From Streptococcaceae bacterium (GTDB taxonomy: Bacteria > Bacillota > Bacilli > Lactobacillales > Streptococcaceae): a stretch of 33,626 nucleotides of DNA. A model generated the notes under the pieces. It was given only the letters and a program-made list of their open reading frames with translations. It made no database searches and was not told where the DNA came from. Both the position numbers and the translations under genes were made by a program. The stretch covers positions 1 to 33,626 of the forward strand of contig JAIRWF010000031.1 in assembly GCA_031253335.1 (NCBI GenBank), written 5' to 3'. Numbering within the stretch: the first letter of the stretch is position 1; every line of letters starts with the position of its first letter. Below, piece after piece: positions 1 to 33,626 of the stretch.

Positions 1-81
1 ACCGCTTAAGCTCCTTGGCTGTCCCTAACCCGATTCTCGGATGGACGACATTTAATCAGCCTGTGCATAGCTGAACCAAGG

Positions 82-117
82 TATAATAAAAGCGCCTTGT
101 CAAAGTGACAGACGCTT
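82..117 (-). terminator. Rho-independent terminator after the phage remnant
   Basis: Reading the minus strand, an imperfect stem begins with AAGCG and TGTCA and closes with TGACA and CGCTT, followed by TTTTATTAT. It starts at the stop codon of the 53-aa gene and should end transcription of the phage genes. The inner arms TGTCA/TGACA resemble the 14-bp palindrome found elsewhere in the window, but the centre differs. I see no gene in bases 1-81. Confidence 0.6.
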
Positions 118-277
118 AGTATAGTTTTTCTGATTCTTTGTTTTCTTTTAATGTTCCTTCTGGTAACTCTATGCCCATTGTTTTTGCGTTCTTCTCTTCT
201 ACGTCAAGTTCTTTATCTAATTTGTCCTTAAGCCATTTTAATGGTTTCACAACATCAATGATTTGTTGAAAATTCAT
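116..277 (-). CDS. Small 53-aa protein downstream of the MuF-type gene
   Basis: A 53-residue ORF starting MNFQQIIDVVKPLKWLKDKL and ending KESEKLY. Its ATG overlaps the stop of the preceding gene (TAATG), and a strong GGAGG lies just upstream, so the two are translationally coupled. It is highly charged, with a likely amphipathic helix in the first 25 residues and no signal peptide. I do not recognise a family. In MuF-type phage toxins the gene just downstream can encode an immunity protein, so that role is possible by position only; a small phage structural or head-associated protein is equally possible. Confidence 0.6.
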   Translation of the reverse strand: MNFQQIIDVVKPLKWLKDKLDKELDVEEKNAKTMGIELPEGTLKENKESEKLY

Positions 278-1677
278 TATTTCCCTCCTAGCGATAGTAC
301 TCCTAAGATAAAGTCCATTAGGTCTGTGTCTTTCCTAATATCTTCTTGTCCAAAGAATAACTGCTCCATGCCATTAGTCAGTATTTCATAAGAATCACTG
401 TATTTCTTCCCCATATATGGGTTTGCAAAATTATCTTTGATAGCTTTTTCATCTCCATAACTTGCGTTTCCAGTAATATCTCTTAAATACTCTTCAGGTT
501 GTCCAGCAGTTCGTCTATTAAAGAATTGCGCCTCTAACTCAACAATCCCATCAATGTTAGACTCAACTCTGTGTGTCTGCTCATGCAACATTGTCGATAG
601 CCGTAACGACGAGTAATCTTTAACGCTCGCGGCAATCGTTTCTATGTCTTCCCCAGTCTGCAAGTTTTTGAATGCGTTACTGTTATAAAACCCACGAGGT
701 TTATTTTGAATCACAATAGGTTGAGAATTAAATTTATCTGTCCAGCGTGTCGGCAAATAATTATTAGCGGTTTTCAAGTCTTTTTCAAGAGCCTTGTTAC
801 TAAGCCCTCTCTGATAAGCAATATTTAATGGTGTATTTGTACCAAGTTCAATTTGTTTACTAAGCTTTTTGCTAACTGTATTTGCCAAGTTGAATTTTGC
901 ATTGTTATATTTCCTGATTTCTGCATCCCAAAGTTTTTCGTATTCATCTCTTGAAATCTCAAACCTTTTAGCTTTTCCGTTCAACTCATCTAAGTTATTA
1001 TTTAGTTGCTTTAGATTGTATGTTTTATCATAAGCCTTATTCAATTCATCATCGAGAATTGATTCACGGATTTTTTTACCAGCGTCGCGTACCTTTTCTT
1101 CGTCTGTCTTAATTTTAACACTTTCTTTTAGGTTACGTACCTTCTGAGCTTCTTTATCAAGATTTCCCATAGCTTGTGTTCTGCCTTCGAGCCATTCTTT
1201 ATAGCTTTGCCATTGACTCAGCGTCCCGTCATCATTTCTGATTTCAGGCGCTATGTCATCTACTATCGAGTAGGTCGTACAGCGGCAGTTGACGTCTTCT
1301 CCTGCAATGCCAAATGTGTGTGGCATCTTCGCCTTCATGCCATAGACTTCAAAGTAGCCATCCACATCCACCTTCTGCCCGTCAAGGATTCGGTGGTCGG
1401 TGCGGACTTTCATATCCCACGTCGCCGCCCATTGTTTCTGAAGCTTAATACCCTTTGCTTGTGCCTCCTCATAGCCTTTCTGAGTGGCGAGACTATTGAT
1501 TCGTCCCGCCTCAGTCCGTGTGATACGCAAGGCTTGCTTGTAGTTCGCCTCAGTCTCGTTAGACACGTCACGCGCCATCTCCGCATAGCCTTTTCCCAAA
1601 AGAAAACCGCGCCCGATTGCTTCGTTGACGCGATTCGCTAGCTTGGTGCGCTGCTCATAGAGACGCTTGGATAATAC
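277..1677 (-). pseudogene. N-truncated phage minor head protein (MuF/SPP1 gp7 type) with HExxH C-terminal domain
   Basis: The frame is open from about 1677, where a stop (1678-1680) and the end of sufD adjoin it; no proper start or RBS is visible, so the N-terminus is missing. A TTG at 1599 gives 440 residues. The remaining MuF part has the family hallmarks: RITRTEAGR, then VRTDHRILDGQ, then DVNCRC near residue 105. A charged, probably coiled region (about 125-260) follows. The C-terminal 170 residues carry LHEQTHRVE, an HExxH zinc-peptidase-like motif, and a later EILTNGMEQLF segment that could supply another ligand. MuF proteins of Gram-positive temperate phages often carry exchangeable C-terminal toxin domains. 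The MuF half looks richer in GC than the C-terminal half. Whether the metallopeptidase-like domain is active or toxic is unknown. Confidence 0.75.
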
Positions 1678-1684
1678 TTAACTG

Positions 1685-2950
1685 TTATTTTACAAAGCTT
1701 AACTTTTGGTCTATCGTCTGAATCATTTCCTGTCGGACGGATTTGACGGGAATTTCGGAGATGACAGCACCTAAGAAGCCACGGACAACGAGGTGTTTGG
1801 CTTCTTCTTCGTCGAGGCCTCGAGATTGGAGATAGTAGAGGTCGTCGGGGTCAATCTGGCCAATCGAGGCAGCATGTCCCGCGGTAACGTCGTTTTCATC
1901 AATCAGGAGAATCGGGTTTGCATCGGTCCGAGCGGTGTCTGAGAGCATAAGGACTTTCGTCTTTTGCTGGGCGCCAGCGCCCTTGGCGCCTTTGATGATG
2001 TGACCAATGCCGTTAAAAGTGAGCGTGCCTTTTTCAAGCGCGACGCCGTGCTGGAGGATATGTCCGACCGACTGATTGCCATAGTTCGTCACACGGGTGT
2101 CGGCGACTTGGATTTGGCGACCTGTGCTAATGCCCACGGCTTTGATATTGCTGCGGGAATTCGTGCCTCTGAGGTCGCTGTCGAAATCGGCGATGATATT
2201 ACCGTCGTTGAAAATCCCAATCGACCAATCTACCGTGGCATTTTCAGCAATACTAGCTCTGCGCGTGATGAAGGCAGTCAAATGTTCATTGAGCTCGTCA
2301 ATCGCAGCATACTTGACTTCGGCACCTTCCTGCGCGATGACTTCGACGACAAAATTTCCTGTGGTTTTGTCCGTCCCGTCAGTAGTGGATTGTAGACGCT
2401 CGAGGTAGCTGAATTTGCTGTTTTTGCCTGCGATGATAAGGACGCGCTTGTTGAAAGGAATGTAGCTATCGGCGTTGTGGAAAATCTGCACCTCGATGGG
2501 CTCTGTAACCGTGACATTGTCCGGAACAATCAGGACCACGCCAGAGTTGAAGCTGGCGAGGTTGCTCGCTGTGATTTTGTCTTCGTCAGGTGAAACGACC
2601 GTCCCGAGATGCTTTTCAATCAGTTCTGGATAGTCTGTCAAAGCGTCTGCAAAGCTCGTCAAGATGACGCCTTGTTCTGCAAGCGCTTGTGGCAGTTGTT
2701 CAAAGACAGTTTGCGAGCCAATCTGGACAATCAGCGGATGGTTATCGAGCGCTGTGAAATCAGGGACCGCTTGTGAAGCCGATGTCTCACCAATCGCGGT
2801 CGATTCGAGCTTCCAGCCACGAAAATTGGCCCGCTCAATGTGCGGGAGTTCAAGTGTTTCTGCTTGCTCAAACGCATCTAAACGCTTGTTTAGTAGCCAA
2901 GCGGGCTCATCGTGTTCAATTGAAAATTTTTGAATGTCTTCTTTTGCCAT
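1685..2950 (-). CDS. sufD: Fe-S cluster assembly protein SufD
   Basis: A 421-residue SufB/SufD-family beta-helix protein, the non-catalytic partner in the SufBCD scaffold that assembles Fe-S clusters in the cytosol. Family features include GHILQHGVALEKGTLTFNGIG (here given as its 1st part GHILQHG), the DARTDANPIL-like block (TARTDANPILLIDEND) and HAASIGQIDPDDLYYLQSRG, where the conserved His and region for SufC contact lie. ATG 2950 (MAKEDIQKF) was chosen over the upstream TTG at 2977 because AAAGGATT precedes it. The gene starts one base after the stop of the flavin-reductase-like gene. The C-terminus is complete (ending DQKLSFVK), but sufS, expected next, is absent and phage sequence begins within 5 bp. 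Confidence 0.95.
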   Translation of the reverse strand: MAKEDIQKFSIEHDEPAWLLNKRLDAFEQAETLELPHIERANFRGWKLESTAIGETSASQAVPDFTALDNHPLIVQIGSQTVFEQLPQALAEQGVILTSFADALTDYPELIEKHLGTVVSPDEDKITASNLASFNSGVVLIVPDNVTVTEPIEVQIFHNADSYIPFNKRVLIIAGKNSKFSYLERLQSTTDGTDKTTGNFVVEVIAQEGAEVKYAAIDELNEHLTAFITRRASIAENATVDWSIGIFNDGNIIADFDSDLRGTNSRSNIKAVGISTGRQIQVADTRVTNYGNQSVGHILQHGVALEKGTLTFNGIGHIIKGAKGAGAQQKTKVLMLSDTARTDANPILLIDENDVTAGHAASIGQIDPDDLYYLQSRGLDEEEAKHLVVRGFLGAVISEIPVKSVRQEMIQTIDQKLSFVK

Positions 2951-2951
2951 G

Positions 2952-3500
2952 TTAATCCTTTCTGAGACTCTCGCCAAGGCCAGTGAAGTTGGTATCTAAG
3001 CTTTTGTAACCGCGTTTACCTTTGCCATCTCCCGCTAAAACAAGCGGCTGAAAATTCTCCAAGTCAACTGCGCTTTCTTCAATCAGGCGTTTTTCAATCT
3101 TGACTTGGACGATAAAATAAGCTTCACCGTCTGAATCCCTTGTAGGTGTCATTGCTATTACCTTGCCAGATTGAAGAAGTAAAGCATCATCAAGCGTTGG
3201 GACGCCGTCAATTTCAGTGATTTTAAGATGTTGCAAGCGCTCTTTTGCTGGCAAAGCGCCGCAGATGTCTGAAAGCTTTTCTTTGCCTTTCCCAAGTAGA
3301 TTGAGCGAAAATGTATCACCAACTTTGAGTGCTGATGTCGTCTTGCCATTTGCGCCCATGCCCAAAACCAAAATATCACCCAGCGCAAAGCTCGAAGACA
3401 TGGTTGTCGCAAAAATCGTGCCGTCCTGAGCCTTCTTCATCCCGATATAGACGGGATAGCCCAGATAAAATGCATGGTTGTTCCATTCAACTTTTGCCAT
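2952..3500 (-). CDS. Flavin-reductase-like (FMN-binding split-barrel) protein in the suf operon
   Basis: A 182-residue protein with the look of the flavin-reductase-like family: YPVYIGMKKAQDGTIFATT followed by SSSFALGDILVLGMG and KVGDTFSLNLLGKG, the usual order of FMN-binding strands. It has no signal peptide or membrane segment. ATG 3500 (MAKVEWNN) is chosen because it follows the stop of the SnoaL-like gene by one base; the longer frame from 3548 would overlap that gene. It lies inside the suf operon between sufC and sufD, which is not the standard order. A role as an FMN reductase supplying electrons for cluster assembly is plausible from position, but unproven. Confidence 0.75.
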   Translation of the reverse strand: MAKVEWNNHAFYLGYPVYIGMKKAQDGTIFATTMSSSFALGDILVLGMGANGKTTSALKVGDTFSLNLLGKGKEKLSDICGALPAKERLQHLKITEIDGVPTLDDALLLQSGKVIAMTPTRDSDGEAYFIVQVKIEKRLIEESAVDLENFQPLVLAGDGKGKRGYKSLDTNFTGLGESLRKD

Positions 3501-3501
3501 C

Positions 3502-3894
3502 TTAGCTTCTTTCTTCAATCTGCTCAATATAGAGCACGCGTTTTGCAAACTTCAGCTCGTCCGCAACTTCCACAAAGTCGTCCTCATAGCGGATATACAT
3601 GACGAGCACCCCGCCGTCCGACTTAAAATGATGAGCAATGCAATAGCTCGTCGCATGATTCCCTAGGATTTCGGTTTGCCCATTCATGTGAAAGGTCTTT
3701 GGAAAAGCAGAGAGTGCCTCAGTAATTCCTGCCTGCAAGTCTGCTGCGCTTGTGAAAGTCGTCGTCGTGCCGTCTGGCATGAGGGTCGAATTTTCAAAGT
3801 CAGGCGCAAAAAGGGCAACTTGACCCGCTGCGTCTTTTTGATCTGCCAATAAAGCCCAGCGGTTGATGAGAGAAAGTGCTTCGTCTTTGTTCAT
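3502..3894 (-). CDS. SnoaL/NTF2-like protein in the suf operon
   Basis: A 130-residue protein with the SnoaL-like (NTF2-fold) pattern: an N-terminal helix MNKDEALSLINRWALLADQK, then LFAPDFENSTLMPDG, then a helix AGITEALSAF and strands with FHMNGQTEILGNHATSYCIAHH. Proteins of this fold bind small ligands or act as isomerases and hydrolases; no specific substrate can be read. Its ATG overlaps the sufC stop (TAATG), so it is translationally coupled. Its presence between sufC and sufD, next to the flavin-reductase-like gene, suggests the pair works together. Confidence 0.75.
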   Translation of the reverse strand: MNKDEALSLINRWALLADQKDAAGQVALFAPDFENSTLMPDGTTTTFTSAADLQAGITEALSAFPKTFHMNGQTEILGNHATSYCIAHHFKSDGGVLVMYIRYEDDFVEVADELKFAKRVLYIEQIEERS

Positions 3895-4676
3895 TATGCT
3901 TCTTCCTTGTAGTCAAGTCCTAGCTCCTCGGCAATTTTGGCGTAGCCTTCAACTTCAAGGCGTTTCGCGAGCTCGGCATCACCTGTTTTCACGACCTTGC
4001 CGTCCATGATGATGTGCACTACGTCAGGCGTGATGTAGTCGAGCAAACGCTGGTAGTGTGTGATAATCAGTGCACCAAATTTTTCGCCCCGCATGGCATT
4101 CACACCTTTGGAAACGACTTTCAAGGCATCAATATCAAGTCCTGAGTCGATTTCGTCGAGAATCGCAAAGACCGGCTCAATCATAAGGAGCTGCAAAATC
4201 TCATTACGCTTCTTCTCGCCGCCAGAAAAGCCTTCATTTAGATAGCGCTCCGCCATTTCTTCTTTCATGTTGAGGAGGCTCATGTTTTTGTCGAGCTTTT
4301 TGATAAAGTCCATGACGCTGATCTGATCGTCTTCGCTACGGCGCGAATTAATCGCAGCACGCAAGAATTCTGCATTGGTGATACCTGGAATTTCTGAAGG
4401 GTACTGCATGCCGAGGAAAAGACCTAGTCGCGCGCGTTCATCAACCGGCATCCCGACAACGTCTTTCCCGTCAAAAAGAATTTGCCCATCGGTCACTTCA
4501 TAAGTCGGATTGCCCATAATGGCCGCCGCAAGGGTCGATTTCCCGTTTCCGTTAGGTCCCATAATCGCGTGAATCTCGTTCGTATTCACGGTCATGTTGA
4601 TGCCTTTTAATATTTCCTTTTGCTCGCCGTTATCCTCGACCGAGACATGCAAGTTTTTGATTTCTAAAGTTGACAT
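3894..4676 (-). CDS. sufC: Fe-S cluster assembly ATPase SufC
   Basis: A 260-residue ABC ATPase of the SufBCD complex, cytosolic, which powers conformational change of the SufB-SufD scaffold. Walker A is GPNGNGKST (about residue 40), the signature is the SufC form FSGGEKKRNE, and Walker B plus D-loop is AILDEIDSGLDIDAL. Length is typical. ATG 4676 (MSTLEIKNL) has AGGAG upstream; the further upstream start at 4691 is less likely. It is the first gene of a sufC-SnoaL-flavin reductase-sufD operon, with a -10 TATACT at 4710-4715. Confidence 0.97.
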   Translation of the reverse strand: MSTLEIKNLHVSVEDNGEQKEILKGINMTVNTNEIHAIMGPNGNGKSTLAAAIMGNPTYEVTDGQILFDGKDVVGMPVDERARLGLFLGMQYPSEIPGITNAEFLRAAINSRRSEDDQISVMDFIKKLDKNMSLLNMKEEMAERYLNEGFSGGEKKRNEILQLLMIEPVFAILDEIDSGLDIDALKVVSKGVNAMRGEKFGALIITHYQRLLDYITPDVVHIIMDGKVVKTGDAELAKRLEVEGYAKIAEELGLDYKEEA

Positions 4677-4709
4677 TTTCTCTCCTGTCAAAAGTTTTTT
4701 ACATTTACT

Positions 4710-4743
4710 AGTATATCAAAAAAACGCTTAATCCGCGTTTTTT
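4710..4743 (-). promoter_or_regulatory. sufC -10 box with a hairpin just upstream
   Basis: On the minus strand TATACT (4710-4715) gives a leader of about 27 nt before sufC. No good -35 is seen at the right spacing. Instead a strong inverted repeat, seven A plus CGC paired with GCG plus six T (4718-4743), occupies that place. It could be a bidirectional terminator separating sufC from the sequence to its right. Confidence 0.5.
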
Positions 4744-4779
4744 CTGTCTCGAAACAATACTGTATGATAAGTCATAAGT

Positions 4780-5205
4780 TCATTTTCTTAGTGCGCTAAA
4801 TAGAACAGGCCAACTATTATATTTTTGTTGTAACATAATTTTTAAGCCAATCGGCCCCATAAAGTAACTAACAGTATAGGGCGTGTCTATCTACGCCACA
4901 TCATGTCGGGCTGTCCGCTCTGATAACCCTATTAGCATCGCTGTAAGGTGCAGACCGCACCAACAGCCATCCTATCGCTACGGCGCTTTAGCTAGATGAA
5001 AAAGCAGGGAGTTGCCATGCGACTTGCCAGCTTTGCTGGCTTAGCGAGCATGGACAGCGCAGCGCAAAGCGCGGAGATAGAGGAAACCTATACCCAATCA
5101 AGTATCTTCCAGTTGTTCTTGTGTCTCCTCCATAAATTGTTGCTAATTCATTTTCATCAATTTCTCTAAAATTGAGACCATCAAACTTTTTAGTTCTTTT
5201 CCCAT
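4780..5205 (-). pseudogene. Double-glycine-leader peptide (bacteriocin-like) gene, frameshifted and split by a MITE
   Basis: GGAG precedes an ATG at 5205. One base after the first few codons is missing (a run of 3 G or 5 A); with it restored the frame reads MGK..KKFDGLNFREID, then ENELATIYGG, a typical 27-residue double-glycine leader ending at 5126. The peptide continues DTRTTGRYLIG up to 5089, where the transposable element 4879-5088 begins. Removing the element and one copy of the TATA target duplication continues the frame as YTVSYFMGPIGLKIMLQQ, then KYNSWPVLFSALRK, stop at 4780. The predicted mature peptide is 43 residues. No ABC-peptidase transporter or immunity gene is next to it. The leader and reconstruction support a class II-type bacteriocin or peptide pheromone relic. 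Confidence 0.7.
4879..5088 (+). mobile_element. Short TIR element (MITE-like), copy 1
   Basis: The element runs from GGGCGTGTCTATCTACGC to GCGGAGATAGAGGAAACC. Its ends form an imperfect terminal inverted repeat (TCTATCTACGC against TCTATCTCCGC). TATA is directly repeated outside both ends (4875-4878 and 5089-5092). Bases about 5000-5088 match copy 2 (21962-22050) almost throughout. The interior has small hairpins such as GGTGC/GCACC. It encodes no transposase. It interrupts a bacteriocin-like ORF. The remaining part of the 4692-5337 gap holds that broken gene, the sufC promoter and the terminator at 5280. Confidence 0.75.
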
Positions 5206-5279
5206 TTTAACTCCATTTATGTTTTTTATTTAAAGCGTTGCAACTCTTTATAAATAAAGGATTCTATTCAAAAAATAAA

Positions 5280-5326
5280 AAAACAGCTAAACTATTAGCG
5301 ATTATGGAAAAAGTATTAGCGGTTTT
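5280..5326 (-). terminator. Terminator after the WecA/TagO-type gene
   Basis: On the minus strand AAAACCGCTAA pairs with TTAGCTGTTTT (one mismatch) over a loop that itself contains CGCTAATA, followed by a long T-rich tail (5270-5280). It lies just beyond the stop at 5338. Confidence 0.6.
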
Positions 5327-5337
5327 CTTAAAGAACA

Positions 5338-6534
5338 TTAAGATTTTTTGCGATATTTGGCAATAATGTTATTTCGATACTCAGAGTTTCCCATAAATTT
5401 AAAAATATTCATAATTGGATGTCTTCCCTTACCCCATATTCCAACTAACTCAATAAAGATTTCTAAACCAAACAATAAAGCAACTACTAAAAGTATCCCC
5501 CCTACTCGAGGAAGAACATTCAAAATAATTGATAGGGCCGCAAAAGTCGAAGCAATTCCGTAAATCACAAAGACGGCGCCACGTTGTGTGAAGCCCATTT
5601 GGAGCAAACGGTGATGAAGATGAGATTTATCCGGTAAATAGAACTTCTGGCGATTGAGCGTGCGTCGAATCGTTGCGACGACAGAGTCTGTGAGGGGAAC
5701 GCCTAAAATAATGAGCGGGGTAACGGTTGCTACAGCGGTTGCATTTTTTAAGCCTTGAAGCGACAAGACCGAGAGCATGAATCCGATAAAGAGCGCTCCG
5801 GTGTCGCCTAGATAGATGACTGCTGGGTTGTAGTTATAGGGGAAAAAGCCCGCAATGGCTGCGACCAAGACAAAAATCGTAATCGGCAGAAAAACATTTG
5901 GCACAGGAAGAAAGAAATAAGAGACAATCCCCATCGTGGTGAGGCTGATGATGGAAACCCCAGAGGCCAGACCGTCGAGACCGTCGATGATGTTAAAGGC
6001 ATTGGTAATCAGCACAATCCAGACGAAGGTCACAATAAAACTCAACCAAGACGGGAACTGCAAGAAGGGTCCATGAAACGGAATTTTGAAATTGTCAAAA
6101 TGCGTGTCCGTGAAAAACCAAATGACGAGAAAAGCAAGGAAGATACCAGCGATTTTGCCTAGCGGATGGAGTTCCTTGATGTCGTCAATGAGGCCTGTGA
6201 TGAGGACAATTCCGCCAGCGACAACGAGCGGCAAAACGTAATTAATATAATGCAAAAGTCCCTGGGCATGGTGCCAAGGGCCAGTTGGGATGACCGTTTT
6301 AATGAGAGGTGGTAAAAACACTAACGTTGCCAACGCAAAAGCAATGAAAATTGCTAAGCCACCGGCTGAGGGCATGGGTTTGGTGTTGATGCGACGCGCG
6401 TTGGGGACGTCAACCGCGCCGATTTTACGCGCCAAGATACGTACGAGGGGAGTTAATATCAGAGTGCACACAAAAGTCACGCCAAAAATGGCGATGAATT
6501 GAAATTTGAAAGACAGGTGAATAAATTGAGTCAT
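5338..6534 (-). CDS. UDP-GlcNAc:undecaprenyl-phosphate sugar-1-phosphate transferase (WecA/TagO/MraY family)
   Basis: A 398-residue polytopic membrane enzyme of the MraY/WecA superfamily. It transfers a sugar 1-phosphate (most likely GlcNAc-1-P) onto undecaprenyl phosphate, the first step of wall polysaccharide or teichoic acid synthesis. Family motifs appear in order: VPNARRINTKPMPSAGG (43-59), NIIDGLDGLASG (181-192), YLGDTGALFIG (241-251) and the cytosolic HLHHRLLQMG (305-314) that distinguishes WecA/TagO/RgpG types from MraY. About ten membrane helices are evident. A TGATATAAT box ends only 12 nt before the ATG, so the mRNA leader is very short and no clear RBS is present. It follows a GntR regulator gene by 28 bp. 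Confidence 0.9.
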   Translation of the reverse strand: MTQFIHLSFKFQFIAIFGVTFVCTLILTPLVRILARKIGAVDVPNARRINTKPMPSAGGLAIFIAFALATLVFLPPLIKTVIPTGPWHHAQGLLHYINYVLPLVVAGGIVLITGLIDDIKELHPLGKIAGIFLAFLVIWFFTDTHFDNFKIPFHGPFLQFPSWLSFIVTFVWIVLITNAFNIIDGLDGLASGVSIISLTTMGIVSYFFLPVPNVFLPITIFVLVAAIAGFFPYNYNPAVIYLGDTGALFIGFMLSVLSLQGLKNATAVATVTPLIILGVPLTDSVVATIRRTLNRQKFYLPDKSHLHHRLLQMGFTQRGAVFVIYGIASTFAALSIILNVLPRVGGILLVVALLFGLEIFIELVGIWGKGRHPIMNIFKFMGNSEYRNNIIAKYRKKS

Positions 6535-6546
6535 GCGTCCAAAAAT

Positions 6547-6555
6547 ATTATATCA
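6547..6555 (-). promoter_or_regulatory. Extended -10 box for the WecA/TagO-type gene
   Basis: TGATATAAT on the minus strand, with 12 nt between the box and the ATG at 6534. The predicted mRNA leader is about 5 nt, too short for a Shine-Dalgarno site. Confidence 0.55.
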
Positions 6556-6562
6556 TAAAGCT

Positions 6563-7261
6563 TTAGCGCTCGAGATAAAACTCAAAACGCTCACCTACAT
6601 AGCTTGAGAGGACATATTCAAAAGCTGTTTCATCGCTCAAAAAAGAGAGCTGAGACAGGGATAAAACAGCACTTCCCGTTTTCACCTCTAAGTAGCCTGC
6701 AAGTTCTGCTGTAGCGACTTTTGCAGAAATGGTCTGCTCGCTTCGCCCAATGACCTGACCTGCTTCGCGCAAGGTCGCAAAGAAATGCTCTTGAACTGCT
6801 TGTTTAGGAAATCCAGCAATGAGACTTGCTGGAATACAAGCGACTTCAAAACAAATCGGCACACCATCTGCATAGCGAATACGCTCCATCCGTACGATGG
6901 ATGTACCTACATGGACGCCTAATTTTTCGGCCTCAAGGGCATTGGCCTGTGTTTGGACATAGCTAATCACGCGCGAGAGGGGTTCTTTTCCTTGACTTGT
7001 CACGATTTCCGTGAAGGAGGTCGTCCCACGCATCTGCTCACGAACGCGCTTTCCCACGACAAAGGTGCCACTTCCCACACGGCGCTCAAGAATTCCCTCA
7101 TCACAAAGTGCGCCTACTGCTTGACGTAGCGTTAAGCGCGACACACCAAAACGCTCAGAAAGCTCACGCTCTCCAGGGAGCTTTCCACCCACTTTCCAAA
7201 TTCCTTTTTCGACCTCGTCAATTAGTGCATCATGGATTTTTGTATAAATTGGTATAGACAT
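6563..7261 (-). CDS. GntR/HutC-family transcriptional regulator with UTRA domain
   Basis: A 232-residue cytosolic repressor-type protein. The N-terminal winged helix has the GntR pattern: IYTKIHDALIDEVEKGIWKV, then LPGERELSERFGVSRLTLRQA (about 27-47), then LERRVGSGTFV. The rest is a UTRA ligand-binding domain, with a characteristic RMERIRYADGVPICFE stretch and YVLSSYVGERFEFYLER at the end. HutC-type UTRA domains sense small metabolites, often sugar phosphates; the ligand cannot be read. It has its own promoter (TGCTATAAT, 8 nt before ATG). Neighbours are the WecA-type gene downstream and dltD upstream, so a target in wall synthesis is possible but unproven. Confidence 0.92.
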   Translation of the reverse strand: MSIPIYTKIHDALIDEVEKGIWKVGGKLPGERELSERFGVSRLTLRQAVGALCDEGILERRVGSGTFVVGKRVREQMRGTTSFTEIVTSQGKEPLSRVISYVQTQANALEAEKLGVHVGTSIVRMERIRYADGVPICFEVACIPASLIAGFPKQAVQEHFFATLREAGQVIGRSEQTISAKVATAELAGYLEVKTGSAVLSLSQLSFLSDETAFEYVLSSYVGERFEFYLER

Positions 7262-7269
7262 TTAGCTTT

Positions 7270-7278
7270 ATTATAGCA
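7270..7278 (-). promoter_or_regulatory. Extended -10 box 8 nt before the GntR start
   Basis: TGCTATAAT on the minus strand followed by AAAGCTAA and ATG. A transcription start at the usual distance would fall within 1-2 nt of the ATG, predicting a leaderless message. Confidence 0.6.
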
Positions 7279-7286
7279 GATTCACG

Positions 7287-7311
7287 AAAAAATCGGCCAA
7301 TGACCGATTTT
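7287..7311 (-). terminator. Terminator of the dlt operon
   Basis: On the minus strand AAAATCGG and CCGATTTT form an 8-bp stem over the loop TCATTGG, followed by TTC. The stem begins at the dltD stop codon. Confidence 0.8.
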
Positions 7312-8569
7312 AACTTTCTTGTTGCCAGTTTTTGGAGAGGTAAGTGCTGTTGTTAAGGTGATAGTGTGGGGTACTGTATGGCTTTGCCATATATTGCTCC
7401 ATCACTTCATCAAAAGCGAGCCAGCCGACCGTACCAAAATGAATAGTATCTCCGATAAAATAAGAGGTTGAAGCGTTATTGGTAAAATCTGCAATGTGGG
7501 TAAAGCCTTGAGAGGTCAGTTGGGTCTTTATCTTTTGGGCAAAGTCTTGAAGCATCGTCTGTGAGAGGCCTGTATAGTCGTACCATTTGCCATTAACGGG
7601 TTGAATGACGAATTCCACCTCGTCGTGGTTTGCTGCAAAGGCATTAAGAAGCTGCTGAAAGTCGCTATACTCAGGGCTTTGAAGGTAACTCACGTTTTTC
7701 ATCTGGCCCGCGCGTTTCTGGTAACTTTTTGAAATCTTATGCGTCCAGACAGCGTTATTGATCTGGAAGGGGTTGTTGGACGCATTTTTGGCGCCTTCTT
7801 GAATCGCAAGTTGTTGGAGTTTCGCTGGATTGTTCGTCTTAGGAAGGGCCTTTTGATATCTCGTAAGAGCTGAAATTGAGCTTTCAGAGGTCCCAATGCT
7901 TGAGAAAAAATCGTCTTCACTGCGCCAGACTTGATGAGCAAGTGTGATTTCAAGCCCGTCTAAATTCCCGATGTCTTTGCCTTTTGCGACTTTTTGAATA
8001 GCATTGGCTAAGACGTAGTCGGAGTTTAAGCTGTGTAGAGCAATGAGACGTTTGGCAAGAGCTTGAGAGGCAGGAAGTTTAGGATTGACCGACTCGAGCC
8101 AAGTATAAACTTCTCCTTTGGAGACAAAATTATCAAATAAGTCGCTGCTTAAGCCTTTGGGCGTAAACCACTGAGGGCTGATGATAAACATCAGCTTGCG
8201 GTTTTTCATGTGCGTGGCAACAGAGGTCAAGTAAAAATACTGTGCTAAAGACTGCGTTCCTGGCATACCGATGAGGTAGGGGGTATAAGGAAGATTGTAT
8301 TTTGCGGCAAAGACGCTGGGATGAAAACTGTTAAACTTTTCGAGCTCAGATGAGCCCATAATCGGTAAAAATGACTTATCAGAAAGTGCTTGGTTTTTTA
8401 GACTATAGCCAACAAAGTTTTTCCGTGAGCCAGGATTCGTTGCTGCTGCGTTGAGCTGAGATTTTGTATAGTGGTGTCCAAGACTTGATGGAATCAGTAA
8501 AAGAAGACAGGCGAGGATGGCAGCCACAAAGAGTGGTAAAAAGAGTTTTAAGACCTTATGCTTTTTCAT
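7310..8569 (-). CDS. dltD: D-alanyl-lipoteichoic acid biosynthesis protein DltD
   Basis: A 419-residue membrane-anchored extracellular protein that completes transfer of D-alanine onto lipoteichoic acid. One N-terminal membrane helix (about 8-28) is followed by the SGNH-like domain: the catalytic-serine motif MGSSELEKF at 71-79, and the C-terminal DTIHFGTVGWLAFD block with the catalytic His near 370. ATG 8569 (MKKHKVLKLF) overlaps the end of dltC by 14 nt; a GTG at 8587 would add six residues but is less likely. Last gene of dltXABCD, followed by a terminator. Confidence 0.95.
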   Translation of the reverse strand: MKKHKVLKLFLPLFVAAILACLLLLIPSSLGHHYTKSQLNAAATNPGSRKNFVGYSLKNQALSDKSFLPIMGSSELEKFNSFHPSVFAAKYNLPYTPYLIGMPGTQSLAQYFYLTSVATHMKNRKLMFIISPQWFTPKGLSSDLFDNFVSKGEVYTWLESVNPKLPASQALAKRLIALHSLNSDYVLANAIQKVAKGKDIGNLDGLEITLAHQVWRSEDDFFSSIGTSESSISALTRYQKALPKTNNPAKLQQLAIQEGAKNASNNPFQINNAVWTHKISKSYQKRAGQMKNVSYLQSPEYSDFQQLLNAFAANHDEVEFVIQPVNGKWYDYTGLSQTMLQDFAQKIKTQLTSQGFTHIADFTNNASTSYFIGDTIHFGTVGWLAFDEVMEQYMAKPYSTPHYHLNNSTYLSKNWQQES

Positions 8570-8798
8570 TGATTTTTTCCTGAACACGTTCTGCGATTTT
8601 GTTGGCCGTATTCCACGCTTCCCGGTCCATCTCAGATGGGGGAAGACTCACATCAAAGGTATTTTCAAGCTCCACAATAAGCATGATGGCTTTCATGGAG
8701 TCAAGGATACCCTCTTCAAAGAGATCCATGTCAAGGTTTTCACGGAATTCATCCGTACCAGCGATTTGTTCAATAACGTCAAAGACTTGTGCGTTCAT
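8556..8798 (-). CDS. dltC: D-alanyl carrier protein DltC
   Basis: An 80-residue acyl-carrier-type protein. The phosphopantetheine attachment serine is in ILDSMKAIML (about residues 31-40). D-Ala is loaded onto it by DltA and passed to the DltB/DltD/DltX membrane machinery. Length is exactly as expected for the family. It lies 29 bp after dltB with GAAAGAAG as RBS. Confidence 0.97.
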   Translation of the reverse strand: MNAQVFDVIEQIAGTDEFRENLDMDLFEEGILDSMKAIMLIVELENTFDVSLPPSEMDREAWNTANKIAERVQEKINEKA

Positions 8799-8827
8799 TT
8801 TTTCTTCTTTCTAGTGTTTATATGGTG

Positions 8828-10054
8828 TTAAAAGTTGGGTAAAAGGTGAGTGCTGCTAAATTGAAGGGCGTAGTTGGGTATTCCTGAGAAAATGAGAAAG
8901 CCTACGAATACTAATTGGACGGTCACAACAATGCTCACAAGGCGGATCAGCTTTGTATCGGGGACTTTGAGTTTGCGTTTTTGCTTGAAACGCGTCCAGG
9001 TGTCATAGGCAATCATGAGTGCTGCGTGATAAAAGCCGTAAAGGATATAAAACCAGGTAAAGCCGTGCCAGAAGCCCATGAGGCCAAAGAGTGCTAGGGT
9101 TGCGAGATTGCTGATAAGAGACATGTTTTGACTAAGTTTTTTTTGCATCATGGTTTTCACTAAACGCATAAACACAAAATCACGAAACCAGTTGCAAAGG
9201 GTCATGTGCCAGCGATTCCAGAAGTCTTTGATATTTTTTGCAATAAAGGGATAGCGGAAGTTCATCGGGAGATTGTAGCCCATAATGTTTGAGACGCCGA
9301 CGGCAAAGAGAGAATAGCCTGCAAAGTTGAAAAAGAGATAAAGACCATAACTATACATGGCAAAAAGCATCGTAACAAAGCTGGGATGAAGGGTGGCGTG
9401 TATTGCTGCTGGATGCAGCCAGTAAGTATCAATCAGATAGCCTATGATAAAGTTATACAAGAAACCTAAGAAAATGCGATTTAAGCCTTTGCGGACATAA
9501 TCTGCATAGCCTTCGATTGTGACGGGACTTTGCAATTCTTTTTGGAAGCGTCTAAAGCGATCAATGGGACCTGAGGAAATCGTTGGGAAGAAATAGAGAA
9601 AGTAGATAAAGTCCTTGAGTGGTAAAGTTTTAATGAGGCCATCTCTGATTTCCATCAGGGTAGAGACAACTTTGAAGGTGATGTAGCTGATGCCTAGAAA
9701 GCCTAAAATGCTGTTAGGAGCACTGGGCGAGATGACGGGCCAGAGCTTGACGATAAATAAGGGAAAAATGGCGCAAAGGATAGCAAGGTAGAAAATAAGA
9801 CTGTTGTTTCTTTTGGTGCGGTAGAGGCTGTAGGCTTTCGTAAGAAGTGTCATGACTAGACCCCAGCCGAGAAATGACCAAATATCTAATTTACCTGCAA
9901 AGGTAGCGTAGAGGAGCCCCACTGTCAGAAAGACCTGATAGGGCATCGCGCGTTTGCCATAGCTGCGTGCGATAATCAGAGGAATAAGGAGAAATCCTAA
10001 AACGACAAAGTAAAAAGGTGTCCCGTAGGGTTGAAAGGAAGGAAAATGAAGCAT
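8828..10054 (-). CDS. dltB: D-alanyl transfer protein DltB (MBOAT)
   Basis: A 408-residue polytopic membrane O-acyltransferase that moves D-Ala from DltC across the membrane. MBOAT hallmarks are SGPIDRFRRF (161-170), FWNRWHMTLCNWFRDFVF (278-295) and the invariant catalytic His in GFWHGFTW (His about 330). The ATG overlaps the dltA stop (TAATG), so translation is coupled. Confidence 0.97.
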   Translation of the reverse strand: MLHFPSFQPYGTPFYFVVLGFLLIPLIIARSYGKRAMPYQVFLTVGLLYATFAGKLDIWSFLGWGLVMTLLTKAYSLYRTKRNNSLIFYLAILCAIFPLFIVKLWPVISPSAPNSILGFLGISYITFKVVSTLMEIRDGLIKTLPLKDFIYFLYFFPTISSGPIDRFRRFQKELQSPVTIEGYADYVRKGLNRIFLGFLYNFIIGYLIDTYWLHPAAIHATLHPSFVTMLFAMYSYGLYLFFNFAGYSLFAVGVSNIMGYNLPMNFRYPFIAKNIKDFWNRWHMTLCNWFRDFVFMRLVKTMMQKKLSQNMSLISNLATLALFGLMGFWHGFTWFYILYGFYHAALMIAYDTWTRFKQKRKLKVPDTKLIRLVSIVVTVQLVFVGFLIFSGIPNYALQFSSTHLLPNF

Positions 10055-11565
10055 TAAGCTTGTCCTCCTTTGGGATTAAAGATGGTCTCTGAAACGGCTT
10101 TGCGGTCGATTTTTCCATTTTGGTTGAGCGGGAAATCAGCGACATAGACAAACTTTGTAGGCATCATGTAGTCCATAATGAGAGGCGCAAGACTTTCTTT
10201 GAGCTGTTTTGTAAAGTCGCGGTCAGAGAGAGTCGAATCATGCGGGGCTACCAGGACGGCGACAAGAGCTGTGACTTTATGCTCTGCGTTTTCTTGAGGG
10301 ACGACGAGGGCTTTCTCAACAGTGGGAAGGCTTGTGAGGTTGGCCTCAATGTCTTGAAGCTCAATGCGAAAACCATTGAACTTGACTTGAAAGTCGATTC
10401 GCCCGTTATAGTTTAAAACGCCATCGGAATCAAAGAAGCCTGCGTCGCCCGTATGATAAGCAGGCTTTCCGTCTCGTATGAAGAAAGCTTCTGCCGTTTT
10501 TTCGGAATTTTCAAAGTAGCCAGTTGCGACGGAATCCCCTGTAATGATGATTTCTCGATCAAGAATTTCTAATGTCACACCGGGCTTTGCGCGACCGATG
10601 GGGACACGATCGTAGTGATTTAAGAGCTCAGGGGTAACTTCAATGCTTGAAATCGCACCCGTTGCCTCGGTTGGCCCATAGGTGTTATAGACTGTCGCGT
10701 TGGGAAAGGCTTTAAGAAGTTTTTCTGCGGTTTTATGCGTCAGCTCTTCCCCACAGAAGATAAATTGGCGAAGTTCAGGATGCTCGTCCTGCGTGAAACT
10801 AGGATCTAAGAGACAAATATCCACGAATGAAGGCGTCGAAATCCAGGTGTTGATGATGGTGCTATTGAGCCGCTCAAAGAGGAGTTTGAAATTTGTAGTT
10901 TCCTCACGGCTCAAAGAGACCAAGGTACCTGCTGTGGTGAGACTTGGATAAATAGAAAAGATAGACAAATCAAAGCTATAAAGCGGTTGCTCCAGAAATT
11001 GATTCTTGTCAAATTTGACAAAGGCTGTATTCATCCAATTTGTGAAGGTCGCAAGATTGTCATGGCTTACAGCAACCCCTTTGGGGACGCCCGTTGTGCC
11101 TGATGTATAGATAATATAAGTTGTGTCTTTGCCAGATACAGCAGCTCTTGTGTCGATGGTACGTCCATCAAAATCAGCACGTCTGTCAAAGTTGACAGCC
11201 ACAACCTGCGGGTTGGCTGCAAACAAGGATTGATAAGACTCGTCCAACTCCGTTGTGAGCATTATCGCCGAAGGTTTTGCCGCGCCCAAAATCATCTCCG
11301 TGCGCTCAATCGGCGTGTGACTATCCACCGGAATATAGGCCCGCCCTGTCAAATTTGACGCAAGCATTGCCGCAAGGCTCAAAAAGTCATTCTTACCAAA
11401 GATTAAGACTGGCCTTTTGTTCACTTCAAGCCCTGTCAAATCTGACGCGAAACTATCCATCGCATCTAGTAAGTCCTGATAGCTGTAGCTGGCCTCTTTT
11501 TCTGCCACAGCAACACTTGTCAAATTTGACAAAGCATTCTCAAGTATGGTGTCTAATAGTTTCAT
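10054..11565 (-). CDS. dltA: D-alanine:D-alanyl carrier protein ligase DltA
   Basis: A 503-residue cytosolic adenylating enzyme that activates D-Ala and loads it onto DltC. The P-loop is YIIYTSGTTGVPKG (about 150-163); later come NTYGPTEATGAIS (A5), YHTGDAGF (A7) and the C-terminal lysine in LNQNGKIDRKAV. ATG 11565 (MKLLDT) has AGGAA at 6 nt; the ATG at 11571 is too close to that RBS. The first 560 bp carry five copies of the 14-bp palindrome, read as SNLT, VKFD, VNFD or SDLT depending on the frame. Family length is normal, so these copies replace rather than lengthen the sequence. Confidence 0.97.
   Translation of the reverse strand: MKLLDTILENALSNLTSVAVAEKEASYSYQDLLDAMDSFASDLTGLEVNKRPVLIFGKNDFLSLAAMLASNLTGRAYIPVDSHTPIERTEMILGAAKPSAIMLTTELDESYQSLFAANPQVVAVNFDRRADFDGRTIDTRAAVSGKDTTYIIYTSGTTGVPKGVAVSHDNLATFTNWMNTAFVKFDKNQFLEQPLYSFDLSIFSIYPSLTTAGTLVSLSREETTNFKLLFERLNSTIINTWISTPSFVDICLLDPSFTQDEHPELRQFIFCGEELTHKTAEKLLKAFPNATVYNTYGPTEATGAISSIEVTPELLNHYDRVPIGRAKPGVTLEILDREIIITGDSVATGYFENSEKTAEAFFIRDGKPAYHTGDAGFFDSDGVLNYNGRIDFQVKFNGFRIELQDIEANLTSLPTVEKALVVPQENAEHKVTALVAVLVAPHDSTLSDRDFTKQLKESLAPLIMDYMMPTKFVYVADFPLNQNGKIDRKAVSETIFNPKGGQA
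11007..11531. repeat. Cluster of five 14-bp palindromes inside dltA
   Basis: Copies at 11007-11020 and 11518-11531 (perfect TGTCAAATTTGACA), 11184-11197 (centre AAGT), 11347-11360 (last A to G) and 11434-11447 (TGTCAAATCTGACG). They are encoded in different reading frames of dltA, so conservation is at the DNA and not the protein level. Confidence 0.85.
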
Positions 11566-11574
11566 CGTCATTTC

Positions 11575-11727
11575 CTAAAATTCGTTATAAATAAAGTGCG
11601 ATCCGCCCGTCCGTGAATAACTATACAAGTAAATCAAGACCACAATCACCGCAAAATAGAAAAAAGTTTTTAGTATAAAGACAAGGGCTGGTTTTTCAGA
11701 AAACCAATTTTCCAATTTTTTAAGCAT
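11575..11727 (-). CDS. dltX: Teichoic acid D-Ala incorporation-associated protein DltX
   Basis: A 50-residue membrane microprotein, first gene of the dlt operon. It reads MLKKLENWFSEKPALVFILK, then a hydrophobic helix TFFYFAVIVVLIYLYSYS, and ends GGSHFIYNEF, the conserved DltX tail that acts at the DltB/DltD interface. GGAGAA precedes the ATG at 7 nt. It ends 9 bp before dltA. Confidence 0.93.
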   Translation of the reverse strand: MLKKLENWFSEKPALVFILKTFFYFAVIVVLIYLYSYSRTGGSHFIYNEF

Positions 11728-11745
11728 TGACTTCTCCTTCACTTT

Positions 11746-11751
11746 ATTATA
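11746..11751 (-). promoter_or_regulatory. dlt operon -10 box
   Basis: TATAAT on the minus strand, 18 bp before dltX. No convincing -35 was found at 17 bp. No terminator is visible after the hydrolase gene ending at 11784, so read-through into dlt is possible. Confidence 0.5.
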
Positions 11752-11783
11752 GGCAATTGTTCTACATTACTCGACAAATCTGC

Positions 11784-12680
11784 TCAATGTTCTGCCGAAT
11801 ACAAGGTCTTTTTGACAAAGTTCACCACATAGTCATTGGTCGTGTCTTTCCCATGTCGTGTCGTTGTAGGGTATAGACAGAGCGAGACCGGATTACGATT
11901 TTTTATGAGCAAAGGATAAATCGAAAAGTCATCTGCCCATGGCACCGCACTATCCGTCTGCAAAGAGCTATTCCAATCCCCCTCAAGCAGCACCACACGG
12001 ATGTGTGCATTCATCCGCGAAATCCTTTGCGCAATATACTGATACATCGGCGTTATTTTCTCTGGGCCATTGGAGAGGACGTCCCCCAAGGTCTCACCAG
12101 GTTGCAGAGGCGTTTCCATATTGTACTCCCCATCAAGGGAAATAAATGTATCCACCATGGGTAACGCAAGATCCGTCCCATGATCTACCAGATAAGTCAT
12201 TACACCTGTCCCTCCTGAGCTATAGCCTAGAAAGTTCATACTCTTTACCTCGTAGTGCGCCGCCAAATAGCTCACAACTGCATAGAGCGCTTTGCTATAA
12301 GTCTCTCCATTTGACGTTCCTTTCGTCATCCCAACCTTTATAATTGGATAGCGATTGTCTGCATCAATTTTCCCAGACACCGAAAGTCGCATCCCAGCCT
12401 CGGTATTGACTATGAATGTCAGTCCTTCTTTTGCAGGTACACTTGTAATTGGCAAAAGCTTTGCCATCATCTGATTGATGGGATCCACCTGCCCACTTGA
12501 GCCTGTCACATAAAGCGTTGGCGTAATGGCAAGGCGCATCACTTTTGGAGTCACTTTTTCATGCTTGGGGAGACCCAGGAGCATCCCTGCAAAAAAGACG
12601 AGACACAAGATAGCAATTCCTACAAAAATGTGAGACAAGCGCTTTCCGGTAAGTCTTTTGGATTGACGAGAGGTTCTCAT
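11784..12680 (-). CDS. DUF915-type membrane-anchored alpha/beta hydrolase (copy 1)
   Basis: A 298-residue protein with one N-terminal membrane helix (about 17-36) and an extracellular alpha/beta-hydrolase domain of the DUF915 cell-surface hydrolase group. The nucleophile elbow is GYSSGGTG (about residue 149); later family blocks are ISLDGEYN, VPWADDFSIYPLL (candidate acid) and TTRHGKDTTNDYVVNFV (His). The substrate is unknown. Its neighbour 12761-13591 is a paralogue with the same architecture. A TGCTATAAT box lies 6 nt before the ATG, predicting a leaderless mRNA. Confidence 0.88.
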   Translation of the reverse strand: MRTSRQSKRLTGKRLSHIFVGIAILCLVFFAGMLLGLPKHEKVTPKVMRLAITPTLYVTGSSGQVDPINQMMAKLLPITSVPAKEGLTFIVNTEAGMRLSVSGKIDADNRYPIIKVGMTKGTSNGETYSKALYAVVSYLAAHYEVKSMNFLGYSSGGTGVMTYLVDHGTDLALPMVDTFISLDGEYNMETPLQPGETLGDVLSNGPEKITPMYQYIAQRISRMNAHIRVVLLEGDWNSSLQTDSAVPWADDFSIYPLLIKNRNPVSLCLYPTTTRHGKDTTNDYVVNFVKKTLYSAEH

Positions 12681-12686
12681 AGCGTC

Positions 12687-12695
12687 ATTATAGCA
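12687..12695 (-). promoter_or_regulatory. Extended -10 box 6 nt before hydrolase copy 1
   Basis: TGCTATAAT, then GACGCT and ATG on the minus strand. No Shine-Dalgarno sequence can fit; a leaderless transcript is predicted. Confidence 0.6.
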
Positions 12696-12719
12696 TATTA
12701 TTTTCCCGATTTTTCGATA

Positions 12720-12735
12720 TTCCCAAATATGGGAA
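12720..12735. promoter_or_regulatory. Palindrome TTCCCAAATATGGGAA between the two hydrolase genes
   Basis: A 5-bp-arm inverted repeat upstream of hydrolase copy 1. It closely resembles the inner part of the inverted repeat at 13626-13651 upstream of copy 2. On the plus strand it is followed by CGTTTTTTT, so it could act as a terminator only in that direction, where no gene lies. A shared operator is an alternative. Confidence 0.4.
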
Positions 12736-12760
12736 CGTTTTTTTACAACTTCTCAAAAAA

Positions 12761-13591
12761 TCAGTCCTCATATAGGAACTTCGCAATAAAGGCCTGTGCT
12801 TTCGGGTTGGATGATACCCCAACATGATAGGTATCACTCTCCGTACCTGTAAAAGTGTAGCGCGTCACTGGATTCCCATTTTTTTTGAGCAAGGGATAGA
12901 TTGAAAAGGTATCCGCCCATGGCACGACGCCATCTGTACTATTCGAGTTCTTATAATTTCCCGCTAGAAGCGCTACCGCAATACCTGAGTTCATCTTATG
13001 ATAGTTTTCTAGCCAATACTCATAATATTTTGTTTTAACTTTTGGTCCATCTTTTAACACCTCAGCAAGCGTTTGATTCGGCTGCGGTGTACAGGCATTA
13101 AACTGCCCATCCAGTGACACCCAGCGCCTCACAATCGTGTGTTTATTGTCCGCATTGTCATTAAGCAGGTACCTGAGATCTCCGCCCCCTCCTGCCGAAA
13201 AGCCAATCAAATTGCAATAATCCACATGATAATGCGACTTCAGATAAATCATGACTGCCTTAAGTGCGGCTTCAATCTTTATCGAGTTATTTGTTCCTTT
13301 CGTCATTCCGACTTCAATCAAGGGATAGGTCTTTCCTCGCGTCAAACGACCCGTCACGCTCAAGCTATTGTCTGTATCCACGACAATCTGAAGGCCTGGC
13401 ATGGCCTTTCCTTTTGTCGCATCACGAAGACCCGAGACTAACGGGTCAATCGTTGCAATCTTCCCATCAGAGCCCGTCATAATGACCGTTGGATAAATCA
13501 CCTTAGGCGGGCGCGACACATAGCTCACAAGCCCAAGCGTGAGCAAAACCAGTCCTACTAACAAGGCCGATATAATTAGTCTTCTTTTCAT
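12761..13591 (-). CDS. DUF915-type membrane-anchored alpha/beta hydrolase (copy 2)
   Basis: A 276-residue paralogue of the preceding gene: N-terminal membrane helix (about 5-24), then the hydrolase domain with nucleophile elbow GFSAGGGG, WVSLDGQFN, VPWADTFSIYPLL and a C-terminal YHVGVSSNPKAQAFIAKFL block with the candidate His. ATG 13591 (MKRRL) is preferred to ATG 13597 because a TGGTATTCT box ends 6 nt before it and directly abuts the upstream ATG. Function beyond surface hydrolase is unknown. Confidence 0.88.
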   Translation of the reverse strand: MKRRLIISALLVGLVLLTLGLVSYVSRPPKVIYPTVIMTGSDGKIATIDPLVSGLRDATKGKAMPGLQIVVDTDNSLSVTGRLTRGKTYPLIEVGMTKGTNNSIKIEAALKAVMIYLKSHYHVDYCNLIGFSAGGGGDLRYLLNDNADNKHTIVRRWVSLDGQFNACTPQPNQTLAEVLKDGPKVKTKYYEYWLENYHKMNSGIAVALLAGNYKNSNSTDGVVPWADTFSIYPLLKKNGNPVTRYTFTGTESDTYHVGVSSNPKAQAFIAKFLYED

Positions 13592-13597
13592 AGGCAT

Positions 13598-13606
13598 AGA
13601 ATACCA
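13598..13606 (-). promoter_or_regulatory. Extended -10 box 6 nt before hydrolase copy 2
   Basis: TGGTATTCT, then ATGCCT and ATG on the minus strand. The spacing matches the other predicted leaderless genes of this window. Confidence 0.45.
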
Positions 13607-13617
13607 TAAAAAAAGGC

Positions 13618-13651
13618 CACAAAAAAACTATTCCCAAATTTGGGAATAGTT
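13618..13651 (-). terminator. Terminator of the nupABC operon
   Basis: On the minus strand AACTATTCCC pairs with GGGAATAGTT (10 bp, AAATTT loop), followed by seven T. It sits 13 bp beyond the nupC stop. Confidence 0.85.
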
Positions 13652-13663
13652 TGAGCTTTCAAA

Positions 13664-14614
13664 TTATTTAGACTTGATATAGTTGATGCCGTCGAATTTC
13701 GGTGCAACAGCCTTCCCCAAAAAGAGTGCCAACACGATAATCGTGACCAAATAAGGCAACATCTGAAGCAAGGTCTGAGGGACATTGCTGATAAGCGGAA
13801 TATTTTTATAAACCACAGAAACCGCTGTCGTTAGCCCAAAGAGAAGACTCGCAAAGAAAGCACCAATCGGATTCCATTTCCCAAAAATCATCGCCGCAAG
13901 CGAAATGAAGCCTTGGCCTGCAATCGTCGTTACTGCAAAGTTTGCCGTGGATTGAGCGAGAATTGCTCCCCCAATGCCTCCCATGATGCCAGAGAGGATA
14001 ACCCCCATGTAGCGATACCAATAGACATTGATACCTAACGTATCTGCAGCCTGTGGATGCTCTCCCACTGATCGCAGGCGCAGGCCAAAGCGTGTCTTGA
14101 AAATCACAAACCACGCAAGAATCGCAACAGCGACTGCAATAAAACTCGTGAGATAAGTCTGTGTGAAGAAAATAGGTCCAAGTATCGGTATCTTATCAAG
14201 GAGTGGCACGCTCATATAGCCTAGATTGACTGAAATATTGACATTACCCGAGTTAAAGAAGACTTCAAGGAGAAAGACCCCTAAGGCGGGGGCAATGAGA
14301 TTTAAGACCGTGCCTGAGATGATGTGATCAGCTCTGAAGTTGATGGTCGCAACCGCATGTAAGAGTGAGAAAATCCCACCAATCAAGGCACCAATCACAA
14401 TGGCAAGCCAAGGTGTCAAGCCACCCAAGCTTTTGGCAAAGACGAGATTAAAGACGACCGAGCTAAATGCACCTATCGTCATGATGCCCTCAAGCCCTAC
14501 GTTGACAATCCCACCACGCTCGGAAAAGACCCCGCCGATTGAAGTAAAGATATATGGCGTTGAATAGAGGAAGGTTTGAACCACTAGAAAATTTAGTAAG
14601 TTAATCCCAGACAT
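13664..14614 (-). CDS. nupC: Nucleoside ABC transporter permease NupC (YufQ-like)
   Basis: A 316-residue inner-membrane permease with about eight helices. FSERGGIVNVGLEGIMTIGA near residues 30-50 and LRSVGEHPQAADTLGINVYWYRY (coupling-helix region; first 20 shown elsewhere as LRSVGEHPQAAD) are typical of BmpA-linked branched-type permeases. Its ATG overlaps the nupB stop (TAATG). Last gene of nupA-nupB-nupC, followed by a terminator. The L. lactis BmpA-NupABC system imports purine and pyrimidine nucleosides. Confidence 0.92.
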   Translation of the reverse strand: MSGINLLNFLVVQTFLYSTPYIFTSIGGVFSERGGIVNVGLEGIMTIGAFSSVVFNLVFAKSLGGLTPWLAIVIGALIGGIFSLLHAVATINFRADHIISGTVLNLIAPALGVFLLEVFFNSGNVNISVNLGYMSVPLLDKIPILGPIFFTQTYLTSFIAVAVAILAWFVIFKTRFGLRLRSVGEHPQAADTLGINVYWYRYMGVILSGIMGGIGGAILAQSTANFAVTTIAGQGFISLAAMIFGKWNPIGAFFASLLFGLTTAVSVVYKNIPLISNVPQTLLQMLPYLVTIIVLALFLGKAVAPKFDGINYIKSK

Positions 14615-15711
14615 TAGAGTACCTCCTTTTGCTCACTCGCAATCGCTTTTTCTTTTGCTTCTCGCGCTTTTGGTAACAGTGTTTCAATCACAAACTTGAT
14701 AGCCACAAAGAAGATAATGGCGGCCGCGACAATCTGTGCAACTTGTGTAGGGATATTGTCAAAGGACATCGCAGGAGCCCCCGTCTGCAAAATGGCAAAG
14801 AGAAAGCTTGAAAAGAGAATCCCCACTGGATTATTCTCTGCCAGAAGGGCGACAACCATGCCGTTAAAGCCGACGTCAAGCGTACTTGCCTGTTGAAAGA
14901 AATTGGGCGCTCCAGAAAGGCCCTCACCATAGGCTAAGCCTCCAAGACCCGCTAGGATCCCAGAGATAATCATGGAGACAATGATAATGCGTTTTGCAGA
15001 GATTCCCGCATAGTCTGATGCATTCGGATTCAGACCTACCGCATTGATTTCAAAGCCTAATGTCGTGCGTCGCATGAGAATAGACATGACAACGACCGCG
15101 AGTATCGCTAAAAAGATGCTGATGTTTAACGTCGAGTTTTGCGTGATTCCAGTGAGCCAGGAGACCTGGAAATTTGCAGAACCAGGAATTTGATTGGTTT
15201 GTTGCGCGGAAGTTGGATTGAGCATTGACTTTGGCAGTGAGGCTAAAATCCAGTTGGCCGTGTACATGATGACATAGTTTAGCATAATCGTCGTGATGAC
15301 TTCACTCGTCCCAAGTAGTGCCCGCAAAACACCTGGAATCACGCCCATCAAAGCACCTGCTGCCATCGCAATCACAATCATCGCTGGAAACATGATGACA
15401 GCAGGCAGTTGTGGAAAGCTAAGTGCAAAGATAAAGGAAGCCACCCAGCCTGCAAGGGCTTGACCCGCCATTCCGATATTAAAGAGGCCTGCTTTCATTG
15501 TCACAGCAAAGGCCAATGCAGTAAGCATCAAAGGCCCCATGGTCTGTATCGTATTGCCGATAGCTTTCATGTTGCCTAAAGCCCCTGAAAACATATCCTC
15601 GTAGCCAAAGATTGGGTTCGTTCCAATCGCAAGCATGATGAGTGCCCCCAGTACGAAACCTGCAAGTACAGCGACAAGGGGGACTACAATTCGTTTTAGA
15701 CGTGCATCCAT
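14614..15711 (-). CDS. nupB: Nucleoside ABC transporter permease NupB (YufP-like)
   Basis: A 365-residue inner-membrane permease, partner of NupC. It has an N-terminal helix (about 8-30), MKAGLFNIGMAGQALAGW and a coupling-type segment EINAVGLNPNASDYAGISAK. A positively charged C-terminal tail follows the last helix. It starts one base after the nupA stop. Confidence 0.92.
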   Translation of the reverse strand: MDARLKRIVVPLVAVLAGFVLGALIMLAIGTNPIFGYEDMFSGALGNMKAIGNTIQTMGPLMLTALAFAVTMKAGLFNIGMAGQALAGWVASFIFALSFPQLPAVIMFPAMIVIAMAAGALMGVIPGVLRALLGTSEVITTIMLNYVIMYTANWILASLPKSMLNPTSAQQTNQIPGSANFQVSWLTGITQNSTLNISIFLAILAVVVMSILMRRTTLGFEINAVGLNPNASDYAGISAKRIIIVSMIISGILAGLGGLAYGEGLSGAPNFFQQASTLDVGFNGMVVALLAENNPVGILFSSFLFAILQTGAPAMSFDNIPTQVAQIVAAAIIFFVAIKFVIETLLPKAREAKEKAIASEQKEVL

Positions 15712-15712
15712 C

Positions 15713-17248
15713 TTAGAGCTCTGCCTCTACTTTCTCTTCTAACTTGCCCCCGACCATGAGTATCCCAAGTTCTTGCTTAGTGGTTGCGTCTGGCGTCGTC
15801 TCGCCTGCAATCTTCCCATCATGAATGACGAGTATTCGGTCGGAAACGTTCAAGATTTCATCCAGTTCAAAGCTCACAACAAGGACGGCTTTCCCTTCAT
15901 CACGTGCCTGAATCAGACGCTTATGGATATACTCAATCGCACCCACATCAAGGCCGCGTGTTGGTTGGCTGACAATCAATAAATTAGGGTTGCGATCAAT
16001 CTCGCGGGCTACGATAGCTTTTTGCTGGTTCCCACCGGATAGAGAAGCCGCAGAAATCAGCTCAGAGGCGCCCCGCACATCAAACTCTGCCATGAGTTCT
16101 CTTGCGTGGCGATTGATTTCATCGTAGTTCAAGAGACCATGACGACTGTTGGGTGCCTTGTAGTAGGTTTGAAGCGCAATATTTTCGGCCACGGTCATCT
16201 GCAAAACAAGGCCATCTCTCTGGCGGTCTTCTGGAACGTGGCTTACAGCTTGCTCGGTAATTTTTCTGGGACTTTGGCCTGTAATGTCTTTGCCTTTTAA
16301 GGTCACACTCCCTGACTCGATCTTCGTAAGGCCTGTAAGCGCACGGATGAGCTCACTCTGGCCATTGCCGTCAATCCCCGCAAGGCCGACGATTTCTCCA
16401 GCTCGTACCTGCAAAGAAAGACCTTTGACGGCATCAGCGCCGCGGAATTCTTTCACGACGAGATTTTTGACATCAAGAACTACTTCTTTAGGTGCGGCTG
16501 CTTCTTTTTCCGTGACAAAGGATACCGAGTGTCCCACCATCATCTCGGCGAGCTCTTGATTGGTCTTGTTGCCCAGCTCGACCGTCTCGATAGATTTCCC
16601 ACGACGAATCACCGTGATACGATCCGCAACCGCTCTGATTTCATCGAGTTTATGCGTGATAAAGAGGATAGACTTGCCTTCAGTAACCAGATTTTTCATG
16701 ATGGCCATGAGTTCTGAGATCTCAGCAGGCGTAAGAACGGCCGTCGGCTCATCGAAAATCAAGATGTCAGCCCCGCGGTAGAGGGTTTTGAGAATCTCAA
16801 CACGTTGTTGTTGCCCAACAGAAATGTCCCGTACGATAGCATCTGGCTGAACCGCAAGGCCGTAGCGATTTGAGAGCTCAATGATTTTTGCTCTAGCTGC
16901 CGCAATATCAAGACTTAAGCCTTTCGTCGTCTCAGAACCCAAGATGATATTTTCTGTGACACTAAAGGCATCGACTAACATAAAGTGCTGGTGAACCATC
17001 CCAATGCCTAGCTCTGCAGCCTTTGAAGGTGAGTCGATGTGCTCAAGCTTTCCAGCGACATGGACCTCTCCTTCTGTGGGCTCTAAAAGGCCTGAAAGAA
17101 TATTCATGAGCGTGGACTTACCCGCACCATTTTCGCCCAGGAGCGCATGAATTTCGCCTTTTTGTAGGTCTAGGTTGATGGCGTCGTTCGCCACGAAGTC
17201 GCCAAAACGCTTGGTTACGTCAATCATTTCGATAACTTTTTCAGGCAT
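15713..17248 (-). CDS. nupA: Nucleoside ABC transporter ATPase NupA (YufO-like)
   Basis: A 511-residue cytosolic ATPase with two fused ABC domains, as in sugar and nucleoside importers. Domain 1 has Walker A GENGAGKST (about 37-45), signature SVGQQQRVEI and Walker B ILIFDEPTAVL. Domain 2 has the degenerate P-loop GIDGNGQSE, signature LSGGNQQKAI and LLIVSQPTRGLD, where the usual catalytic Glu after Walker B is replaced by Gln. GGAGG lies 4 nt before the ATG. It has its own TGCTATAAT box, in addition to any read-through from bmpA. Confidence 0.95.
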   Translation of the reverse strand: MPEKVIEMIDVTKRFGDFVANDAINLDLQKGEIHALLGENGAGKSTLMNILSGLLEPTEGEVHVAGKLEHIDSPSKAAELGIGMVHQHFMLVDAFSVTENIILGSETTKGLSLDIAAARAKIIELSNRYGLAVQPDAIVRDISVGQQQRVEILKTLYRGADILIFDEPTAVLTPAEISELMAIMKNLVTEGKSILFITHKLDEIRAVADRITVIRRGKSIETVELGNKTNQELAEMMVGHSVSFVTEKEAAAPKEVVLDVKNLVVKEFRGADAVKGLSLQVRAGEIVGLAGIDGNGQSELIRALTGLTKIESGSVTLKGKDITGQSPRKITEQAVSHVPEDRQRDGLVLQMTVAENIALQTYYKAPNSRHGLLNYDEINRHARELMAEFDVRGASELISAASLSGGNQQKAIVAREIDRNPNLLIVSQPTRGLDVGAIEYIHKRLIQARDEGKAVLVVSFELDEILNVSDRILVIHDGKIAGETTPDATTKQELGILMVGGKLEEKVEAEL

Positions 17249-17277
17249 AAGGCCTCCATATAGTATCTTTTTTCTAT

Positions 17278-17286
17278 ATTATAGCA
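17278..17286 (-). promoter_or_regulatory. Extended -10 box upstream of nupA
   Basis: TGCTATAAT on the minus strand, 29 nt before the nupA ATG, leaving room for its GGAGG. It allows nupABC expression independent of bmpA. Confidence 0.55.
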
Positions 17287-17326
17287 GAAACTCTACTAGA
17301 TGTAGTGTTAGAATTTCAATTTTCTT

Positions 17327-17357
17327 TTAAAAAAATGGAGTGCTAGGACTCCATTTT
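17327..17357 (-). terminator. Terminator between bmpA and nupA
   Basis: On the minus strand ATGGAGT pairs with ACTCCAT over CCTAGC, followed by seven or more T. It should make the binding protein more abundant than the membrane components. Confidence 0.85.
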
Positions 17358-17376
17358 CTTGGGGCTTTTGAAAGGC

Positions 17377-18429
17377 TTATTTTGCAGGCACTTTAATCTT
17401 GCCATCAATAATTTTTTGCTTCGCAGTCGCAACGGCTGATTTAATGCTTGAGTCAGCGTTGTCGAGTGCTAAGTCAACACCCCCGTTGGCAAGGTTTTCA
17501 TTTTCGACTTTGCCGCCAGGGAATTTACCCTGCATGTTTTCGTCTGCAATTTTCTTGACGACGTTGCCTACTTCTTTGACGGTTGAAACGAGGACGAAGT
17601 TAGATTCCTTGCCGTCTTTAGACTTATAGCTGCCAAGGTAGTTTTGATCCTGGTCAACGCCTATGACCCATACTTTGTTGGCTTCGGTACGGTTTTGGTT
17701 AAGGGCTTTTGCTTCTGCAAAGGTACCTGCACCGACACCGCCTGCACATTGGTAAACAACGTCTGCACCAGATTGGTACATAGAGGCAGAAATAGTCTGG
17801 CCTTTAGAGGCGTCTGTGTAACTATTAGCATATTGGACGTCAATCTTGATGTTTGGATTCACAGATTGTGCGCCTTTCGTGAAGCCGACTTGGAAAGCTG
17901 TGATGACGTCTGAAACCATGCCACCAATGAAGCCAATCTTACCGGTCTTTGAGGCTTTTGCTGCGGCAATCCCAGCAAGGTAAGCTGATTGCTCGTCAGC
18001 AAAACTTGCAGAGGCGACATTCTTTTGTCCCGTAATGACATCATCCACAATCACGAAGTGAAGTTTTGGATTCGCTTTTGCTGTGGCCTTTGTCGCAGGA
18101 GTAAGGTTGTAGCCGATACCAAAGAAGAGGTTATAACCTGCTGAGATAGCGGAGTTGTAATTGGTCGTGTAGTCTGAAGCTGAGTTTGACTGGAAGGCTT
18201 GGTAGTTCTCTCCTTTTGCGCCAGAGACTTTGTAATTGTGCTCGCTTGCCCAAGACTTCAAGCCGTTAAAGGCAGATTCATTGAAGCTACGGTCATTGAG
18301 TCCACCAAGGTCTGTAATGACGGCAACTTTCGTCGCATTGGCGGAGCCTGTCGTTGAACGACAGCCAGCAAAGAGCGAAACAGCAGCGAGGCCAGCAAGG
18401 GCAAGGCCTAAGATTTTAGTTTTCTTCAT
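17377..18429 (-). CDS. bmpA: Nucleoside-binding lipoprotein BmpA
   Basis: A 350-residue surface lipoprotein of the BMP family, the substrate receptor for NupABC. The signal peptide MKKTKILGLALAGLAAVSLF ends at lipobox FAGC (Cys about residue 23). Family blocks are ITDLGGLNDRSFNESAFNGL, FGIGYNLTPA and IGVDQDQNYLGSYK. The nearest GGAGG lies 13 nt before the ATG, unusually far, and CTTCAT/ATGAAG around the start can pair. A PurBox and promoter lie upstream. Confidence 0.95.
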   Translation of the reverse strand: MKKTKILGLALAGLAAVSLFAGCRSTTGSANATKVAVITDLGGLNDRSFNESAFNGLKSWASEHNYKVSGAKGENYQAFQSNSASDYTTNYNSAISAGYNLFFGIGYNLTPATKATAKANPKLHFVIVDDVITGQKNVASASFADEQSAYLAGIAAAKASKTGKIGFIGGMVSDVITAFQVGFTKGAQSVNPNIKIDVQYANSYTDASKGQTISASMYQSGADVVYQCAGGVGAGTFAEAKALNQNRTEANKVWVIGVDQDQNYLGSYKSKDGKESNFVLVSTVKEVGNVVKKIADENMQGKFPGGKVENENLANGGVDLALDNADSSIKSAVATAKQKIIDGKIKVPAK

Positions 18430-18561
18430 TTGGATGAAGGGTCCTCCTCTAAGATTTGGATTTTACAAAGGTAAAATTCAGTTGAATTTGGCTACAACGC
18501 GTATTGACAGGCTTCATTTTGCACATGATTACTGTCAATAAAACGTTTGGTAACTGTTTTT

Positions 18562-18589
18562 AGTATAACGAATCTCCTTTTTTTTCGCA
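18562..18589 (-). promoter_or_regulatory. bmpA promoter
   Basis: TTGCGA, 16 bp, TATACT on the minus strand. The 5' leader to bmpA is about 125 nt and contains two inverted repeats: TTGACAG/CTGTCAA, and ATTTTAC/GTAAAAT near 18460. Confidence 0.6.
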
Positions 18590-18624
18590 AGAAGTTGAGG
18601 AAATCTTGGTGGAAATTTGAGAAG

Positions 18625-18636
18625 ATTGTTCGGATT
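18625..18636 (-). promoter_or_regulatory. PurBox (PurR activator site) upstream of bmpA
   Basis: AATCCGAACAAT on the minus strand matches the lactococcal PurBox consensus AWWCCGAACWWT at every position. It lies about 75 bp upstream of the predicted bmpA start site, the position known for PurR-activated pur promoters in L. lactis. It suggests purine-dependent activation of nucleoside uptake. Confidence 0.7.
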
Positions 18637-18663
18637 TTAAGCTTTATTTTTCTGAAAATAATG

Positions 18664-18686
18664 AGAAAAACGCCCGAAAGGCGTTT
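18664..18686 (-). terminator. Terminator after cdd
   Basis: On the minus strand AACGCC pairs with GGCGTT over TTTCG, followed by TTTC. It separates the deo/cdd run from bmpA. The other parts of the 323-bp gap hold the palindrome at 18737, the PurBox and the bmpA promoter. Confidence 0.75.
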
Positions 18687-18736
18687 CATTTGAGTTTCTT
18701 TTATGAAAATGAATGGGAAAATCAGTTTATCTTAGC

Positions 18737-18823
18737 TGTCAAATTTGACAACTTAGTCCAAATCCGTGAAGCGATAAGGCAAAAGCTCTCCAAGCGTCAT
18801 CGTCTTAGCTGTCAAATCTGACG
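18737..18823. repeat. 14-bp palindromes at the end of cdd
   Basis: TGTCAAATTTGACA at 18737-18750 directly after the cdd stop, and TGTCAAATCTGACG at 18810-18823 inside cdd, where it reads SSDLT. Confidence 0.85.
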
Positions 18824-19142
18824 AGAGAAGCGTCACAGACATCTCGGGCGGGCAAAATTCTGACAAGACTTGCCGACAAGCACCACAAGGGCTAATTGGA
18901 TCTTTTGTCTCCCCATAAATTGTCAGAGACTTAAATTCTCTGACACCTTCGCTGATGGCTTTAAAAATCGCCGTCCGCTCTGCGCAATTCGTCAGACCAA
19001 AGCTGATATTCTCTATATTGCAGCCCGTAAAAAGCCTTCCGTCAGAAGATTCGAGCACTGCACCCACACGAAAATGCGAGTAGGGCACATAGGCGGCCTC
19101 GCTCGCTTTTTTCGCTAATGCTGCTAAATCAGTAGTTGCCAC
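18753..19142 (-). CDS. cdd: Cytidine deaminase
   Basis: A 129-residue cytosolic zinc enzyme converting cytidine and deoxycytidine to uridine and deoxyuridine. The catalytic motif NCAERTAIF (about 52-60, Cys ligand and catalytic Glu) and PCGACRQVL (two Cys ligands, about 84-92) are intact. The start is a GTG at 19142 with GGAAGG upstream at 11 nt, overlapping deoC by 14 nt. An inverted repeat of 9-bp arms, TGTCAGAGA/TCTCTGACA, lies inside the gene at 18921-18945. Confidence 0.95.
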
Positions 19143-19797
19143 TTGCTGTCACGCCTTCCATAATCGCAACCCCCGCCGAGCAGCCAAGTCGCGACGCACC
19201 CGCTGCAATCATGGCTTCTGCTTCCTCACGGTTATGAATCCCGCCCGAGGCTTTCACGCCCATGTCAGGACCAACGGTTTCCCGCATAAGTTTGACGTCT
19301 TCGACCGTCGCACCACCCGTTGAAAAGCCAGTCGAGGTCTTGACAAAGTCTGCGCCGACTTCTTTCGCGATTTGACAGGCTTTGACCTTCTCGTCATCTG
19401 TTAAAAGGCAGGTCTCAATGATGACTTTCAAGATCTTGTCAGATTTGACAGCATTGACTGCTGCAATATCCGATTTGACAAGATCCCAGTTGCCTGATTT
19501 CACAGCGCCGACGTTTATAACCATGTCAATCTCATCAGCACCCGCTGCAATCGCAGATTGCGCTTCAACCGCTTTTACCGCTGATGTATTGGCGCCTAGA
19601 GGAAAGCCAATGACGGTACAAGTTGCAACACCTGAGCCTGCTAATTCTTTTGCGGTCAGTTCCACCCAAGTGGGGTTGATACAGACACTCGCAAAGTGGT
19701 ATTTTTTCGCTTCGTCAATAATTTTCTTCACTGCCGTTTCATTGGCTTCAGGTTTTAAAATGGTGTGGTCAATGTATGTGTTAATAGCTTCAGTCAT
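19129..19797 (-). CDS. deoC: Deoxyribose-phosphate aldolase
   Basis: A 222-residue class I aldolase cleaving 2-deoxyribose 5-phosphate to glyceraldehyde 3-phosphate and acetaldehyde. The conserved Asp is in [14 protein letters not shown], the Schiff-base Lys in [13 protein letters not shown], and a second Lys in [16 protein letters not shown] precedes ATG 19797. It carries palindrome copies at 19437-19450 (reads VKSD) and a degraded one at 19467-19480. Confidence 0.97.
19437..19480. repeat. 14-bp palindrome and a degraded copy inside deoC
   Basis: TGTCAGATTTGACA at 19437-19450, and TATCCGATTTGACA at 19467-19480, exactly 30 bp (10 codons) apart and in the same frame, both reading VKSD in the protein. 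Confidence 0.75.
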
Positions 19798-19809
19798 TTT
19801 TTTATTCCT

Positions 19810-20628
19810 TTACATTTTTTCTAAAATTGCTTTTACCAAGCGTTTGAAGTCTTCTTTCACGCGCTCCGTGGTTGCAACCACTTCGGCATGATTAAGTTCA
19901 CTCTGCATCCCTGCCGCCAGATTCGTAATGCAGGATATGCCCAATACTTTCATCCCTGCATGCGCGGCTGCAATGACTTCAGGAACTGTAGACATACCAA
20001 CTGCCGACGCACCTAATACACGTGCCATACGAATTTCTGCAGGCGTTTCATAGCTCGGACCAGAATTCGCCAAATAAACACCTTCTTGCAAAGTAACACC
20101 GAGCGTTTTGGCAACTTCACGCGCCAAATCTTGATAGCCTTTCGTATAAGCTTCACTCATATCTGGGAAACGGGGGCCTATTTCATCATCATTGGCGCCC
20201 ATGAGCGGATTTTCTCCTATGAAGTTAATATGATCCGTAATCAGCATCAAGTCTCCCGCATGGAAAGCTTCGTTGACGCCTCCTGCAGCATTTGTCACAA
20301 GGAGTGATTCCACGCCCATTTTAGCAAAGACGCGCACGGGATAAATCACCACATCCATCGGATTGCCTTCATAGTAGTGGAAGCGTCCTTGCATGGCTAA
20401 CACTTTCTTCCCTGAAAGCGTCCCATAGACAAGCTGCCCCGCATGCCCCACGACCGTCGAGACAGGAAAATGTGGAATCTCGCTATATGGCACAATCACG
20501 GTATCCGTGACTTCTTCTGCCAATTCACCTAAGCCTGAGCCTAAGATTAACGCAATATCTACGTCCCCAATCCCTTTATTTTTCAAGTAAGTCGTTGTGG
20601 CACTTAATTTTTCTTGTAATGTTAGCAT
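19810..20628 (-). CDS. punA: Purine-nucleoside phosphorylase (PunA/PNP-I type)
   Basis: A 272-residue cytosolic enzyme of the trimeric PNP family that phosphorolyses guanosine- and inosine-type nucleosides. Family signatures are LILGSGLGELAEE (about 28-40), VVGHAGQLVYG, MQGRFHYYEG, TNAAGGVNEAF and VGMSTVPEVIAAAHAGM, with GISCITNLAAG after it. The RBS is AAAGGGA. It lies 12 bp from each neighbour, between deoB and deoC. Confidence 0.95.
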   Translation of the reverse strand: MLTLQEKLSATTTYLKNKGIGDVDIALILGSGLGELAEEVTDTVIVPYSEIPHFPVSTVVGHAGQLVYGTLSGKKVLAMQGRFHYYEGNPMDVVIYPVRVFAKMGVESLLVTNAAGGVNEAFHAGDLMLITDHINFIGENPLMGANDDEIGPRFPDMSEAYTKGYQDLAREVAKTLGVTLQEGVYLANSGPSYETPAEIRMARVLGASAVGMSTVPEVIAAAHAGMKVLGISCITNLAAGMQSELNHAEVVATTERVKEDFKRLVKAILEKM

Positions 20629-20639
20629 GTATCCCTTTC

Positions 20640-21860
20640 TTAGACGAGTTTATCGAGGAAGCTCTCACCAATATCGCCTTTAGCCACCTTGAAATTCTCA
20701 GCAATCGTTGCAGAAATATCCGCAAAATGGCCGACTGGCAAGACGCCAGGATTTTGGTAAGCTTTCGAGAAAGTAATGAGCGGAATATACTCACGTGTGT
20801 GGTCTGTTCCCACGTGCGTTGGATCATTTCCGTGGTCGGCTGTAATCATGAGGACATCATCGTCGTTCATCGCTGCCATGATTTCAGGTAAACGACCATC
20901 GAGGTCTTCAATCGCTTTTGCATACCCTTCTGGATTTCTGCGGTGACCATATTTTGCATCAAAATCCACCAAATTCACAAAGAGCAAGCCTTCTTGGAAT
21001 TCAGGCAAGGCCATGGCTTTCAGCATCCGATTGACACCATCCATATCGTTTTGGTTATGTCCCATGTCCTTGTTAATGCCTTGCCCATCATAAATATCAT
21101 GGATTTTTCCGACTGAAATCACCGGAAAACCCGCCTCATCCAGATGGTTTAAAACAGTAGGACCAAATGGTTTCAACGCATAATCCCGGCGGTTCGCTGT
21201 CCGCTCAAAACTTCCTACTTGACCGATATAAGGTCGTGCAATGATACGGCCCAAGAGCCATTCAGAGCCCACATTGGTAATTTCACGAACGTATTCACAA
21301 ATCTTATACAGCTCATCTAAAGGAATCACGTCTTCATGCGCAGCAATCTGCAAAACAGGATCAGCCGAGGTATATATAATCAACTCGCCCGTTTCCATCT
21401 GGCGTGGCCCAAAATCGTCAATGACTGCCGTCCCAGAATAAGGCTTATTTGGCTCACGCATGACTTTGCGCCCAGAGAAGTCTTCGATTTTCTTTAAGAG
21501 TTCTTCAGGAAAACCTTCTGGATACGTCGGAAACGGCGTTTTGATGTCTAGCCCCATAATCTCCCAGTGGCCCGTCATGGTATCTTTCCCGTCTGAGACT
21601 TCTTGCAGTTTTGTCACATAGCCAAGCGGTGCTTCTTCTTGTGGAATCCCACGGAGTGCTTTGGAACGTGGAATATTGCCAAGGCCTATCTTTGTAAAAT
21701 TCGGCACATGGAGATCCACCGCATCCGCAATATGGCCCCAGGTATCGGCACCATCATCTGGCACTTTCCCATTAAAGAAATGGTTCGCATCAGGAGCTGC
21801 TCCGATACCCAATGAATCCATGACGATTAAATGAACACGACTAAATTTTTGATGAGACAT
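20640..21860 (-). CDS. deoB: Phosphopentomutase
   Basis: A 406-residue alkaline-phosphatase-superfamily enzyme interconverting (deoxy)ribose 1- and 5-phosphates. Metal and phospho-acceptor residues lie in VIVMD-like [17 protein letters not shown] (about 9-25), [11 protein letters not shown] (phosphorylated Thr near 96) and [20 protein letters not shown] near 340. GAGGAA is the RBS. No promoter is visible in the 298-bp gap upstream, so transcription probably comes from the MFS promoter through the MITE. Confidence 0.97.
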
Positions 21861-21889
21861 AATTTCCTCTTTTCTTTTTCTAACCCTGA

Positions 21890-21961
21890 TTATGCCACAG
21901 TTTCGATGGCATTTTTTTCAAAATCTTCGATTTCTTCTGAAACTTTTTCCAAATCTTCTTT
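21890..21961 (-). pseudogene. Coding remnant left of MITE copy 2, probably the displaced 3' end of the MFS gene
   Basis: One minus-strand frame reads [18 protein letters not shown] and then AIETVA and a stop at 21890. Strict removal of the element in the MFS frame instead gives a lysine-rich tail beginning KKIWKKFQKKSK and stopping at about 21882. The acidic frame has the more usual codon choice, but it would need a one-base change at the junction. Either way the sequence looks like the original 3' end of the MFS gene, cut off by the insertion. Confidence 0.4.
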
Positions 21962-22170
21962 GGTTCCCTCTATCTTCGCGCTTTGCGCTGCGCTGTCCAT
22001 GCTCGCTAAGCAAGCATAGCTGGCAAGTCGCATGGCAACGCCCTGCTTTTCGCCCAACCACGCGACAGCGCTTGCTTGACGCAGGCTGGGACTTGTTTCA
22101 CAAGTCTCTATCTACCACCTTGGACGAATCGTCCAAGCAAGAAAAAGCAAATCGGTTTTTAGACACGCCC
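21962..22170 (-). mobile_element. Short TIR element (MITE-like), copy 2
   Basis: Read on the minus strand, it starts GGGCGTGTCTAAAAACC and ends AGATAGAGGGAACC. TTCTTT is directly repeated at both flanks (21956-21961 and 22172-22177). The GGTT end matches copy 1 over about 90 bp; the GGGCG end matches copy 3. The interior has a perfect hairpin CTTGGACGA/TCGTCCAAG. The GGGCGTGTCTAA end supplies the last codons and stop of the MFS gene. No transposase is encoded. It fills most of the 21861-22158 gap. Confidence 0.75.
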
Positions 22171-23526
22171 GTTCTTTGCCATGTTTGGCCGTACCAAGAA
22201 CAAGAAAACAAGGAGAGCGAGCGCCGCTATTATCGCAATGACAAACAAGACTTCACTGTAATGGTTCGCCAGTGTTTTTCCGAAAATTCCTAAATGCAGC
22301 GAATCAATGAATTTCGACGAGTAGGTAAAACCAATGGACATCGCAATGTTAATCGTCAGATTGTAGAAACCAATCGCTGTCCCGCGTTTTTCTTCGGGGG
22401 TTTTTTCAAGCCCTGCATACATGAGTGGCGCATACATCATCGCATAGGCACATGACGCCAAGATGAGCAGGCCCACAAAGAGAAAGAGGGGTGCTCCCAT
22501 GAAGAGACTGGCTACAAGAGCAGAGGCAATAATCACGCCCATCGAAAGACTCACAGCCTTCACAGAGTTGAGCTTTTTAGCAATGGCGCCTGACAAGGAG
22601 CCAACCGCTGCTGCCGCGAGACAAGCGGGGATAAACATGAGGGAGACCTTGTCGAGTCCTAATTTATAGACTTCGGTCATGAGAAATGAGAAGGTATTAA
22701 GGACAAAGGAGGCTTGCACAGAGTAGATAAGGAGCGCTGCAAGGAGCGTGAAGACAAAGAGTTTATTTTTGAAGAAATCAATCGTGATGAAAGCTTTCTT
22801 GCGTTTTGAAATATAAGTTAGAAAGAGAATGACTGCGACGATAAAGAGTCCCAGGACTAACCACGAGAAATTCGTGAGATAAACCATGGCTGTGACCGCA
22901 ACAGCTGCCACCAGGATAATCCCAATCACATCGACAAACTTGCTTTCACCAGTTTCTTTCGGAAGGAATTTAATCAAAAAGGGAATCAAGATGAGACTTA
23001 AGAGTGGCACGAGAAACAATGTTTCCCAAGCGAGATAAGTCGTGATAAAGCCTGCTGTGAGCGTTCCAATGACAGTCGCTAGCTGGAAACTTGCGGTAGA
23101 AAAGCCATAATATTTCTTTTGCTTCTCGGCAGGAACGTATCGGGAGACGAAGATTAAGTAGAGCGTTTCCGTGGCGCCAAGACCTGCGGCTTGAATGATA
23201 CGTGCCAAAACGACAAGCTGTAGGTTGTTATGGAAAATAAAGCCAAAGAGAGAACCCACACTAATCAAGGAAATCCCTATTACAAGGAGCTTTTTGATCG
23301 AGATACTATCTGAAAGGGACGCATAAACGACAGCTCCCATCCCGATGACGAGTCCCGCAAGAGTCACTTGCCAGGAGACGGTTGAAGCCGAGACGTGGAA
23401 ATACTCTACAAGCTTGGGAGAGATAATCTTAAAGGAATTATCAATCACGAGCGAGAAGACCATGAGAAACAAAATGGTGGGAACCGCTTTGCCGATTTGG
23501 ACTTCTGGTTTTTGGACTTGTTGCAT
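22159..23526 (-). CDS. MFS transporter (14-helix TetL/DHA2-like), C-terminus altered by a MITE
   Basis: A 455-residue membrane transporter with about 14 helices. Visible family elements are FSLVIDNSFKIISPKLVEYF in helix 1, VVYASLSDSISIKKLLVIG (motif A region) and ARIIQAAGLGATETLYLI (motif C/D region). The last residues NGRV and the stop lie inside MITE copy 2, so the native tail is lost. GGAGG precedes the ATG at 5 nt. Its promoter TATACT (23585-23590) is followed by a perfect cre site. Gene context between deoB and a RpiR-type regulator suggests a nucleoside or sugar-related substrate, but drug export cannot be excluded. Confidence 0.85.
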   Translation of the reverse strand: MQQVQKPEVQIGKAVPTILFLMVFSLVIDNSFKIISPKLVEYFHVSASTVSWQVTLAGLVIGMGAVVYASLSDSISIKKLLVIGISLISVGSLFGFIFHNNLQLVVLARIIQAAGLGATETLYLIFVSRYVPAEKQKKYYGFSTASFQLATVIGTLTAGFITTYLAWETLFLVPLLSLILIPFLIKFLPKETGESKFVDVIGIILVAAVAVTAMVYLTNFSWLVLGLFIVAVILFLTYISKRKKAFITIDFFKNKLFVFTLLAALLIYSVQASFVLNTFSFLMTEVYKLGLDKVSLMFIPACLAAAAVGSLSGAIAKKLNSVKAVSLSMGVIIASALVASLFMGAPLFLFVGLLILASCAYAMMYAPLMYAGLEKTPEEKRGTAIGFYNLTINIAMSIGFTYSSKFIDSLHLGIFGKTLANHYSEVLFVIAIIAALALLVFLFLVRPNMAKNGRV

Positions 23527-23556
23527 AAGAACCTCCTATATGTTGTAATGAAGCTA

Positions 23557-23570
23557 TGAAAGCGTTTTCA
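23557..23570. promoter_or_regulatory. cre site (CcpA) in the MFS leader
   Basis: TGAAAGCGTTTTCA fits the cre consensus at all informative positions. It lies between the -10 box and the RBS, where CcpA binding acts as a block. If the run to cdd is one transcript, deoB, punA, deoC and cdd share this control. Confidence 0.8.
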
Positions 23571-23584
23571 ATTTCTATAGTCTA

Positions 23585-23590
23585 AGTATA
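23585..23590 (-). promoter_or_regulatory. -10 box of the MFS-deoB-punA-deoC-cdd run
   Basis: TATACT on the minus strand, about 58 bp before the MFS ATG. The -35 region overlaps the T-tract of the preceding terminator and is T-rich without a clear hexamer. Confidence 0.5.
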
Positions 23591-23592
23591 AC

Positions 23593-23622
23593 GAAAAAAA
23601 GCTGAAAAAATTTTCAGCTTTA
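23593..23622 (-). terminator. Terminator after the RpiR-type regulator
   Basis: On the minus strand AAAGCTGAAAA pairs with TTTTCAGCTTT, followed by seven T. It closes the rsmC-like/pdp/rpiR transcript. Confidence 0.85.
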
Positions 23623-23646
23623 GTAATTTTACTTTGAAATTAATTT

Positions 23647-24411
23647 CTAATTTTCTTTGATGGTGCCTTTTTCTTCGCGGATGACATAAAGGTCCATGAG
23701 AATCCGCGCGACAAGCTCAAGAGGTAAGATACTGCCAGAATCGCGATGAATAATGTCTTTTTGGAGTAGTGAGCGATAAGCCAAAAGGTAGTAATCGCAA
23801 TATTGTGCGAGAGAAGAATCCGCATCGCACAGTAAGGCGATGATTTTGGTTCCTTTTTCTTTCGCCATTTTGGCGGTTTTGAGGATAATCTCTTCTTCGC
23901 CCGTAAAGGAAACTGCAAAAAGGACATCACGCTCAGTCAAATCCTCAGCATATTCCACCATACTTTCGTAATAACGACTAATGGCAGATTTTCCTAGGCT
24001 TTGCAGCCGATGGAGGATCGCATCCCCCACAGGATAGCACGCATCACGCGCGACCATCATGATCTGCTGTGCTTGTGAGAGGGTGCGAATCATAGCGTTC
24101 AAGTTATCGGCGTCTAAGAGACCTATTGTCTTTTGCACTTCATCGAGATTTTTGAAGACGTAGTCATTGGCTTCGTTTGAGAGACCCGGAATTTTTTGCT
24201 GACTTGCTTTCTCATCTGCTTTTTGACGTTTGATCCAATTTTTGTAATCGGCATAGCCGTCAAAGCCACGTTTTTTAAGGGTCCGGATGATGGTTGCAGG
24301 TGAGACAAAAGCAAGGTCCGCCATCAATGTAATCGACGAAACTTGCACTTTGGCGTGGTGCTCCTCGAGAAAGTTCCAGGCGTACATTTCAGATTCGGAT
24401 AGTTTTTGCAT
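23647..24411 (-). CDS. RpiR/MurR-family regulator (HTH + SIS domain)
   Basis: A 254-residue cytosolic regulator. The N-terminal HTH reads SSITLMADLAFVSPATIIRTLKKRGFDGY (helix-turn-helix about 26-50, core FVSPATIIRTL). The C-terminal half is a SIS sugar-phosphate-binding domain (QIMMVARDACYPVGDAILHR, then DVLFAVSFTGEEEIILKTA). It follows pdp by 11 bp and precedes the deo genes, so it may respond to a pentose phosphate made by this pathway. This is inference from context. Confidence 0.9.
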   Translation of the reverse strand: MQKLSESEMYAWNFLEEHHAKVQVSSITLMADLAFVSPATIIRTLKKRGFDGYADYKNWIKRQKADEKASQQKIPGLSNEANDYVFKNLDEVQKTIGLLDADNLNAMIRTLSQAQQIMMVARDACYPVGDAILHRLQSLGKSAISRYYESMVEYAEDLTERDVLFAVSFTGEEEIILKTAKMAKEKGTKIIALLCDADSSLAQYCDYYLLAYRSLLQKDIIHRDSGSILPLELVARILMDLYVIREEKGTIKEN

Positions 24412-24422
24412 AGCTGGTGTCC

Positions 24423-25697
24423 TTATTCAATCACTTCAAGGATTTCTTGGATGGGCTCAGCTGAAGGCCCTATTTGAAGGTTTCCCAGAAATTCCTGCAC
24501 ATCGCTATCAGTAATCTCACGATTGCTGTACAGCGTCGCAAGCACTTCTCCTTTTACGACCTCGTCTCCGACTTTATGGGCAAGATTTATCCCTGCTTCA
24601 AAGTCAATGCTATCGGCTTTTATCGCGCGTCCCGCACCTAATTTCATCGCCAAGAGACCAATGCCCATGGCTTCCATTTGCGTGATGACACCCGCTTGTG
24701 GAGCCTTCACTTCGACTTGGTGGGCAACTTTTAGAGGCTCAAGCCAATGCGTGCTGTCTCCACCTTGCGCTCTCGTCATTGCTTCAAATTTCGCAAGCGC
24801 TTGCCCGTTGTCCAGATGATCTAAAATCTCAGGCAAGGTCTTCTTGAGCCCCGCAAGACGCAACATCATCTGCGCAAGCTCGGCGATATAATCGCGCAAG
24901 ATACTAGGCTTTCCTGAGAGGACTTGGACGGCTTCGGTGATTTCATTGCGGTTGCCGATGGCAAGCCCCAGTGGTTGCGACATATCCGTGATGACAGCCA
25001 TCGTCTTGCGGCCAACAGCGTTCCCTAAATCAACCATGGTGCGTGCAAGTTGACGTGCGTCTTCAATCGTCTTCATGAAAGCGCCATTTCCCACAGTGAC
25101 GTCCAGCAAAATCGCATCAGCACCTGCGGCAATTTTCTTTGACATGATGGAGCTTGCAATCAAAGGAATCGTATCCACCGTCGCCGTCACGTCGCGCAGG
25201 GCATAGAGCAATTTATCGGCGGGGACGAGTTTTTCCGATTGACCAATGACAGAAAGACCAATCTCCTGCACCTGCTCAATGAACTGCTCCTCAGAAAGTT
25301 CGACCTGAAAGCCAGGAATGGACTCGAGTTTATCAATCGTGCCCCCCGTGTGACCGAGACCACGCCCTGACATTTTGGCGACGGGCACCCCGAAACTTGC
25401 CACAAGCGGTGCTAAAATCAGTGTGACCTTATCGCCCACGCCACCCGTCGAATGTTTATCGACCTTGACGCCAGGAATCGCACCCAAATCAAGCGTATCG
25501 CCCGAATGCACCATTGCCATCGTCAAGTCGGCAATTTCGCGCGTCGTCATGCTCCTAAAATACACAGCCATCGCAAAGGCTGACATCTGGTAGTCGGGGA
25601 TGTCGCCCGCCACGTAGCCGTCAATCAACCATTTGATTTCGTCGGCAGATAGCACTGCCCCGTCGCGTTTTTTCGCAATAACATCAACTGCACGCAT
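24423..25697 (-). CDS. pdp: Pyrimidine-nucleoside phosphorylase
   Basis: A 424-residue enzyme phosphorolysing uridine and thymidine. The signature KMSGRGLGHTGGTIDKLESI is intact (about 108-127), with VDKHSTGGVGDKVTL before it and KLGAGRAIKADSIDF in the C-terminal domain. ATG 25697 (MRAVDVIAKK) is chosen because AAAGGA lies 5-6 nt upstream; longer starts run through the palindrome at 25719-25732. Confidence 0.96.
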   Translation of the reverse strand: MRAVDVIAKKRDGAVLSADEIKWLIDGYVAGDIPDYQMSAFAMAVYFRSMTTREIADLTMAMVHSGDTLDLGAIPGVKVDKHSTGGVGDKVTLILAPLVASFGVPVAKMSGRGLGHTGGTIDKLESIPGFQVELSEEQFIEQVQEIGLSVIGQSEKLVPADKLLYALRDVTATVDTIPLIASSIMSKKIAAGADAILLDVTVGNGAFMKTIEDARQLARTMVDLGNAVGRKTMAVITDMSQPLGLAIGNRNEITEAVQVLSGKPSILRDYIAELAQMMLRLAGLKKTLPEILDHLDNGQALAKFEAMTRAQGGDSTHWLEPLKVAHQVEVKAPQAGVITQMEAMGIGLLAMKLGAGRAIKADSIDFEAGINLAHKVGDEVVKGEVLATLYSNREITDSDVQEFLGNLQIGPSAEPIQEILEVIE

Positions 25698-25718
25698 AGT
25701 CATCCTTTCACAAGCACT

Positions 25719-25732
25719 TGTCAAATTTGACA
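25719..25732. repeat. 14-bp palindrome between rsmC-like gene and pdp
   Basis: TGTCAAATTTGACA; with flanks the perfect palindrome extends to 20 bp (25717-25736). It lies between the methyltransferase stop and the pdp RBS and could form a hairpin in the intercistronic mRNA. Confidence 0.9.
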
Positions 25733-25737
25733 AGTCC

Positions 25738-26415
25738 TTATCCTTTTTTCACACTTCTTAAAATCCAATAACCCTTATCTTGCTTGACTTTTTCGACATT
25801 GCCAAAGACTTCTTCCAGTTTTTTGACGGCAGACGGTGCGCCTTGCTTTTTTTGAATCACGACCCAGAGGCTCCCGCCAGGCGTCAGGTGCTCAAAACTT
25901 TCTGACAAAATCCGGTGCACCACTTCTTTTCCCGCACGAATGGGCGGATTCGTCACGACGTCAGAAAATTTCTGCTCTGTTAGCGCTGACAAGCCGTCAG
26001 ACATCAGAAATTCAGCAGTTGTCAAATTTGACAGACTATCAGAAATCTCGTCAAGCCTTTGCAAACTTTCTGACAAGCCGCTAGAAGTTATCGTCAGATT
26101 TGACAAGGCATTTTTCTGCGCCAAATCCAGTGCTCGTGGGTTGACATCCACCCCTGTCAAGGACAGCCCATAGCTTTTGGCAAGCGCAATTCCAATGACG
26201 CCATAGCCGCAACCCACATCGAGCAATGTCCCTTCGCCGACTGAGGGCTCAAAAGTCTCAATCAGGAGGCGACTCCCGAAATCCACACCCGACTTGCTGA
26301 AGACCCCATTATCCGTCCAAAAGCGAAAATCCTCTCCCAGCAAGCGCACGCGCAATTCCTTCGGGTCGCTTGCCAAGTCGCGATTGTCCTCAAAATACAT
26401 ATTGGTCTCAGCCAT
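25738..26415 (-). CDS. RsmC-like class I SAM-dependent methyltransferase with a 24-codon insertion
   Basis: A 225-residue protein with the SAM motif LLDVGCGYGVIGI (about 64-76), acidic loop GVDVNPRAL and the catalytic motif TNPPIRAGK (about 155-163), as in single-domain RsmC-like N2-guanine methyltransferases. Such proteins usually have about 200 residues. The excess lies at about 104-128, between two LSNLT segments encoded by palindrome copies 72 bp apart. ATG 26415 (MAETNMYF) has TGCTACAAT 7 nt upstream. First gene of the pdp transcript. Confidence 0.88.
   Translation of the reverse strand: MAETNMYFEDNRDLASDPKELRVRLLGEDFRFWTDNGVFSKSGVDFGSRLLIETFEPSVGEGTLLDVGCGYGVIGIALAKSYGLSLTGVDVNPRALDLAQKNALSNLTITSSGLSESLQRLDEISDSLSNLTTAEFLMSDGLSALTEQKFSDVVTNPPIRAGKEVVHRILSESFEHLTPGGSLWVVIQKKQGAPSAVKKLEEVFGNVEKVKQDKGYWILRSVKKG
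26020..26105. repeat. Two palindromes bracketing extra codons in the methyltransferase gene
   Basis: TGTCAAATTTGACA at 26020-26033 and CGTCAGATTTGACA at 26092-26105. They are 72 bp (24 codons) apart and in the same frame, each reading LSNLT. Several partial motifs (TTCTGACAA) lie between and around them. Confidence 0.85.
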
Positions 26416-26422
26416 TTTCCTT

Positions 26423-26431
26423 ATTGTAGCA
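26423..26431 (-). promoter_or_regulatory. Extended -10 box 7 nt before the RsmC-like start
   Basis: TGCTACAAT, then AAGGAAA and ATG on the minus strand. A start site at the usual distance would leave no leader. Confidence 0.55.
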
Positions 26432-26494
26432 CAAAAATCACCCAAAAAAATCAGATTTCTTCACATTTTAAGCTCATTTCAAGGCATTTAGAGT

Positions 26495-26500
26495 TATTAT
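26495..26500 (+). promoter_or_regulatory. Candidate -10 box for the (AG)13 ORF
   Basis: TATTAT followed by AGATCTA and the ATG at 26508. No Shine-Dalgarno is visible. Confidence 0.4.
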
Positions 26501-26554
26501 AGATCTAATGAAGCACACGATTGTGCACGTATCGTATCTCTCTGAACATGCACC

Positions 26555-26580
26555 AGAGAGAGAGAGAGAGAGAGAGAGAG
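26555..26580 (+). repeat. (AG)13 dinucleotide tract
   Basis: Thirteen uninterrupted AG units, located right after two possible start codons. Slipped-strand changes of one unit would alter the reading frame into the signal-peptide-like sequence. Confidence 0.97.
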
Positions 26581-26663
26581 TTTTCGGCGCTGGAAATCCG
26601 GTAAGCGCTGGCTTTTTGCGTCCTCAGCCTTGACCGTCCTCCTTTTTAGAAATCTTGCCCCTC

Positions 26664-26707
26664 TGTCAAATCTGACAGGTCTTCCAAACCCCTTGTCAAA
26701 TCTGACA
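26664..26707. repeat. Two 14-bp palindromes in the surface-protein-like ORF
   Basis: TGTCAAATCTGACA at 26664-26677 and again at 26694-26707, 30 bp apart and in frame, giving PLSNLTGLPN followed by PLSNLTAQSL. Confidence 0.9.
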
Positions 26708-26856
26708 GCCCAATCCCTCACCGTCACTGCCTCCTCTGGCACCTGGGGCACCGCCATAGCAGGCCTTGGAAGTCTTCTCATCCGTAAGAAAAAACGGAAA
26801 ATCATCCCTTACAGCTATATCCGCAATCGAAAAATCATCTATCTCCCTGTTAAATA

Positions 26857-26886
26857 AAAGCTCTTCTCAATTTAGAAGAGCTTTTT
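26857..26886 (+). terminator. Terminator after the (AG)13 ORF
   Basis: AAAGCTCTTCT pairs with AGAAGAGCTTT over CAATTT, followed by T's. It begins at the ORF stop codon, which supports the ORF as a once-expressed gene. Confidence 0.85.
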
Positions 26887-26951
26887 ATGACGCGCAAAGG
26901 CTCACGCACTGAAAGACTTCTAGCACCCAACAAGAATTTTTAGCCAATTTT

Positions 26952-26960
26952 TGCTATACT
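26952..26960 (+). promoter_or_regulatory. Extended -10 box 7 nt before coaA
   Basis: The sequence TTGCTATACT holds a TGC-extended -10 box (TATACT 26955-26960), then TATCCCC and ATG. No purine-rich RBS fits; a leaderless coaA-guaA mRNA is predicted. Confidence 0.6.
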
Positions 26961-26967
26961 TATCCCC

Positions 26968-27891
26968 ATGGACAGCGCTTTCCAAAATTACGACGCCATC
27001 TCGCGCGAGACCTGGCAAAATCTCTACAAATCAAGCTTAGCCCCGCTCACCCAAGAAGAGCTTGATGCGATTCGCTCTTTGAATGATGAAATTTCCGTGC
27101 AGGACGTCGCAGACGTCTATCTGCCCTTGATTCACCTCGTGCGCCTCTACAAGAAAAACCTCGAAGACATGAGTTTCACGAAAGGCCTCTTTCAGCAAAA
27201 AATCGTCAAAACGCCACCTCTTATTATCGGCATTTCAGGCTCCGTTGCCGTCGGCAAGTCAACGACCGCAAGACTCATGCAACTCCTTCTCTCCCGTGCC
27301 TTCAAAAATGAAACGGTCGAATTAGTGACGACAGACGGTTTTCTCTTTAGCAACGCAGAGCTTGAAAAACGCGGTCTGACTGAGCGCAAGGGCTTTCCCG
27401 AAAGCTATGACGCAGAAAAATTGCTAGATTTTCTCTATCAAATGAAGTCAGGCAATGACGTGAAAATACCTGTGTATTCTCACGCGACTTACGATATCGT
27501 CTCAGGCGAAAATCAGTCCATCGCAAGTCCCGACATCCTCATCGTCGAAGGGATTAATGTCCTCCAAAGCCCTGAAAACGACCAGATTTACATCAATGAT
27601 TTCTATGATTTTACGATTTATGTGGATGCCGAGGAGAAATTGATTGAATCTTGGTTCTTGGAGCGTTTCAATTCCTTGCTCACCCTCGCGAAAAACGATC
27701 CGAATAACTTCTACTATTCCTTCACGAAATTACCCTTTGCCGAAGCTACGCAGATTGCGCACGATACTTGGGAGGGCATTAACCTCGTGAATCTCCACGA
27801 CTACATCCTCCCCAGCCGCAACCGAGCTGAGGTCATTCTCCACAAAACGCAGAATCATGCGATTGATACGATTTATTTGAAAAAGTTTTAG
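26968..27891 (+). CDS. coaA: Type I pantothenate kinase
   Basis: A 307-residue cytosolic kinase, first committed step of CoA synthesis. Walker A is [17 protein letters not shown] (about 91-107); [17 protein letters not shown] and KGFPESYD follow, then VEGINVLQ and [10 protein letters not shown]. Length and start MDSAFQNYD match the family. guaA starts 16 bp downstream with no terminator between. Confidence 0.97.
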
Positions 27892-27907
27892 ACAGGATTT
27901 ATGTAAA

Positions 27908-29434
27908 ATGGACGAAATCATCGTTTTAGACTATGGCAGCCAGTACAACCAGCTCATCGCCCGCCGCATCCGCGAAATCGGCGTTTTTTCGGAGCTGAAA
28001 TCTCACAAAATCACAGCCGACGAAATGAAGACGCTAGCACCCACAGGCATCATTCTCTCAGGCGGGCCAAACTCTGTCTATGACGACAATAGCTTTGACA
28101 TTGACCCCGAGATTTTTGAGCTGGGGATTCCGATTTTAGGGATTTGCTACGGCATGCAACTCATGACCTATAAATTAGGCGGCACTGTCGAAGCCTCGAC
28201 CGAGCGTGAATACGGTCAAGCGCCCCTTCATTTTGAAACGGAATCTGCCCTTTTTGCAGGGACACCTGATGGGCAAAAAGTCCTGATGTCGCACGGTGAC
28301 AAAGTCACGAGCTTAGCCCCAGGCTTTGAGGTCACAGGCACTTCGCCAAATAGTCCTTATGCCGCGGTGCAAAACGTCGCACGCCAGCTTTACGGCATCC
28401 AATTCCACCCCGAAGTCCGTCATTCTGAGCACGGCTATGACATTCTTCGCAACTTTGCGCTGAACATCTGCGGAGCAGGAGGCGACTGGTCCATGGCGAA
28501 TTTCATTGACCAGCAAGTCGCACAAATCCGCGAAAAAGTCGACAATAAAAAAGTTCTTTTAGGTCTTTCTGGTGGTGTCGATTCTAGCGTGGTGGGTGTG
28601 TTGCTTCACAAAGCGATTGGCGATCAACTCACCAGCATTTTCGTGGATCATGGTTTTTTGCGAAAAGGCGAAGCCCGTCAAGTCATGGAGACCCTCGGCG
28701 GCAAATTTGGCCTCAACATCATCAAGGTGGATGCCTCAAAACGCTTCTGGGACAAGCTTGAAGGCCTCTCCGATCCCGAGACGAAGCGCAAAATCATCGG
28801 CAACGAGTTTGTCTATGTTTTTGACGATGAAGCGAGAAAGCTTGACGGCATCGAATTTCTCGCGCAGGGCACCCTCTACACCGACGTCATCGAGTCAGGG
28901 ACCGACACCGCGGCAACAATCAAGTCCCACCACAATGTCGGTGGCCTTCCCGAAGATATGTCCTTCCAACTCATTGAGCCGCTCAACACGCTCTTTAAAG
29001 ATGAAGTCCGGGCGCTAGGCACGCAGCTCGGCATGCCCGATGAAATCGTCTGGCGCCAGCCTTTCCCAGGCCCAGGCCTTGCCATTCGCGTCTTGGGCGA
29101 CTTGACCCAAGAAAAACTCGAGACCGTGCGTGAGTCGGATGCCATTCTCCGTGAAGAAATCGCGAAAGCTGGGCTCGAACGTGATGTCTGGCAATATTTC
29201 ACGGTGAACACCGACGTGCGCTCCGTTGGCGTCATGGGCGACGGCCGCACTTATGATTATACGATTGCGATTCGTGCGATTACCTCAATTGACGGGATGA
29301 CCGCTGATTTCGCGAAACTCCCCTGGGAAGTCCTGCAGAAAATCTCCAACCGCATCGTCAACGAAGTCCCGCACGTCAACCGCATTGTCTATGACGTGAC
29401 GCCTAAGCCACCTGCGACGGTCGAGTGGCAATAA
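27908..29434 (+). CDS. guaA: GMP synthase (glutamine-hydrolysing)
   Basis: A 508-residue enzyme making GMP from XMP, ATP and glutamine. The class I glutamine amidotransferase domain has GGPNSVYDD, the nucleophile in GICYGMQL (Cys about 80) and [12 protein letters not shown]; the ATP-pyrophosphatase loop is [13 protein letters not shown]; the C-terminus KPPATVEWQ is canonical. AGGA lies 10 nt upstream. The last 58 bp are repeated at 29554-29611. Confidence 0.97.
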
Positions 29435-29459
29435 TGCGTGTTCTCTAACTTTGGCGGTA

Positions 29460-29556
29460 TGTCCCGACTCGCTAAGATGGCTAAAGCCATCAGTCTCGCG
29501 GGCATCAAGCTGTCCCGACTTGCTAAGATGGCTAAAGCCATTAGTCTCGCGGGCAA
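29460..29556 (+). repeat. Two tandem 51-bp hairpin units after guaA
   Basis: Units begin at 29460 and 29511. Each has TGTCCCGACTYGCTAAGATG followed by GCTAAAGCCATYAGTCTCGC and GGGCA. GATGGC pairs with GCCATC, flanked by GACT/AGTC and CCCG/CGGG, so each unit can fold as an imperfect hairpin of about 40 nt. Confidence 0.85.
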
Positions 29557-29611
29557 CCGCATTGTGTATGACGTGACGCCTAAGCCACCTGCTACTGTCG
29601 AGTGGCAATAA
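29554..29611 (+). repeat. Duplicated guaA 3' end (attachment-site-like)
   Basis: 58 bp repeat the end of guaA (29377-29434) with three mismatches, all silent third-position changes (GTC/GTG, GCG/GCT, ACG/ACT). The peptide ending KPPATVEWQ and the stop are preserved. The 3' end of guaA is a known integration site for genomic islands, which carry their own guaA end. Confidence 0.85.
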
Positions 29612-29615
29612 CCAC

Positions 29616-29645
29616 TAAAAAAACAGGTTTCAACGACCTGTTTTA
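29616..29645. terminator. Bidirectional terminator between guaA and the Spx-like gene
   Basis: AAAACAGGT pairs with ACCTGTTTT, with A's and T's on the outer sides, serving the two converging transcripts. Confidence 0.85.
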
Positions 29646-30107
29646 GCTTGCTTTTTTGGTCTTGCGAGGGTTGCCAACGGGTGCGGCACCGATTCCGCGG
29701 TAGCCATAGATATTGACACCACGCATGGCACGCGCGACATCACGTTTTCGTCGGGGCACAAAGGTACGTATATCGTCGTCATTGTAGCCTACGGCAAGTT
29801 GTTCTTTTTCAAAGTTGATGAGAATCCCATTTTTGAAAGCTTTAGGGTGTGCCAAAAGAAGCGTTAAAAAATTTGAGAGTTTTAAATCCACAAAGTTTTT
29901 AACGTCTCGCTTCATTTCTTGGTAAGCACGGCTATTATAGGCGATAATGTCATCAAAGCTGTCCTCACAAAGACTCAAAATTCCTTTTAGCTGGGGTAAG
30001 GTCATGCTTGCGGTAGGGAGCTCTAAAAAGTCAAGCTCTTCTTTTAAGAGCCAGCGCTTGATACGGTTTTCCGTTTGGTCCTTTTGGGTGTAGAAAAAAT
30101 AAATCAT
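29643..30107 (-). CDS. Spx/ArsC-family protein lacking the CxxC redox motif
   Basis: A 154-residue protein with the Spx/ArsC pattern: MIYFFYTQKDQTENRIKRWL at the start, and the C-terminal block KNGILINFEKEQLAVGYNDD followed by DIRTFVPRRKRDV. Canonical Spx proteins have CxxC at about 10-13; here that stretch is KDQT, so a thiol switch at that position is impossible. A basic C-terminal extension with YGYRGIGAAPVG follows the domain. Spx proteins bind RNA polymerase alpha; this one may be a redox-insensitive paralogue. It follows the XerD-like gene by 13 bp. Confidence 0.82.
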   Translation of the reverse strand: MIYFFYTQKDQTENRIKRWLLKEELDFLELPTASMTLPQLKGILSLCEDSFDDIIAYNSRAYQEMKRDVKNFVDLKLSNFLTLLLAHPKAFKNGILINFEKEQLAVGYNDDDIRTFVPRRKRDVARAMRGVNIYGYRGIGAAPVGNPRKTKKAS

Positions 30108-30120
30108 AGCTGCTTTCTAA

Positions 30121-30834
30121 TTATTTTTTGAAATAGCGCTCAAGGGTGATAATGGTTGAGAGGCCTAGCATTCTTTGTAAATCGTAAATATCTGAGCCGC
30201 TTTTTATCTGGCGCAATATAAATTGCTCTCGCAACTCACGCGCGGTATAGTGGGTGAATTTTTTGAGCTCCACATGGATGTACTGGCGAGTTTTGGAAAA
30301 AAGATCGTCTCCGTTTCGGATGAGTTTAGCGCGTACCGCGAATTTATTTTGCAGGCCTAAGGCACGTTTTTTGCCATTTGCGGAGGTAACTTCTAGGATA
30401 TTGAAGCGCCAGTTGAAGTCCGACCAATGCAGGGCACAAATCTCTGAAGGCGTGAGGCCTGTTTCAAGAATCAAGGTGGCTAAGAATTGCCCAGTCGACT
30501 TGATAGGACCATAGAAGCTTGAAAGATCCAAAAGTGGTGGAAGACCTTTATTATCTGCAATGGGGTCTGCTGCTGTGAGCTGAAAATAATCGTCTAAAAT
30601 CTCTTTTTGGTAAAGATAACGCAAGAACTGATTCACGGCAGATACCTTTCGTTTTTGAGCGGAAGGCGCAAACTGGCTCAACTGCTTACGATAAAGGTCA
30701 ATAGCGCTTTGCGTGAGTCCGTGACTCGTCATAAAGGTGCAGAAATGTTTCAAGTCATAGGTATAGTTTGATTTGGAGTTTTCAGAGAGGGCTTTTGTCT
30801 CAAGAAAAGCGGGAATTTCTTTGGCAGCAATCAT
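30121..30834 (-). CDS. XerD-like tyrosine-recombinase homologue without catalytic Arg I
   Basis: A 237-residue protein with a SAM-like N-terminal domain (SKSNYTYDLKHFCTFM) and a recombinase-like C-terminal half. Box I reads TGLTPSEIC (125-133) where active enzymes have TGLR; box II has TARELREQF; the tail has a Tyr at 234 (LERYFKK). This matches the streptococcal XerD-like subfamily that is kept next to yfcE and scpA but is not expected to be an active recombinase. The start overlaps the YfcE stop (ATGA). Confidence 0.85.
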   Translation of the reverse strand: MIAAKEIPAFLETKALSENSKSNYTYDLKHFCTFMTSHGLTQSAIDLYRKQLSQFAPSAQKRKVSAVNQFLRYLYQKEILDDYFQLTAADPIADNKGLPPLLDLSSFYGPIKSTGQFLATLILETGLTPSEICALHWSDFNWRFNILEVTSANGKKRALGLQNKFAVRAKLIRNGDDLFSKTRQYIHVELKKFTHYTARELREQFILRQIKSGSDIYDLQRMLGLSTIITLERYFKK

Positions 30835-31361
30835 AACGCGGCCTCCAGTGTATATTGCAACTGTGGGATGGGCTGATGCGTGAGGTCTTTATAGCTAATG
30901 CGATAAATCGTGTGATTTGCGCCTGGCAAAATGTCTAAGGTTGCATACATCTTGATTTGAATCTCACCACGTGGCTGGCTTGCGCTACCGGGATTGAGAA
31001 AGAGACGATTGTCTATCAGCTCTGCAACAGGGCGATGGATATGCCCAAAAAAGACGATATTTGCGTTTAGAACCTCTGCGCGGTTAGCCAAATCGGTCAG
31101 ACCATAAATATTGATTGCTTGCAGATGTCCGTGCGTCAAGAGGATTTTTTTGCCTTCCAGTGTGGTGACTTTTTCAGTTTCATAGCCTGGATCATAGTCA
31201 CAATTTCCAGCGACGACTGTAATCCCTGACCAAATCGGGTCATCTGAGGGAAGCTCTGAGTCGCCGCAATGAAAAATAGGGCTTTTAGGGTAGTGAGCCT
31301 TGATGTCTGTGATAACGTCACGCTCGGTATGCGTGTCGGATAAAATTACGATTGAAGCCAA
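30831..31361 (-). CDS. YfcE/MJ0936-type metallophosphoesterase
   Basis: A 176-residue phosphodiesterase-type protein. The metal-binding motifs are complete: SDTH (8-11), CGD (32-34), GNCD, THGH and GHIHRP. Its cellular substrate is unknown. The start overlaps the preceding gene by 16 nt and its stop overlaps the XerD-like start, giving a tight operon. Confidence 0.93.
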
Positions 31362-32752
31362 TGTGGGAGTTCTTTCATGAGTTTTTGTAGGGCCTGTCCA
31401 CGGTGGGACAAGCGGTTTTTCTCATCTGGAGTCAGCTCTGCTGCAGACTTTCCAGGTGTGTCATCAGGTAAAAAGAGAGGATCATAGCCAAAGCCATTGT
31501 CGCCTTGAGGGCTAAGCGCGATGGACCCATGCCAATCCGCCTCTACAACAAGACTATCTTTGCCTTTTCTACTCGCGACGAGCGTCGTATGAAAATGGGC
31601 GCATCGTTTTTCAGGCATTAGCTCGGTTGAAGCAAGTTCGTGGAGAAGTTTGGCATTATTTTCCATATCGGTCGGGTCGGGACCTGCAAAACGGTGACTC
31701 CAGACGCCTGGAAGACCTCCGAGGATGTCCACACAGAGGCCTGAATCATCCCCAATCGTAAGGCGCCCTGTCAACTCTGAGATTTTCTCTGCCTTCAGGC
31801 GTGCATTTTCCTCAAAGGTCGTACCTGTCTCTGCGATATCTGGCAAGTCTGGATAGTCAAGGAGGGTCTCTATGGTGTAATCTGTAAACAAGGCGGCAAA
31901 TTCGCGGGCTTTGCCAGGGTTGCGCGTTGCAATGAGAAGGACAGGCTTAGGCGTGGTCAGTGTTAAGTCAACGTGCTTCACGGAAATAGGAGTATCAAGC
32001 CAAGCGTTGGCAATACGAGTGAAGGTCGCAGGATCCCCCGTTGTGTAAAAATCATGCCAAAGGTCATCACGCTCATGCCCATTGATTCGGAAATAATTGA
32101 GAAGAACTGAGATGTCGCGTGCGGTCTCAGCTCCTGAGTCAATGAGGGTCACGTCCTCTCCCATGGCTTGTTGGATTTGCGTGCGAAGCAAGGGATAGTG
32201 CGTACAGCCCAAGATGAGAGTATCTACTTTTCCGACAAGAGGTGAAAGTGCTTCTTCCACTGTGCGTTGTGCATCAGGCGTGTCCATATTTCCAGTCTCA
32301 ACGAGTGGGACAAACGCGGGACAGGCAAGGGATGTCACGTGGACACTAGGGGATTTCGCATGAATGGTACGCACGTAGCTGCCAGAGTGAATGGTCGCTT
32401 GCGTCCCAATAACGGCCACCTCTTTGGTCTTTGTTTTTTGAATGGCAGCTGAAGAGCCTGGGAGGATAACGCCAAGGACAGGAATGTCAAGTATTTCTTT
32501 GACTTCATCAAGTGCCACGGCCGTTGCGGTATTGCAAGCCATGACAATCATCTTGACATTTTGCGCTTTGAGAAAATCGACCATTTCCCAGGTAAACTGA
32601 CGAATCTCTTCATCAGGGCGCGGCCCGTAAGGTGCACGAAGAGAGTCGCCAATATAGACGATAGCTTCATTTGGGAGCTGGCGCATGAGCTCACGAACGA
32701 CCGTGAGACCACCGACGCCGGAGTCTAAAAAGCCGATGGGACGGTTATCCAT
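31346..32752 (-). CDS. Glutamate racemase fused to RdgB/HAM1-type NTP pyrophosphatase
   Basis: A 468-residue two-domain protein. Residues 1-265 are glutamate racemase (D-Glu for peptidoglycan): [12 protein letters not shown], the catalytic Cys pair at 73 (MACNTATA) and 183 (LGCTHYPL). Residues 270-468 are a non-canonical purine NTP pyrophosphatase: [35 protein letters not shown] and FGYDPLF. The fusion is known in streptococci and relatives. AAAGGA precedes ATG 32752. The upstream 229 bp contain the tandem palindrome array. Confidence 0.95.
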
Positions 32753-32780
32753 GTAATCCTTTCATGTAAATAAAAGAACG

Positions 32781-32920
32781 TTGTCAGATTTGACAGAGGA
32801 TTGAAATGCATCTAAGAGTCTTGTCAGATTTGATAGGTTGTTAAAATGTAGTTTGAGAGTACTTGTCAAATTTGACAGAGAGTTGAAATGCATCTGAGAG
32901 TCTTGTCAAATCTGATAACA
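32781..32920. repeat. Tandem array of palindrome-containing 40-42-bp units upstream of racE-rdgB
   Basis: Four palindromes at 32782, 32822, 32864 and 32904 (TGTCAGATTTGACA, TGTCAGATTTGATA, TGTCAAATTTGACA, TGTCAAATCTGATA). The intervening stretches are also related (GAAATGCATCTAAGAGTC and GAAATGCATCTGAGAGTC). A fifth copy at 32966 lies in the yneF terminator. Confidence 0.9.
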
Positions 32921-32952
32921 GCACTTTTAACACCTAAAAAAGTGTCAAAATC

Positions 32953-32985
32953 AAAAAACAAGCCTCGTCAAATTTGACAGCTTAT
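32953..32985 (-). terminator. yneF terminator built on the palindrome
   Basis: On the minus strand AAGC, the palindrome TGTCAAATTTGACG, then AGGCTTG and six T. The palindrome forms the upper stem and AAGC/GCTT the base. Confidence 0.7.
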
Positions 32986-33218
32986 TTTTTCTTGGTTTGG
33001 GCTTTGGCCGAGGCACGAATTTGCCTGAGGGTTTGCTGTACTTGAACTTCTGAGGGTTTTCTGCCCATGGAGCTCATGATCATACGGATGGCGTCCTCTG
33101 ACAAAGGTGGGTTATCCGCAAATTGCTGCTTGACCTGGCGCTGGGTAAGGAAAATGCCGCCAGCGGCTCCAGCTAAGAGGGCAACGATAATCAAGATGAT
33201 GGCTAATGCTAAATTCAT
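32982..33218 (-). CDS. yneF: UPF0154 family membrane protein YneF
   Basis: A 78-residue protein with an N-terminal membrane helix (MNLALAIILIIVALLAGAAG) and a conserved cytosolic tail: FADNPPLSEDAIRMIMSSMG, then RKPSEVQVQQTLRQI. Function unknown; it commonly neighbours racE in streptococci. ATG 33218 was chosen for family fit; the longer frame to 33302 has no family support. Only a weak GAAAG RBS is visible. Confidence 0.92.
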   Translation of the reverse strand: MNLALAIILIIVALLAGAAGGIFLTQRQVKQQFADNPPLSEDAIRMIMSSMGRKPSEVQVQQTLRQIRASAKAQTKKK

Positions 33219-33248
33219 GAGGTGACTTTCTAATGTTGATTTACATAT

Positions 33249-33368
33249 GGTTACCTCTAAAAACCTGCTTTTTCGTCTAACTTCGAGAACCGCTTGACGC
33301 AAGACGTCAAGTGTATAAACGGTTCTCGGCGTTAGCCTTCAAAAGCAAAACGGTTTTTAGACACGCCC
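33249..33368 (-). mobile_element. Short TIR element (MITE-like), copy 3, short form
   Basis: 120 bp with perfect inner terminal repeats: TCTAAAAACC/GGTTTTTAGA, and TGCTTTT/AAAAGCA. A perfect 6-bp target duplication ACATAT flanks it (33243-33248, 33369-33374). The interior folds as CGAGAACCG/CGGTTCTCG around CTTGACG/CGTCAAG. It lacks the roughly 75-bp core shared by copies 1 and 2. It sits between the yneF promoter and gene, so it forms most of the 5' leader. Confidence 0.8.
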
Positions 33369-33372
33369 ACAT

Positions 33373-33401
33373 ATTATAACAAATTTGAGAGCTTTTGTCA
33401 G
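33373..33401 (-). promoter_or_regulatory. yneF promoter
   Basis: CTGACA, 17 bp, TATAAT on the minus strand. The predicted start is at the edge of MITE copy 3, giving a leader of about 150 nt. Confidence 0.7.
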
Positions 33402-33493
33402 GCTTTACAAATCAGAGTTTTTTCTCTCAACGAAAAGTGATAATGTCCTAGTTATACGAAAATAGAAAATGTCCCAAAAGGTAAAATAGGGAT

Positions 33494-33626
33494 ATGGGAA
33501 AGATTAGACTAATGGACAATGAAGACAAGAAATATCGTATGATTAAGGATTTCGTGGAGAAAAAGCTTCAGAACAAAGCGAGGCTCTGCGTGAGCCTAAA
33601 TCTCTCTATCAGGCAGGTGAATCGGC
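33494..33626 (+). CDS. Partial transposase, ISNCY/IS1202-like N-terminus
   Basis: ATG 33494 opens MGKIRLMDNEDKKYRMIKDF, then an HTH-like LCVSLNLSIRQVNR, running off the window. The HTH pattern with SxRQVNRL is typical of IS1202-type transposases. Sequences such as AATGTCCCAAAAGG at about 33467 may be part of its terminal repeat. Bases 33402-33493 hold no gene. Confidence 0.6.
   Translation, partial: MGKIRLMDNEDKKYRMIKDFVEKKLQNKARLCVSLNLSIRQVNR

Follow-up and report, generated by a model that had tools for sequence, protein, structure and literature searches.

RUP and BOX are MITEs, or small dispersed repeats, of streptococci. The MITE-like element described here resembles them in being small, non-coding and structured, in occurring in dozens of copies, and in having related termini and a target duplication, but it constitutes a sequence family of its own with a 4-bp A+T-rich duplication. 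It lies inside a gene for a peptide with a double-glycine (GG) leader, whose closest described counterparts are the class II (unmodified) bacteriocins, the streptococcal ComC or competence-stimulating peptides, and Rgg-regulated loci such as pneumococcal rtg. That GG-peptide loci decay is established, and the process is common in bacteria of this kind; one example is the transporter gene of pneumococcal rtg, rtgA, which was found disrupted in 59.1% of tabulated genomes (PMC7018657). The pseudogene we report is real and of this known kind, ordinary as a type of locus, and its product is an orphan.

The window, that is, the whole stretch of 33,626 nucleotides that we analysed, corresponds to contig C36 of a draft assembly totalling 1,656,584 bases and 81.6% complete, and the genus comparison set consisted of four other species, referred to here as congeners. 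Gene orders of the streptococcal type, and streptococcal ComC peptides in genomes of the same family, point to Streptococcaceae. The broken peptide gene sits between two housekeeping genes, tagO and sufC (Table 1). The adjacency of tagO and sufC is a conserved order that recurs in several further genera of this family; in the three congeners with both genes located the two lie apart, and the sequence read next to each of them contained no version of the peptide.

Table 1. Features of the broken peptide gene and its surroundings (window coordinates)
Feature	Position	Strand	Evidence
tagO, TagO/WecA/RgpG-type glycosyl-1-phosphate transferase gene, upstream neighbour	5338..6534	-	TIGR02380 118.8 bits, below the curated cut-off of 326; E 2.9e-34
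Upstream region common with the C10 GG-peptide cluster; weak GCTAA/TTAGC hairpin and T-run, then TTATAAAGA	5223..5311	-	75% identity, E 7.2e-7 (own genome)
Ribosome-binding site GGAG (5211-5214) and ATG start (5203-5205), out of frame with the leader	5203..5214	-	sequence; frame stops after 20 codons
Double-glycine leader core NFREIDENELATIYGG	5126..5173	-	TIGR01847 and PF03047 above cut-off; PF10439 whole-genome match; leader profile 26.6 bits
Mature peptide, first part, DTRTTGRYLIG	5093..5125	-	translation
Right target-site duplication TATA	5089..5092	.	end alignment of copies
MITE-like element, 210 bp, ends GGGCGTGTCTATCT ... AGATAGAGGAAACC	4879..5088	+	about 40 dispersed copies, consensus ends, duplications
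Left target-site duplication TATA	4875..4878	.	end alignment of copies
Mature peptide, second part, YTVSYFMGPIGLKIMLQQKYNSWPVLFSALRK, and TGA stop	4780..4874	-	translation; first four bases from one TATA copy
Terminator-like hairpin 3' of the peptide gene, before sufC	4718..4744	-	fold -10.1 kcal/mol, z -3.56
sufC, downstream neighbour	3894..4691	-	67-85% identical to SufC along almost the whole query in most of 40 genomes searched; start may alternatively be 4676

The element that interrupts the gene has no coding capacity, is dispersed in many copies and shows related termini with short target duplications; it can fairly be called MITE-like. A BLAST search of its own genome returned 59 segments at E<=0.001 in about 40 places. 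When the ends were lined up from 39 further regions of that genome, the consensus was GGGCGTGTCTATCT on one side and AGATAGAGGTAACC on the other; the termini GGGCGTGTCTATCT and, read from the opposite end, GGTTACCTCTATCT form imperfect inverted repeats with TCTATCT in register. The TATA duplication around the window copy is perfect, and perfect 4-bp duplications flank 20 of the 30 copies with both ends recognisable, whereas 3.5 identical flanks would be expected by chance and the maximum in 2000 shuffled pairings was 10. These duplications are mostly A+T-rich (TAAA, TTAA, TATC, ATTA). Copies with both ends range from 173 to 454 bp, and at four loci (L030, L043, L045 and L047) longer versions of about 450 bp have both ends in common with the others and a different middle part; the repeat family therefore has several length classes. 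The window also contains a partial second copy at 21962-22050, just 3' of an MFS transporter gene; it is 89 bp long, 94% identical and in the opposite orientation.

Other repeats are also present in the window. The short palindromic motif TTGTCARATYTGACAAG is strongly over-represented at 11012-11525, 18742-19444, 25724-26701 and 32787-32973, and TCAAATTTGACA occurs 14 times in the 33.6 kb, counting both strands, within genes (as LSNLT or KFDK residues) as well as between them. TCAAATTTGACA was found 25 times in 92 kb of other loci of the same genome, some of them overlapping, twice in 76 kb of congeners, and never in sufC loci of other genera and families, which together make up 101 kb. The motif has the look of a dispersed repeat specific to the species, or of a signal of the uptake or binding type. 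An (AG)n/(CT)n run, among the commonest 9- to 12-mers of the window, is located at about 26497-26600, a position judged from repeated SLSLSLSL residues in the reading frame 26497-26805.

With the element removed, the empty site translates on the minus strand as ...FREIDENELATIYGG DTRTTGRYLIG-YTVSYFMGPIGLKIMLQQKYNSWPVLFSALRK*, in frame and with its stop at 4780-4782. The reconstructed precursor has about 70 residues, made up of a 27-residue leader and a 43-residue mature part that is cationic (net charge +5) and rich in glycine and aromatic residues. The leader frame ends in IYGG and has no ATG, GTG or TTG start; the ATG that follows the ribosome-binding site is one base out of register with it, and the gene therefore carries two lesions. 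Consequently, no intact frame runs from a start codon with a ribosome-binding site, since the frame is off by one and is cut by the element. Either of these lesions would suffice on its own to kill the gene, and the missing base near the start could be an error of the draft assembly instead of a real lesion. Because the mature part is without homologues, the downstream half is read from its frame and its 31 open codons; 6% of dinucleotide shuffles are open over the same length, and the openness by itself is weak evidence for the reading. The original prediction had placed the element at the same coordinates with a TATA copy, had joined DTRTTGRYLIG in frame to the downstream part with a stop at 4780, and had noted one missing base between the ATG with its ribosome-binding site and a leader ending in IYGG. 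The dispersed copies and their duplications, the empty-site translation and the register of the two frames bear out each of these points, and the curated models presented below do the same for its proposal of a broken GG-leader peptide gene.

The leader itself constitutes strong evidence, at the level of sequence, for a true GG-leader gene. TIGR01847 scores it at 18.9 bits against a cut-off of 15.7, and PF03047 (Pfam ComC) at 20.6 against a gathering cut-off of 20.4, in a match limited to the leader and three further residues. The whole protein falls short of the gathering score of PF10439 (Bacteriocin_IIc; 17.7 bits against 27.1), as do the intact peptides encoded on contig C10 of the same genome (G000). 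A six-frame scan of the 1.66 Mb genome with this model returned four matches only, namely the window leader (5126-5173) and, on contig C10, a single cluster whose three intact GG peptides lie within 2.6 kb. A narrower HMM trained only on the paralogues of the congeners scored the window leader poorly (E 11), because those paralogues are very alike. We also built a broad leader profile, which excludes the window leader and adds six leaders from other family genomes to those of the congeners; it scored the window leader at 26.6 bits and the runner-up among window segments at 8.0, a gap of about 18 bits, and on 542,444 residues of six-frame translation a single clearly non-GG-leader segment exceeded 12.2 bits (L075, 19.0). 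Since this broad profile was made after the narrow HMM had failed, we regard the curated models (TIGR01847, PF03047 and PF10439) as the primary evidence.

A line of evidence that is independent of the leader, and new beyond the first observation, comes from the upstream region. The 90 bp located 5' of the window gene (5311-5223) resemble the 90 bp located 5' of the C10 cluster (Table 1), with TTATAAAGA at equal distance in both. A match of the same region to congener G001 (E 1.8e-5) was rejected as an apparently unrelated terminator with a T-run; E-values are therefore inflated in this A+T-rich stretch, and for this reason the C10 match was checked by shuffling, in which the pair had a local score of 61 and none of 1000 dinucleotide shuffles scored above 35. 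Upstream regions of ten other GG genes from the genus, compared in the same way, revealed no resemblance. The core pattern TCGCTAATA-N(1-8)-GCTGTTTTTT occurs in two places only in the genome, at the window gene and at the C10 cluster, and is absent from the four congeners, while a reversed control pattern was found nowhere; as that pattern derives from the two upstream regions under comparison, the match is properly judged by the shuffle test. We read the common stretch as a putative shared promoter region, with the weak hairpin and T-run possibly marking the end of the upstream transcript, and the match suggests that the window gene belonged to the same set as the C10 cluster. Control of the ComE/BlpR type through a 21-bp-spaced repeat, CGCTAATA, was considered and dropped as unsupported because no LytTR regulator gene was found in the draft genome (81.6% complete), because the first copy is not kept 5' of the C10 cluster, and because the second copy is part of the weak hairpin with a T-run after tagO.

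The C10 cluster (L126, positions 44000-50613 of that contig) comprises three intact GG peptides, an adjoining Rgg-type regulator gene (PF21259) and a glycosyltransferase whose match to the SunS peptide S-glycosyltransferase stays below threshold (74 bits against 350), and from its gene content it is possibly a glycosylated bacteriocin locus. Similar glycosyltransferases lie beside GG peptides in congener G003 (L127, L132). Many GG peptides lie beside peptidase-containing transporters in congeners G003 and G004 (PF03412 being present in two of the four congeners), and the transporter on contig C22 of G004 scores 1105.9 bits with TIGR01193. In the window's own draft genome, 81.6% complete, the peptidase C39 domain (PF03412) was not found. 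Beside the window gene we saw no transporter, immunity-like reading frame or regulator, and the window contains no Rgg gene.

The original prediction pointed to intact copies in related genomes, or next to peptidase-containing ABC transporters, as the place to look for the peptide, and here the searches gave no support. No intact copy of the joined peptide was found in the 4 congeners, in 335 family genomes or in 395 order genomes, nor in genome contigs, plasmids, phages and viral contigs. As for homologues of its two parts, the joined peptide gave convincing matches to leaders only, whereas for the mature part there were none in the genus, family and order genomes, contigs, plasmids, phages, viral contigs and solved structures. 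The best unrelated matches of the joined peptide in the whole-genome search had E-values of 0.01-0.02; a match in Parashewanella (L021) was rejected, as it covers residues 17-37 only and is mostly leader. Against 25 other GG peptides the mature part showed weak, compositional resemblances only. Thus, by all these comparisons, the mature peptide is an orphan, and of the unfamiliar bacteriocin or signalling peptide that had been proposed, the orphan mature part and the GG leader stand; between the two functions, the sequence evidence leans towards a bacteriocin.

Taken together, our data make it likely that the locus is a dead monocistronic gene for a GG-leader peptide, probably a bacteriocin made with the C10 cluster, and that it was killed by the element and the frame break. 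The small minus-strand gene, which has an upstream region and a terminator-like hairpin of its own, would once have produced the precursor reconstructed above; cleavage after GG and export of the peptide would have fallen to a peptidase-containing ABC transporter encoded at another locus. The common upstream region suggests that this peptide was produced together with the peptides of the C10 cluster. The 210-bp element entered a TATA site within the mature-peptide codons, the start codon is now one frame off the leader, and on this reading the gene is dead. The element, its duplication, the in-frame join, the true leader, the common upstream region and the frame break are seen in the sequence, while past secretion and a bacteriocin role are what we infer from this reconstruction. 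A bacteriocin appears more likely than a pheromone because the mature part is cationic and has 43 residues, because the upstream region is held in common with a cluster that resembles a bacteriocin cluster, and because the draft genome yielded no LytTR regulator. We consider it doubtful that the gene represents a separate family of stand-alone GG peptides at the tagO-sufC junction, co-produced with a distant cluster by way of a common upstream region, silenced here by the MITE and intact in unsampled sister strains.

The main rival reading, prompted by how the leader scores and by the D-x-R start, is that the product of the dead gene was not a bacteriocin but a ComC-like pheromone, acting in competence or in bacteriocin induction. 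The leader does exceed the Pfam ComC cut-off, the mature part begins D-T-R (compare the streptococcal CSPs DSRIRMGF... and DRRDPRG...), and a solitary position such as this gene has is compatible with an inducer. However, the NCBIfam ComC equivalog NF033214 (ComC_Streptocco) scores 14.7 against a cut-off of 50, the mature part is far from the 16-17 residues of the compared ComC sequences, its alignment with two ComC mature parts is no better than with shuffles, and the window contains no comDE-like neighbours. The mature length and the failure to find a LytTR gene in the 81.6%-complete draft genome both lean against a ComC-type pheromone, which we judge unlikely. It is very unlikely that the gene is alive, the frame break being an assembly error or overcome by slippage on a run of As and the element supplying a new C-terminus (DTRTTGRYLIG-YRFPLSPRFALRCPCSLSQQSWQVAWQLPAFSSS) to a chimeric exported peptide: the leader frame continues unbroken into the element as a 72-residue open frame, but a classical slippery heptamer is lacking, the G being preceded by just five As, and two lesions in one small gene are most simply explained by decay. 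Finally, a leader-like stretch in AT-rich intergenic DNA followed by a coincidental open frame would fit a downstream half that lacks homologues and is open to a degree seen in 6% of shuffles, but the curated cut-offs passed, the rarity of PF10439 matches in the genome, the distance of the leader from any other window segment and the upstream region common with the C10 cluster make such chance extremely unlikely.

On the preferred reading of a dead bacteriocin-like peptide gene, the MITE-like repeat inside it has left the earlier reading of an orphan peptide recoverable, and the broken gene illustrates the fast turnover of such peptide genes in a little-known genus. Moreover, this solitary peptide gene and a cluster far away have an upstream region in common, the control of which is testable.

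Compared with class II bacteriocins (PF10439/TIGR01847), the window gene has a leader of the same F-x-E-[LI]-x-x-x-E-L-x-x-I-x-GG type, a mature part that is likewise cationic and rich in glycine and aromatic residues, and an upstream region in common with a GG-peptide cluster; it differs in being broken twice, in missing the full-length PF10439 cut-off, in having no adjacent immunity or transporter gene, and in having a mature part without relatives. With the streptococcal ComC peptides (PF03047, NF033214) it shares the leader type and the D-x-R start of the mature part, but that part is far longer, no comDE is evident in the window and the equivalog cut-off is missed. In comparison with Rgg-regulated loci like pneumococcal rtg (PMC7018657), the window gene is different in that it stands alone, without an Rgg gene in the window. 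The likeness to such loci is found instead on contig C10 and in congener G004, both of which have several GG peptides with variable mature parts together with an Rgg gene, accompanied in G004, though not on C10, by a peptidase-containing transporter.

Follow-up and report, generated by a model that had tools for sequence, protein, structure and literature searches.

The methyltransferase gene analysed here encodes a stretch of extra residues between two palindromes, which raises the question of whether the palindromes lengthened the protein or serve some other purpose. The window, i.e., the whole stretch of 33,626 nucleotides to which all positions below refer, contains the gene as an ORF of 225 residues (Table 1). 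Its product matches the Pfam domain MTS (PF05175, E 6.7e-43) and the structure of MJ0882 (1dus, E 1.9e-39). The NPP motif expected of an MTS-domain methyltransferase is present at residues 156-158 and is invariant in all 19 rows of our alignment.

The methyltransferase and its extra segment

Among 98 relatives, 93 gave a match to the methyltransferase, and 29 homologues were extracted (loci L017-L045), all four congeners included. The initial annotation had described the protein as longer than its family (225 versus about 200 residues), and this is borne out: 28 of the 29 homologues comprise 194-205 residues and the remaining one, with 220, carries its surplus ahead of the aligned region. None of the 29, the four congeners among them, has a counterpart of the insert, and the relatives without the palindromes are also without the extra residues. 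The segment preserves the reading frame, is confined to this lineage and has a palindrome on either side, as had been proposed. It does lie between two LSNLT palindromes 72 bp apart; its length, given earlier as 24 codons, is 23 residues in the alignment. The insert begins inside one LSNLT and finishes inside the other, so that the added copy cannot be told from the original one.

The alignment with 1dus stops at query residue 106 and picks up again at residue 137, behind the VDVN motif. From the general fold of class I methyltransferases, we take this region to be a surface loop leading from a helix to a strand. In the 19-row alignment, the length of the loop differs by 1-2 residues between homologues. 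A single-sequence structure model of the protein reached a mean pLDDT of only 39 and was discarded. For the core of the insert, no other copy and no recognisable parent was found in the genome, the best match being one 14-base word within the same gene. Copying from elsewhere in the genome was ruled out, since the matches consist of parts of the palindrome and short words only.

Two features of the neighbourhood are recorded here in their own right. A perfect (AG)13 run at 26555-26580, some 140 bp upstream of where the methyltransferase gene begins, may be a phase-variable tract or an assembly artefact. At the end of guaA, the last ~35 bp including the stop codon recur ~178 bp downstream (29400-29612) as a partial tail duplication, and the 16-bp palindrome GATGGCTAAAGCCATC occurs twice between the guaA tail and its repeat.

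Table 1. Positions of the methyltransferase gene, its insert and the palindromic sites in the window.
Feature	Position	Strand	Basis
RsmC/MJ0882-like methyltransferase gene, 225 aa	25738..26415	-	ORF translation, Pfam MTS and 1dus matches
Lineage-specific in-frame insert, 69 bp = 23 codons, residues 107-129	26029..26097	-	19-row alignment; missing from 29/29 homologues
Palindromic site TGTCAAATTTGACA, perfect, read LSNLT	26020..26033		pattern scan
Palindromic site CGTCAGATTTGACA, one mismatch, read LSNLT	26092..26105		pattern scan
Half-site-like CTGACAAG in insert; distances of its TGACA to the palindromes' TGACA: 30 bp (2.9 turns) and 42 bp (4.0 turns)	26070..26077	+	read from the sequence, tentative
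Half-site-like CGTCAAG in insert; its GTCA 29 and 43 bp from the palindromes' GTCA	26049..26055	+	read from the sequence, tentative
Palindromic site past the methyltransferase stop, before the likely start of the nucleoside phosphorylase gene	25719..25732		pattern scan and ORFs
Palindromic site, 30 bp (2.9 turns) to the next	26664..26677		pattern scan
Palindromic site	26694..26707		pattern scan
Five palindromic sites in one 505-aa ORF (starts 11007, 11184, 11347, 11434, 11518)	11007..11531		pattern scan
Pair of palindromic sites at a spacing of 73 bp (7.0 turns)	18737..18823		pattern scan
Palindromic site	19437..19450		pattern scan
Intergenic 40-bp tandem repeat, 3.3 copies, sites at 32782, 32822, 32864, 32904 (spacings 40, 42, 40)	32781..32915
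Palindromic site, 62 bp (5.9 turns) past the last site of the tandem array	32966..32979

Abundance, species specificity and helical spacing of the palindromes

The consensus of the palindrome in the window's genome (G000) is YTGTCARATYTGACAR, with the core TGTC-N6-GACA. The window alone has 20 matches with up to two mismatches, against 0.55 expected, and none of 100 shuffles reached 20. Across the 1.66 Mb of the genome, which is 82% complete, the word TGTCARATYTGACA occurs in 302 exact copies and the reversed control pattern in none. Such a great excess that includes genes (177 of 238 sites lie in ORFs) is one feature of a high-copy palindrome of the HIP kind. The site analyses used a sample of 712 kb, i.e., the window and 40 further stretches; with no more than one mismatch allowed it contains 238 sites, of which 148 are exact. 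Conservation runs 1-2 bases past each edge of the 14-mer and then ends.

The word is specific to this genome. It is found 0, 2, 3, and 3 times in the four congeners, and the next highest count in a family search of 335 genomes was 27. Foreign DNA as its source was ruled out, as the site-bearing stretches are of native composition, and a phage origin of the paired word was rejected after a search that returned 0 viral contigs with a close pair.

A second species, Lactococcus genome G030, carries a different palindrome, TTGACARNNYTGTCAA, in 537 exact copies. This word occurs 95 times in G102, 0-10 times in the other 16 of the 18 genomes searched, and once in the window's genome. It consists of the same half-site, CTGTCAAA, as the palindrome of the window, in reversed order. 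Neither word is in excess in the samples of genomes G001 and G019. Both palindrome types also occur close together in G030, e.g., at L257 12070 and L273 5879, and pairs of the palindrome types with centres exactly 9 bp apart and a half-site in common were seen there five times.

The sites of the window's genome are strongly clustered, with 96 of 204 neighbouring spacings below 200 bp against 13 expected. That these spacings are multiples of ~10.4 bp was first noticed in 399 kb, and 314 kb of other contigs were then fetched as a held-out test; the first version of the phasing test covered spacings up to 150 bp. The discovery stretches gave R=0.585 (n=58) with a best period of 10.40 bp and the held-out stretches R=0.621 (n=38) with a best period of 10.50 bp. 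Phasing as strong as observed was reached by 0 of 20,000 jittered controls in either set, and when the period was left free between 5 and 20 bp, by 0 of 1,000 controls in either set. Phasing is present in each class taken separately, with R 0.55 for the 62 coding pairs and R 0.61 for the 26 intergenic ones. For pairs within the same gene (60 pairs in 44 genes), only 1 of 20,000 controls with frame-keeping jitter reached the observed value. The phasing fades past ~250-350 bp. Within 150 bp of the palindromes, TGTCA and TGACA are ~1.8-1.9 times as frequent as expected, whereas the control word TTGCA is not enriched.

The palindromes of G030 are spaced in the same way. In 400 kb with 110 sites (at most one mismatch), a period of 10.45 bp gave R 0.48 and one of 10.3 bp gave R 0.58. 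Inclusion of eight further spacings gave R 0.54 (n=38, p 1.6e-5), and these eight alone, which are the only held-out part in a sample smaller than that of G000, gave R 0.77 (p 8e-3). Pairs 29, 39, and 43 bp apart in the Lactococcus genome G099, which has few copies (C1 112667/112710; C49 99208/99237/99815/99854), suggest that this spacing pattern may exist there in a less pronounced form.

The linkers between close palindromes are unrelated except in the tandem array at 32781-32915, which rules out a longer shared repeat as the cause of the regular spacing outside that array. Whole-turn spacing with unrelated linkers, inside as well as outside genes, points to a binder in contact with a number of sites along one side, and it is the arrangement expected for phased sites of a cooperative binder. 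RNA hairpins, codon usage, and transposition do not predict it. We therefore consider it probable that the palindromes form a genome-wide, species-specific set of sites for a putative dimeric DNA-binding protein that acts cooperatively on one face of the helix. The opposite order of the half-sites in the two species speaks against this reading in its simplest form, since one ordinary dimer would not explain both. A literature search found neither the motif strings nor a title that matched helical phasing with palindromes, and to our knowledge helical phasing of such highly repeated words has not been described. The genome-wide scale and the phasing go beyond what the initial annotation had noted.

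Sites written over codons and their placement in the genome

To compare sites with their counterparts in a relative, 678 crude ORFs of G000 were matched to 664 ORFs of the congener G001, both from the sampled stretches only, which yielded 171 reciprocal best pairs with at least 35% identity. Of the 75 sites in the paired ORFs, 71 fall within the part covered by the alignment. As 65 of these 71 lie away from any insertion of at least four residues, the palindromes have mostly been written over existing codons. In G030, 24 of 25 alignable sites are likewise away from insertions. Identity to G001 was 38.5% for the residues of the sites, 48.7% for their flanks, and 57.1% for whole genes (70 sites), which shows that the sites lie in permissive stretches and that the word itself is more altered than its flanks.

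The palindrome had initially been taken for an inserted element that expands proteins, as in Rickettsia. Rickettsia palindromic elements are inserted, measure ~100 bp or more, and have an extended element sequence common to their copies. Like the palindromes described here, they are read through in frame within proteins. A mobile palindromic element of this type, or of the REP/MITE type, that lengthens proteins by in-frame insertion would account for an insert that occurs in this genome alone and has palindromes at both ends, and 6 of the 71 sites (8.5%) are indeed near insertions of at least four residues, compared to 2.0% of random positions in the same genes. The great majority of sites contradicts it, however, with just these 6 of 71 and, in the second species, 1 of 25 coinciding with insertions. 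Furthermore, no extended element is shared, as conservation stops ~2 bp beyond the 14-mer and nothing is conserved beyond ~18 bp, and insertion does not predict helical phasing. Rickettsia-type insertion was thus rejected as the general mechanism, and a mobile element, already largely refuted by these data, is very improbable. The excess of 6 of 71 over 2% may reflect some link between sites and indels, but it is small and stems from five genes, and a shared preference for permissive stretches would suffice to explain it.

Among the 71 alignable sites, a long insert that spans two palindromes was found only in the methyltransferase, and this insert is probably a rare by-product and not the rule. 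Expansion of proteins by slippage or recombination between copies, which had also been suggested, is not supported as a general mechanism. It remains plausible locally, because the 40-bp tandem array in the same window provides a precedent for local tandem duplication. The insert could instead be unrelated to the palindromes: an indel may have occurred by chance in a variable loop, and two sites may have come to lie there by coincidence. We regard this as a serious possibility, if not a likely one: the loop varies by one or two residues among the homologues and the sites favour variable stretches, yet both ends of the 23-codon insert lie inside palindromes. In addition, two half-site-like words in the insert appear to stand near whole-turn spacing (Table 1), although these are small numbers. 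At about an even chance, we prefer local duplication within a phased cluster, followed by divergence, to an unrelated indel as the origin of the insert.

Based on crude ORF calls, 177 of the 238 sites are coding, 60 are intergenic, and 1 is at an edge, compared to 89% coding and ~11% intergenic DNA. The coding count is an upper bound, given that at least the sites at 26664 and 26694 lie in a probably spurious ORF. Intergenic sites are nearer to stop than to start codons. By eye, some of them resemble terminator stems, and RNA roles may thus add to the pattern. For example, the intergenic palindromes at L059 18266 and L067 11741 have complementary bases on either side together with a T run, the arrangement of rho-independent terminators. 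ORFs with a homologue carry 0.35 sites per kb and those without carry 0.21, in homologue samples that are incomplete; the most conserved quarter has the lowest density, 0.11. Whole stretches of 12-20 kb have no site (L069, L185, L193, and L194), whereas others have 7 per 10 kb.

Could the sites simply serve as operators for a transcription factor that controls a large regulon? They are palindromic, their intergenic share of 60 in 238 is well above that of the DNA, and related half-sites are reported to stand upstream of L. lactis genes (PMC3547956, partial text). Most sites lie inside genes, though, at all positions within the crudely called ORFs, and those between genes sit closer to stops than to starts. 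Phased site pairs are typical of looping repressors, and the pairs described here fit that arrangement. Nevertheless, the genes adjacent to the sites are mixed housekeeping genes among which we saw by eye no shared pathway, and operators of this kind are quite an unlikely explanation.

The same placement is compatible with a DNA-uptake-like sequence, i.e., a palindromic word that is recognised by a cooperatively acting receptor or competence protein and spread by transformation-driven biased conversion (molecular drive). Sites of this kind would be overwritten and not inserted, differ as words between two species, be commoner in ORFs with homologues and in locally less conserved stretches, and crowd behind stop codons, all of which was found here. 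Against this stands a unit that is a palindrome and not a single oriented word. The clustering with helical phasing has no known counterpart in the DNA uptake sequences (DUS), and we know of no uptake specificity in lactococci. Overall, we consider an uptake sequence unlikely, if somewhat less so than operators.

Comparison with known systems and a possible mechanism

The DUS of Neisseria are enriched in the core genome, lie in permissive regions, and often form inverted repeats in terminators; like the palindromes here, they are core-enriched and number hundreds of copies at permissive positions, partly in terminators (PMC2397512, partial text). In contrast to them, the unit described here is itself a palindrome and is clustered at whole-turn spacing. 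Neisseria DUS are also said to occur in species dialects.

HIP1 of cyanobacteria resembles the present palindromes in being a short palindrome of very high copy number that is replaced by another palindrome in some relatives. It is, however, a GC-rich 8-mer tied to DNA methyltransferases (PMC4390886, partial text), whereas the words here measure 14-18 bp, are AT-centred, and are helically phased. The ComR-box of streptococci has a GACA-N4-TGTC core, which is shared by the palindrome of G030. The palindrome of the window, TGTC-N6-GACA, has the opposite order and hundreds of sites in place of the few of ComR (PMC5131891, partial text), and so does not qualify as a ComR/Rgg-box. In BusR operators, too, a pair of half-sites containing GAC lies on one face of the DNA, but BusR needs one fixed spacing of 22 bp, while the spacings here span many whole-turn multiples (PMC8517857, partial text). 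BusR was ruled out as the binder, as its fixed spacing does not fit.

A search for the binding protein yielded no candidate. Rgg-like genes number 10 in G000, 9 in G030, and 18 in G102, compared to 0-13 in 14 other genomes, so that the site-rich genomes are not set apart. ParB-like genes are not expanded in the site-rich genomes either, with ParB_N lacking a match in the 82% complete G000. An expansion of Rgg-like or ParB-like genes was therefore discarded as a marker of the binder, given that the gene counts do not differ. Three Rgg-like regulator genes lie within 7.3 kb at L194 1376-8601 (G000 contig C31), in a stretch without palindromes.

The mechanism that we propose takes the palindromes as sites of a cooperative binder. 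A putative dimer would bind each palindrome and cooperate with its neighbours on the same helix face. Selection or a biased process would create sites by base substitution, changing amino acids where needed; new sites would fall where genes, mostly of the core, tolerate them or directly after the end of a gene, and would build up in clusters at whole-turn spacings. The insert of the methyltransferase would then be a rare indel in a tolerant loop, most likely formed by local duplication or slippage inside a phased cluster, and it could have been retained because it keeps the sites in phase (72 bp correspond to 6.9 turns) and leaves the fold unharmed. The putative binder might help to organise the chromosome, regulate genes broadly, or bias DNA uptake towards certain sequences.

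A bolder version, for which we claim somewhat less than an even chance, is that some lactococci maintain a genome-wide lattice of palindromes, with species-specific words of one half-site that are substituted in at whole turns even at the cost of amino acids. A new chromosome-organising or DNA-uptake protein, with its geometry flipped between species, would be responsible, and the lattice might occasionally add DNA and so lengthen a protein.

Highly repeated short words have been described before, although how they arise and what they do is largely unexplained. The spacing by whole turns seen within protein-coding genes offers a direct physical clue, namely that a protein in contact with several sites along one side reads the words at the DNA level. 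The findings suggest that pressure at the DNA level can override protein sequence at many places, and with two related species that use different words of one half-site, the system can be tested by comparison and simple binding assays.
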